Part shown: positions 1-41,794 of the stretch, one piece after another
Layout of the letters: each line of letters begins with the position of its first letter
Position numbering within the stretch: position 1 is the first letter of the stretch
NCBI GenBank assembly: GCA_029260475.1
Contig: JAJDDE010000043.1
Location: forward strand, 1 to 41,794
From: Phycisphaerales bacterium
Lineage (GTDB): Bacteria > Planctomycetota > Phycisphaerae > Phycisphaerales > UBA1924
Direction of reading: 5' to 3'
Length of the DNA stretch: 41,794 nt
Notes under the pieces: model-generated
Databases searched by the model: none
What the model saw: the letters and a program-made list of their open reading frames with translations, nothing else
Told to the model about the DNA's origin: nothing
Program-made: the position numbers and the translations under genes

Positions 1-16
1 CAGCAGAGAGCCCGAG

Positions 17-460
17 ATGACCGTGCGCCCGCTGGCGGCCGCCGAGCCCCCCGACGCGCACGGCTGGTGGTGGGGCACGGGCCGTCGCAAGACGGCGGTC
101 GCTCGCTGCCGCATGAAGCCCGGTTCGGGCGAGATCAAGATCCAGATCAACCGCAAGAAGTTCAAGACGGTCAACGAGTACTTCTCGGAGACCCGCGACC
201 GCAGCGACGTGGTGGCGCCCTTCGAGGCGACGGGCACCTTGGGCAAGATGGACGTGGTCATCCGCGCCCACGGCGGCGGCTACATGGGCCAGGCCCAGGC
301 CATCCGTCTCGGCATCAGCCGTGCGCTCAAGAAGTACGACCCGACGCTGGAGCAGGCGCTCCGCGACAACGGCCTGCTGACGCGTGACGACCGCGAGGTC
401 GAGCGTAAGAAGTACGGCCAGGCCGGTGCCCGGCGTAAGTTCCAGTTCTCGAAGCGCTAA
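17..460 (+). CDS. rpsI: 30S ribosomal protein S9 (start uncertain, possibly cut by window edge)
   Basis: Small-subunit ribosomal protein S9, which contacts the 30S head; its C-terminal tail reaches the P-site tRNA. The core begins with GTGRRKTAVAR at about residues 21-31, followed by an EYF segment near residue 55 and the basic C-terminus KKYGQAGARRKFQFSKR, all typical of S9. The roughly 20 residues before GTGRRK, including WWW, make an N-terminal extension relative to short bacterial S9 proteins. The frame stays open to the left window edge, so the true start may lie further upstream and ATG at 17 is only the first one visible. rplM (L13) is the usual upstream partner and would lie outside the window. 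A strong terminator follows 35 bases after the stop. Confidence 0.95.
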   Translation: MTVRPLAAAEPPDAHGWWWGTGRRKTAVARCRMKPGSGEIKIQINRKKFKTVNEYFSETRDRSDVVAPFEATGTLGKMDVVIRAHGGGYMGQAQAIRLGISRALKKYDPTLEQALRDNGLLTRDDREVERKKYGQAGARRKFQFSKR

Positions 461-495
461 GCAACGGGTTCGGACAACGCGATTGGATTACGAGG

Positions 496-529
496 CCGCG
501 ACCCGGTGGGGGTCGCGGTCTTTGTTTTT
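496..529 (+). terminator. Rho-independent terminator of rpsI
   Basis: A perfect 9-bp G/C-rich stem (496-504 with 510-518) with a 5-base loop is followed by a T-rich tract at 519-529 (tctttgttttt). It sits 35 bases after the rpsI stop codon. Confidence 0.8.
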
Positions 530-556
530 GCTCAGGCGTTGATTGGTCGATCGGTG

Positions 557-620
557 GGATGGGCTTCCAGCCCGTCCCGATGTCCGTGGCGCACCAGAAG
601 GACGGCCTGGAAGGCCATCC
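557..620. repeat. Inverted pair of small palindromes (REP/REPIN-like)
   Basis: Arm 557-577 is complementary to arm 600-620 at 19 of 21 positions, separated by 22 bases. Each arm also contains its own 5-bp hairpin with a 3-base loop (GGGCT/AGCCC and GGCCT/AGGCC). Two hairpin units in inverted orientation is the architecture of REP doublets. It lies between the convergent ends of rpsI and the lipoprotein gene at 662 and lacks a T-run, so it is not an obvious terminator. Genome-wide copy number cannot be judged here. Confidence 0.5.
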
Positions 621-661
621 ACCGCAGAAAGAACGGTCACGCCGGGTCCGTCGAACCGAGC

Positions 662-1441
662 CTAAGGGACGAGCGTGTAGGTGGTGGTGTCGGAGCTCTG
701 CGAGCCGAACATATCGGATTCGCTGTTCATCACGCCGCCGATGGGGATTCCGAAGCGCCGGTCGTAGATGATCGTGCCGGAGTCTGTAAATGAATGCGCC
801 TGTTGCTGAGGATCGATTTGAATCGGGTTGTTATCGATCTCGACCGTGATCGTCTTTGCATCGAACCCGACCAGCGTGTATGTGACATCGAACGTCGTGA
901 TCTCGCCGTACTCGCCCTCGTGCGATCCGTGGAGAATCCAGCGGGCACCGATACCGATCGGTGACTCGGGGAGTACGAGGTGGTCTGTGCTCCACAGAAC
1001 ATGCGGCGAAACCGATGACTGTTCGTAGTCGAGGCGGTGTGCGTCGCGAACGATCGTGTTCGTGATGCCCACCAATTCGCGATTGTTCTCGCTGTCGTCG
1101 CGGTAGGGGGCGTCGGCGGGTACTTCTTGGCACTTGGTGACATTCCGTGTGATCGAGACGGAGTCATTGCTCGAAGCGAGATCAATGACGTAATTGGACG
1201 TCACCTTGAGTTTGGTGGCAGCAGCGATCCCGTCGCGTGTGACTGTCCTCTCCTCAATCGTCATGGTGTCGCCCGCACCCGGCTGAAGACCAAGCACACA
1301 ATACGGGGGTGAGCCGTCACCATTCACAATGAGTGATGTGGATGTTCTCGTCGCAGGAAGGGTGTTCGCGCACGCGGAGAGCGCTGAGGCACTCACCACC
1401 CCGCATACAAAATTCGCGGTTGCGCGCGAGAGAACACACAT
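662..1441 (-). CDS. Putative lipoprotein with one P..P.G.GA.W domain
   Basis: Predicted 259-residue lipoprotein of unknown function. The N-terminus ends in a lipobox (LSAC, Cys24). It carries the signature PESPIGIGARW at residues 158-168, followed about 60 residues later by a YDRRFGIP element, both shared with the three genes upstream in the same operon. The start is taken as ATG at 1441, which overlaps the TGA stop of the preceding gene (TGATG), suggesting translational coupling; a GTG one codon earlier is possible. It is the last gene of a five-gene minus-strand run. The pattern is reminiscent of secreted DUF6263-type proteins, but that assignment is uncertain. Confidence 0.8.
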   Translation of the reverse strand: MCVLSRATANFVCGVVSASALSACANTLPATRTSTSLIVNGDGSPPYCVLGLQPGAGDTMTIEERTVTRDGIAAATKLKVTSNYVIDLASSNDSVSITRNVTKCQEVPADAPYRDDSENNRELVGITNTIVRDAHRLDYEQSSVSPHVLWSTDHLVLPESPIGIGARWILHGSHEGEYGEITTFDVTYTLVGFDAKTITVEIDNNPIQIDPQQQAHSFTDSGTIIYDRRFGIPIGGVMNSESDMFGSQSSDTTTYTLVP

Positions 1442-3276
1442 CACTGGGCCAACTCGATCGTCACCGTCGTCGCGCCCGCCTGCTGGAGCATCTGGGCCTT
1501 GCCGAGGGTGACCATCTGCAGGGTGAGCCAGCTCGCGGTGACCATGGAGCCCTCGACGGGCCTTCCGAGGGCGCGGTCGTAGGTGAGCTCGCCCTCACAG
1601 ACCGCGAGGAGGGAGCGCAGGGGGGAGGTGAGGTTCTTCTCGTCGTCGAGGCGGGCGATTTTGGAGTGCTTGATCTTGACGGTGAAGGTGTCGTCGGTGA
1701 TCGCGACGAGCTCGAAGTCGCGGAGGACGTGGGTCGTCATGCCCGTGAGGTGCGACAGCTTCTCGAGCGTGCGCCAGCGGGCGCCGATGCCCAGGGGGGC
1801 TTCGGGGAGCACGCAGCTCGTGCCGGCGAACTCGATGTCGGCGGTGGGCGTGGGCCGGATGCGGCTGGCGTTGGCCTCTTGCCCGATGCGCTCGAGCACC
1901 TCGCCCCTGGTGGTCAGGGTGTAGTTGTACTGCTGGCCCACGAGTCTTTTGATGCCGACGTCGAAGGTCTGGAGCAGTCGCGCGTCGAAGGCGGGGTCTT
2001 CGACGATCCCCGCGTCGGTCACGCGGGTGAAGACGGAGAAGGTGCCGTTTCCCGGCGCGGCCTGCGTGGCGAGGGCGATGGTCTGCTCGAAGTCGGGGAT
2101 GGCGGCCTGCTCCATGGTGCCGACGCCGCCCTCGTAGTCGAGGAGCTCGAACTTCGTGGTGACGCTGATGGTGCGGGCGGCGTCGAGGCTGGGCGTGTAT
2201 CGGAGCTCTGACTTGTCGCCGACGCCCGAGGAGAGCAGGAGCGAGCCGGAGTCGGGCATGCCAGCGATCACGCGGTCGAGGTCGGGGACGCTGGGGCGCG
2301 GCGGGTGCGTGCTGGCGGCTTCGTCCTCGCCCTCTGGTCGGCTGATGGTGATCTCGGAGAAGAGGCGCTGCTCGATGGTGCTGCGGCTCGTTTCGGGGCT
2401 CTTGGCGGTCACGTTGACGGTCGCGTCGGTGCGCACGAAGCCGTGGGTGGGCGCGCCGCTGCGCCGGTCGATGGTGAGCTCGCCGAGGATCGAGCCGGTG
2501 CCGTCGGTGATGGTGGTGACCATCTCGGGCATCTGCGGCGAGGGGGGCAGCGTCTGTTCTTCGAGCAGGTAGCGCCCGTTGACGCTGAGGCTGATGGTGT
2601 CGTCGTTGGCGTCGGTCAGCGTGTAGCTGAGGATGAGGGTCTGCTGGATGTTGTCCTCGTTGAAGTCGCGCCGGGCGTGCCACACAGCGCCGGGGGCGAC
2701 GGGCTCATCGGGGAGGATGTACATCGGGAGCAGCGCGATCTGCGCGATGCGTTTGGCGAGGTCCTTGTCGGCGGCGGGCTTGGTGCGCACGTCGTCGTGG
2801 GGGATCGGGAGGCCTCGCTCGGAGAGCGTGCGCACGCTGGACATGCCTTCGAGCGGCGCGATCAGCGCGCGCATGCCCTGGTTCGCGGCGTCGGTGGCGT
2901 CGGTATTCTCGGCGACGCCCAGCTCGGTGAAGACGCTGTCGGCGACGAAGGACCGATCGTCCATCACCTTGCGCACGGTGGAGGTGACGAGCGCGGTGTG
3001 CGTGGGGAGTTCGCTGCCCGCCATGGGGACGCCGTCGAAGAGGCGCGTGACGCTGAGGTACTGCGTGGCGCGGTAGCTGGTGCTGTAGCCGGCGAGGGGC
3101 GCGAGCGTGTAGAGCCGCGGGCGGCCCTCGCCTCGGGAGACGATGAGGGTGTCGGCGTGCTCGAGGGTCTCCGCGAGCTCGCGCGCTTGCTGATCCGATA
3201 ACAGGGCGTCTTGCGCGAGCGTGGGGCGGGTCAGCGTTAAGGCAGCGAGCGTGGCGAGGATGCAGAGCGTGCGCAT
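1441..3276 (-). CDS. Secreted protein with two P..P.G.GA.W domains
   Basis: A 611-residue protein of unknown function with a Sec signal peptide (cleavage near residue 21, after PTLA). It consists of two homologous halves. Each half has an N-terminal part with a beta-strand-like pattern and then the signature: PDEPVAPGAVW at 189-199 and PEAPLGIGARW at 491-501. Each signature is followed by a (I/Y)DR..G.P element (IDRRSGAP near 269, YDRALGRP in the second half). The two halves and the neighbouring genes look like products of repeated duplication. No catalytic motif was recognised. AGGA lies about 12 bases before the ATG. The stop overlaps the next gene start. Confidence 0.85.
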   Translation of the reverse strand: MRTLCILATLAALTLTRPTLAQDALLSDQQARELAETLEHADTLIVSRGEGRPRLYTLAPLAGYSTSYRATQYLSVTRLFDGVPMAGSELPTHTALVTSTVRKVMDDRSFVADSVFTELGVAENTDATDAANQGMRALIAPLEGMSSVRTLSERGLPIPHDDVRTKPAADKDLAKRIAQIALLPMYILPDEPVAPGAVWHARRDFNEDNIQQTLILSYTLTDANDDTISLSVNGRYLLEEQTLPPSPQMPEMVTTITDGTGSILGELTIDRRSGAPTHGFVRTDATVNVTAKSPETSRSTIEQRLFSEITISRPEGEDEAASTHPPRPSVPDLDRVIAGMPDSGSLLLSSGVGDKSELRYTPSLDAARTISVTTKFELLDYEGGVGTMEQAAIPDFEQTIALATQAAPGNGTFSVFTRVTDAGIVEDPAFDARLLQTFDVGIKRLVGQQYNYTLTTRGEVLERIGQEANASRIRPTPTADIEFAGTSCVLPEAPLGIGARWRTLEKLSHLTGMTTHVLRDFELVAITDDTFTVKIKHSKIARLDDEKNLTSPLRSLLAVCEGELTYDRALGRPVEGSMVTASWLTLQMVTLGKAQMLQQAGATTVTIELAQ

Positions 3277-3326
3277 GGGTCTGGTGTTCCTTGTGACAGG
3301 GACGGCGAGAGGCAGTCGTATCGGGT

Positions 3327-5201
3327 CTACCCGTCGGGTTCGGCTTGGTTGTCGATGAGCTCGACGGTCTCGATCGTCTCGTAGGCGGTCGCGATCTGCA
3401 GGACGCGGCCAGTGATGCCGGCGGCGGTGACCTCCACGTCCATGCCGACGTTGGTCTCCCCGTCGTGCGAGACGGTCTGGCCCGTGAAGCGATCGACGAC
3501 GCTGTTGGTGTACCCCTCGCCGGCGGCGTGGAGGATGCGAGCCTCGGTGCCCTCGGGCATGTACTCATTTGTATAGGGCTGCTCGGGCATGATGATGATG
3601 ATGTCGGAGTACAGATAGATGTAGCGATCGTCGAATCCGGTCAGCGTGGTGGTCTCGACCACTGTCCTGCGGATGTTCTCGACGACCTCCTCGGTCGCGG
3701 TGCGCCAGACGGCGCCGACACCGATCGGGCGGTGCGGGAGCTTGAAGAAGTCGGAGGCCTCGACGTTGCACATCTCTTCGAGCATCGGGCGCACCGCCGG
3801 GTCTACGGTGTCGAGCGGGTCGGTGCTGACGTTGAGGACTTCGCCGTCGGGCGCGTAGGTGTAGGTGATCCTCGCACCCTCGATCGGTCGGACGGCCTCG
3901 TTGTTCTGGCGGATCGCCTCGGCGTCTTCGTCGGAGAAGGGGAGGTAGCGGAACTCATCGATGGTGTCCTCGACGACAAAGACCCCGGAGGGCAGCACCT
4001 CCTTCACCACGCTGGTGAAGACGGCGTAGGTCGGGAACTCGAGCGTGACTTCGTCGTTCGGCACACCGGTGGGGAGGAGTTGGAAGGCATCGGTGGACTG
4101 CGAGAACATCCACGTCGCCAGCTCGCCCTCGCGCGGCGCGTAGGCGAGGGGTTTGGGGTTCTCGCCCGGCTCGATCAGGCGGACCTCGCCCGGCTTCAGT
4201 CCTTTCGCGATCCTCTGGGCCTCTTCGACGGTGAGCATGTGTGGGTCGAACTCGTAGATGTTGCGGGCTGCGGTCGCTTGGGACGTGATCACGAAGTTTC
4301 GGTCGGGCGTCGTGCACGCGTGCGTCTGGACCACGTCGACGTTGAACAGCGCGGCGACGGGCGCACCGGTTTTGGGATCGACGACGGTCGTGATGCCGCC
4401 GACCGCGTAGCTGGGTCGCAGCGTGGAGGAACCCTCGGGGCCGAGCGAGACGGGCGAGGTCTGTTCCGGCATGACGCCGCGAAGCTCGGAGTAGATCACC
4501 AGCCCGTCCTCGGTGATGTTCGAGAGGGTGTGCGTCATCATCTCCGAGTATTGGAGGGCCACCGACTCGCTCGGGGACCTGGTGCGCCAAACGGCCCCGA
4601 GCCCGATGGGCTCGGTCGGCAGGCGTGTGCCACGGATGTGATGGGAGAGGCTGGAGATGAGCTCCCGGATGGTGGCGTTGGCGATCCTCGGCGGGAACCA
4701 CGAGGAATCGACGACCTCGCCGCTGGGCGTGAGCGTGACGACGTGCGTCATCGCCTCCAGCGAGTTGAGCGCGACCTGTACCTCGCGCCGTCGTTCGGGG
4801 GTGCCGATGGCCCGGGGCATGAGTTCCGCGTCGGCGAACCGCGCCTGGAGCACGTAGTTGCCGTCCGGCTCGACCTTGGTGACCTTCGTGTCCACGCGGA
4901 GGCGGCACGACGGGAGGACGACGCTCGGGCGGCGTGCGTCGTCGAGCCATGCGTGCGCCTCTTTGTCGATGTCGATCACGAACGTGGTCGTGTCGCCGAC
5001 CTCGGGCGTGAAGGAGCGCGGGGCGATCTGCTCATCGCCCTGCCAGAGGAGGACGAGATCGCCCTCCTCCATCGCGTCGATGATCCGGGGGATGTCCTCG
5101 TCGGCGCGCCCGAACCAGGGCTCCTCATGCTGCGCAAGTGCGCTCGGAGGGGCACTGAACAGCAGCGCGATGACGATTCGGATTCGCGTCCTCCGGAACA
5201 T
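3327..5201 (-). CDS. Secreted protein with two P..P.G.GA.W domains
   Basis: A 624-residue secreted protein of unknown function, with a basic N-terminus and signal peptide ending near ALAQ (residue 24). Like its downstream neighbour it is a two-unit protein: signatures PTEPIGLGAVW at 195-205 and PHRPIGVGAVW at 489-499, each followed by a VD(P/R).TG element. The first halves of the units share a segment of the type LVLLWQGDE...RSFTP with the other paralogues (residues 49-65 here). It starts 16 bases after the stop of the upstream gene, so it is almost certainly co-transcribed. A role in the cell envelope is inferred only from the signal peptide. Confidence 0.85.
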   Translation of the reverse strand: MFRRTRIRIVIALLFSAPPSALAQHEEPWFGRADEDIPRIIDAMEEGDLVLLWQGDEQIAPRSFTPEVGDTTTFVIDIDKEAHAWLDDARRPSVVLPSCRLRVDTKVTKVEPDGNYVLQARFADAELMPRAIGTPERRREVQVALNSLEAMTHVVTLTPSGEVVDSSWFPPRIANATIRELISSLSHHIRGTRLPTEPIGLGAVWRTRSPSESVALQYSEMMTHTLSNITEDGLVIYSELRGVMPEQTSPVSLGPEGSSTLRPSYAVGGITTVVDPKTGAPVAALFNVDVVQTHACTTPDRNFVITSQATAARNIYEFDPHMLTVEEAQRIAKGLKPGEVRLIEPGENPKPLAYAPREGELATWMFSQSTDAFQLLPTGVPNDEVTLEFPTYAVFTSVVKEVLPSGVFVVEDTIDEFRYLPFSDEDAEAIRQNNEAVRPIEGARITYTYAPDGEVLNVSTDPLDTVDPAVRPMLEEMCNVEASDFFKLPHRPIGVGAVWRTATEEVVENIRRTVVETTTLTGFDDRYIYLYSDIIIIMPEQPYTNEYMPEGTEARILHAAGEGYTNSVVDRFTGQTVSHDGETNVGMDVEVTAAGITGRVLQIATAYETIETVELIDNQAEPDG

Positions 5202-5217
5202 GCGGTCTCCTTTCGGT

Positions 5218-6153
5218 TCAGCCGTCTACCGGCTCTGCGGTCATGGTCATGTCGATGTCCTGATCGACGCTCATGGACTGGCCTTGCATGTTCATGTTGA
5301 CGGTCATGGTCATGGTCATCTTGGAATCGACGACGATGAGGGCGGAGGTGGCGAGGTCGAGGGTGGCGGTGCCGGAGACGACGCTGTCGGCCTTGGTGAC
5401 CTTGCCGCTGGCGCCGGGGGGGAGCTGGTCGCCCGGGAGGTCCTGCACGGGGATGTACTGGAGGGCGTCGATGGTGAGGTAGAGGGTGTCGCCGTCGATT
5501 TTGTTGAGCGTGTAGGTGTTGAACATGTGCATAGCCAGGCCGTTGGCGCTGCGATCGAGGCGCTGGCGCCAGACGGCGCCGGGCGCGACGGGCTTCTCGG
5601 GGAGGGGGACGGTGGAGGTGAGGGAGGCCATCTGGTCGGCCTGGCCCTGGGCCTGGGCGTCGGCGCCCGCGGGGAGCTTGGTGTCGGCGCTCAGCACGCG
5701 CCCGAGGTCGTCCATCGTGATGGTGGTCACGGTGCCGACCATGGTCTTGAGCGACTGGGCCATCATGTCGGCCATCGGGCCCTGCTCGCCCTCGGTGACG
5801 CCCGCGTCCTCGACGGTCACAACGACGGTGAAGCCCTCGTCGTTGGTCTTTGAGACCCGGTACTCGTTGCGATAGAACGAGGCGGGGAGCGTGTTGGCGC
5901 CCATGGGCTGGCCGCCCATGGACTGCTTCATGGTCATGTTCTGGACGAGCTTTACGGTGACGCTGTTGTCCTCCACCGCTGCGTACCGCAGCTCACGCGC
6001 ATCGCCCTTGCCCGCGTCGAGCAGTACGACCTGCTTGTCCTGCATCGTCTCGAGCAGGCCCGGGGCGTCGGCGTTGGTGATGTCGTGGGGACCCGCGAAG
6101 AGCGGGGCCGCGAGGGCGCAGGAGGCGAACAGGGCGATGAGGTGTCGGTGCAT
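5218..6153 (-). CDS. Secreted protein with one P..P.G.GA.W domain and Met-rich tail
   Basis: A 311-residue protein with a clear signal peptide (cleavage after Ala20, LFA/GPHD). The start at 6153 is preceded by a GA-rich RBS (GAGAGAGAC); the longer upstream reading has no signal peptide and is rejected. It has the family signature PEKPVAPGAVW at 185-195. Two stretches are rich in methionine: around residues 73-84 and 279-305, where Met alternates with Thr/Asn in a strand-like pattern. Met-rich extracytoplasmic segments can bind Cu(I), but this is speculation here. It lies 47 bases after the esterase-like gene and 16 bases before the next paralogue. Confidence 0.82.
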   Translation of the reverse strand: MHRHLIALFASCALAAPLFAGPHDITNADAPGLLETMQDKQVVLLDAGKGDARELRYAAVEDNSVTVKLVQNMTMKQSMGGQPMGANTLPASFYRNEYRVSKTNDEGFTVVVTVEDAGVTEGEQGPMADMMAQSLKTMVGTVTTITMDDLGRVLSADTKLPAGADAQAQGQADQMASLTSTVPLPEKPVAPGAVWRQRLDRSANGLAMHMFNTYTLNKIDGDTLYLTIDALQYIPVQDLPGDQLPPGASGKVTKADSVVSGTATLDLATSALIVVDSKMTMTMTVNMNMQGQSMSVDQDIDMTMTAEPVDG

Positions 6154-6200
6154 GGGTCTCTCTCTGTGTTGGAGTGTGCGTGGATCTGGTTGTGTGCTGC

Positions 6201-7421
6201 TCAGCGTCCGAAGAGGGCGCGTGCGGCGTCGGGGAATCGTTGGGACCAGGCGTTCTCGTTGTGCGCGGCGCCGTCGTCGATGACGAGGGTGACGTGCTTC
6301 TTCGGGACGCCGCAGGCGACAAGGTGATCGGCGAGGACGGTGGCGGCCTCGGCGTAGATGGAGTCGCGCGCGGGGTCGCCGGTCTCCTGGGTGCCCATGC
6401 CGATGAAGGCGCGGTCGCACCAGGGGCCTGGGTGATCGGTGATGATCTCCTCGAAGGCGGGGCCCGCGAAGCGGATGGCGGCGGACTCGATGAGCGCCTG
6501 GCCGAAGGTGCCCGGGGCGTGCATGAGTGCGTAGAGGGTGACGTTGGCGCCGAAGGACGAGCCGCCGATCGCGGTGTGCTCGGGCCCGGTTTTGACGCGG
6601 AACCGTTCATTGACCGCCGGCATGACCTCGTCGGTGAGGAAGCGGACGTACTGGTCGGCGCGCCCGTTGCGCCCCTGGAAGTTGATCTCGGGTGCGTTGT
6701 ACTCCCACGAGCGCTGCGTGCCCGCGTTGTCGATGCCGACGACGATCATCGGCGGGACGTCGCCCGCCTTGATGAGCTCGGTGAGCGCGCCGTCGATGTT
6801 CCACTCCATGCCGAAGGCGGCGGTGTTCTGGTCGAAGCAGTTCTGCCCGTCGTGCATGTAGAGCACGGGGTAGTTGTCCTTCGAGTTGTCGTACCCCTCG
6901 GGGAGCCAGACGCGGATGGTCCTGGTGTTCTCCATGAACTCGCTGGTGAGCTCGAAGGTCCGGAGGGTGCCGACGACGGTGGAGGGCTTCTCGGTGATCG
7001 CGTCGGCGAAGGCGACGACCTCGATGGTGACCGAGCCGGGGCGCCCCGCGAGCATGCCGTCGAGGTCGCGGTTCTGGAGGTAGTTGCCGTCGGTCTCGGT
7101 CTCGACGGTGTCCCACGAGCCGCGGGTGAGCTTGAAGCGGAAGGTGGGGTGTGAGGCGGTGCGGTAGGGGATCTCGAAGCGGAAGGCGTGGGGGCGGTCG
7201 TCGGTGGCGGGCATGTGCTCGACGGCTGGCGTGCCGCGCGGGTCCCAGGCGTTGGCGCTGGAGGCGATGTACATGCGATCGATCGGCTCTTCGGACTCTG
7301 CCGAGCGGTCGATGACGATGATCGAGAGTGTGTCGTGGGCGGCTTGCATGACGGGGGTGCTCCGGAAAGAGGCGCAGAGGAGGAGACAGCACACCAATAC
7401 GGACGACAGCGGGCGGTGCAT
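6201..7421 (-). CDS. Enterochelin-esterase-like alpha/beta hydrolase (putative esterase family)
   Basis: A 406-residue secreted hydrolase of the Fes/esterase D family. A signal peptide covers about residues 1-22. Residues 48-115 resemble a CBM48/E-set N-terminal domain (NAW.P.G.P...F.F.L..G.W...E). The catalytic alpha/beta domain follows, with YMHDGQN at 188-194, the nucleophile elbow GGSSFG (Ser289) and a C-terminal His in GAAHNENAW (His387). The family hydrolyses ester bonds in siderophores or carbohydrate esters; the substrate here is unknown. The start at ATG 7421 was chosen because the longer reading lacks a signal peptide. It is the first gene of the minus-strand run containing the four P..P.G.GA.W paralogues, so those proteins may act with it. 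Confidence 0.85.
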   Translation of the reverse strand: MHRPLSSVLVCCLLLCASFRSTPVMQAAHDTLSIIVIDRSAESEEPIDRMYIASSANAWDPRGTPAVEHMPATDDRPHAFRFEIPYRTASHPTFRFKLTRGSWDTVETETDGNYLQNRDLDGMLAGRPGSVTIEVVAFADAITEKPSTVVGTLRTFELTSEFMENTRTIRVWLPEGYDNSKDNYPVLYMHDGQNCFDQNTAAFGMEWNIDGALTELIKAGDVPPMIVVGIDNAGTQRSWEYNAPEINFQGRNGRADQYVRFLTDEVMPAVNERFRVKTGPEHTAIGGSSFGANVTLYALMHAPGTFGQALIESAAIRFAGPAFEEIITDHPGPWCDRAFIGMGTQETGDPARDSIYAEAATVLADHLVACGVPKKHVTLVIDDGAAHNENAWSQRFPDAARALFGR

Positions 7422-7463
7422 GGTCCCTGAGCGTATCGCGGGTGACGTGCGATGGGCGCATAA

Positions 7464-7506
7464 AAGAGGCCCGCGCGTCGCCTCGGGGGGGAGGGTCGCG
7501 CGGGCC
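7464..7506 (-). terminator. Rho-independent terminator of the superoxide dismutase gene
   Basis: Read on the minus strand, a perfect 10-bp stem (7506-7497 with 7477-7468) closes a 19-base loop and is followed by TCTTTTA. It lies about 40 bases after the sod stop. A run of ten G residues (7508-7517, plus strand) lies immediately upstream of the stem. Confidence 0.7.
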
Positions 7507-7547
7507 CGGGGGGGGGGCGATGTGATGTCGGTCACAGCGTAGACCGC

Positions 7548-8183
7548 TCAGAGGGCCCCGGCTGCCTTCGCGTTGGAAGCAACCGCGTCCCAGTTCACGA
7601 CGTTCCAGAAGGCGTTGACGTAATCGGGGCGCTTGTTCTGGTACTTGAGGTAGTAGGCGTGCTCCCAGACATCGAGGCCCAGGAGGGCGGTGCCCTCGAT
7701 GCCGGCGACCTGCTTGCCCATCGCGGGGTTGTCCTGGTTGGCGGTGGAGCCGATCGCGAGCTTGCCCGAGGGGTCGGCGTAGAGCCAGGCCCAGCCGGAA
7801 CCGAAGCGGGTGGCGGCAGCCGTTGCGAACTGCTCCTTGAAGGCGTCGAAGGAGCCGAAGGCCTTGTCGATCGCTCCGGCGAGGCTGCCCGAGGGGGCGC
7901 CGCCCTTGTCCGGGCCCATGACGGACCAGAAGAGGGCGTGGTTGGCGGCGCCGCCGGCGTTGTTGCGGACCGCGGTCTGCTTGTCGGCGGGGAGATCGCC
8001 CATTTTCTTGCAGACGATCCAGGGGTCGGTTTCGCCCTCGAGCGGGGTGCCCTTCAGGGCGTCGTTGGCCTTGCTGACGTAGGCGGCGTGGTGTTTGCCG
8101 TGGTGGATCTCCATCGTGGTCGCGTCGATGTGCGGCTCGAGGGCGTCCTTGGCGTAGGCGAGGTCGGGGAGAGAGAGGGGCAT
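7548..8183 (-). CDS. sodA: Superoxide dismutase, Fe/Mn family (Mn-type signature)
   Basis: Converts superoxide to hydrogen peroxide and oxygen. The 211-residue length is normal for the family. The four metal ligands are present: His27 (in [12 protein letters not shown]), His82 (NHALFW), Asp171 and His175 ([19 protein letters not shown]). Gln150 in TANQD and the lack of Gln before NH (GGAANH) are features of Mn or cambialistic enzymes rather than Fe-SOD; metal use is inferred. No signal peptide, so it is probably cytoplasmic. The start at 8183 matches the family N-terminus and has GGAG about 9 bases upstream. It is a single-gene unit with its own promoter and terminator. Confidence 0.95.
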
Positions 8184-8235
8184 GGTGGGAACTCCGTTGG
8201 GGGACTTCTGGATGCGGCGGGGCGGTAACCCCCAC

Positions 8236-8263
8236 CGTATATATGTGGAACACAAGGGGTCAA
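8236..8263 (-). promoter_or_regulatory. Candidate sigma-70 promoter for sodA
   Basis: On the minus strand, TTGACC (8263-8258) and TATACG (8241-8236) are separated by 16 bases. The predicted start of transcription would leave a leader of about 45 bases before the sod ATG at 8183. Confidence 0.5.
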
Positions 8264-8329
8264 GACACGCGCCACGGCACCGTAAGGGCCGATCTGGCGC
8301 AACATGACCCCGATCTCCGAATCAAGGGT

Positions 8330-8410
8330 TGACGCGATGTCAGGGTCTGACATGCTGGCGTCAGAGTCCGTCCGGGAACGTCCCGGCGTGCGTACGACTC
8401 GAAGAGTCGT
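8330..8410. other. Three consecutive perfect dyads in the sodA/sigma intergenic region
   Basis: The first dyad is TGTCAG/CTGACA at 8338-8352 with a 3-base spacer, nested inside TGACGC/GCGTCA (8330-8335 with 8358-8363). The second is CCGGGA/TCCCGG at 8372-8386. The third is ACGACTC/GAGTCGT at 8394-8410. All inner dyads have a 3-base spacer and none is followed by a T-run. They lie between the divergent promoters, so they could be protein-binding sites or RNA hairpins. Confidence 0.6.
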
Positions 8411-8586
8411 GTCCGAGCCTATGGAGAGGTTTTCGGACGGTCAATCGGTGTCCGCGCGGCGTAGTGATCGCCGCTCGGGCTGGGTGTCCACCCGTTGTGG
8501 TGGGCAAGGTGCAGAAAGAAATGCGCGAAAGCGTCTGATATGAACAGATTGAGGGAGAAAACCTGCTCCCTTGTTCGTTCGGCCTC

Positions 8587-8614
8587 TTGCACCTGGCGGG
8601 AAATTTTGTAGATT
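8587..8614 (+). promoter_or_regulatory. Weak candidate promoter for the sigma factor gene
   Basis: TTGCAC (8587-8592) and TAGATT (8609-8614) are 16 bases apart in an AT-richer pocket (AAATTTTGTAGATTG) of otherwise GC-rich DNA. The match to consensus is modest. It would give a leader of about 255 bases. Confidence 0.3.
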
Positions 8615-8810
8615 GTTTGACCCGGCGCGCAGAACCAAACACGCCGCTGAGCCGTATACACCTATCCGGTGAGCTCTTTGCAGGTGGGACCTGTGCTGGG
8701 GTTTGTCAGGGCACGACGGTGTGCGTCCGGGGACGAAGAAAAGTGGGTGGTCTCGCTGCGTGAGGTTCGTTTGATCTCGCGGGACCATACGTACGGAACA
8801 ATGGGTCAGC

Positions 8811-8856
8811 TTTCACTCAGGAGTGAAACCGACCTTCGATGCGGCACGAACGCCGC
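8811..8856 (+). promoter_or_regulatory. Two hairpins in the leader directly before the sigma factor RBS
   Basis: TTTCACTC/GAGTGAAA (8811-8818 with 8821-8828) is a perfect inverted repeat containing an AGGAG sequence. GCGGC/GCCGC (8841-8845 with 8852-8856) follows. The likely RBS AGGA is at 8863-8866 and the ATG at 8876, so the folded leader could influence translation. Confidence 0.5.
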
Positions 8857-8875
8857 AGCATCAGGACGGTGCAAT

Positions 8876-9946
8876 ATGAAGCGATATGCCAACAACTCTC
8901 CTCTCGATCGGGTCCAGCGACGGCGCGGGATCTCGATGCAGGCCGGCACGACCGCCGGCAAGAAGGCGGTCCGCGCCCTCTCTGCGCGTGACCGCGCCGA
9001 GCTGCGTCTGCTCCTCGAGAAGGAGATGGACCTCATCGATAACCCGCTCTTCCCGGAGCCTCACGCCGAGAAGTCGATCTACGACGACGCCCCGGACGTG
9101 AAGAAGCCCGACGCCTCGTGGTACCACCCGGTGATGGACGACCTGGGCTCCAAGACCCGGACGCCCAAGAGCTCCGAGCAGGTGATCCTGACGGGCGCCG
9201 AGGAGAAGATCCTCTTCCTGCAGTTCAACTACGCCCGCTGGAAGGTGCGTGAGCTGCAGCGTGAGGTCGCCGCCTCTGCCTCGAAGGTTCCGACCGACGA
9301 GCAGGGCCGTGAGATGCTGAAGTGGTACCGCTACTCGAAGCGGATGCGTGAGCAGATCGCCGAGACCAACCTCGCGTTGGTGCTGGCGATGGCCAAGCGC
9401 ACCCGCATGAGCGAGGTGGACTTTGCTGATCTCGTCTCCGAGGGCAACATGGCGTTGCTCCGCGCGGTGGACAAGTTCGACTGCGAGCGTGGGTTCAAGT
9501 TCTCGACGTACGCCTGCCGTGCGATCCTGAAGGCGTTCAGCCGTCAGGGGATGAAGCTGAGCAAGTACCGCCAGCGCTTCCCGACCGACTTCGATCCCAA
9601 GCTCGAGAAGAGCAACCACCTCGATACGAAGCGCCAGGAGTTCGTGCACGACGCGGCCTCCGAGGTCAAGCGGATCGTGATGGACAACCAGTGCGAGCTG
9701 TCCGCCATCGAGCGGACCGTCATCGAGCACCGCTTCCGCCTCACCACCCCCGAGGACACGAGCAAGCCCATGACGCTCGAGCAGGTCGGCCAGATCATCG
9801 GCGTGACCAAGGAACGCGTGCGTCAGATCCAGAACAAGGCGCTCGAGAAGATCCGCACCGAGCTCGAGGAGAACTACCTCGAGGGCCCTCGGCGCGAAGA
9901 AGAGCAGGAAGCCGACGGGCGCATGCTCGCCGCCCTCCTGAACTGA
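8876..9946 (+). CDS. RNA polymerase sigma factor, sigma-70 family (RpoD-related)
   Basis: Directs RNA polymerase to promoters. The 356-residue protein has region 2 at about 160-222 (NLALVLAMAKR, DLVSEGNMALLRAVDKFD, FKFSTYACRAILKAF), a divergent region 3, and a full region 4 at about 272-332 (SAIERTVIEHRF, LEQVGQIIGVTKERVRQIQNKALEKIR). Region 4 has the long RpoD-type HTH, but region 2.3-2.4 differs from canonical RpoD (no WWIRQAI), so it is probably an alternative group 2/3-like factor. The start at 8876 has AGGA 9 bases upstream; longer readings up to 8669 contain no recognisable domain. It has a structured leader and a strong terminator. Confidence 0.9.
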   Translation: MKRYANNSPLDRVQRRRGISMQAGTTAGKKAVRALSARDRAELRLLLEKEMDLIDNPLFPEPHAEKSIYDDAPDVKKPDASWYHPVMDDLGSKTRTPKSSEQVILTGAEEKILFLQFNYARWKVRELQREVAASASKVPTDEQGREMLKWYRYSKRMREQIAETNLALVLAMAKRTRMSEVDFADLVSEGNMALLRAVDKFDCERGFKFSTYACRAILKAFSRQGMKLSKYRQRFPTDFDPKLEKSNHLDTKRQEFVHDAASEVKRIVMDNQCELSAIERTVIEHRFRLTTPEDTSKPMTLEQVGQIIGVTKERVRQIQNKALEKIRTELEENYLEGPRREEEQEADGRMLAALLN

Positions 9947-9978
9947 TCGTTCCCGAGCGTCTTTACGACTCTTCCCGA

Positions 9979-10008
9979 CGCCCGCCTCTTCGGAGGCGGG
10001 CGTTTTTT
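9979..10008 (+). terminator. Rho-independent terminator of the sigma factor gene
   Basis: A perfect 10-bp stem (9979-9988 with 9993-10002) with a TTCG tetraloop is followed by six T residues (10003-10008). It lies 32 bases after the stop codon. Confidence 0.92.
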
Positions 10009-10027
10009 ATGCGCTGCGCGGGAGGAG

Positions 10028-10070
10028 TACGCGGAGTAACAGAGGTGGCGGAGGGCGCAGAGGGGGAGGG
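10028..10070 (+). repeat. Short purine-rich imperfect direct repeats
   Basis: Two copies of a unit of about 17 bases of the form GCGGAG(3-4)CAGAGG start at 10031 and 10048, followed by more GAGGG-type sequence. Such purine-rich GCGGAG/CAGAGG tracts are often scattered between genes in large bacterial genomes. Function unknown. Confidence 0.35.
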
Positions 10071-10112
10071 AAGAGGGTTTGGGAATCGGGAGGGCGCGGG
10101 TAGGGTGGGGTG

Positions 10113-10742
10113 ATGAGGCGACTGTGCTGGTGGGCTTTGGTGGTTGGGTTGGCGGTGTTGCCGTTTGTTGTTGTGGTGGGGCATCCGTTGGCGGTGGCGC
10201 GTTGGGGGCGGGCGGATGTTGATCCCGGCGGGTTCGTCGGCGACACCGTGTTGACTTCGCATCGTCGAGACGCGACTAAGTTGTACTTCTCGGAGCCCAT
10301 GGGACAACTCGGGCGCCCTGTGTTTGCTCGGTGGAGGCCTCTTGAGGACGAGCAGATCGACGCGTATCGACGCATGGCGGACAACGCCCCGGAGGGCGAG
10401 TCGTATTGGGTGGAGTCCGCTCCGCGGGCGAGTTGGACGCTCGGGTACGGCTGGCCCTTCGTTTCGATGACGGAGGGGTATCAGTGGTATCCGGCGTCCG
10501 TCGGTGATCACTTTCCCATGCGCGGCGAGCGGCTCGGTTTTTCGCACAAATTCAGTTCGCTGACGAGGCTCTATGGAGCGCTGCCGACACGCGTTGTCTG
10601 GATCGGGATGATCGGTAACCTCGCGATGGTGGGCGCGGTGTGGTGGGCGACGGGGTGGTTCGTTCTGTTTCGTTTGCGGCGACTGCTCATGCGCCGCCGT
10701 TGGCCGCGGCGTGTGCGGTCGGTGCCGATATGCGGTGGGTGA
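10113..10742 (+). CDS. Small membrane protein that has lost its in-frame C-terminal zinc ribbon
   Basis: A 209-residue protein of unknown function: TM segment at about residues 4-24 (WWALVVGLAVLPFVVVV), an extracytoplasmic part with GYGWPFVS, and a second TM near residues 165-188. It is paralogous to the next gene. In the reading frame it ends RVRSVPICGG, but the +1 frame from 10711 to 10803 encodes CGRCRYAVGDLGVCPECGTAR, which is where the paralogue has its zinc ribbon. The break falls in CCGCGGCGTG at about 10704-10713, consistent with loss of two bases (or gain of one). GTG at 10110 is an alternative start. No clear RBS. Confidence 0.65.
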   Translation: MRRLCWWALVVGLAVLPFVVVVGHPLAVARWGRADVDPGGFVGDTVLTSHRRDATKLYFSEPMGQLGRPVFARWRPLEDEQIDAYRRMADNAPEGESYWVESAPRASWTLGYGWPFVSMTEGYQWYPASVGDHFPMRGERLGFSHKFSSLTRLYGALPTRVVWIGMIGNLAMVGAVWWATGWFVLFRLRRLLMRRRWPRRVRSVPICGG

Positions 10743-10803
10743 TCTCGGGGTGTGCCCTGAGTGTGGCACGGCGCGGCTGGTTCCGAAGGCGGTGACGGCT
10801 TGA
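10711..10803 (+). pseudogene. Detached zinc-ribbon tail of the preceding gene
   Basis: This frame, +1 relative to the upstream gene, encodes a CxxC...CPECG zinc ribbon (VCGRCRYAVGDLGVCPECG) and ends in TGA at 10801-10803. The stop overlaps the TTG start of the next gene at 10800, the kind of coupling seen throughout the window. This suggests the ancestral upstream gene ended at 10803. Confidence 0.6.
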
Positions 10804-11453
10804 GGCGCTTTGCGAAGTGGTGTGTGTTGGTGGGCATCGCGTTGTTGCCGTTTGTTGTGGTGGTTGGGCATCCGGTGTGGCAAGCGTGCTTCGCTGATCA
10901 TCGGGTGCTGCGATGGGACGGCCGATCGACGGCGCTCTTGTATGGAACCGGAACGATCAATGGTGACACCGTGGAGCAGAGACTCTTTCGGCGAGCGGGT
11001 TTGCGTCGCCCAGCACAATCGACAGTAATGCACATGTTCATCGGACAAGATGATTCGTGGGTTGGGGAAGACTTCGAGCCCGGGTTGTTGTCGTGGTCAC
11101 CAGATGACCCCGTGATTGCTATCGCGTGGAGTCAGCCGGCTCATCCTCTCGATTCCACAATGTCGTTCTCGATCGACTCATTCGGTTATGGCTGGCCCTT
11201 TGTATCCGCGGTTTCGGATTACGGCGGCGGCTTCGGTCGCCCGTTGTTGACCGGAATCAGTACCGGCACCAAGACCGCCAATGGACACGAGCGTGCGATC
11301 CCTACACGCTTGGTCTGGAGAGGGTGTTCTAACGAACTCGGCGCTCTACGGACTGGTTCTATGGCCGCCGTTGGTTCTCGCGTTGTGTCTTATGAACCGC
11401 TTCGTTCGTCGCTGTCGGTGGGCCCGCGGAGTGTGCGGGGGGTGCCGCTATGA
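10800..11453 (+). CDS. Paralogous small membrane protein, frameshifted before its second TM
   Basis: A 217-residue reading starting at TTG 10800 (overlapping TGA), with N-terminus LRRFAKWCVLVGIALLPFVVVV closely matching its upstream neighbour and the shared GYGWPFVS motif near the middle. After IPTRLVWRG (about 11296-11322) the similarity to the neighbour stops. It resumes in the +1 frame from about 11326, which encodes the second TM and the zinc ribbon. The in-frame tail after that point looks like random sequence. The ATG-like start further upstream at 10761 (GTG) lies inside the ribbon of the neighbour and is less likely. Function unknown. Confidence 0.6.
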   Translation: MRRFAKWCVLVGIALLPFVVVVGHPVWQACFADHRVLRWDGRSTALLYGTGTINGDTVEQRLFRRAGLRRPAQSTVMHMFIGQDDSWVGEDFEPGLLSWSPDDPVIAIAWSQPAHPLDSTMSFSIDSFGYGWPFVSAVSDYGGGFGRPLLTGISTGTKTANGHERAIPTRLVWRGCSNELGALRTGSMAAVGSRVVSYEPLRSSLSVGPRSVRGVPL

Positions 11454-11517
11454 GGTAGGCGAACTGGGTGTTTGCCCGGAGTGCGGCACGGCGCGGCCCG
11501 CTGCGAAGCGCGCGTGA
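11326..11517 (+). pseudogene. Detached second TM and zinc ribbon of the preceding gene
   Basis: The frame encodes a hydrophobic segment (ALYGLVLWPPLVLALCLM) followed by CGGCRYEVGELGVCPECGTAR, the planctomycete-style zinc ribbon, and stops at 11517. It is the natural continuation of the gene at 10800 if a one-base frame correction is made near 11320-11326. Confidence 0.6.
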
Positions 11518-11521
11518 CCAC

Positions 11522-11541
11522 CCCCGGGCTGCCGCCCGGGG
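11522..11541. repeat. GC-rich hairpin between convergent genes
   Basis: CCCCGGGC/GCCCGGGG (11522-11529 with 11534-11541) forms a perfect 8-bp stem with a 4-base loop. It lies in the 46-base gap between the zinc-ribbon gene and the convergent pseudopilin gene. There is no T-run on either side, so a terminator role is possible but unproven. Confidence 0.45.
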
Positions 11542-11563
11542 TTCGATCGGAGAGAGGCGGTGT

Positions 11564-12250
11564 TTAGTTGCTCACGCGCCGCGGCATCGCGCTGGCGACC
11601 ATGCGGAGCGCGGGGGGTGGGGCGTCGCTGCTGAGAGCGATGGACTCGGGCTGGGCGGGGTCGGCGGTGACGTCGATGGTCGCGCGTTCGAGGCGGGGGC
11701 CGATGGCGTACTTCAGCGTGAACTTGATGGCGCGGATCTGGTCGATGAGGAGGGATTCGGTCTCCTCGTTGTTGGTGAGGTTGGTGCGGACGAGCCAGAG
11801 CTCGCCGTTGCCGGTGGGCGTGAAGCCCAGGGCGGGCTCGGCTTCCTTGACGCCCCAGACGCGGTACTGCGCGCCCTCGCCCGGGTAGCGGTACTCGACG
11901 CGCATGGACTCGATGGGGTCGCCGTCATCGTCTCGCGCGGAGACGAACTCCATGAAGTCGCTGTAGATCGGGTTCTCGTTGGAATCGAGCACGTCGTCGG
12001 GCCAAGGGCGGAAGTCGCTGCCGGTGCGCACGAGCGAGAGGACGCGGTTGACGACGAGGCGCGTGACGACGTTGCTGCTGGCGGCGTCGGCGTTGGTCTC
12101 GTAGCCCTTGAACATCGTGTCGAGGCTGGTGAGCATCACGGTGAAGAGCAGGGCGCTGATGAGGATCGCGATCTGCATCTCGAGGATGGTGAAGGCGCGG
12201 CGGGACACACGGGTTAGAGATCGGTGCCACCGGGTGAGGTTGCGCTGCAT
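11564..12250 (-). CDS. Minor pseudopilin with type IV prepilin N-terminus
   Basis: A 228-residue prepilin-like protein. After a short basic leader it has the prepilin peptidase signature RRAFTILEMQIAILISALLFTV (cleavage before Phe; Glu5 present), which forms the hydrophobic helix used for assembly into a pilus or pseudopilus. The rest is a soluble domain with aromatic strands and no recognised motif. Its start at 12250 overlaps the TGA stop of the upstream PilX-like gene (TGATG). It is the last gene of the pilT-pilC run and probably a tip or minor subunit, in the manner of PilW/GspJ; the exact class is not clear. Confidence 0.8.
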   Translation of the reverse strand: MQRNLTRWHRSLTRVSRRAFTILEMQIAILISALLFTVMLTSLDTMFKGYETNADAASSNVVTRLVVNRVLSLVRTGSDFRPWPDDVLDSNENPIYSDFMEFVSARDDDGDPIESMRVEYRYPGEGAQYRVWGVKEAEPALGFTPTGNGELWLVRTNLTNNEETESLLIDQIRAIKFTLKYAIGPRLERATIDVTADPAQPESIALSSDAPPPALRMVASAMPRRVSN

Positions 12251-15042
12251 CAGATGCCCTCCTTGTAGCTGCCAGCGATGGGCGTGAGGGAGAGGGGGAG
12301 GGCGAGGCCGTCGGGGAGGATCATCTCGGGGTCTGCGATGAGTCGTGTGACGCCGACGCCGTCGTATGGGATGGCGCGCCGGTGGTGCAGCAGGGGGTCG
12401 GCGAGATCGTCGGGCACGCCGTCGTACATGGATTCCTCTTCGTCGATGACCATGAGCACGGGGTCGCCGTCGTCGTCCAAGGCGGTGTCCCAGCCGAGAT
12501 CCACGCGTCCGTCGCCGTCGAGGTCGGTGAGGCCCGCGGTGTCGATGGCCTCGAGGTCGCCGTCCTGGCTGGTTGCGTAGCCGATGGTGTTGTTGAAGTT
12601 GGCGGGGTTGCCGACGGCCTCGCCGTAATGGACGAGGGGCGCCTGGCCCCGGACGGGTGTGAAGGTGGCGATGACGACGCCGTTGATCTCGGCGTTGCCG
12701 CGCACGTCGAGGACGCCCGCGATGATGGCGCCGCGGAGGCGGACGTCTTGCGTGGGGGGCGGGTTGAGCGAGCCGATGTCCACGGACCACTCGGGCGCGA
12801 GCATGGAGCTCTTGGCGATCTCCTCGAGGTGATCGCTGTCGGGGTTGAGGTCCGGGTCGTTGGGGCTGGTGGGGTGCTCCTGCGCGTAGGCGGTGTCGCC
12901 GGTGAACTGGAGCTTGTTGCGGACGTGGGTGAAGTTCGCGGTGCGGTCGGCGATGACGGAGCCGACGATGGTGCAGTCGTGGAAGCGGATGTTGTTGGCG
13001 ACCAGTTTGGTGTCGTAGCAGCGGTCGCCGGCGGTGCCGTTGCCGTCGAGATCGACATCCACGACGAGCGCTTCTGGGAGCGCGTCGTAGCCCTCGGCGC
13101 TGGGGTCCGCGTAGGTCTTGTCGAGCGCGATGGCGCTGGCGGCGGGTGGCGGCGGGTACTTCAGCACGAGCTCGCCCGTGGGGCTTCGTTCCTGCTGGCC
13201 GTAGAAGGTCCAGGATTGGTGAGTGTTGAGCGTGTAGGACTCGACGCGCGTGATGCCGATGAAGGTGCAGTCGATGAAGAGGGCGTTGGTGCCCATGGGG
13301 ATGGTGACGTTGCGGAAGGTGACGCCGTCGATGGTGGGGCGTTCGTAGTAGTCGGCGGGCGAGGACGCGCCGAAGGGGGTGCCTTCGATGCGCACCGGCG
13401 GTGTCCAGCCGCCGCCCTTCTCGGCGGCGACCTGCGCCCAGAACCCCAGGGGGTTGCTGTCTGTCTGCAGGTCGCGCAGGGTCTGGCCCGCGGCGTCGAA
13501 GGAGTCTGCGGTGATGGTGGGCAGCTCGTCCTCGGTCGCGTCGAAGGTGACGGCCTGCTGGCCGTGCGCCGTGGAGATGGGGCCCTGCACGAATTCCTGG
13601 TAGCTGCCGACGGGGCTGTCGTTGATGGTCGCGGCCTCCCACGAGGCGCGGGAGGCGCGGAGGAAGAGGCCGCCACGAACCTTGGCGTACTGATCGCGGT
13701 AGTCGATGATGCCGTCGCGGTAGCCGAGCTCGACGTCGTTCTCGTCCACGTCGTCGGAGTCGAGCGTTCCGTCGGCGTTGTTGTCGCGGAAGGTGTCGTA
13801 GTTCCAGCTGCCGCCGGAGAAGCGACCGTTGTAGTAACCGTTGGCGTTGCGGTCAGGAACCGCGGAGTCGATGAGCAGGCCCAGCGCGTCGTTGCGCGTG
13901 AATTCCGGGGTGGCTGCTGCGGCGGACGTGCCCGCGGTCAGGTTCGACGAGAGCACGACGTACCCGCTCTGGTCGTCGTCGTAGTGCTTCAGGAAGATGT
14001 CGAAGTCATCGACGATGTCGTCCTTCGTGATGTCGGCGAAGGCGATGTCCGCCGAAGCGTCGCCGTCGTAGTCCTCGACGTTGATCTGCGCGAGTCCGAT
14101 GCGTTCGGTGGCGTGGTTCTCGCGGAGACGGTTGTCGCCGTCCACGTCGTAGGTGGCGACGGAGGCGTAGAAGTCGTCGAGCTTGCGGTCGAGGACGGGG
14201 TCGAGGCCGTAGAAGTCCGAGAGCGTCGCGGCGGGCGAGCCGTCGAGGGCGGTGTCTGTGGGGTCCATATCGGTGGAGTCGAAGGAGGAACCGATGGGGC
14301 CGTCCACGTTGCCGCCGACACCGATGATGGAGGGGACGTTGCTGAGGATCGCGTACTCCACGCGCTTGGCGACGCGGTAGGTGACCTCCGCGGTGCGCGT
14401 GACCCAGCGCTGCCTGGCGTAGTCCCAGTCGTAGCCGGTGACGACGACGGGGATCTCGCCGAAGGCGTCGGGGGGGCCGTAGGAGATCTGGCAGGCGCTG
14501 TAGATGATGCCGTTGTCGGCGTCGATGCCGATGGGGTCGGTGACGAGCCAGTCGTCACCCCGGTCGTACACGACGATGGGCGCCGGTGCGTTGTCGGGGT
14601 CGGCGCCTGTGATGACGTTGTCGAGGCTGTCGGCGGCGTGGCGGTTGGCGATGGCGGCCTGGATGGAGCGGGGGGATTCGTCCTCGGGGACACCGAACTT
14701 CGCGGGGATCACGCGCACGTCCGGCTCACCGGGCACGGGGCCGAACCAGAGGGTGTCGAGGTAGTCCGCGTCGATCTCGCCCTTGGCGACGTAGAAGCGC
14801 CCGACGGCGTCCTCGAGGCGTGACTGCGCGAGGATGAGGCCCGTGTCCACGGCGCCGTGCGAGCGCACGACGCGGAGGTAGCTGGCCGCGGAGCGCATGT
14901 TGCCCTGCGTCGCGACGGCCATCGCGCCCGCGAGCGAGGCGAACATGACGAGGAACATCATCGCGAGCACGCCCACCACGCCGCGCCTCTCGAGGCGCGC
15001 CAGGGCGATGAATTGCTGTTTGAGTGTGGGCGTGGCGTTCAT
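12250..15042 (-). CDS. Very large PilX-like protein (930 residues)
   Basis: The N-terminus has RRGVVGVLAMMFLVMFASLAGA at about residues 19-40, a hydrophobic helix like that of PilX/GspK-type minor pilins without the usual FTLIE. The very long remainder is acidic. It includes Ca-loop-like segments (DVDGDNRLREN, DVDLDGNGTAGD, DDFDIFLKHYDDDQSG). The last third resembles bactofilin-like or right-handed repeat stretches (GAIIAGVLDVRGNAEINGVVIATF). PilX proteins are usually under 250 residues, so this is several times the normal size. The start at 15042 is chosen because upstream codons lie in the spacer. It is 86 bases after the preceding pseudopilin gene and overlaps the following one. Confidence 0.8.
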   Translation of the reverse strand: MNATPTLKQQFIALARLERRGVVGVLAMMFLVMFASLAGAMAVATQGNMRSAASYLRVVRSHGAVDTGLILAQSRLEDAVGRFYVAKGEIDADYLDTLWFGPVPGEPDVRVIPAKFGVPEDESPRSIQAAIANRHAADSLDNVITGADPDNAPAPIVVYDRGDDWLVTDPIGIDADNGIIYSACQISYGPPDAFGEIPVVVTGYDWDYARQRWVTRTAEVTYRVAKRVEYAILSNVPSIIGVGGNVDGPIGSSFDSTDMDPTDTALDGSPAATLSDFYGLDPVLDRKLDDFYASVATYDVDGDNRLRENHATERIGLAQINVEDYDGDASADIAFADITKDDIVDDFDIFLKHYDDDQSGYVVLSSNLTAGTSAAAATPEFTRNDALGLLIDSAVPDRNANGYYNGRFSGGSWNYDTFRDNNADGTLDSDDVDENDVELGYRDGIIDYRDQYAKVRGGLFLRASRASWEAATINDSPVGSYQEFVQGPISTAHGQQAVTFDATEDELPTITADSFDAAGQTLRDLQTDSNPLGFWAQVAAEKGGGWTPPVRIEGTPFGASSPADYYERPTIDGVTFRNVTIPMGTNALFIDCTFIGITRVESYTLNTHQSWTFYGQQERSPTGELVLKYPPPPAASAIALDKTYADPSAEGYDALPEALVVDVDLDGNGTAGDRCYDTKLVANNIRFHDCTIVGSVIADRTANFTHVRNKLQFTGDTAYAQEHPTSPNDPDLNPDSDHLEEIAKSSMLAPEWSVDIGSLNPPPTQDVRLRGAIIAGVLDVRGNAEINGVVIATFTPVRGQAPLVHYGEAVGNPANFNNTIGYATSQDGDLEAIDTAGLTDLDGDGRVDLGWDTALDDDGDPVLMVIDEEESMYDGVPDDLADPLLHHRRAIPYDGVGVTRLIADPEMILPDGLALPLSLTPIAGSYKEGI

Positions 15043-15082
15043 GTCGTGGCTCCTGGAGCCTCCCTGGTGTGACCGACGGGCG

Positions 15083-15104
15083 GCCCCGGGCGCGAGCCCG
15101 GGGC
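15083..15104. repeat. GC-rich hairpin between two pseudopilin genes
   Basis: A perfect 9-bp stem (15083-15091 with 15096-15104) with a 4-base loop lies in the 86-base gap before the PilX-like gene. It resembles the hairpin at 11522-11541 in sequence (CCCCGGGC core). Confidence 0.45.
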
Positions 15105-15128
15105 TGGTGTTCGCGTGGAAGCGGTGGC

Positions 15129-15905
15129 TCAAGGCGGGACCACCCAGCTGACACGCGTGGTCGCGGGCGCGTTCTCGGTCCACTGGTTCTGGTAGAGGAT
15201 CCAGACGGTGACGCGGACCGGGTACTGGTTGATGCCGCGCACACTCGCGTCGTAGGCGTCGAGGTCCGCGGGCAGCGAGTAGTCGAAGGGATCGACGAGC
15301 TCGACCGAGACGCACTGGGTCCAGCCCTGCATCGCGATCACCTCTTCATCGCCGTCCAACTCTTCGGTGACGACGACGGCGTCCCAATCGACCTCTTCGA
15401 GGACCATGCCGTCGGCGCCCATGGGCCCGCTGTAACGGTTGCGGAGCGTGAAGCCGGCGGGGAGCGCGGTGGCGTCGCCGAAGACGGCGCCGTCGTAGTC
15501 GTCCAGGTCGTCGAAGTCCTCGGGGAGCAGCTCGTTGGGTTCGGGGCCGAAGCCGGTGAGGGTGTTCACGTCGCCGGGTGTCGTGAAGTAGAGGCCGCCG
15601 GAGAATCGGTCGTGGCGCGGCAGGGCGCGGGTGAGTTCGCGTACCTCGGAGGCGAGGTAGGCGGCGCTGGCGGCGTTGGAGGACCAGAGGGTGTTGGAGA
15701 GGAAGGCGCGCGGGGCCTGCCTGACGGCGAGGATGCCGACGAGGGTGATGGTCATCGCGAGCATCGTCTCGAGCAGGGTGAAGGCGCTTCTCTTGCGCGC
15801 TCGGTCGCGGCCTCCGAGAGCACGCCGGCTCTCGTGCGCCGGCGCCGGGGTGATCCCGGGGGGGCTCGTCGCAGGCGTCGGGATGTGCGCGCGCTTCGTG
15901 TTCAC
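15129..15905 (-). CDS. Minor pseudopilin (PilV/GspI-like)
   Basis: A 258-residue prepilin-like protein. An unusually long leader of about 38 residues, rich in Pro, Ala and Arg, precedes the cleavage signature RSAFTLLETMLAMTITLVGI. The C-terminal domain is soluble with an acidic patch (LLPEDFDDLDDYDGAVFGD). The start is GTG at 15905, which has an excellent RBS (GGAGGAG, 6 bases upstream); the longer reading to 15956 lacks one. It follows pilC by 55 bases and is probably in the same operon. Its closest class is the PilV/GspI type, judged only from gene order and length. Confidence 0.78.
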   Translation of the reverse strand: MNTKRAHIPTPATSPPGITPAPAHESRRALGGRDRARKRSAFTLLETMLAMTITLVGILAVRQAPRAFLSNTLWSSNAASAAYLASEVRELTRALPRHDRFSGGLYFTTPGDVNTLTGFGPEPNELLPEDFDDLDDYDGAVFGDATALPAGFTLRNRYSGPMGADGMVLEEVDWDAVVVTEELDGDEEVIAMQGWTQCVSVELVDPFDYSLPADLDAYDASVRGINQYPVRVTVWILYQNQWTENAPATTRVSWVVPP

Positions 15906-15960
15906 ATTCGCTCCTCCGTGGGGTGCGCACCTAGGGCGCTCCCACAGAGAGAGCATCGGA

Positions 15961-17184
15961 TTACTGCACGATCTGGGACATCTTGAAGATGGGCAGGATG
16001 ATCGCCATGGCGATGAAGCCGACGACTGAACCCATCGCGACGATCATGAGGGGCTCGATCATTCCGGTAACCGCCTTGATCGCGTCCTTGAGCTGTTTGG
16101 CGTAGTAGACAGAGATCTCGTCGAGGACCTCGCCCAGCTTTCCGGACTCCTCGCCCGCGCCGATCATCTGGTTCACAGCGTGGGGCATGAGGCTCGAGCG
16201 GTTGAGCTCGTTGACGACCTTCTTACCCTGCTTCACAGCGGTGTACACGTCGCGCCAGAGCTTCTTGTAGACGCGGTTGCCCGTGATGTCGCCCGTGATG
16301 ACGATGGTGTCGAGCATGGGGACGCCCGCGTTGATGAGCTCGCCCATCGTCTGCAGCGAGCGCGAGATGTAGAGGCTGCGGAACATGCGGCTCATGATGG
16401 GTACGCGCAGCTTGGCTTTGTCAAAGAACAGCGCTCCGAAGTCGGTTTTCGCGAACAAGAAGAGCGCGATGAAGACCGCGAAACCGCTGCCCACAACGAC
16501 ATACCACTGGTTGCGCATGAAGGCGGAGAGGTCCATCAGGAAGAGGGTGGACCAGGGGAGCGCGTCCTCCTTGCCCTCAAAGACCATCGTGAACTTGGGG
16601 AGCACGAAGGTGAGCAGGAAGACGGTGACGCCGACGGCCATGGTGGCGATAACGCCCGGGTAGATCATGGCGCCGATGACCATCTTCTTGGTCTCGATCT
16701 GCTGGGCGGTGTACTGCGCGATGCGGTCGAGCATCTTGCCGAAGGAGCCCGACATCTCCGAGGCGCGGACCATGTTGACGTAGAGGGGGTTGAAGAGCTT
16801 GGGGTGGCGCTGGAGCGCCTCGGAGAACTGCTTGCCGGATTCGACGTCCGTCTTGAGCCCCTCGATGACCTTCTTGAACCGCGCGTGGGTGGTCTGCTGG
16901 GCGATGCCGTCGAGCGCTGAGCGGAGGCCGATGCCGGCGCGGACCATGACCGCGAGCTGGGTGGTGAAGTCCAGCACGTGCTTCATCGTGGGCTTGCCGG
17001 AGTTCGCCTGCTTGATGCGTTCGAGCAGGTCCCCGGTGCGCGCGGAGTTCATCTGGTTGATGGTGAGCACCTGCTCGCCCCGGGCGCGCAGCGCTTCTGA
17101 TGCCGCGGCAGCGGTGTTGGCGTCGAGGACGCCGACGGTGGTTTGCCCCGAGGCGTTGCGTGCGCTGTAGCGATAGGCGGGCAT
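15961..17184 (-). CDS. pilC: Type IV pilus inner-membrane platform protein PilC (GspF family)
   Basis: Polytopic inner-membrane protein that connects the assembly and retraction ATPases to the growing pilus. The 407-residue length is typical. It begins AYRYSARNASGQTTVGVLDA, the usual PilC start. It has two GspF domains (about residues 70-195 and 275-400) and TM segments at about 170-198 (GAMIYPGVIATMAVGVTVFL), 222-247 and 378-402. Conserved elements FTTQLAVMVRAGIGLRSALD and NQMIGAGEESGKLGEVLD are present. It lies 102 bases after pilT, across a pair of palindromes. It is distinct from the GspF gene at 27404. Confidence 0.93.
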   Translation of the reverse strand: MPAYRYSARNASGQTTVGVLDANTAAAASEALRARGEQVLTINQMNSARTGDLLERIKQANSGKPTMKHVLDFTTQLAVMVRAGIGLRSALDGIAQQTTHARFKKVIEGLKTDVESGKQFSEALQRHPKLFNPLYVNMVRASEMSGSFGKMLDRIAQYTAQQIETKKMVIGAMIYPGVIATMAVGVTVFLLTFVLPKFTMVFEGKEDALPWSTLFLMDLSAFMRNQWYVVVGSGFAVFIALFLFAKTDFGALFFDKAKLRVPIMSRMFRSLYISRSLQTMGELINAGVPMLDTIVITGDITGNRVYKKLWRDVYTAVKQGKKVVNELNRSSLMPHAVNQMIGAGEESGKLGEVLDEISVYYAKQLKDAIKAVTGMIEPLMIVAMGSVVGFIAMAIILPIFKMSQIVQ

Positions 17185-17203
17185 GGGGTCTTGCTCCGGG
17201 TGG

Positions 17204-17222
17204 CACCGGTCTCCGACCGGTG
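17204..17222. repeat. Palindrome upstream of pilC, mate of the hairpin at 17248-17275
   Basis: CACCGGTC/GACCGGTG (17204-17211 with 17215-17222) with a 3-base loop. Its sequence is the reverse complement of the core of the terminator hairpin at 17248-17275 apart from one inserted base, so the two form an inverted doublet. It ends about 6 bases before the pilC RBS. Confidence 0.5.
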
Positions 17223-17243
17223 TTCTGGGGTGCTGCTTCTATG

Positions 17244-17275
17244 AAAAGCGGCACCGGTCGGGAGACCGGTGCCGC
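17244..17275 (-). terminator. Hairpin with T-run after pilT (terminator or attenuator before pilC)
   Basis: Read on the minus strand, a perfect 12-bp stem (17275-17264 with 17259-17248) with a 4-base loop is followed by TTTT (17247-17244). It lies 11 bases after the pilT stop codon and could end transcription or reduce read-through into pilC. Confidence 0.65.
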
Positions 17276-17285
17276 CGGGATTGAT

Positions 17286-18341
17286 TCAGGCGGCGAGCTG
17301 CTGCTCGAGCTTCTCGGGGTAGGCGGCCTGGGCGATGGCGTCTTCCTTGGCGATCATGCCGTTGAAGTAGAGGGCGGCGATCGCGGAGTCGAGGCTGTTC
17401 ATGCCCATCGCGCGGTTGGTCTCGATGACGTTCGGGATCTCGAACGTGCGCCCTTCACGGATGATGTTGCGCACCGCGGGGGTGCACAGCAGGATCTCGA
17501 TGGCGGGGACCATGCCGTTCTGGTCCTGCCTCTTGAAGAGCGTCTGGGAGACGACCGCCTGCAGCGTGTCGCTCAGCATGGAGCGGATCTGGTTCTGCTG
17601 GTTGGCGGGGTACATGTCGATGATGCGCTCCACGGTCTGCGAGGCGTTGCAGGTGTGGAGGGTGGAGAGGACGAGGTGGCCGGTTTCCGCGGCGGTCATC
17701 GCCAGCGCGGTGGTGTCGAGGTCGCGCATCTCACCGACGAGGATGATGTCGGGGTCCTGGCGTAGCGCGTGCTTGAGCGCGCTTGAGAAGGAGGGGGTGT
17801 CCTGCCCGAGCTCGCGCTGTTCGATGAGGCACTGGTGGCTCTCGAGCGCGTACTCGATGGGGTCTTCGAGGGTGATGATGTGCTTGCGGTAGCGCTCGTT
17901 CATCGCCTGGATCATCGCGGCGAGCGTGGTGGACTTGCCCGAACCGGTGTCGCCCGTGACGAGCACGAGGCCGCGTGGGAGGTAGGTGAGGCGCTGGATG
18001 ACGTCGGGGAGGTTGAGCTTGTCCATCTCCGGGACGCGGGTCTTGATCGCGCGGAGGGCGATGCCGACGACGCCGCGCTGCATGTGGGCGTTGACGCGGA
18101 AGCGCCCAAGCCCTTCGACGGCGTAGGAGAAGTCGGCGTCCTTGAACTTCTCGAACTTCTGGAGGGCCTCGGGGCTCGCCATGTGCTTGACCATGTCGAG
18201 CACGGTGTCTGGCGAGAGGGCCGGGTGGTCCAGCGGGTTCATCTGCGTCTGCACGCGCATGACCGGGGGGTGCCATGCGACGAGGTGGATGTCGGAGGCG
18301 TCGGCGTCGATCGCGACGCGAAGGATGGCATCGATGTCCAT
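17286..18341 (-). CDS. pilT: Twitching motility / pilus retraction ATPase PilT
   Basis: Hexameric cytoplasmic ATPase that powers retraction of type IV pili. At 351 residues it is the normal length. It has Walker A GDTGSGKST (130-138), the Asp box TLEDPIEY (157-164), Walker B IILVGEMRD (199-207), the His box STLHT (226-230), and AVRNIIRE (289-296), the PilT-specific form of the AIRNLIRE motif. Its N-terminus (DADASDIHL) is also typical. It lacks the C-terminal Cys pairs of PilB/GspE. It heads the minus-strand pilT-pilC-pseudopilin run and is divergent from the LuxR-type regulator. GGGAG is about 12 bases before the ATG. Confidence 0.96.
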   Translation of the reverse strand: MDIDAILRVAIDADASDIHLVAWHPPVMRVQTQMNPLDHPALSPDTVLDMVKHMASPEALQKFEKFKDADFSYAVEGLGRFRVNAHMQRGVVGIALRAIKTRVPEMDKLNLPDVIQRLTYLPRGLVLVTGDTGSGKSTTLAAMIQAMNERYRKHIITLEDPIEYALESHQCLIEQRELGQDTPSFSSALKHALRQDPDIILVGEMRDLDTTALAMTAAETGHLVLSTLHTCNASQTVERIIDMYPANQQNQIRSMLSDTLQAVVSQTLFKRQDQNGMVPAIEILLCTPAVRNIIREGRTFEIPNVIETNRAMGMNSLDSAIAALYFNGMIAKEDAIAQAAYPEKLEQQLAA

Positions 18342-18671
18342 GTCGCTCTTGCTCCCTGGGTAGCGCGGTGTGTGATCGCGCGGTGTGCGCAGGGTGGAAA
18401 GATCGGCGCGATGGGAGGCGAACTCGCCTACGGACAGGCCCGCGTCTTTACATGACTCACGAGGGGGCCGGATTATGGGGAGCAGTCAAGCAGAATGGTG
18501 TATCCTGTCTGTAACGATGACAACGGTGGGGAAACCCAAATTACCCCACTTACGCAGCTTCTCGCGAGAGGCGGTGGTCTGGCGGGTGTAGTCTCCCTTC
18601 CGCAGGGATGGGGGACTCTGGGAGATATAGGGTGGGCCGCGTTTGGCACGCCCGAGCAGGAGTGAGACCTG
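18342..18671. other. Divergent intergenic region between pilT and the LuxR-type gene
   Basis: This 330-base spacer should hold promoters for both genes. I see a 10-bp perfect palindrome TCTCGCGAGA at 18560-18569, about 100 bases before the regulator start, and a clear RBS (AGGAG, 18658-18662). No convincing -35/-10 pair was found on either strand, and no RNA gene. Confidence 0.45.
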
Positions 18672-19133
18672 ATGGACCCAATGGACAGTGTCAGCCAAGA
18701 ACGGAATCGCACCGACTCGACCGAGCCGGGCGTCGGGCCTGTTGTACGACGAGTGATGCCGGGGAGCAGCCCCGCTGCCGGCGTCGGATCTGTCGGCACG
18801 AGCTCGAAACTCACCGCCAGCGGCCTCGCCGCTGGGATGCGCCTCCGCGAGGAGGAGCGTGCCCTCGTGGATGCGGTGCTGCCGGAGATCACCAATCGCG
18901 AGCGCGAGGTGCTCTTCCAGATCGTCGCGGGGGGTACGAACGAGCAGGTGGCCGAGCGGATGGGGGTCAAACTGCCCACGCTGCGGACCCACCTCATGCG
19001 CCTGAACCAGAAGCTGGGCTCGACGAGCAAGTCGGACCTCGTACGGCTGGTGACCCAGGTGGTGGTGCTCGAGTACCGGACTCGCCTGTTCGGGACGAAC
19101 GAGCCGTTGATGCACGAAGGCCAGCGGGCCTGA
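18672..19133 (+). CDS. LuxR-type helix-turn-helix transcriptional regulator (HTH only)
   Basis: A 153-residue protein. Its C-terminal half (about 71-130) is a GerE/LuxR DNA-binding domain: PEITNREREVLFQIVAGGTN, EQVAERMGVKLPTLRTHLMRLNQKLG, TSKSDLVRLV. The first 50 residues are low-complexity and carry no receiver, PAS or autoinducer-binding domain. The regulator may therefore act through its level or a partner. ATG 18672 has AGGAG 9 bases upstream; a second Met four codons in is possible. It stands between the pilus operon (divergent) and the large secreted protein gene (same strand), both candidate targets by position only. Confidence 0.85.
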   Translation: MDPMDSVSQERNRTDSTEPGVGPVVRRVMPGSSPAAGVGSVGTSSKLTASGLAAGMRLREEERALVDAVLPEITNREREVLFQIVAGGTNEQVAERMGVKLPTLRTHLMRLNQKLGSTSKSDLVRLVTQVVVLEYRTRLFGTNEPLMHEGQRA

Positions 19134-19614
19134 GGCGTCCTGGGGCTCCGTCGCCGCGGCACTGTCCGCAGACGCACCATCGCAAACAATGATATTCACG
19201 ACGAACCGCCGGATTCTCGGACTGTTTCCAGAGGGAGAGGGTCCGGTCGTCCGATAGTGGGTTCGTGTCAGGGCTGGGGCTGGGTCGATCGTGATTGACC
19301 CCCAACTCTGGGTGTAGGTAGAGGCCCCTGCTGACTTTGCGTTCCGGCGATGCCCTCGTTAGGCTAGGCTGTGACCCGATAATTCAGGGACTTTGCAGAG
19401 GATGGAAGATGACAAGGTCATTTGACCGAAGAGAAAGTTTGCGGTAACCAACTTGCGCTTCGTGCGCATGGGATGCTCCCGACGATGTGGTTGGGGGTGC
19501 GAGAAAGACAACACAGCGGACGTACACGGGGCGTGCTCGTGGACGGGCCATTCGGTCCAGGATGGACCATCTTTAAGTGGATTCACACACGTGGAAGAGA
19601 AAGGAACCAGGCAC
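19134..19614 (+). other. Long leader / promoter region of the large secreted protein gene
   Basis: The 481-base spacer has no believable ORF. Weak promoter candidates are TTGACC at 19295-19300, TTGCGT (19337) with TAGGCT (19360) at 17 bases, and GATAAT at 19378-19383; none is decisive. Small hairpins follow: GGGTCGAT/ATTGACCC (19282-19301, one G-T pair), GGTCA/TGACC (19416-19427), TGCGC/GCGCA (19454-19468) and GGTCC/GGACC (19554-19568). If transcription starts near 19385, the leader is about 230 bases. The RBS AGGAA lies just before ATG 19615. Confidence 0.4.
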
Positions 19615-22600
19615 ATGAGTCGGTTCAATGCGAAGGCGCTGATTTGCGCCGCCAGCGTGTTCGCTCTTGCGGGCACGACGTTCGGACAGTTGACGGTACA
19701 AGAGCCCGTTATTGACAACCGCGAGTTCGTCGGCGACAGCACCTACGTGCTGTTCGACGCTGCTGGCGTCGGTGGCGAGACGATCACCGGTATCACCGCC
19801 CAGTTCTTTGTTGTCCGTGAGGACGGCAACCTGACGGGCATCAACACGCCCCGCGCCATCCCGGCGACGGCGGTCTACGAGGACGCGACAGACTTCAGCG
19901 TCAACGGCGCGTTCTTCGCGCTCGTTGGCGGCAACGACGACGTGATCGTCGACATGGGTCGCTCGTTCGCCGGCAACGCCGACCTCGTGAACGACCGTGA
20001 CACGGCGCTGGCGCTGATCGGCACGGACATCGCGATGTCCACCAACGTGACCATCTACGTCGAGTTCGTGCTCACCACCGATGGTGTCACCGTTCTGACC
20101 ACCGAGACCCCCTCCTTCGCCAACCCCCCCGAGGCGTCTTCGGCCGCCAACGGCGGTGTCGAGGCAGGCGTCTCGTTCGTCACGAGCGACGCGGGCGACC
20201 AGTCGCCCCAGTACATCGCGGCGCCCACCCTCAGCGAGGTGTCGATCTCCGATCCCTCCGGTACGCCGATCGTCAACTACATCTTCAACCGTGTGCTGAA
20301 CACCGGCAACGCGAGCAACGACATCAACCAGTTCGTGCTCGCGAACATCAACGAGGACGACCTCGCGATCGACGGCGGTGCCCCCGCGATGGCCCCCACG
20401 GGCGTCGTCTTCGGCCCCTCGAACGAAGTCGTCCGCGTGACCTACCCCATGGGCACGGTCTCGGCTGGCGACACCGCCGGCTTCCGCTCGGACATCACCG
20501 GCAACAACAACACGCCCGACGCGCGTGACTTTGCTGGTTACAGCCTCGTCTCCATCTCCGACACCGCCGCCAACGCGATCGAGCTCGCGGCGACCGGTGC
20601 TGTCTGGACGTCCGGCGCCGCCGCCGGCGGTTCGCCCGTCATCCAGATCTGCTTCAACCAGGCCCTGTCGAACGCCGGCTCCGCCGACGCGTACGACATC
20701 CTGCTCAACGGCACCGGCATCTCCGGCCTCAACGGCATGAGCCTCGGTGTTCCCGCGATCGATGCGGACGACCCCTCCAAGGTGAACATCACTGTTGACC
20801 TCAACAGCATCGGCACGGACGACATCGGTGTGGCCGGCAACGGCCGCGCGATCGATCCCAACCCCGGGACCGACTTCGACGGCGTCGGCGTGATCGATCA
20901 CTCGCAGCTGCCCTTCTTCATCCAGGTGCGTGACGACGGCGGCACAGACCCCGCGGACGCGCTCGGCAACGACCTGGACCTCTCGGGCACGCCCTTCGAC
21001 GATCCCAACGCCGCCGGCGACCAGATCGAGCCCGTGTTCCTGTTCGCCGCGACGCAGGACGTCGATGGTGACGGCAACATCGACGGCGTCGCGCTCGTCT
21101 TCGACGCGACCGTCTCCGGTGCGTCCATCTCTGGCGTGACGATCGAGGCCCTCGACGCCTCGATGACCACCGATATCTCGATGATCGAGCGTCTCACGGG
21201 CGAACTGCCCGCGGCCGCCGCGATCGACCTGATGGGTACCCAGACGATTCCCGCGACGTACACCGCGTCGCTCGCGACGATCGAGATCAGCGCTGGCGAC
21301 GATAACGACGCCTTCGAGACCAACAACGCGATCGTCTTCGGCAGCCTCGACCTGACGACCTTCGCGGACAACATGCAGCCGGTGCCCTCGACCGGCGACG
21401 TGGACAACTTCCGCATCACCTACAACGACACCACCGGCACGATCACCGACGCCGCCGGCAACGCGTACATGCCCGGCATGGCCGACGTGCAGGTCGTTGA
21501 CACGGACCGCGCGGCCCCCGCGTTGCTCCGCGCCTACTTCTTCACCGGTGACAACCAGGGCGCCTCGAACGCCCAGCTCTCGGTCGAGCAGGACGGCAAC
21601 GTCGGCGATCAGTCCGACAACGACCGCGTCTTCCTCGCCTTCTCCGAGGATCTCAGCGACAACACCCCCGACGAGACCGGCATCACCTCCGATGGCGACA
21701 CCTTCGACCCCTCCAACAACAACGGCGGGCGTTTCGCTGGCGGCACCATGGACAACGTGCTCACCCTCGAGAACGACGAAGAAGTCGATTTCGAGCCCGG
21801 CAGCACCGTCGCCCTCAGCGGCAGCGTGGACATTGACGACGCCGAGGGCAACACCGCCGCCGGCTCGCAGGTCGCGATGAACGGCGTGGCGCCCTACATC
21901 CCCCTCCAGGACGATGGCGGCACGATTGACTCGGCCTTCCTCGTGGACGATGACAACGACGGCTTCGCCGACCGCGTCTTCCTCCAGTTCACCGAAGCGG
22001 TCGTCCAGGCGAACCTCGCCTCCGACGGCTCGGACTTCCAGTCCTTCGGCGCGAACTCCGGCACCATCACCGGCGCCGACACCCTCACGGGTGCCGACGA
22101 CGCGATCGTGGTCCTGACGCTCACCGATGGTGAGATCGCGATGAACGCCGATGCGGACTTCCGCTACCTCGGCACCACCGCGATGATGCTCATCGAGGGC
22201 GCCGCGACCGGCAACACGGTCACGGACGCGGACTCGACCTTCGTCGCCCAGGAGATCAACGATCCCCTCAACAACACCCCCTCGCCCGACGTGATGATCC
22301 TCGTCGGCAACCTGACGGGCATGGACGGCGTCTCGCCGGCCCCCATCGGCACCCGTATCTTCGCCTCCCTGGGCGTGCCCACCGTGAACACGATCAACGC
22401 CGAGCACAACGGCGTGGCCTTCCGCTACTTCGGCTACGACGACCGTGAGTACAGCAGCGAAGCGAGCGACTCGATCGACGCGTTCACCAACGTGCTCCTC
22501 GGTTTCCGCAGCTTCCTCTACCTCCAGCGTGACCATGACAATGATCAGCTCTTCACCAACTTCAAGTACAACGACTCGGATAGCGACGAGAACGGTTCGG

Positions 22601-23757
22601 GCATCCTGACGGACACCATCGATATCACCCTCAACGCTCGTAACCTCAGCCGCATCACCTTCACCGGCCAGGGCGAATCCCGTGACGACCGCGTCACCGG
22701 TTCCGTGACTCTCGCGTGGCGTCTGCTCCGCGGCTCGTCCACCGTCGGTGGCCTGATCCGCAACGGCTACAGCGGCGACGGCGGCTCGATCCTGCTCTCG
22801 GAGACCGTGATCTCCGAGGCCGGCGGCCGCTACGAGCTCTACGTCTCGGGCACGGGCTCGAGCTTCACCGGTGGCCCTCTGGCCTCCCTCGACCGCCCTG
22901 TCATCGTCTGGTGCCCGCTCCCCACCGGCGAGCGCTACGCCCTCTCCGCCATCTACACCTCCGCCTCCACCAACGACTTCGACGGTGACGGCATCGTGGG
23001 CGACGGTCTCATCTTCGCCCCCCACAACCTCACGCAGGACGACGACGGCACCGCATCCGATGCCTGGACCGTCAACTTCTCGCTCGCCAACGTCAGCTCC
23101 AAGCAGATCTGGTCGAACGACTGGACGATGGTTCCCTTCTCCAGCGCCTCCGGCTTCGCGAACTCCAGCCGTGACATCCCCGAGCTCCCCAACGGGGTCG
23201 CCGAGGGCAACGTCACGACCGGTTCGATGCTCGCCGCGAGCCCGATGGAGCAGTTCGTCTTCTGGGACGACAACGACAACGACGGCATCTGGGACTCCGA
23301 CGACGGCTCCTTCAACAACACCCTCTTCATCGACTTCGATACCATCGATCACATGCGGTTCAACCTCACGACGAACGGCATCCAGATGGGCTCGGGCATG
23401 ACCCAGGCGATCGGTGGCTACGGCATCGGCGTCCTGAACATCTCGTCCGACAACTACGGCGTCTTCCAGTTCGGTGCCCCGATCGCGTCCGGCCCCGTCT
23501 TTGCGGCCAACCCGATCTCCGGCTCCGCTGCCAACGCGACGCAGGGCTGGCTCCTGGTCTCGACCAGCGCCGAGTCGATGCCCGCTACCAACTTCTTCAC
23601 CACCAACACCGGCTCGGACTACATCATCTTCTTCAACAACCAGGGCGACGACGGCATCTCCGTCCGCTCCCTGAGCGTCACGCCGGGCGACGCGAACCCG
23701 AACGACCTGGAGGAGCTCTCCGAGTGCTCCGCCCCGTTCGTGCACTACATCAACTGA
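19615..23757 (+). CDS. Giant acidic secreted protein, candidate surface-layer protein
   Basis: A 1380-residue protein with a signal peptide (MSRFNAKALICAASVFALAG, cleavage near FGQ). It is rich in Asp, Asn, Gly, Thr and Ser, with very little Lys and few Cys. It contains repeated beta-sandwich-like units of the form D.D.DG..D.V.L.F...V, for example DVDGDGNIDGVALVF (about 483), DDDNDGFADRVFLQF (about 777), DFDGDGIVGDG (about 1121) and DDNDNDGIWDSDDG (about 1218), which look like Ca-binding loops. Codons end strongly in C (ATC, AAC, GAC, CTC, GTC), unlike the GTG/GCG/CTG-rich neighbours, as expected for a very highly expressed gene. A surface-layer or extracellular matrix role is inferred. No LPXTG, PEP-CTERM or SLH motif was seen. 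Confidence 0.8.
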   Translation: MSRFNAKALICAASVFALAGTTFGQLTVQEPVIDNREFVGDSTYVLFDAAGVGGETITGITAQFFVVREDGNLTGINTPRAIPATAVYEDATDFSVNGAFFALVGGNDDVIVDMGRSFAGNADLVNDRDTALALIGTDIAMSTNVTIYVEFVLTTDGVTVLTTETPSFANPPEASSAANGGVEAGVSFVTSDAGDQSPQYIAAPTLSEVSISDPSGTPIVNYIFNRVLNTGNASNDINQFVLANINEDDLAIDGGAPAMAPTGVVFGPSNEVVRVTYPMGTVSAGDTAGFRSDITGNNNTPDARDFAGYSLVSISDTAANAIELAATGAVWTSGAAAGGSPVIQICFNQALSNAGSADAYDILLNGTGISGLNGMSLGVPAIDADDPSKVNITVDLNSIGTDDIGVAGNGRAIDPNPGTDFDGVGVIDHSQLPFFIQVRDDGGTDPADALGNDLDLSGTPFDDPNAAGDQIEPVFLFAATQDVDGDGNIDGVALVFDATVSGASISGVTIEALDASMTTDISMIERLTGELPAAAAIDLMGTQTIPATYTASLATIEISAGDDNDAFETNNAIVFGSLDLTTFADNMQPVPSTGDVDNFRITYNDTTGTITDAAGNAYMPGMADVQVVDTDRAAPALLRAYFFTGDNQGASNAQLSVEQDGNVGDQSDNDRVFLAFSEDLSDNTPDETGITSDGDTFDPSNNNGGRFAGGTMDNVLTLENDEEVDFEPGSTVALSGSVDIDDAEGNTAAGSQVAMNGVAPYIPLQDDGGTIDSAFLVDDDNDGFADRVFLQFTEAVVQANLASDGSDFQSFGANSGTITGADTLTGADDAIVVLTLTDGEIAMNADADFRYLGTTAMMLIEGAATGNTVTDADSTFVAQEINDPLNNTPSPDVMILVGNLTGMDGVSPAPIGTRIFASLGVPTVNTINAEHNGVAFRYFGYDDREYSSEASDSIDAFTNVLLGFRSFLYLQRDHDNDQLFTNFKYNDSDSDENGSGILTDTIDITLNARNLSRITFTGQGESRDDRVTGSVTLAWRLLRGSSTVGGLIRNGYSGDGGSILLSETVISEAGGRYELYVSGTGSSFTGGPLASLDRPVIVWCPLPTGERYALSAIYTSASTNDFDGDGIVGDGLIFAPHNLTQDDDGTASDAWTVNFSLANVSSKQIWSNDWTMVPFSSASGFANSSRDIPELPNGVAEGNVTTGSMLAASPMEQFVFWDDNDNDGIWDSDDGSFNNTLFIDFDTIDHMRFNLTTNGIQMGSGMTQAIGGYGIGVLNISSDNYGVFQFGAPIASGPVFAANPISGSAANATQGWLLVSTSAESMPATNFFTTNTGSDYIIFFNNQGDDGISVRSLSVTPGDANPNDLEELSECSAPFVHYIN

Positions 23758-23822
23758 TCGGGCTCTAGCCGATCGGTTGGGGGCTCGGCGGAGGTCGGGC
23801 CCTACCACGTGATTCCACACGG

Positions 23823-23853
23823 GCGGCTTCCCTTCTTGGGAGGCCGCTTTTTT
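23823..23853 (+). terminator. Rho-independent terminator of the giant secreted protein gene
   Basis: A 10-bp stem (23823-23832 with 23838-23847, one G-T pair) with a 5-base loop is followed by six T residues (23848-23853). It separates the secreted protein gene from the dockerin/T2SS run. Confidence 0.92.
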
Positions 23854-23940
23854 CGTGCGCACAACGTCACTCAGCACACTCGCGGCCCGACGCCTCGGCA
23901 GCGGTACACTCAGTGCGCACACACACGCGCGGGAGGCCCG

Positions 23941-24717
23941 ATGCTGACTCGAACGATCATGCTGCTGACGCTGCTGTTTCTCGGCGCGGACGCCCTCGCG
24001 CAGTTCGGCACGCCCGGCTCGACGCAGTTCCGCGAGCGGCTCGTCGGCGAGCTGCGGGCGGGGGCGGACAACATCGTGCCCGAGGGCGGCGATCAGATCG
24101 GCGCGTTCTTCCAGGACGAGATCGTCGGCCTCTTCGTGTACACGAACACCTCGCGCGACTTCAGCCTGACGATCTTCGGCGACAACCCCGAGACGGAGGC
24201 GGTCGAAGGCCCGGCACGGAACCAGGGCGTCCAGTTCCGCTTCTTCGACGGCAGCACCAACCAGTCGCTGGACCTGACGCTGCTCAACCAGCAGGGTGAG
24301 GCGTTCAATTACGGGTACCAGGGCGTGGAGGTCTTCGAGGTGCCGGGGCTGCCGATCGACCTCACGCCGACGCGCCAGTTCGACCTGCGGGTCGGTGCCC
24401 CCGGCAACGGCGGTGGGGATGGGGGAGGCGACGGAGGCGGCGCGGCGGGTGGGGGGACGGATATCAACGGCGACGGGCGTACGGACGTGCGGGATGCGGC
24501 GGTGATCCTGCGTGCGCTGGGCGGCGCGGTGCGACCCGGCTCACGGTCGTTTATAGATTTGGGCATCATGGTGACCGATCCGAGGCGCACGAATTCGGAG
24601 GCGGGCGTGATAGAACTGACCGCTGATGCGCTGCTGGCGCGCAGCGATGTGAACAATGACGGTTCGGTGACGTCCCGCGACGCGGTGCTCGTGCTGCAGG
24701 CCAGACGGGGCAACTGA
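23941..24717 (+). CDS. Secreted protein with C-terminal dockerin type I-like domain
   Basis: A 258-residue secreted protein. The signal peptide covers residues 1-20 (LLFLGADALA/QFG). An N-terminal domain of about 130 residues contains GDQIGAFFQDEIVGLFV. A Gly/Asp-rich linker follows (about 156-172). A dockerin-like domain (174-256) has two F-hand Ca-binding loops: DINGDGRTDVRDA and DVNNDGSVTSRDA. Dockerins bind cohesins in cellulosomes, but many bacteria without cellulosomes encode them; the partner here is unknown. The start at 23941 has GGGAGG a few bases upstream. It is the first gene of the T2SS run, two bases before the next start. Confidence 0.85.
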   Translation: MLTRTIMLLTLLFLGADALAQFGTPGSTQFRERLVGELRAGADNIVPEGGDQIGAFFQDEIVGLFVYTNTSRDFSLTIFGDNPETEAVEGPARNQGVQFRFFDGSTNQSLDLTLLNQQGEAFNYGYQGVEVFEVPGLPIDLTPTRQFDLRVGAPGNGGGDGGGDGGGAAGGGTDINGDGRTDVRDAAVILRALGGAVRPGSRSFIDLGIMVTDPRRTNSEAGVIELTADALLARSDVNNDGSVTSRDAVLVLQARRGN

Positions 24718-24719
24718 GC

Positions 24720-25247
24720 GTGCGTCGGGCGGGCTTCACGCTGCTGGAACTGCTCATCGTGCTGATGATCCTCGGGCTGGTCGCGGGCCTGACCACCCTG
24801 TCGCTGCGCGGCGGGTCGGTGGTGGATCGCGCGGGCGAGACGCTGGTGACGCGCCTGCTGGACGCGCGCGTGATCGCGCTGCGGGCCGGTGCGCCGGCGG
24901 CGTTCGTCGCTGTCGCTGAGGACGATCGGCTGCGCATGTGGGTGGAGGTGGCTGGTGCCGTTGACGGGGACGCGGGGGTGGAGCGGGTGCGCGAGCGGGA
25001 GATGATGCTGCCCGGGGTGGTGCTCATCGACGAAACCCCAGATTTCGGCCGCGATGCTGCGGATGAAACGGCGCTGGCGAACGGGGCTCGGGCGGTCTTC
25101 GGTGCGTCGGGGCGGACGCCGGCGCGGCGCTGGGTGCTCGCACGCGCTGGCGCATCGGCCGGTGCGGCGGGCGATTCTGGGGGTAGGATGGTGACGATCG
25201 AATTCGATCCGATCACGGGTGTGCCGGAGCTGCACCGGGAGCGGTGA
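24720..25247 (+). CDS. gspH: GspH-like minor pseudopilin
   Basis: A 175-residue prepilin-like protein starting with GTG at 24720. The signature RRAGFTLLELLIVLMILGL has the cleavage site before Phe and Glu5. The remainder has short strands consistent with a GspH/FimT-type pseudopilin (LARVIALRAGAPAAFVAV-like region after the helix: DARVIALRAGAPAAFVAVAE). GspH is a minor subunit near the pseudopilus tip. It begins 2 bases after the dockerin gene stop and lies 67 bases before gspG. The H assignment rests on length, gene order and the short loop after the helix; it could be another minor pseudopilin. Confidence 0.78.
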   Translation: MRRAGFTLLELLIVLMILGLVAGLTTLSLRGGSVVDRAGETLVTRLLDARVIALRAGAPAAFVAVAEDDRLRMWVEVAGAVDGDAGVERVREREMMLPGVVLIDETPDFGRDAADETALANGARAVFGASGRTPARRWVLARAGASAGAAGDSGGRMVTIEFDPITGVPELHRER

Positions 25248-25314
25248 GCGGCGGTATCGGTAGGGTGAACGTCGCCCGTGGTCTTCGGTGACGCCAGTCG
25301 GCAAGGAGTGCGTG

Positions 25315-25734
25315 ATGAGGCGAATGCAGCGCGGGTTCAGCCTGCTCGAGATGTTGATCGTGATCGCGATCCTGGGGTTGATCGCGACCCTGGTCTACAA
25401 CAACCTTGGCGGCGCGATGGACACCTCCAAGGTGCAGACGACGCGGGTGCAGATCGAGACGGCGGCGGGCGCGATCGAGCAGTTCCACAAGGACGTGGGG
25501 CGGTACCCCACGGTCGCGGAGATGCAGGATTTCGAGGCGCTGATCGACCAGCCGCAGAACGCGCCGGGCTGGGCCGGCCCGTACCTCGGCAAGGATAAAG
25601 TCCCGGCGGACGGCTGGAAGCGCACGCTTGTGTACGAGCTGGACGAGAAATGGGGGTTCGTCGTGTCGTCGCTGGGCGCAGACGGTCAGCCCGGGGGCGA
25701 GGACGAGAACGCGGACCTCGATAACCGCTCGTGA
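25315..25734 (+). CDS. gspG: Type II secretion major pseudopilin GspG
   Basis: The major subunit of the T2SS pseudopilus, 139 residues. It has the leader MRRMQRG followed by FSLLEMLIVIAILGLIATL, and the GspG core: ETAAGAIEQFHKDVGRYPT, a WAGPYLGKDKVPADGW segment and the C-terminal calcium-site region (SSLGADGQPGGEDENADLDN). This is a textbook match in order and length. The start is ATG 25315 with AAGGAG 6 bases upstream, rather than the in-frame ATG at 25288. The stop overlaps the GTG start of gspE by four bases (GTGA). Confidence 0.95.
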   Translation: MRRMQRGFSLLEMLIVIAILGLIATLVYNNLGGAMDTSKVQTTRVQIETAAGAIEQFHKDVGRYPTVAEMQDFEALIDQPQNAPGWAGPYLGKDKVPADGWKRTLVYELDEKWGFVVSSLGADGQPGGEDENADLDNRS

Positions 25735-27407
25735 GCGCGATGGGCAAACCAACCGGTGACGGTGTTCGCACGCTGCGCGGCTCGTTCGACGGGAACGCCT
25801 TCGTGGAGTCGCTCGTCGGCGCCGGGCAGCTCGGCGCGAGTGATGCGCGCGTCGCGGCGGAGGTCGCCCGGCGCAACGGCACGACGCCGGTGCGCGCGGT
25901 GCTGGATCTCGGGCTGATGAGCGAAGAGGCCCTCGCGGATGCTCTGGGTTCGGAGCTCGGCTGCGAGCGGTTCGCTGGCCCGCCCGAGGGGTGCGACCTG
26001 AGCGATGGACTGCCCAGCGGCTTCATGCGGGCGTCGGGGGTGCTGCTCTTCGAAGGCGAGGGGGGGCTGTGGGCGGTGGTGAGCGATCCGTCGGATGGTC
26101 CGTCGCGGCGCGCGGTGGTGCAGCGGGCGGGAGACCGGCTCGCGGGGGTGCTCGTCGCGACCGCGAAGTCTGTGATCGCGTACCTCGACGAGGTCGAGGA
26201 GGACCGCCCGGAGGCGCGGGGCGCTGGCGATGCGCGCGAGGACGTGGACATCTCGGGCGAATTGAGCGTGCTGCGCGAGCTGGCGAGCGAGGCGCCGGTC
26301 GTGCGGTTCTTCAACCAGACGGTGGACCGGGCGATGGATTTGGGGGCGAGCGATATTCACATCGAGCGGTACGACCGGCGGACGGCGCTGCGGTACCGCG
26401 TGGACGGCGTGCTGGTGGAGCAGGGTGCGCCGCCGACGCAGATGTACGACGCGCTGCTGTGCCGTGTGAAGATCATGGCGGGGCTGGACATCGCTGAGCG
26501 CCGTCGTGCGCAGGACGGTCGCGTGCAGATGAAGTTCCGCGGCCGCGCGGTGGACATGCGCGTGAGTCTCGTGCCCACGATGTACGGGCAGGACGCCGCG
26601 ATCCGCCTCCAGGACCGTCAGCGCCTGGGCTCGATCGAGCTGCGCGATCTCGGGTTCGACGAGGGGCACCTGCGTCTGCTGCGCGAGGCGAGCGGGAAGA
26701 GTCACGGCATCGTGCTGATCACCGGTCCTACGGGCTCGGGTAAAACGACCACGCTGTACGCGCTGCTGCGCGAGATGGCGTCGAGCGCGCGCAAGATCGT
26801 GACCGTGGAGGACCCGGTCGAGTACGCGATGGACGGGATCAACCAGATCCAGGTGAACAACGCGGTGGGGCTGAATTTCGGCACCACGCTGCGCCACGTG
26901 CTGCGCCACGACCCGGACGTGATCCTGGTCGGCGAGATCCGCGACCGGGAGACCGCGGAGATGGCGTTCCAGAGCGCCCTCACGGGGCACATGGTGCTCA
27001 GCACGCTGCACACGAACGACGTGGTCTCCAGCTTCGTGCGCCTGACGGACATGGGCGTCGAGCCCTACCTGGTGAACGCGGCGGTGGAGGGCGTGAGCGC
27101 ACAGAGGCTGATCCGCACCGTCTGCAAGGCGTGCAACAACGACGCATCGGCGCGCGAAGCGTGTGACGCGTGCAAGGGGCTCGGGTACCGCGGGCGGATC
27201 GCGGTGATGGAGATGGCGCTGACGACCGGCGCGGTGAAGCGGGCGATGCTCGAGGGCGCGGACGAGCGGCTGCTCACCGCGGCCCTCGAGAAGAGCGGCT
27301 TCGTGCCGATGCGCACACACGCGGAAGCGCTTGTGGCCCGCGGCCTGACGGACGAAGCGGAGGTGTCGCGCGTGCTCGGTCTCGCGGGCGTGGGTGACGA
27401 GGGGTGA
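25731..27407 (+). CDS. gspE: Type II secretion assembly ATPase GspE
   Basis: Cytoplasmic hexameric ATPase that drives pseudopilus assembly. The 558 residues comprise an N-terminal MshEN-like domain (about 20-155), a linker, and the ATPase core with Walker A GPTGSGKTT (332-340), Asp box VEDPVEY (359-365), Walker B VILVGEIRD (397-405) and His box STLHTND (424-430). The zinc-binding Cys pairs C465/C468 and C478/C481 are present, but the loop between them is only nine residues, much shorter than in PilB at 33237. It starts with GTG overlapping gspG. The final stop overlaps gspF by GTGA, so translation of G-E-F is probably coupled. Confidence 0.95.
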   Translation: MSAMGKPTGDGVRTLRGSFDGNAFVESLVGAGQLGASDARVAAEVARRNGTTPVRAVLDLGLMSEEALADALGSELGCERFAGPPEGCDLSDGLPSGFMRASGVLLFEGEGGLWAVVSDPSDGPSRRAVVQRAGDRLAGVLVATAKSVIAYLDEVEEDRPEARGAGDAREDVDISGELSVLRELASEAPVVRFFNQTVDRAMDLGASDIHIERYDRRTALRYRVDGVLVEQGAPPTQMYDALLCRVKIMAGLDIAERRRAQDGRVQMKFRGRAVDMRVSLVPTMYGQDAAIRLQDRQRLGSIELRDLGFDEGHLRLLREASGKSHGIVLITGPTGSGKTTTLYALLREMASSARKIVTVEDPVEYAMDGINQIQVNNAVGLNFGTTLRHVLRHDPDVILVGEIRDRETAEMAFQSALTGHMVLSTLHTNDVVSSFVRLTDMGVEPYLVNAAVEGVSAQRLIRTVCKACNNDASAREACDACKGLGYRGRIAVMEMALTTGAVKRAMLEGADERLLTAALEKSGFVPMRTHAEALVARGLTDEAEVSRVLGLAGVGDEG

Positions 27408-28624
27408 CGGCGTACGCGTACACCGCGGTGGGGCTGGGCAACGCGAGCGGCACGGCGCCGGTGTCGGGGACACGCGAGGCGTCCGACGAGCGTGCGCTGC
27501 GGAGCGCGCTGCGCGACGAGGGGATGATCGCGATCGAGGTGCGCCCGGTCCGCGCGATGGACGCGCTGCGCTCGCGTGTGAGCAAGGAGCGCGTGCGCGC
27601 GAAGGACGGCGCGTGGTTCTTCTCGACGATGGCGCTCTTGCTGGAGAACAGCGTGCCGGTGGACGAGGCGGTGCGTTCTGCCGAAGAGGCGGCGCCGCAC
27701 GAGCGGGCGTCGGCGCTGTGCGCACGGGTGCGATCGAGCCTGCGCAAGGGAGAGGCGTTGAGTGATGCGGTGGAGGGTGTGCCGGGGCTGGCGCGGCCGC
27801 AGCACGTCGCGCTGTTGCGCTCGGGCGAGTCGTCGGGGCGGTTGTCGTACGCGGTGGGGCTTGTTGATGCGTCCATCGATCGGGCGGCGTCGATCCGGCG
27901 CACGTTGATGGGGCGGCTCACGTATCCGGCGCTGCTCCTCGTCGCGTCGATCGGGGCGGTGTGGTACCTCGCTGCGGTGGTCGTGCCGAGCTTCGCGGAG
28001 ACGCTGACAGAACTCGGCGGGTCGCTGCCCTGGCAGACGACGCTCACGCTGCGACTCGCTGGTGTGCTCGCGTGGCTGGCGCCGGCCCTCGCGGGGCTGG
28101 TGGTCCTGATGGTGCTGCTGCGCGGGGTGCTGCTGACACCCTCGCGCCGGAAGCGGCTGGACGGGCTGACGCTACGCGTGCCGGTGATGGGGCCGCTCGT
28201 GTGGTACTCGAACGCGGCGCTGGTGACGGACATCCTCGCGACGATGATCGAGGGCGGGAGCGACCTGCTGGACGGATTGACCCAGGCGCACGAGGTGGTG
28301 ACGAACCGCGAGATCGGGGCCCGCCTGGCGACGGCGCGGGGGAGGGTCCGCGAGGGTGCGGAGGCGGGGGCGGTGCTCGCGGAGAGCGGCGTGATGCCCG
28401 CGATGGCGTCCACGATCGTGCGCGCGGGGCTGGCGGGTGGGGACCTGCCCGGTGGTCTTCGGCGTGCGTCGAAGTTCTGTTTGGTGCGTCAGGAGGCGAT
28501 CGGGGAGCGTCTGCTCACGCTGCTGGAGCCGGCGGTGCTGGTGGTGATGGCGAGCGCCGTGGGGTGGGTCGCGTACAGCCTTGTGGCGGGTATGCTGGCG
28601 ATCACGAACGCCGGGGGGCTGTGA
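27404..28624 (+). CDS. gspF: Type II secretion inner-membrane platform protein GspF
   Basis: Polytopic platform protein of the T2SS, 406 residues. The N-terminus AYAYTAVGLGNASGTAPVSG corresponds to the usual Y.Y.A.. start. There are two GspF domains: the first includes FFSTMALLLENSVPVDEAV and LRSGESSGRL, the second includes LVTDILATMIEGGSDLLDGL. TM segments are at about 175-195, 225-250 and 378-402. The start is GTG 27404, overlapping the TGA of gspE. It differs clearly in sequence from pilC at 15961, so the window encodes two platform proteins. Confidence 0.93.
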   Translation: MTAYAYTAVGLGNASGTAPVSGTREASDERALRSALRDEGMIAIEVRPVRAMDALRSRVSKERVRAKDGAWFFSTMALLLENSVPVDEAVRSAEEAAPHERASALCARVRSSLRKGEALSDAVEGVPGLARPQHVALLRSGESSGRLSYAVGLVDASIDRAASIRRTLMGRLTYPALLLVASIGAVWYLAAVVVPSFAETLTELGGSLPWQTTLTLRLAGVLAWLAPALAGLVVLMVLLRGVLLTPSRRKRLDGLTLRVPVMGPLVWYSNAALVTDILATMIEGGSDLLDGLTQAHEVVTNREIGARLATARGRVREGAEAGAVLAESGVMPAMASTIVRAGLAGGDLPGGLRRASKFCLVRQEAIGERLLTLLEPAVLVVMASAVGWVAYSLVAGMLAITNAGGL

Positions 28625-28670
28625 TGTTACGGGGAATTTGCGGGCCAAACGCCCGAGTGAGAGGTTTGCG

Positions 28671-30953
28671 ATGGCGATGACGACCCGGACGGCTTTGTTC
28701 TTCTCGTGCGTGAGCGCGGCGTCCCTGATGGCGCTTTCGGGCTGCTCGAGCGGCCCCGATGAAGCGGCTCTGCTGCAGGAAGAGACGCCCCGCGCGTACC
28801 GAGAGCCGGCGCGCTGGTACAGCGGCGACCGCCCGGTGTCGCAGACGCTCGTCATGCAGGCGCGTGGGACCACGGGCTCAACCGAGTTGATCAGCCGCCA
28901 ACGGATGGAATCGAAGTGGTCGCCGACGCCCGGGTTGGGTGCGCTCGAGGGTGGTATGGGCGAGGTGTTCCAGGTGGAGTACGCGGTCAACGGCGCGAGC
29001 GCTCACGAGGTGATCAATACGCTGGCGGTGGACTTCCTGGGGCTCTCGATCGTGGTCGATGAGGCGCTCAAGGGATCGACACAGGTCACGATGGTGATCG
29101 ACGAAGAGATGACGCGGTCGGACCTACGCAATCTGCTGGGCGGGCTGGCGGCGGTGTACGGCTGGATGATCGAAGAACGCGACGGCGTCGTGTTCTTCCG
29201 GTCCAAGGGCACGGGCAATCAGGGGGCTGGGGCGATGGCGCGTTCGGACGCGACGCCGATCCTGCGTGCGCAGGCGGCGTTCGAGAGCGACACGCCGGCG
29301 GTGCGGATCAAGCGGCTCAGCCACATGGCGGCGACCGACGCCGCCAACGCGGTGAAGGACCTGGCTTCGCAGGGCGCGACGGTGATCGCGTCTGGGCAGA
29401 CGCTGCTGCTGGTGGACACGGTGCGTCAGACGAACCGGCTGTCGAGCATCGTTGACGCGCTTGACGTGTCGGCGTTCGAGGGCGTGGAGATCCACACGTA
29501 CCGCCTCGCGCACCGCTTGAACACGGAGGCGGCGACGCTGCTGACGGAGATCGCGACGAAATCCGGCATGACGAGCGAACAATCCGCGATGTCCTTCGTC
29601 GCGGTGCCCGGCACGAAGGACCTGATGGTGATCGCGAAGGACGCGACGCTGCTGGCGCACGCGCGTGATCTGATCAGCACGATCGACCGACCGGCGGACG
29701 AGGTCGCGATGGGGGTGTTCCAGTACCGGATCCAGCACTATGAGCCGCAGGAACTGGTGCGGATGGCGCGCGAGCTCTTCGGTGAACGAATCGAGACCGC
29801 GCCGACCGCCGGTTCGCGCGCGCAGGCGCCCGGTGCTGCTGGCGATCAGAAGATCCGGCTGGTGCTCGACGCGGAGGAGGGTCTTCTCATCGTGCGTTCG
29901 ACGCCCGAGGAGTACGCGGACCTGCTGACGCTGTTCCGCTCGATCGACCGGCCGCGCCAGCAGGTGCTGCTGAACACGATCATCGCGGAGGTGGTGCTGG
30001 AGAACCGTCTGGAGTTCGGCGTGGATTACTTCCTGAACGCGCTGGACGATGACGGCACGGTGCTCGACCTCTTCGGTACGCCGGGTCTCGTTGCGAATCC
30101 GTCCGGTTCGTTGACGCTGCTCGGCGCGAGCGGTCAGGTCGTCGTGCAGGCGCTGCGCTCCGAGAGCGATGTGGATGTGCTGTCGCAGCCGCGGCTGGTG
30201 GTGAGCGATCGGGTGCAGGCGTCGTTCCAGGTGGGCGGCGAGGTCCCGGTCGTCACGGGCGATGTGAACTCCGATGTCGGTGATTCGACGGCGCTGCGAC
30301 GCAGCATCGAGTACCGGGAGACGGGCGTGATTCTCGGGATCCGGCCGCGGATCAACGAGTCGGGCACGGTGACGCTGGAGATCCAGCAGACGATCAACGA
30401 GGTGGGCAGCCAGTCGGAGCTCGGCCCCGAGTTCACCACGCGTGAGCTGACGACCGAGGTGACGGTGCCGCACGGGCAGACGATCCTGCTCGCGGGCATC
30501 ATCGAGAACTCGCTGCGGAAAACGACGCGGAAGACCCCGATTCTCGGCGAGCTGCCGATCATCGGCGTCGCGTTCCAGAACATCGAGGACGTGGAAGAGC
30601 GGCGCGAGCTGCTGCTGGCGATCACGCCGACGATCATCTCGAGCCCGGAGCAGGTACACGGGACGCTCGGCGATTTCCTCGACGCGACCGAGGCGATGCG
30701 GGCGGCGTTGCACGGGAACGAAGGGCGTCTGCAGCAAGGCGTGCTGAACGCGGACGCGTTGAACACGCCGCTCGGCGGGTTCGGTGAGGCGCCCATCGAG
30801 ATGACGCCCCGGCCCCGAACCGACGAGATGGACACGCCACGACTGGAGCTCCTGATCGAGCCGGCGTCTCACGACGAGGCGGAGGACCCCGAGGAGGGCG
30901 CGTTCGATCTCCGCGCCTTCGGCGGTTCGCTCACGCTCGTGGACCCGGACTGA
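28671..30953 (+). CDS. gspD: Type II secretion secretin GspD (lipoprotein form)
   Basis: Outer-membrane secretin, 760 residues. The N-terminus ends in a lipobox (ALSGC, Cys25), so it appears to be lipid-anchored; most GspD proteins use an ordinary signal peptide and a separate pilotin. Successive periplasmic N-domains follow, including VFQVEYAVNGASAHEVINTL, RIKRLSHMAATDAANAVKDL and QYRIQHYEPQELVRMARELF. The C-terminal secretin domain includes VDVLSQPRLVVSD, VGGEVPVVTG and the signature VTVPHGQTILLAGII...TPILGELPIIGVAF. The tail after ITPTIISSPE is long and acidic. The start is ATG 28671 (GAGAGG upstream); ATG 28677 is an alternative. It is the only secretin gene in the window. Confidence 0.94.
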   Translation: MAMTTRTALFFSCVSAASLMALSGCSSGPDEAALLQEETPRAYREPARWYSGDRPVSQTLVMQARGTTGSTELISRQRMESKWSPTPGLGALEGGMGEVFQVEYAVNGASAHEVINTLAVDFLGLSIVVDEALKGSTQVTMVIDEEMTRSDLRNLLGGLAAVYGWMIEERDGVVFFRSKGTGNQGAGAMARSDATPILRAQAAFESDTPAVRIKRLSHMAATDAANAVKDLASQGATVIASGQTLLLVDTVRQTNRLSSIVDALDVSAFEGVEIHTYRLAHRLNTEAATLLTEIATKSGMTSEQSAMSFVAVPGTKDLMVIAKDATLLAHARDLISTIDRPADEVAMGVFQYRIQHYEPQELVRMARELFGERIETAPTAGSRAQAPGAAGDQKIRLVLDAEEGLLIVRSTPEEYADLLTLFRSIDRPRQQVLLNTIIAEVVLENRLEFGVDYFLNALDDDGTVLDLFGTPGLVANPSGSLTLLGASGQVVVQALRSESDVDVLSQPRLVVSDRVQASFQVGGEVPVVTGDVNSDVGDSTALRRSIEYRETGVILGIRPRINESGTVTLEIQQTINEVGSQSELGPEFTTRELTTEVTVPHGQTILLAGIIENSLRKTTRKTPILGELPIIGVAFQNIEDVEERRELLLAITPTIISSPEQVHGTLGDFLDATEAMRAALHGNEGRLQQGVLNADALNTPLGGFGEAPIEMTPRPRTDEMDTPRLELLIEPASHDEAEDPEEGAFDLRAFGGSLTLVDPD

Positions 30954-30960
30954 GGCTGGT

Positions 30961-31344
30961 ATGCGCCGTGGCGTGACGCTCATCGAGGCGATCGTGGCGT
31001 TGGTGATCCTGAGCGCGGCGTTCGTCGCGGCGATGGAGGCTCGCATCCAACTCGTGCGCGCGACGCGCGGGGTGGTCCAGGACCAGCGCGTGTCGCGGTT
31101 ACAGGAATCCTTGTTCCGCGAGGTGATCGCGGGGACGGTGCCCGAGGGCGTGCTCGAAGAGAATTCGATCGTGATCGAGGGCGATCATCTGGGCGAGGCG
31201 TACCGCGTAACGATCACGCCGGAGATGGTCGCGAACCCGATGGTGGGGGCGGTGGGGTACAGCGTGCGCCCTGAGGTGGCGCTGCTGCGGTACGAGGTAG
31301 AAATCGCGGGCGAGACGGCTTCGTTCCTGTGGCACCGTCGATGA
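30961..31344 (+). CDS. gspI: Type II secretion minor pseudopilin GspI
   Basis: A 127-residue pseudopilin with a very short leader: MRRG, then VTLIEAIVALVILSAAF. Length, the LIEAIVAL.I helix and position between gspD and a GspJ-like gene fit GspI, the minor subunit that nucleates the tip complex with J and K. Residue +1 is Val rather than Phe, which is tolerated. The stop overlaps the next ATG by four bases (ATGA). Confidence 0.88.
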   Translation: MRRGVTLIEAIVALVILSAAFVAAMEARIQLVRATRGVVQDQRVSRLQESLFREVIAGTVPEGVLEENSIVIEGDHLGEAYRVTITPEMVANPMVGAVGYSVRPEVALLRYEVEIAGETASFLWHRR

Positions 31345-32078
31345 ACGGGCGCGCGCACCATCGCGGGCTGACGCTGCTGGAGATGCTGATCGCCCTGGTG
31401 ATCCTGTCGTCGATCATGGGGGGCGTGGGCCTGTTCTGGTCGCAGGCGCGCGGGTGGGAGGAAGACAACGCGGCGCACCGCGAGGTGCTGCGTGTCGAGC
31501 GTGTGCTGCGTGTGCTGCGCGAGCAGTGGGGAGCGAGGCGTGCGCTGTCGCCCGAGGGCGAGGGGGATGCGGGGGGCGATGGGGTGTTCGTTTCGGCGGA
31601 CGCGATCGAGTTCACGTCGGCCCGGGGCGTGCTGATGCCGGGGTGGGGGTTGGTGCGGGCGCGGTACGTGATCGAGCGCGACGGGTTCGGCGGGTACCGG
31701 CTGGTGTACCAAGAGGCGCGGATCCTGGACCCTCGGGAGCCGAGCAACCCGGGGACGGCGGCGGTGGACCCGCGGGGACGCCCGATCGGCGGTCGCGCCG
31801 TGCTGCTGGAGGGCTTGACGGGTCTGCGGGTGGAGCGGTGGGGGACGCTCGATGGTGCGCCGTCTGAGGGCGGCGGTGTCGGGGAGACGGACGAAGAAGG
31901 CGCCGAGCGCGGGGAGGACGATGAGGTGGCGTCCGGGTTCGTGCTGAAGGACGACGTGGTGGACCGGTGGCGTGTGTTCGATCGGCCGATCGCGTTCCCG
32001 CTGGGCGCGGTGCGGCTGGTCGGGGAGATGGGGGAGGAGGTGTTCGGATGCGTGCTCGTCGTCGCGCCTTTGCGCTGA
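31341..32078 (+). CDS. gspJ: Type II secretion minor pseudopilin GspJ
   Basis: A 245-residue pseudopilin. Leader MNGRAHHRG, then LTLLEMLIALVILSSIMGGV, followed by a soluble domain with the usual GspJ layout (VLRVLREQWG, IEFTSARGVLMPG, YRLVYQEARILDP). The C-terminal half carries an acidic Gly/Glu-rich insert (GGVGETDEEGAERGEDDE). ATG 31341 overlaps the gspI stop (ATGA); a GTG four codons upstream is less likely. It overlaps gspK by 31 bases. Confidence 0.85.
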   Translation: MNGRAHHRGLTLLEMLIALVILSSIMGGVGLFWSQARGWEEDNAAHREVLRVERVLRVLREQWGARRALSPEGEGDAGGDGVFVSADAIEFTSARGVLMPGWGLVRARYVIERDGFGGYRLVYQEARILDPREPSNPGTAAVDPRGRPIGGRAVLLEGLTGLRVERWGTLDGAPSEGGGVGETDEEGAERGEDDEVASGFVLKDDVVDRWRVFDRPIAFPLGAVRLVGEMGEEVFGCVLVVAPLR

Positions 32079-33178
32079 TCGTGGTGTTGCTGGCGGTGGG
32101 AGCGGTCTTCGCGCTCGCGCTGCGGAGCGCGGTGGTGGCGCGCACGACCGTTATCGAAGCGACCGCGATGACGGAGCGGTCGGCGGCGCTGCGGGGCGGG
32201 CGCTCTGCGGTGGTGCTGGCGCTGCGTGGTCTGGCGGCGACGGAGTCGGAGGAAGTCGATGCCGTGACGCGCGCGGCGCAGGGCGGCGGGTTGACGGGGT
32301 TCGGCGGGTCGTCGGTCGGGGATGGCGAGGACGAGGGGACACGCCCGGAGTTCCCGCCCGGCCTTGAGGATCTGCTCGAGCTGCTGGGTCAGGTGGAAGA
32401 AGAGGCGGAGGAGAAGGTCGCGGAGCGCGATGCGCGGTTCGCGAGGGCGGCCTCCGCGGAGGGGCTCGGGTCCTCGGGTATCACGAGCCGTCAGACGGTG
32501 GACGCGCTGGGGCTGCCCAGCGGGTCGGTGGACGTGGAACTGGACGGGCGGGTGTACCGGGTGACGCTGCGGGACGGGGCGTCGGCGCTGGACGCGAACA
32601 GCGCCGATGAACGCACGCTGCGCGCGTACTTCGGTGCGCTGGGGCTGGATGACCGTACGTCGCGCCGGCTGGCTGACCAGTGGCTGGACTGGGTGGACGA
32701 GGACTCGGTCTCGCGGACGTACGGCGCCGAACAGCGCGCGTACGCGCGCGAGGGTGTCTCCGCGCGGAACGGACCGATCCAGGCGATAGAGGAGTTGCGG
32801 GTGCTGCCCGCGATGACCGTGTCGCTCTTCGATCGGGTCCGCGAGGATTGGGTCGTCGCCGCCTCGAATCGCGTCCACGCGGGGAGCGCGAGCTTCGCGG
32901 TGCTCGCGAGCGTGGAGGGGTCATCGGAGGACCTCGCGCGGGCGATCATCACGGCACGCGAGGAGGCGCCGTTGACCGCGGAAACGTTGGAGTCGCTCTA
33001 CCCGCCGGTGATGCGCGAGACGCTCAGCGAGCGGTTCACGCTCGAGTCGAGCGGGCTCGTGCGCGCGCGGGTGGATGTGCTGGACCGGACGAGCGGCGCG
33101 GTGCGCACGCGCCTGGAGGGCGCGGCGCTGCTGACCAAGCGTGGGGTGGAGGCGGTGGAATTGCGGGTACTCGAGTAG
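32048..33178 (+). CDS. gspK: Type II secretion minor pseudopilin GspK
   Basis: A 376-residue protein. It has a basic leader (MRARRR), then AFALIVVLLAVGAVFALAL, without the Glu5 found in other pseudopilins, as is characteristic of GspK. The large domain includes DGASALDANSADERTLRAYF (the LD.NTA-type element of GspK), and a LLDDRTSRRLADQWLDWVDED-like helix region (LDDRTSRRLADQWLDWVDED). GspK caps the pseudopilus tip. A long Glu-rich insert sits at about 115-140. ATG 32048 has GGAGGAGG upstream, inside the end of gspJ. It is the last gene of the run and is convergent with pilB; no clear terminator was seen in the 58-base gap. Confidence 0.88.
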   Translation: MRARRRAFALIVVLLAVGAVFALALRSAVVARTTVIEATAMTERSAALRGGRSAVVLALRGLAATESEEVDAVTRAAQGGGLTGFGGSSVGDGEDEGTRPEFPPGLEDLLELLGQVEEEAEEKVAERDARFARAASAEGLGSSGITSRQTVDALGLPSGSVDVELDGRVYRVTLRDGASALDANSADERTLRAYFGALGLDDRTSRRLADQWLDWVDEDSVSRTYGAEQRAYAREGVSARNGPIQAIEELRVLPAMTVSLFDRVREDWVVAASNRVHAGSASFAVLASVEGSSEDLARAIITAREEAPLTAETLESLYPPVMRETLSERFTLESSGLVRARVDVLDRTSGAVRTRLEGAALLTKRGVEAVELRVLE

Positions 33179-33236
33179 GCCCGGCGCGGCCTTCGCCCGG
33201 CTCAGACCACGGCACCCGCACTGGGTCTTGTCGCGT

Positions 33237-35216
33237 TTAGTGGCCCGCTTCGACGACGCGGCGGATTTCCTGGATGGTCGTCTTACCCTCGCGGATCTTG
33301 TTGAAGCCGTCGTCCATGAGGGAGCGCATGCCGCGGGTGACGCACTCGCGTCGGAACTCGGTGACGTTGGGGTTGCGCGCGATGACGTCCTTGATGTGGT
33401 CGTCCACGACGAGGAGCTCGTAGAGGCCGACGCGACCGCTGTAGCCGGTGGCGCGGCACTTGGGGCAGCCGCCGCCCTCCTGGATCTCACCGGGCCTGAA
33501 ACCCTGCATGTCGGCGAATTCCTGGAGGCTCTCGGTCATTTCGGCCTCGCGGATGCAGTGCTTGCAGATGCGGCGCACGAGGCGCTGGGCGAGCGTTGCG
33601 TTGAGGGCGGCGCCGATGAGGAAGGGCTCGATGCCGATGTTGATGAGGCGGGTGATGGAGCTCGGCGCGTCGTTGGTGTGCAGGGTCGAAAGGACCAGGT
33701 GACCCGTGAGCGAGGCCTGGACCGCGATGGTCGCGGTCTCGAGGTCGCGGATCTCGCCGAGCATGATGACGTCGGGGTCCTGGCGGAGCAGGGCCTTGAG
33801 CGCCTTGGCGAAGGTCATGCCGGCGCGCTCGTGCGTCTGCGTTTGGGTGATGCCGTCGAGGTGGTACTCGACGGGGTCCTCGACGGTGGAGACGTTCTTG
33901 GTCTTCTTGTCCATCTGGCGGAGCGAGGCGTAGAGCGTGGTGGTCTTGCCCGAGCCGGTGGGCCCGGTGACGAGGACGATGCCGTGGGGCTGGGAGACCT
34001 GCGTCTTCCATGTTTCGAGGATGTTCTGGTTGAAGCCGAGGTCGTCGAGGGAGACGTTGATGGACTTGGTGTCGAGGATACGGAGCACGGTCTTCTCGCC
34101 GTTGGGCGTGGGGAGCGTGCTCATGCGGAGGTCGAGCTTGCGGTTGTTCACCGTGCAGCGGATGCGCCCGTCCTGCGGCACGCGGCGCTCGGCGATGTCG
34201 AGGTTCGCCATGATCTTGAGGCGGCTGGTGATGGCGGCGGCCATCTTGGCGGGCGGGTGCATGGACTCGAAGAGGATGCCGTCGATGCGGAAGCGCACCT
34301 TGAGGGACTTCTCGCCCGGCTCGATGTGGATGTCCGAGGCGCCCTCCTTGACGGCGGACTGGATGATGAAGTTCACGTAGCGGATGACGGGTGACTCGGC
34401 GGCCTCGCGCTCGAGGTCCGTCTCCTGCTCCTCGGCCGACTCGTCCACGCGGACGTCGTCCTCGTCGATGTCCGAGAGGATGTCATCGACGTCCACGTCC
34501 TCGTCGGCGCCCTGCTCGAAGGGCTCGAGGGCGGCCTTGATGTCGGAGGAGGGGAGGACGACGACGCGGATGGAGCGTGCCTTGAGGCGCACGCGGGCGT
34601 CGTCGATCGCGAAGACGTCGTCGGGGCGAGGCGTGCCGATGACGACGCGGCTGTCGCCCTCGGTTCGGAGCGGCAGGATCTCGGCGCGCTTGCAGGCCTC
34701 GACGGACATGCGCTGCAGCAGCGCACCGTCGAAGCGCTCGTCGGGGGGCAGGGAGTCGTCGAGGCGCTCGAAGGGGAGGTTGTTGAAGCGCGCGACGCAC
34801 TCGAGGAGCTTGATCTCGTCGGTGCCCTGCTCGAGGAGGATGCCGACCAGGGACATGCCGGGCGACTTCTCGACGATTTTGCGGGCGCTGGCGATGTCGG
34901 CGCCCTCGACGATGCCCTCGCGTTCGAGCATGTCCAGCAGGTCGGTGTCCTGGTGGGCGGCCTCGTTGTCGGCGGTGGGATCGTAGATGGCGCGGGTGGA
35001 GGCGTCGGGCTGCGACGCGATGGGCCCGCTGTTCAGGGGCTCGACGTCGATGGACGCGTCCACCGAGGCATCGACCGAAGCGTCGGTGGATGGCGCGGTG
35101 GGGGTGGCGATCGGAGGCTCGGCGGGCTCGGCTGTGGGCGCGGGCTGGGCGTCCTCGGTGGTCTCATCGGAGATGCCGAGATCGCCCATCATGCCCTTGA
35201 GGTCAAACTTGCCCAT
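33237..35216 (-). CDS. pilB: Type IV pilus assembly ATPase PilB (GspE family)
   Basis: Cytoplasmic extension ATPase of the pilus, 659 residues. It has an N-terminal segment rich in Pro, Ala and Asp with a short ASVDASVDASID repeat (46-57), an MshEN-type domain (about 85-235), an acidic linker (237-270), and the ATPase core: Walker A GPTGSGKTT (418-426), VEDPVEY (445-451), VIMLGEIRD (483-491), STLHTND (510-516). The zinc site Cys551, Cys554, Cys584, Cys587 is complete. The start at 35216 (GGAG about 11 bases upstream) is preferred to the longer reading. As the last gene of pilM-N-O-P-B it is likely the pilus ATPase, while GspE at 25731 serves the T2SS; a swap is possible. Confidence 0.93.
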   Translation of the reverse strand: MGKFDLKGMMGDLGISDETTEDAQPAPTAEPAEPPIATPTAPSTDASVDASVDASIDVEPLNSGPIASQPDASTRAIYDPTADNEAAHQDTDLLDMLEREGIVEGADIASARKIVEKSPGMSLVGILLEQGTDEIKLLECVARFNNLPFERLDDSLPPDERFDGALLQRMSVEACKRAEILPLRTEGDSRVVIGTPRPDDVFAIDDARVRLKARSIRVVVLPSSDIKAALEPFEQGADEDVDVDDILSDIDEDDVRVDESAEEQETDLEREAAESPVIRYVNFIIQSAVKEGASDIHIEPGEKSLKVRFRIDGILFESMHPPAKMAAAITSRLKIMANLDIAERRVPQDGRIRCTVNNRKLDLRMSTLPTPNGEKTVLRILDTKSINVSLDDLGFNQNILETWKTQVSQPHGIVLVTGPTGSGKTTTLYASLRQMDKKTKNVSTVEDPVEYHLDGITQTQTHERAGMTFAKALKALLRQDPDVIMLGEIRDLETATIAVQASLTGHLVLSTLHTNDAPSSITRLINIGIEPFLIGAALNATLAQRLVRRICKHCIREAEMTESLQEFADMQGFRPGEIQEGGGCPKCRATGYSGRVGLYELLVVDDHIKDVIARNPNVTEFRRECVTRGMRSLMDDGFNKIREGKTTIQEIRRVVEAGH

Positions 35217-35253
35217 GTGGCGCCGGCTCCGTGTTGAAGAAAGGTGTTGGGGT

Positions 35254-35916
35254 TCAGTTGCCGCCGACGGTGAGGGTCCAGGAGCGGCCCTCGGCCTCGA
35301 CATCGACCTCGCGCCCGTCGATGCGGGTGACCTTGAACTGGCCCGCGACGGTGTCGCCGACGGCGACGAGCTCGCCCGAGATGTTGGCGATTGGGACGCG
35401 GCCTCGCATGACGGATTGGACGCGGAGGTTGCGCGCCGAGGAGTCGAGGGCGCGCATGCGCTGCTCGTGCGCCTTGCGGAGCCGTTCTGCTTCGCGGTCT
35501 ACTTCGGGCGCGTGGTCCACTTCGGTCTTGGGCGCTGCGCGCCACGTGAAGGGGTTCACCGCGACCATCTGCGGCTCGACCTGGGGGATGATGGCCGAGT
35601 CGTGGAGCGCCTTGATGACCTCCGCGGAGTTGTTGGTGCTCGCGTCGTCGCGGATCGGGTAGTCGATGGAGATATCGACGAGGTTGATCGAGCCCCGGGT
35701 GCCCAGGTGGCGCATGCCCCAGAGGACGGCGCCCGAGACGATGACGAGCGCGACGAGCACGATGGCGCTGGAGCCGGATTTCTTGGGGCCCTCGTCGGTG
35801 AAGCCGTCGAGGTCCGTCGCGCCCGCGCCGATGGGCAGTTGGTGCGCCCCATCCGGTGTGGAGGGTGCGTCGGCGGGGGTGGTGAGATCGTTGTCGTTCA
35901 TGCTGGGGAGTTTCAT
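35254..35916 (-). CDS. Single-TM assembly protein in the PilP/GspC position
   Basis: A 220-residue protein with a cytoplasmic N-terminus, one TM at about residues 49-68 (SAIVLVALVIVSGAVLWGM), a charged helix (EVDREAERLRKAHEQRMRAL) and a C-terminal small beta domain (ISGELVAVGDTVAGQFKVTRIDGREVDVEAEG) like the HR domain of GspC or PilP. Those domains link the inner-membrane platform to the secretin. It overlaps pilO by four bases (ATGA) and precedes pilB, exactly where pilP is expected. It lacks a PilP lipobox, so GspC-like is an equally good name. The assignment is by topology and position. Confidence 0.72.
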   Translation of the reverse strand: MKLPSMNDNDLTTPADAPSTPDGAHQLPIGAGATDLDGFTDEGPKKSGSSAIVLVALVIVSGAVLWGMRHLGTRGSINLVDISIDYPIRDDASTNNSAEVIKALHDSAIIPQVEPQMVAVNPFTWRAAPKTEVDHAPEVDREAERLRKAHEQRMRALDSSARNLRVQSVMRGRVPIANISGELVAVGDTVAGQFKVTRIDGREVDVEAEGRSWTLTVGGN

Positions 35917-36482
35917 TCGGGCACCTCCGCGACGCTGGTGGACTTCGCGCCCTCGGGCTCGAAGTAGATGGAGAGGGTGAACTCTGCGGTCATTTCGCCC
36001 TCGTCGTCCCGGTCACCGTTGATCTCGAGGTCGAGCATCCGGGTGATCCGGTCGAGTTTTTCGACCTGGAGCAGGAAGACGTAGAAGTCGTCGAAGTCGC
36101 CCTGGATCTCCATCTCCAGCGGCTGCTCCATGTAGTTGGCCGAGGGGACGGGTTCCCCCCGTTTGACGCGGTGGAGGTCGAGCTTCTGCTTGCGCGCGAG
36201 CTCGGCGACCTGCTCGAAGACGACCTCGACCTCCTTGTTGCCCGGGAGGCGGGATTCGACGAGCTCGATGGAGCGCGCGATCTCGAGGTTCTGCTCCTCG
36301 AGGTCCTGCGTCTGGGCGGTGGCCTCGTCGAGCTTCTCGAGCATGAGCTGCTTGTGCTCGATCTCTTTCTTGGCCTCGCTGATCTCGCGGTTCTGTGGCT
36401 TGAAGACGAGCCAGTAGGACGCGGCGGGCATCGCGATGAGGATGATGAGGAAGAGGAGTTCTCTGAGTCCGAACTTGATCAT
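35913..36482 (-). CDS. pilO: Type IV pilus assembly protein PilO
   Basis: A 189-residue bitopic inner-membrane protein. The short cytoplasmic N-terminus and TM (about 8-27, LLFLIILIAMPAASYWLVF) are followed by a coiled coil (about 32-80, with many Glu/Lys) and a ferredoxin-like domain with the PilO-typical FYVFLLQVEKLDRITRMLDL. PilO pairs with PilN to align the cytoplasmic ATPase complex with the outer secretin. It starts 4 bases after pilN and overlaps the next gene by ATGA. Confidence 0.9.
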   Translation of the reverse strand: MIKFGLRELLFLIILIAMPAASYWLVFKPQNREISEAKKEIEHKQLMLEKLDEATAQTQDLEEQNLEIARSIELVESRLPGNKEVEVVFEQVAELARKQKLDLHRVKRGEPVPSANYMEQPLEMEIQGDFDDFYVFLLQVEKLDRITRMLDLEINGDRDDEGEMTAEFTLSIYFEPEGAKSTSVAEVPE

Positions 36483-36485
36483 GGC

Positions 36486-37304
36486 TCAGCCTTCCTGCTC
36501 GTCAGGTGTGATGAGGTCCAGGAAGTCCATGAGCTTCTCGGCGGCGGGCGCCTTGGAGTCTTCCTTGAGGCGGGGTCGCTGGATGGGATCGATGTTGCGC
36601 GCGTCGATGTCGGCGCGGACGGTCGCTTCGATGCGGAACTTGAACGCCTCGGTGTCGCGGTACTTGGTGCCCTCGGAGAAGACCAGTTCGACGTGGGAGA
36701 GCAGGCTGCACTCCTGGAGGGCAGCGAGGTACTGGGCGACGTCGCGGTGCGCGGGGGTCACGCCGACCAGGATGAGCTGTGTGGTGAACTGCGGGGCGAG
36801 GACCTTGGGGGCGTCCTCTTCTGCCTTCTTGTCCTTCTCGTTCTTGGAGAAGCTGCTGCTGCCGCGCTTGCTGCGCTTCACGCGGGGCTTGTCCACGCGA
36901 TCGGACTCGAGGGTGAACTCAATGAGTCCCATCTGGTCGGGCATGCGGTTGATGATCTCGGCGAGGAGGATCGAGCGGGGGACCTTCTCGATTAGCGAGG
37001 TCGTGAGCTGCGCCTTGTGCTCGTTCTCGGCCTTCTGCTCCTCGAGCTTCTTGAGGAGCTCGATGTCCTGGGCGGCCTGCGTGTAGCGGACGTTGATCGC
37101 CTGCTGGTAGTCCTTGACGTCGTTCCACTGGCGGTTGGTGACGAGGAAGGCGCCGACGACGCCCAGGGTGACGAGGATGAAGAGCGAGACCGAGAGCACG
37201 TTGGTGCGAAGCTCGTTGCGGCGCTGGATGTAGTCTTCCGGGAGGAAGCTGGCATCCCCGACGCGTGGTCCGTCTTTCTTGGATTTAAAGTCGAGCTTGA
37301 TCAT
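36486..37304 (-). CDS. pilN: Type IV pilus assembly protein PilN-like
   Basis: A 272-residue bitopic membrane protein. The cytoplasmic N-terminus (MIKLDFKSKKDGPRVG, FLPEDY) corresponds to the INLLP-type PilM-binding segment of PilN, here with FLPEDY at 20-25. TM at about 37-56, then a coiled coil (about 60-95) and a ferredoxin-like domain. A Lys/Ser/Glu-rich insert (about 143-165) is unusual. The start at 37304 removes a spurious N-terminus read from the pilM spacer. It follows pilM by 47 bases and precedes pilO by 3. Confidence 0.85.
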   Translation of the reverse strand: MIKLDFKSKKDGPRVGDASFLPEDYIQRRNELRTNVLSVSLFILVTLGVVGAFLVTNRQWNDVKDYQQAINVRYTQAAQDIELLKKLEEQKAENEHKAQLTTSLIEKVPRSILLAEIINRMPDQMGLIEFTLESDRVDKPRVKRSKRGSSSFSKNEKDKKAEEDAPKVLAPQFTTQLILVGVTPAHRDVAQYLAALQECSLLSHVELVFSEGTKYRDTEAFKFRIEATVRADIDARNIDPIQRPRLKEDSKAPAAEKLMDFLDLITPDEQEG

Positions 37305-37351
37305 CGTCGGCTCCGTCGGTGTTGATCCGTCTGGTCTGTGTTGTGCGTGAT

Positions 37352-38383
37352 TCAGATGTCGGTGGGCGCGAGGCAGAGCCCAAGGGGAACGGCCCAGCCG
37401 GGTTTGGGGTCTTCGGCGCTGGGGGCGCCGCTGCCGGGCTTCTTGGCCCACGGGTAGTTCGAGAGGGGGTCGGCGGCGCGGGCGGGGAGGCGCAGCCGGC
37501 GGGCGAGGTCGGCGCACAGGGCGTCGTTGGTGGAGAGCCCGCCCACGAAGACCGCGGCCTTCACCGGAGCGTCCGCGCGGACCGCGGCGCAGTACCGGAC
37601 GAGCTGGCCCAGTTCCTCGGCGACGTCATCGAGCTCGCTGCTCGTCATCATGCTGGCGGCGGGCGCCATGGTGGTCGGGACGCCGCCGGTTCCGGTCGCC
37701 GCGAGCTCTTGAGGCTGGGACACGTGGTGCAGGTCGGCTTGCATGGTGCGGGAGGCGACGAACTGGCCCGACTTGGTCACGACGGCACGCACGCCCGAGG
37801 CGCCCAGATCGAGGAAGAGCGTCGAGGCGTCCTCCGCGTCGTCCTGACAGGGGCGCATGGCGCGGGCGAGGGCGGCGTGCTCGCAGTGGACACCGACGGT
37901 GTCGAGGCCGACCTTCTTGAGCGCGCGCATGTGCTCGCGCACGATGGCCCGGGGGATCGCGAAGCAGAGGGTCTCGGTGGTCTTGGCGCCGTTGCGGACG
38001 ACCTCGCTGACCTCTTCGTGGCGCATGACGAGCGTGTTGGGCTCCAGTCCCGTCGCGCTGCGGAGCTTCTCGTTCAGGAGGTCCGTGGTGCTGATGCCGG
38101 GGGTTTTGGAGAGCGAGATGTTCTCAACGATCGTGCGGCAAGCGGAGATGGCGCAGGAGGCGCGCTTGCCGTGGAATCTGCCCTGCTTCAGGAGTTCGGG
38201 GAGGTGCTCGAACTGCCAGCGGAGACGGGCCCCGGGGTCCTGACGGATCTCGGGGGGCGTTTCGAGGGCGGCGGCGCTGTCCACACTTTGGCCTCCGGCG
38301 TGGAGCTGGAGCGCCTTCATCGAATGGGTGCCGAAATCGACACCGATAGGCGGACGTTGTTGTCGGACGAAGGGCAGGCCCAT
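37352..38383 (-). CDS. pilM: Type IV pilus assembly protein PilM-like, actin-fold
   Basis: Cytoplasmic actin-like protein that binds PilN and couples the ATPases to the inner-membrane ring. The 343-residue protein has the phosphate-1 motif GVDFGTHSMKALQL (14-27), phosphate-2 LFLDLGASGVRAVV and an adenosine motif AVFVGGLSTN, matching PilM/FtsA-type fold elements. A Met/Ser/Thr-rich insert (TMAPAASMMTSSELDD) is present before the last domain. It heads the pilM-N-O-P-B run. Its RBS (GGGAG) can pair with an upstream ACTCCC, see the separate entry. Confidence 0.87.
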   Translation of the reverse strand: MGLPFVRQQRPPIGVDFGTHSMKALQLHAGGQSVDSAAALETPPEIRQDPGARLRWQFEHLPELLKQGRFHGKRASCAISACRTIVENISLSKTPGISTTDLLNEKLRSATGLEPNTLVMRHEEVSEVVRNGAKTTETLCFAIPRAIVREHMRALKKVGLDTVGVHCEHAALARAMRPCQDDAEDASTLFLDLGASGVRAVVTKSGQFVASRTMQADLHHVSQPQELAATGTGGVPTTMAPAASMMTSSELDDVAEELGQLVRYCAAVRADAPVKAAVFVGGLSTNDALCADLARRLRLPARAADPLSNYPWAKKPGSGAPSAEDPKPGWAVPLGLCLAPTDI

Positions 38384-38384
38384 G

Positions 38385-38435
38385 GATCACTCCCGTTGCG
38401 CGCGCCGACTGGTGGCGTTGCGTGGGAGTTGGATC
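38385..38435 (-). promoter_or_regulatory. Stem that can hide the pilM ribosome binding site
   Basis: On the minus strand, GATC-CA-ACTCCC (38435-38424) is complementary to GGGAGTGATC (38394-38385), which contains the pilM Shine-Dalgarno GGGAG just before ATG 38383. The stem has 10 pairs with a 2-base bulge and a loop of about 29 bases. It could limit translation of the pilM-N-O-P-B run. Confidence 0.45.
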
Positions 38436-38546
38436 GGCGGGTCGGGGGCGGGCGGTCACCCTCTGGTGGGGAGGGAGACTGCGGAGCGGTCCCGGAGGTC
38501 GCCCAGACGTCAGGGTCGGCGCGTGGAGCGGGTTCCCGGACGTTGG

Positions 38547-39278
38547 CTAGATCGTGCGGGCCAGCGAGGCCAGGGTGTTGAGGGCGCCCTCGAGGTCCCA
38601 CCGTTGGTGTTCGCGGTCGCCCGTGTAGTTGGAGATCACGCGGAGTTCGAGGACGGGGCGGGCCGGTGCGAGGCGCTTGGCGGTGAAGGCAACAGCGGCG
38701 CCCTCCATCGCCTCGCAGGCGGCCCCGGTGCGCTGCTGGATGGCGTGGGCGTGGGCGTCGGTGCCCGAGCAGGTGCTGACGGTTGCGACGGGGGCGGCGG
38801 TGTGGGGGGGGAGAACGCTCGCGTCGATGGCGTCCAGATCGGTATCGATGGCGATGCCGGGTAGAGAAGGATGGGGCGGGAATCCCATCTTGGCGAGGTC
38901 CGTGAAGGCGTTGTCTGTGATCAGGCCCTCGTCCGCGTAGACGCAGCGCGTCGCGAGGACGATGTCGGTGGTGCTGAGGTCGGAGTCGGGGAGTGCGCCG
39001 GCGACGCCGAGGGAGAGGATGCCCGCGTGCTGAGCCGGGTCGTAGGTGTGGGCGACGGCGCCGGCGGCGTTGGCCTTGCCGACGCCCGTCACAAGGAGGT
39101 GGAGACGGTGGTCGAGGGGGATGGGGGACCAGGGGACGTGCTGGGCCCGCTGGAGGTGCTCGGTGTGGTCCGTGTCCGACAGCGCGCTCGCGATGGCCCG
39201 GGCCTCGGCAGGGGCGGCGACCGCGATGAGCCAGGGCTGGTCGTTGGGGCCCGGGCGGAGGGCGTGGCGGGTGGTCAT
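38547..39278 (-). CDS. mqnB: Futalosine hydrolase (menaquinone biosynthesis), MTA/SAH nucleosidase-like
   Basis: Predicted nucleoside phosphorylase-fold hydrolase of 243 residues. It probably cleaves futalosine to dehypoxanthinylfutalosine in the Mqn menaquinone pathway. Features of MqnB are VTGVGKANAAGAV (63-75), LSLGVAGALP (89-97), CVYADEGL (112-119), STCSG (168-172), CEAMEGAAVAF (188-198, with the ribose-binding ME motif) and RVISNYTGDREHQRWDL (213-229). A 5'-methylthioadenosine/SAH nucleosidase is the main alternative, but YADEG and STCSG favour MqnB. Start ATG 39278 has no strong RBS. It is divergent from ribF; the long upstream ORF reading is antisense to other genes. Confidence 0.85.
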   Translation of the reverse strand: MTTRHALRPGPNDQPWLIAVAAPAEARAIASALSDTDHTEHLQRAQHVPWSPIPLDHRLHLLVTGVGKANAAGAVAHTYDPAQHAGILSLGVAGALPDSDLSTTDIVLATRCVYADEGLITDNAFTDLAKMGFPPHPSLPGIAIDTDLDAIDASVLPPHTAAPVATVSTCSGTDAHAHAIQQRTGAACEAMEGAAVAFTAKRLAPARPVLELRVISNYTGDREHQRWDLEGALNTLASLARTI

Positions 39279-39342
39279 TGGCGCATCGTCGTGGTTCGGG
39301 GTGTTTCTGGCAACGCCAGTCCGCTGGGCGTACCCTCGGGCG

Positions 39343-40275
39343 ATGGCGGGCGTTGCGCTGAGTGTCGGGAACTTCGATGGTGTCCATCTCGGGCACGCGG
39401 CTCTCGTGCGCACGGCGCGCGAAGCGGTCGGTGCCGATGGGCGCGTCGTGGTGATGGCCTTCGACCCGCACCCGCGCACCGTGCTCCCCCCCCGGAAGGA
39501 CGGGGCCGGTGCCCCGGCGCGGCTGACGACGTTCGAGCACCGGCGCGAGCTGCTCCTCGGGCTCGGTGCCGATGAGGTGGAGCGACTGGTCCCGACGGAG
39601 GAACTCCTCGGGCGGTCCCCTGAGGCGTTCGTGGACGGCTGCCTGCGGCGCCACGAGGTGAGTGTCTTCGTCGAGGGGCCGGACTTCAGTTTCGGTAAGG
39701 GGCGCGCTGGGGATGTCGGAGTGCTGCGAGCGCTGGGCGCGTCGCGTGGGTTCGATGTGCGCGTGGTCGAGCCGGTGGAGGCGGGGCTGTGCGACCAGAC
39801 GGTGGTGACGTGCTCGAGCACGCGCGTGCGCTGGTTGCTGGGTCTTGGGCGCGTGGAGGACGCGGCCCGCGTGCTCGGGCGGGCGTACGAGGTGCGCGGC
39901 GAGGTGGTGCGCGGCGAGCGGCGAGGGCGGGTGATCGGTTTCCCGACCGCGAACGTGCGCACGGAGCAGGTGATCCCGAAGGACGGCGTGTACGCGGGCG
40001 TCGCGTCGATCGAGGGTATGTGCGAGGGCGTGCCGGCGGCGGTGCACGTCGGGCCTCGCGGCACGTTCGATGCGCCAGAGCGCACGGTGGAGGCCCACCT
40101 GATCGGCTGGTCTCCGGGCGAGGGCACCGAGGCGTACGGCTGCCCGATCCGCGTGGAGCTGCGGAGATGGGTGCGCGGGAACGTGAAATTCGAATCGGTC
40201 GGCGTGCTCGTGGAGCAGCTGGGCCGGGATGTGCAACGGAGTGGCGCGTTGGTCGCGCAGGGAGCGCGATCGTGA
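39343..40275 (+). CDS. ribF: Bifunctional riboflavin kinase / FAD synthetase
   Basis: Makes FMN from riboflavin and FAD from FMN. The 310-residue length is typical. The N-terminal FAD synthetase domain has GNFDGVHLGH (9-18), AFDPHPRTV, FSFGKGRAGD and SSTRVR. The C-terminal kinase domain has GRVIGFPTANV and PKDGVYAGVA, with a conserved VELRRWVRGNVKFES end. The start at 39343 matches the family N-terminus; the longer reading from 39046 runs over the divergent mqnB gene. It overlaps the next gene by GTGA, forming a ribF-nrnA-methylase unit. Confidence 0.95.
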   Translation: MAGVALSVGNFDGVHLGHAALVRTAREAVGADGRVVVMAFDPHPRTVLPPRKDGAGAPARLTTFEHRRELLLGLGADEVERLVPTEELLGRSPEAFVDGCLRRHEVSVFVEGPDFSFGKGRAGDVGVLRALGASRGFDVRVVEPVEAGLCDQTVVTCSSTRVRWLLGLGRVEDAARVLGRAYEVRGEVVRGERRGRVIGFPTANVRTEQVIPKDGVYAGVASIEGMCEGVPAAVHVGPRGTFDAPERTVEAHLIGWSPGEGTEAYGCPIRVELRRWVRGNVKFESVGVLVEQLGRDVQRSGALVAQGARS

Positions 40276-41339
40276 GCGAAACAAAGACGTATGAGAGCAA
40301 CACCACGCTGGAGGCGATCGCGCAGGACCTGCGATCGGTCGGAGACGGGACGGTGGTGATCACCACGCACAGCAAGCCGGACGGCGATGCGCTGGGTTCC
40401 ACGCTGAGCCTGCACCGCGCGTTGCGCTCGATAGGGGTTGCGAGCGTGGTGGTGTACCTGGGCTACTTCCCCGAGCGTTTCGAGTACGTGGTGCGCGCGG
40501 ACGACGACGTGCTGTACGACACGGACGAGTCGGGCTCGGTCTTCGAGGACGAACGGTGCGCCGGCGCGTGCCGCGTGGTGATCTGCGATACGGGGGCCCG
40601 CCAGCAGGTGCGCTCGGCGCTCGGGTACTTGGAGGGTAAAGCGGCGATCACGACGATCGTTGACCATCATCGCTCGGGGGATTCGGACCTGGCGGCGCAT
40701 CGGCACGTGGATATCACGGCGGCCGCGGCTTGTGTGAGTCTGGCGGAGCTGTGTGCGCACATCGTGGGCGCGAAGGACGCGAGCGGGTTGACGGAGCCGA
40801 TCGCCGAGCCGCTGTACCTGGGCATCGGGACGGACACGGGCTGGTTCCGGCACACGAACACGGACCCGCGCACGCTGCGGACGGCGGCGAGCCTGCTCGA
40901 GAGCGGCGTGGACGCGGACCGGCTGGTGCGGATGAGCGAGTATGGGGACCCGCCGGGACGTGTGGAGCTGCTCAGGCGTGCGCTCAACGGGACGCGCCTG
41001 TTCTGCGACAACCGGGCGGCGATCATGAAGCTGCACATGATCGATCTGGAGGCGGCGGGCATCGAGGCGGGGGACACGGGCGGGCTCGTGGACGTGGTGC
41101 GCAGCGTGCGCACGGTGGAGGTCGTCGCGCTCTTGGTGGAGATCAGCGATGCGCGCGTGAAGGTGTCGATGCGCTCCAAGGGCGGGGACCACGCGGTGAA
41201 CGTGGCGGCGATCGCCAACGCGATGGGCGGGGGCGGGCACTTCCACGCGGCGGGCGCGCGCGTGGACGGTGATCTGGCCTACGCGGACCACCTCGTGGAG
41301 CGGATGCTGACGGACGCGATCGAGAGCGGGGCGTCGTGA
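40272..41339 (+). CDS. nrnA: DHH/DHHA1 phosphoesterase, NrnA-like oligoribonuclease
   Basis: Predicted cytoplasmic phosphoesterase of 355 residues. It probably degrades short oligonucleotides (nanoRNA) and 3'-phosphoadenosine 5'-phosphate. Mn-binding motifs are HSKPDGDALGS (His33, Asp37, Asp39), CDTGAR (Asp106), VDHHRSGDSD (Asp131, His132, His133) and GIGTDTGWFRHTNT. The C-terminal DHHA1 domain has the AMGGGGHFHAAGA substrate-binding loop. The start is GTG at 40272, overlapping the ribF stop. A ribF neighbour is common for this family in bacteria where it lies next to truB/rbfA genes. The stop overlaps the next gene by GTGA. Confidence 0.92.
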   Translation: MSETKTYESNTTLEAIAQDLRSVGDGTVVITTHSKPDGDALGSTLSLHRALRSIGVASVVVYLGYFPERFEYVVRADDDVLYDTDESGSVFEDERCAGACRVVICDTGARQQVRSALGYLEGKAAITTIVDHHRSGDSDLAAHRHVDITAAAACVSLAELCAHIVGAKDASGLTEPIAEPLYLGIGTDTGWFRHTNTDPRTLRTAASLLESGVDADRLVRMSEYGDPPGRVELLRRALNGTRLFCDNRAAIMKLHMIDLEAAGIEAGDTGGLVDVVRSVRTVEVVALLVEISDARVKVSMRSKGGDHAVNVAAIANAMGGGGHFHAAGARVDGDLAYADHLVERMLTDAIESGAS

Positions 41340-41794
41340 ACCAGCCGAGCCGTAAGGGGCACACGAAGCCGAAGCTGCGCGTGATCACCACGACGCTGTG
41401 GGAGTACCCGTCGCAGCATTACGGCGTCGGGATCCAGGGGGACAAGGGGTACGTGGGGGCGACGCCGAGCTGGGTGATCTGGCAACTGCTCACCAGGTAC
41501 ACGCGCGAGGGGGACGTGGTGGTGGACCCGATGTGCGGCAGCGGCACGACGCTGGATGTGTGCGCCGATATCGGGCGCACCGGCAAGGGCTTCGACCTGG
41601 ACCCGCAGCGCGACGACATTCAGCACGCGGACGCGCGCGATCTGCCCTTAGAGAGCGAGAGCTGCGACTTCTTCTTCATGGACCCGCCCTACTCGACGCA
41701 CGTGGAGTACTCGGACGACCCGCGCTGTATCGGCAAGCTCAGCGCGGGCGGCGATGACGGCGGCAGCGCGTACTACGAGGCGATGGCGCGGACG
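41336..41794 (+). CDS. DNA methylase-like SAM-dependent methyltransferase (truncated at window end)
   Basis: The first 153 residues of a Rossmann-fold methyltransferase, starting at GTG 41336 (overlapping the nrnA stop). It reads YPSQHYGVG near residues 24-32, WVIWQLLTRYTREGDVVVDP, then the SAM-binding motif DPMCGSGTTLDVC (about 66-78), a DARDLPL segment and the catalytic motif MDPPYS (about 115-120). The SAM motif comes before DPPY, as in permuted N4/N6 DNA methylases and some RNA methylases of the UPF0020/Trm11 type. Whether DNA or RNA is the substrate cannot be told from this fragment, which continues beyond 41794. Confidence 0.75.
   Translation, partial: MNQPSRKGHTKPKLRVITTTLWEYPSQHYGVGIQGDKGYVGATPSWVIWQLLTRYTREGDVVVDPMCGSGTTLDVCADIGRTGKGFDLDPQRDDIQHADARDLPLESESCDFFFMDPPYSTHVEYSDDPRCIGKLSAGGDDGGSAYYEAMART

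Follow-up and report, generated by a model that had tools for sequence, protein, structure and literature searches.

Among the closest described counterparts of the genes reported here are barrel proteins that work outside the cytoplasm and transmembrane kinases of planctomycetes. LmcA/PgfA of mycobacteria (7n3v, 7shw) is an extracytoplasmic beta-barrel, as are proteins of the LolA/LolB/YmcC/DUF1329-like type. In the accessible sections of the two papers concerned, LmcA/PgfA is described as binding trehalose monomycolate in the periplasm (PMC9678360), and LmcA as enclosing two cavities and as comparable, in its authors' view, with CD36/LIMP-2 (PMC8972800). Planctomycete transmembrane Ser/Thr kinases combine a kinase, a single transmembrane stretch and a periplasmic C-terminal domain, and DUF1080 is the only DUF term in the accessible main text on these kinases (PMC11032199). 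The family DUF6263 (PF19777) is named nowhere in the open-access literature searched. Here, we describe an array of six DUF6263 units in four adjacent genes of a Phycisphaerales bacterium. With moderate confidence, we propose that these genes encode secreted soluble barrels that bind a lipophilic ligand and that were amplified and are diverging in one lineage, while kinase-linked copies in other genomes would report such a ligand.

The window is the whole stretch of DNA that was analysed, 41,794 nt of contig JAJDDE010000043.1 (GCA_029260475.1), forward strand. The four genes lie on the minus strand and span 662-6153. In the order of transcription, gene D (P0004, 5218-6153, 311 aa) encodes one barrel unit, gene C (P0003, 3327-5201, 624 aa) and gene B (P0002, 1441-3276, 611 aa) encode two units each, and gene A (P0001, 662-1444, 260 aa) encodes one diverged unit. 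Genes D and C are separated by 16 bases and C and B by 50, and gene B shares its last 4 bases with gene A. Judged by eye, B, C and D carry signal peptides and A carries a lipobox (LSAC), in agreement with the secretion of all four proteins suggested by an earlier note on this DNA. An Rfam scan of the window returned no match, and a sigma-70 scan of 400-8700 found no promoter-like site.

The same note had pointed to six copies of a signature, P..P[IVL][GA].GA.W, in the four genes, and an exact search in six frames of the 41,794 bases returned precisely six matches, all on the minus strand within genes A-D: LPEKPVAPGAVW in gene D (5569-5604), LPTEPIGLGAVW and LPHRPIGVGAVW in units 1 and 2 of gene C (4587-4622 and 3705-3740), LPDEPVAPGAVW and LPEAPLGIGARW in units 1 and 2 of gene B (2680-2715 and 1774-1809), and LPESPIGIGARW in gene A (938-973). 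No match arose in 20,000 residue shufflings of the four proteins. A second element, claimed to follow every signature, is present in its strict form in four of the six units, where it starts 68 to 80 residues past the first motif; it is degenerate in gene D, as had been recognised, and also in unit 2 of gene C (VDRFTGQT).

The domain had been regarded as unnamed, with a possible relation to DUF6263. The relation is real, and the domain therefore already has a name: at the Pfam cut-off of 26.7 bits, DUF6263 matches gene B (39.5 bits) and gene D (37.3 bits), while genes A and C gave no Pfam match. We then scored the proteins with an independent profile of 67 relatives from which the window proteins were excluded, as were fragments or weak sequences (L079, L085, L087, L105-L108) and places already included from other searches (L038, L042, L048, L071). 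This profile matched all four whole proteins (C, 219.6 bits; D, 200.4; B, 189.0; A, 23.7) and both units of each two-unit protein (C1, 122.4; C2, 97.5; B1, 110.0; B2, 83.4). For gene A, the best of 2000 shuffles reached 6.3 bits, and within its own genome it otherwise matches unit 2 of gene B best (E 1.2e-4). A profile built from only nine kinase-linked domains also gave each of the six window units a higher score than any of 2100 shuffles. Judging from these comparisons, all six units are homologous members of DUF6263. The window genes share with the family its signature loop, its length and its LLDAGAEPR-type N-terminal start; the 'LVLLxxGxExxxR' segment noticed earlier in the array thus turns out to be a hallmark of the entire family. 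In our alignment (A5), 55 of the 69 rows have a PF19777 match with an E value of at most 0.1. By their record titles, the relatives come from Planctomycetota, Myxococcota, Verrucomicrobiota, Cyanobacteria and Actinomycetota, among others. A search of the genome contigs with P0004 alone returned no match, and none of the PDB sequences was a convincing relative.

AlphaFold2 modelled unit D as a large beta-barrel (pLDDT 93.0, pTM 0.88), with several strands 16 to 22 residues long. Unit A, the most diverged, was modelled at pLDDT 77.7 from an alignment built on the assumption that it belongs to the family. The models of these two units agree closely in the order of their strands and helices. Foldseek matched unit D to MTP (E 1.0e-5), ApoB (3.7e-5) and LmcA (2.1e-4), the superposition on MTP being loose (query TM 0.42, rmsd 7.8), and gave no match for unit A at E 0.001 or better. 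With VIA-align, ApoB, lipovitellin and MTP reached Z of about 11 against unit D and also head the list for unit A. The N-terminal barrels of MTP, ApoB-100 and lipovitellin are thus the closest or tied-closest solved fold (186 to 220 residues at 4.2 to 5.2 angstrom), the tie reflecting outer-membrane barrels that score equally high for D, such as the COG4313 channel (Z 11.3). YmcC/LolA-like proteins and LmcA follow, with moderate scores: LmcA reaches Z 7.5 against D and 6.3 against A, and LolA3 reaches Z 8.1 against A. The models predict a large beta-barrel with two helices, closest or, for D, tied-closest to the MTP/ApoB/lipovitellin N-terminal barrels. Unlike those proteins, DUF6263 is bacterial and lacks their other domains, and any likeness would be one of fold only: the four window proteins gave no Pfam match to the large lipid transfer protein family up to E 10, and a search of PDB sequences to the same limit matched no such protein. 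Likewise, the window units have no sequence family match to LmcA/PgfA or LolA/LolB-type barrels, with no Lol family in Pfam (E up to 10) or NCBIfam (E up to 1) scans. Fold likeness by itself shows no function.

All 12 strands of unit D together alternate between a hydrophobic and a charged face. The contrast is 1.84, a value that none of 2000 within-strand shuffles approached more closely than 1.57, although part of it is built in because the faces were assigned by hydropathy. The hydrophobic face contains 9.1% Met, 11.6% D/E/K/R and 8.4% aromatics, and the polar face 1.1% Met and 33.7% D/E/K/R. Strands 194-203 and 206-220 alternate poorly, and a ten-strand version, its segments picked after viewing, gave a sharper split (53% L/V/M/I and 12.3% Met on the hydrophobic face). 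We infer that the hydrophobic, Met-containing face lines the inside of the barrel. Each barrel, whether periplasmic or exposed on the cell surface, would then most likely enclose a lipophilic ligand, which may be a lipid, the acyl chain of a lipoprotein or a hydrophobic metabolite.

DUF6263 also occurs fused to kinase, WD40 and TPR domains. A Pkinase-TM-DUF6263 arrangement was found in 10 of the 16 long frames scanned, from nine other planctomycete genomes, with the HRD and DFG motifs of the kinase intact. In these proteins DUF6263 forms the C-terminal end of the Ser/Thr kinase, directly after a transmembrane-like stretch in nine of the ten. They thus share the layout of the planctomycete transmembrane kinases introduced above (PMC11032199, as far as its accessible text goes), with DUF6263 in the last position, that of the periplasmic domain; in contrast, the window genes carry no kinase. 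As the kinase-linked copies follow a single transmembrane-like stretch, they should be periplasmic and tethered. This architecture suggests that the domain is probably a soluble sensor outside the membrane, where it would most likely report a lipophilic ligand to the kinase. Pfam detects DUF6263 in only four of the ten, all under the cut-off; consequently, these receptor domains go unlabelled in routine annotation. Two other candidate loci were not accepted as members of the family: a beta-lactamase fusion of the window genome (L036), whose N-terminal part scored 17.1 bits with DUF6263, under the cut-off, 13.4 bits with the A5 profile (shuffles, 10.2) and 5.9 with a window-free profile (one shuffle, 8.2); and L037, with 8.2 bits from A5 and 4.9 from the window-free profile, under a shuffle.

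Upstream of the array lies a gene for a secreted PF00756 esterase (P0005, 6201-7421, minus strand; E 3.2e-28, 99.6 bits, cut-off 22), which ends 47 bases before gene D and is likely to belong to the same transcription unit. A conserved pairing of esterase and barrels, which the earlier note had raised, was rejected: a phmmer search with P0005 (E 0.001) of L029-L108 (80 loci, 78 with DUF6263) and L143-L162 (20 loci, all with DUF6263) found no homologue near DUF6263 in 98 DUF6263-bearing loci, at least five places being counted twice and many flanks being short or ended by contig edges. Of 61 genomes searched, among them that of the window, 41 have an esterase homologue somewhere. Across 35 planctomycete loci, no Pfam family occurred in more than three of 128 flanking ORFs, which were predicted with a crude codon-position rule, so that some may be false. 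No lipid-pathway neighbour of DUF6263 is conserved among these ORFs.

Other roles can be envisaged for the barrels. They might be protein-binding or structural envelope scaffolds without a small ligand, with the PLPEEPVGxGARW loop as the binding surface. This loop is the best-conserved part of the domain, the first P, second G and W of the signature (P185, G192 and W195 of D) being invariant across the 69 aligned rows, and the kinase, WD40 and TPR fusions would also be compatible with protein contacts. However, no conserved partner gene lies near the family in the loci examined, and a barrel with one Leu/Val/Met/Ile face would suit a cavity better, making a scaffold role doubtful. Outer-membrane pores or channels are a less probable reading still, one that we consider unlikely. 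FadL, PorB, autotransporter barrels and the COG4313 channel do rank at the top in structural comparisons with unit D, but the aromatic C-terminal residue on the last strand that we took as the mark of such barrels occurs naturally in none of the A5 rows, the sole aromatic end among the 69 being the cut edge of C1. The aromatic content of the hydrophobic face, the strand lengths of D, the lipobox of unit A (with a strict lipobox pattern in 6 of 71 relatives) and the expected periplasmic tethering of the kinase-linked copies also argue against it. A redox or copper(I) site on the Met-rich face of D, linked to the Fe/Mn superoxide dismutase gene directly upstream of the esterase gene, is very improbable, since D contains 7.2% Met but A, B1, B2, C1 and C2 just 1.3 to 2.3%, with a median of 3.0% in relatives.

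Soluble, ligand-binding barrels remain our preferred reading, and their number in this genome is unusual. In a survey of 301 genomes of the order, in which at most seven candidates per genome were scored, so that counts are at least those given, DUF6263 was found in 69 among the matches listed. Most of these genomes have one listed match, and the window genome has the most. Unlike typical DUF6263 genomes, it has six units in four adjacent genes, including two two-unit proteins; tandem copies and a two-unit protein are found in other members of the order as well. An expansion in this lineage through tandem duplication, as first suggested from the sequence, is supported by this match count and by a leading helix-like segment common to five of the six window units, and weakly by a tree. 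In this tree, where the comparison set was limited to 41 non-window units of planctomycete loci, the six group together weakly (support 78/80). After eight rows were dropped (unit A, two G010 units, L148_1639, L149_5273, L143_7831, L144_2484 and L073_7836), the five remaining units still grouped, with support of only 87/33. The bootstrap was unsettled in both trees, long branches leave the inner order unsure, and the joins of C1 with C2 and of B2 with A may be false, according to a warning of the tool. Unit D has the shortest branch of the six and is the best-conserved copy. Our model suggests that a D-like ancestor duplicated in tandem in this genome, partly inside genes to give the two-barrel proteins B and C, and that the copies then diverged; the expansion may have served to broaden the range of ligands.

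More speculatively, and in our estimate rather unlikely, DUF6263 could be a lipid-binding barrel, widespread in bacteria and of common descent with the N-terminal barrel of the animal large lipid transfer proteins (MTP, ApoB, vitellogenin). It would then serve both in secreted lipid carriers, free or two-barrelled and multiplied in tandem as here, and as the lipid-sensing outer domain of an undescribed class of planctomycete receptor kinases. Now that the family has a predicted fold, a probable location and an architecture of sensor type, its ligand can be sought directly, and the six diverged units of the array would be useful natural variants of one barrel for comparing ligand range.

Genes A to D (662-1444, 1441-3276, 3327-5201 and 5218-6153, respectively) lie on the minus strand of contig C43, part of a 3.4 Mb genome in 210 contigs. 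They follow the gene of a secreted PF00756 esterase (6201-7421, minus strand), and immediately upstream of that gene, also on the minus strand, is one for a Fe/Mn superoxide dismutase (7551-8180). Because the gaps from the esterase to D, C and B are 47, 16 and 50 bases, and B and A overlap by 4 bases, the esterase and D, C, B and A likely form a single transcription unit. A terminator-like stem-loop of 13 pairs (492-522) sits just past the plus-strand gene for ribosomal protein S9 and faces the array end.

The earlier note described a P..P[IVL][GA].GA.W signature in six copies across these four genes. A search of all six frames of the window returned exactly six matches, all within A-D, and the signature was absent from 20,000 shuffling rounds of the four proteins. 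The second element, a (Y/I/V)D(R/P)..G.P-like motif said always to follow, in degenerate form in D, has a strict match in four of the six units; the other two lack one.

Pfam places B and D above its cut-off for DUF6263 (PF19777) and found no family for A and C. With the product of gene D as sole query, the two units of B (B1, B2) and the two of C (C1, C2) were recovered in their own genome, and 7 of 60 further genomes gave a single match apiece. An alignment of four relatives matched 71 loci among sequence-database contigs, with record titles from several phyla. An independent profile of 67 relatives, built without any window protein, scored C at 219.6 bits, D at 200.4, B at 189.0 and A at 23.7 (best of 2000 shuffles of A, 6.3). 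PF19777 itself matches 55 of the 69 rows of our family alignment (A5) at E 0.1 or better, and elsewhere in its own genome A most closely matches B2 (E 1.2e-4). On these sequence comparisons we take all six units as DUF6263, with A as a diverged copy, so the relation to this family that had been raised as possible is borne out.

At an E-value threshold of 1e-5, the family occurs in 69 of 301 genomes within the order. Matches are most numerous in the window genome, at least six; the other genomes list at least one to three, some being pieces of one unit (these counts, from at most seven candidates scored per genome, are lower bounds). The scores of the window units themselves are partly built in, because A5 contains them. 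In a 47-row tree, a branch supported at 78/80 has the six units all on one side; C1 pairs with C2 (99/89) and B2 with A (91/71), pairings that carry a long-branch warning and may be false. The branch of D, at 1.14, is the shortest (1.8 to 3.2 for the others). With eight rows removed, the five remaining window units group at 87/33. Evidence independent of the tree comes from a leading segment of the type A..LLETM..., similar in five of the six units and one column longer there than in 14 relatives printed alongside, whose corresponding stretches are mostly Pro/Ala/Ser/Thr-rich or absent (20 of the 69 rows printed). Tandem duplication in the window lineage, as first proposed, is the best reading of the array, weakly supported by the tree alone. 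However, adjacent copies also occur elsewhere in the order (G157, G272, G060 with three genes at L145, G166 and G168), as does one two-unit frame of 580 residues (G010, L146). The pairs in G166 and G168 (L148 and L149) look orthologous in the tree.

Structure prediction, the check proposed at the outset, was applied to two units, and D and A gave largely the same order of elements: leading strands, helix, two strands, helix, six strands. AlphaFold2 reached pLDDT 93.0 and pTM 0.88 for D (with A5), and 77.7 and 0.76 for A (with alignment A6); D has an extra leading helix and A some extra short strands. For D, Foldseek listed MTP (E 1.0e-5), FadL (3.0e-5), ApoB-100 (3.7e-5) and LmcA (2.1e-4). VIA-align, where values within 1 of each other are ties, gave Z of 11.3 for a COG4313 channel, 11.2 for ApoB, 11.1 for lipovitellin, 11.0 each for MTP and the autotransporter EspP, then 9.5 for YmcC-like 3fzx, 8.2 for DUF1329 and 7.5 for LmcA. 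For A, no Foldseek match reached E 0.001, the top ones being LmcA (0.015) and MTP (0.03); VIA-align gave ApoB 10.9, lipovitellin 9.8, MTP 9.5, FapF 9.0, putative lipoprotein 4fvs 8.9, YmcC-like 3fzx 8.8, LolA3 8.1 and LmcA 6.3. Sequence searches of solved structures returned no convincing relative of the window units.

The predicted barrel is most likely soluble and not in the outer membrane. When the 12 strands of D were all mapped on A5, the mean hydropathy contrast between alternating positions was 1.84, compared with a mean of 0.87 and a maximum of 1.57 in 2000 within-strand column shuffles. The hydrophobic face carries 42.8% L/V/M/I, 9.1% Met, 8.4% aromatics and 11.6% D/E/K/R, and the opposite face 1.1% Met and 33.7% D/E/K/R, a split partly built in because the faces were chosen by hydropathy. 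An aromatic C-terminal end occurs in one of the 69 rows, that of C1, which is a cut edge.

The strongest argument in the analysis comes from copies linked to kinases. A phylum-level search found the family in 53 of 294 genomes. We took 17 places: all 15 non-window matches of that search in frames of at least 600 residues, the shorter G432 frame, and one from G090, found in the order-level search of 301 genomes. Pfam was run on the 16 frames other than that of G432. Ten contain a Pkinase domain (L175-L183 and L187); their nine source genomes have the kinship "same phylum", so none belongs to the window's order. Pfam found no Pkinase in the other six (L184, L185, L186, L188, L189 and L191), of which L185 has WD40 repeats, and no kinase in four long frames of the window's order (L192-L195). 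All ten kinase-linked proteins keep the HRD and DFG motifs, and in nine the kinase and the barrel are separated by a hydrophobic stretch of 19 residues, with mean hydropathy from 1.96 to 2.99; in L187, WD40 repeats separate the transmembrane-like stretch from the barrel. The same architecture occurs in L089 (JASJAY010000031.1, a Planctomycetota MAG), whose protein appears to be the one in L175. A profile of nine kinase-linked domains, leaving out L187, scored D at 72.0 bits, C1 at 59.3, C2 at 56.9, B1 at 36.5, B2 at 33.8 and A at 12.7 (best of 2100 shuffles, 5.8). The Pfam model finds four of the ten copies at E 0.001 or better, with 19.8 to 24.8 bits and a cut-off of 26.7. DUF6263 is the predicted C-terminal, extracytoplasmic domain of these Ser/Thr kinases, sub-cut-off where Pfam detects it. 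In an acidobacterial MAG protein (L064:4500-6239), TPR repeats come after an N-terminal part that resembles DUF6263 (20.9 bits).

Neither DUF6263 nor PF19777 is named in the open literature searched. A survey of planctomycete Ser/Thr kinases describes, among its contents, periplasmic TPR, WD40 and DUF1080 domains (PMC11032199); "DUF" is used a single time in the main text, and the list of 105 accessory domains in the supplements may include DUF6263. Among the ten of 90 literature matches listed, none dealt with a bacterial relative of the large lipid transfer proteins. One precedent is LmcA, described as an elongated barrel enclosing two cavities (PMC8972800); under the name PgfA, this protein interacts with MmpL3 as well as with a trehalose monomycolate analogue (PMC9678360). 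Another is PA1994 (DUF1089), which its authors compare with LolA/LolB and whose DALI matches include lipovitellin (PMC2954207).

DUF6263 is a predicted barrel that occurs both on its own, following starts that resemble signal peptides, and as the outer terminal domain of kinases. LmcA/PgfA offers a precedent for a lipophilic ligand in such a barrel. We propose that the barrel most likely holds a lipophilic ligand and that the window copies would act as carriers or scavengers whose ligand range differs among copies; more speculatively, the two-barrel proteins could hand ligand from barrel to barrel.
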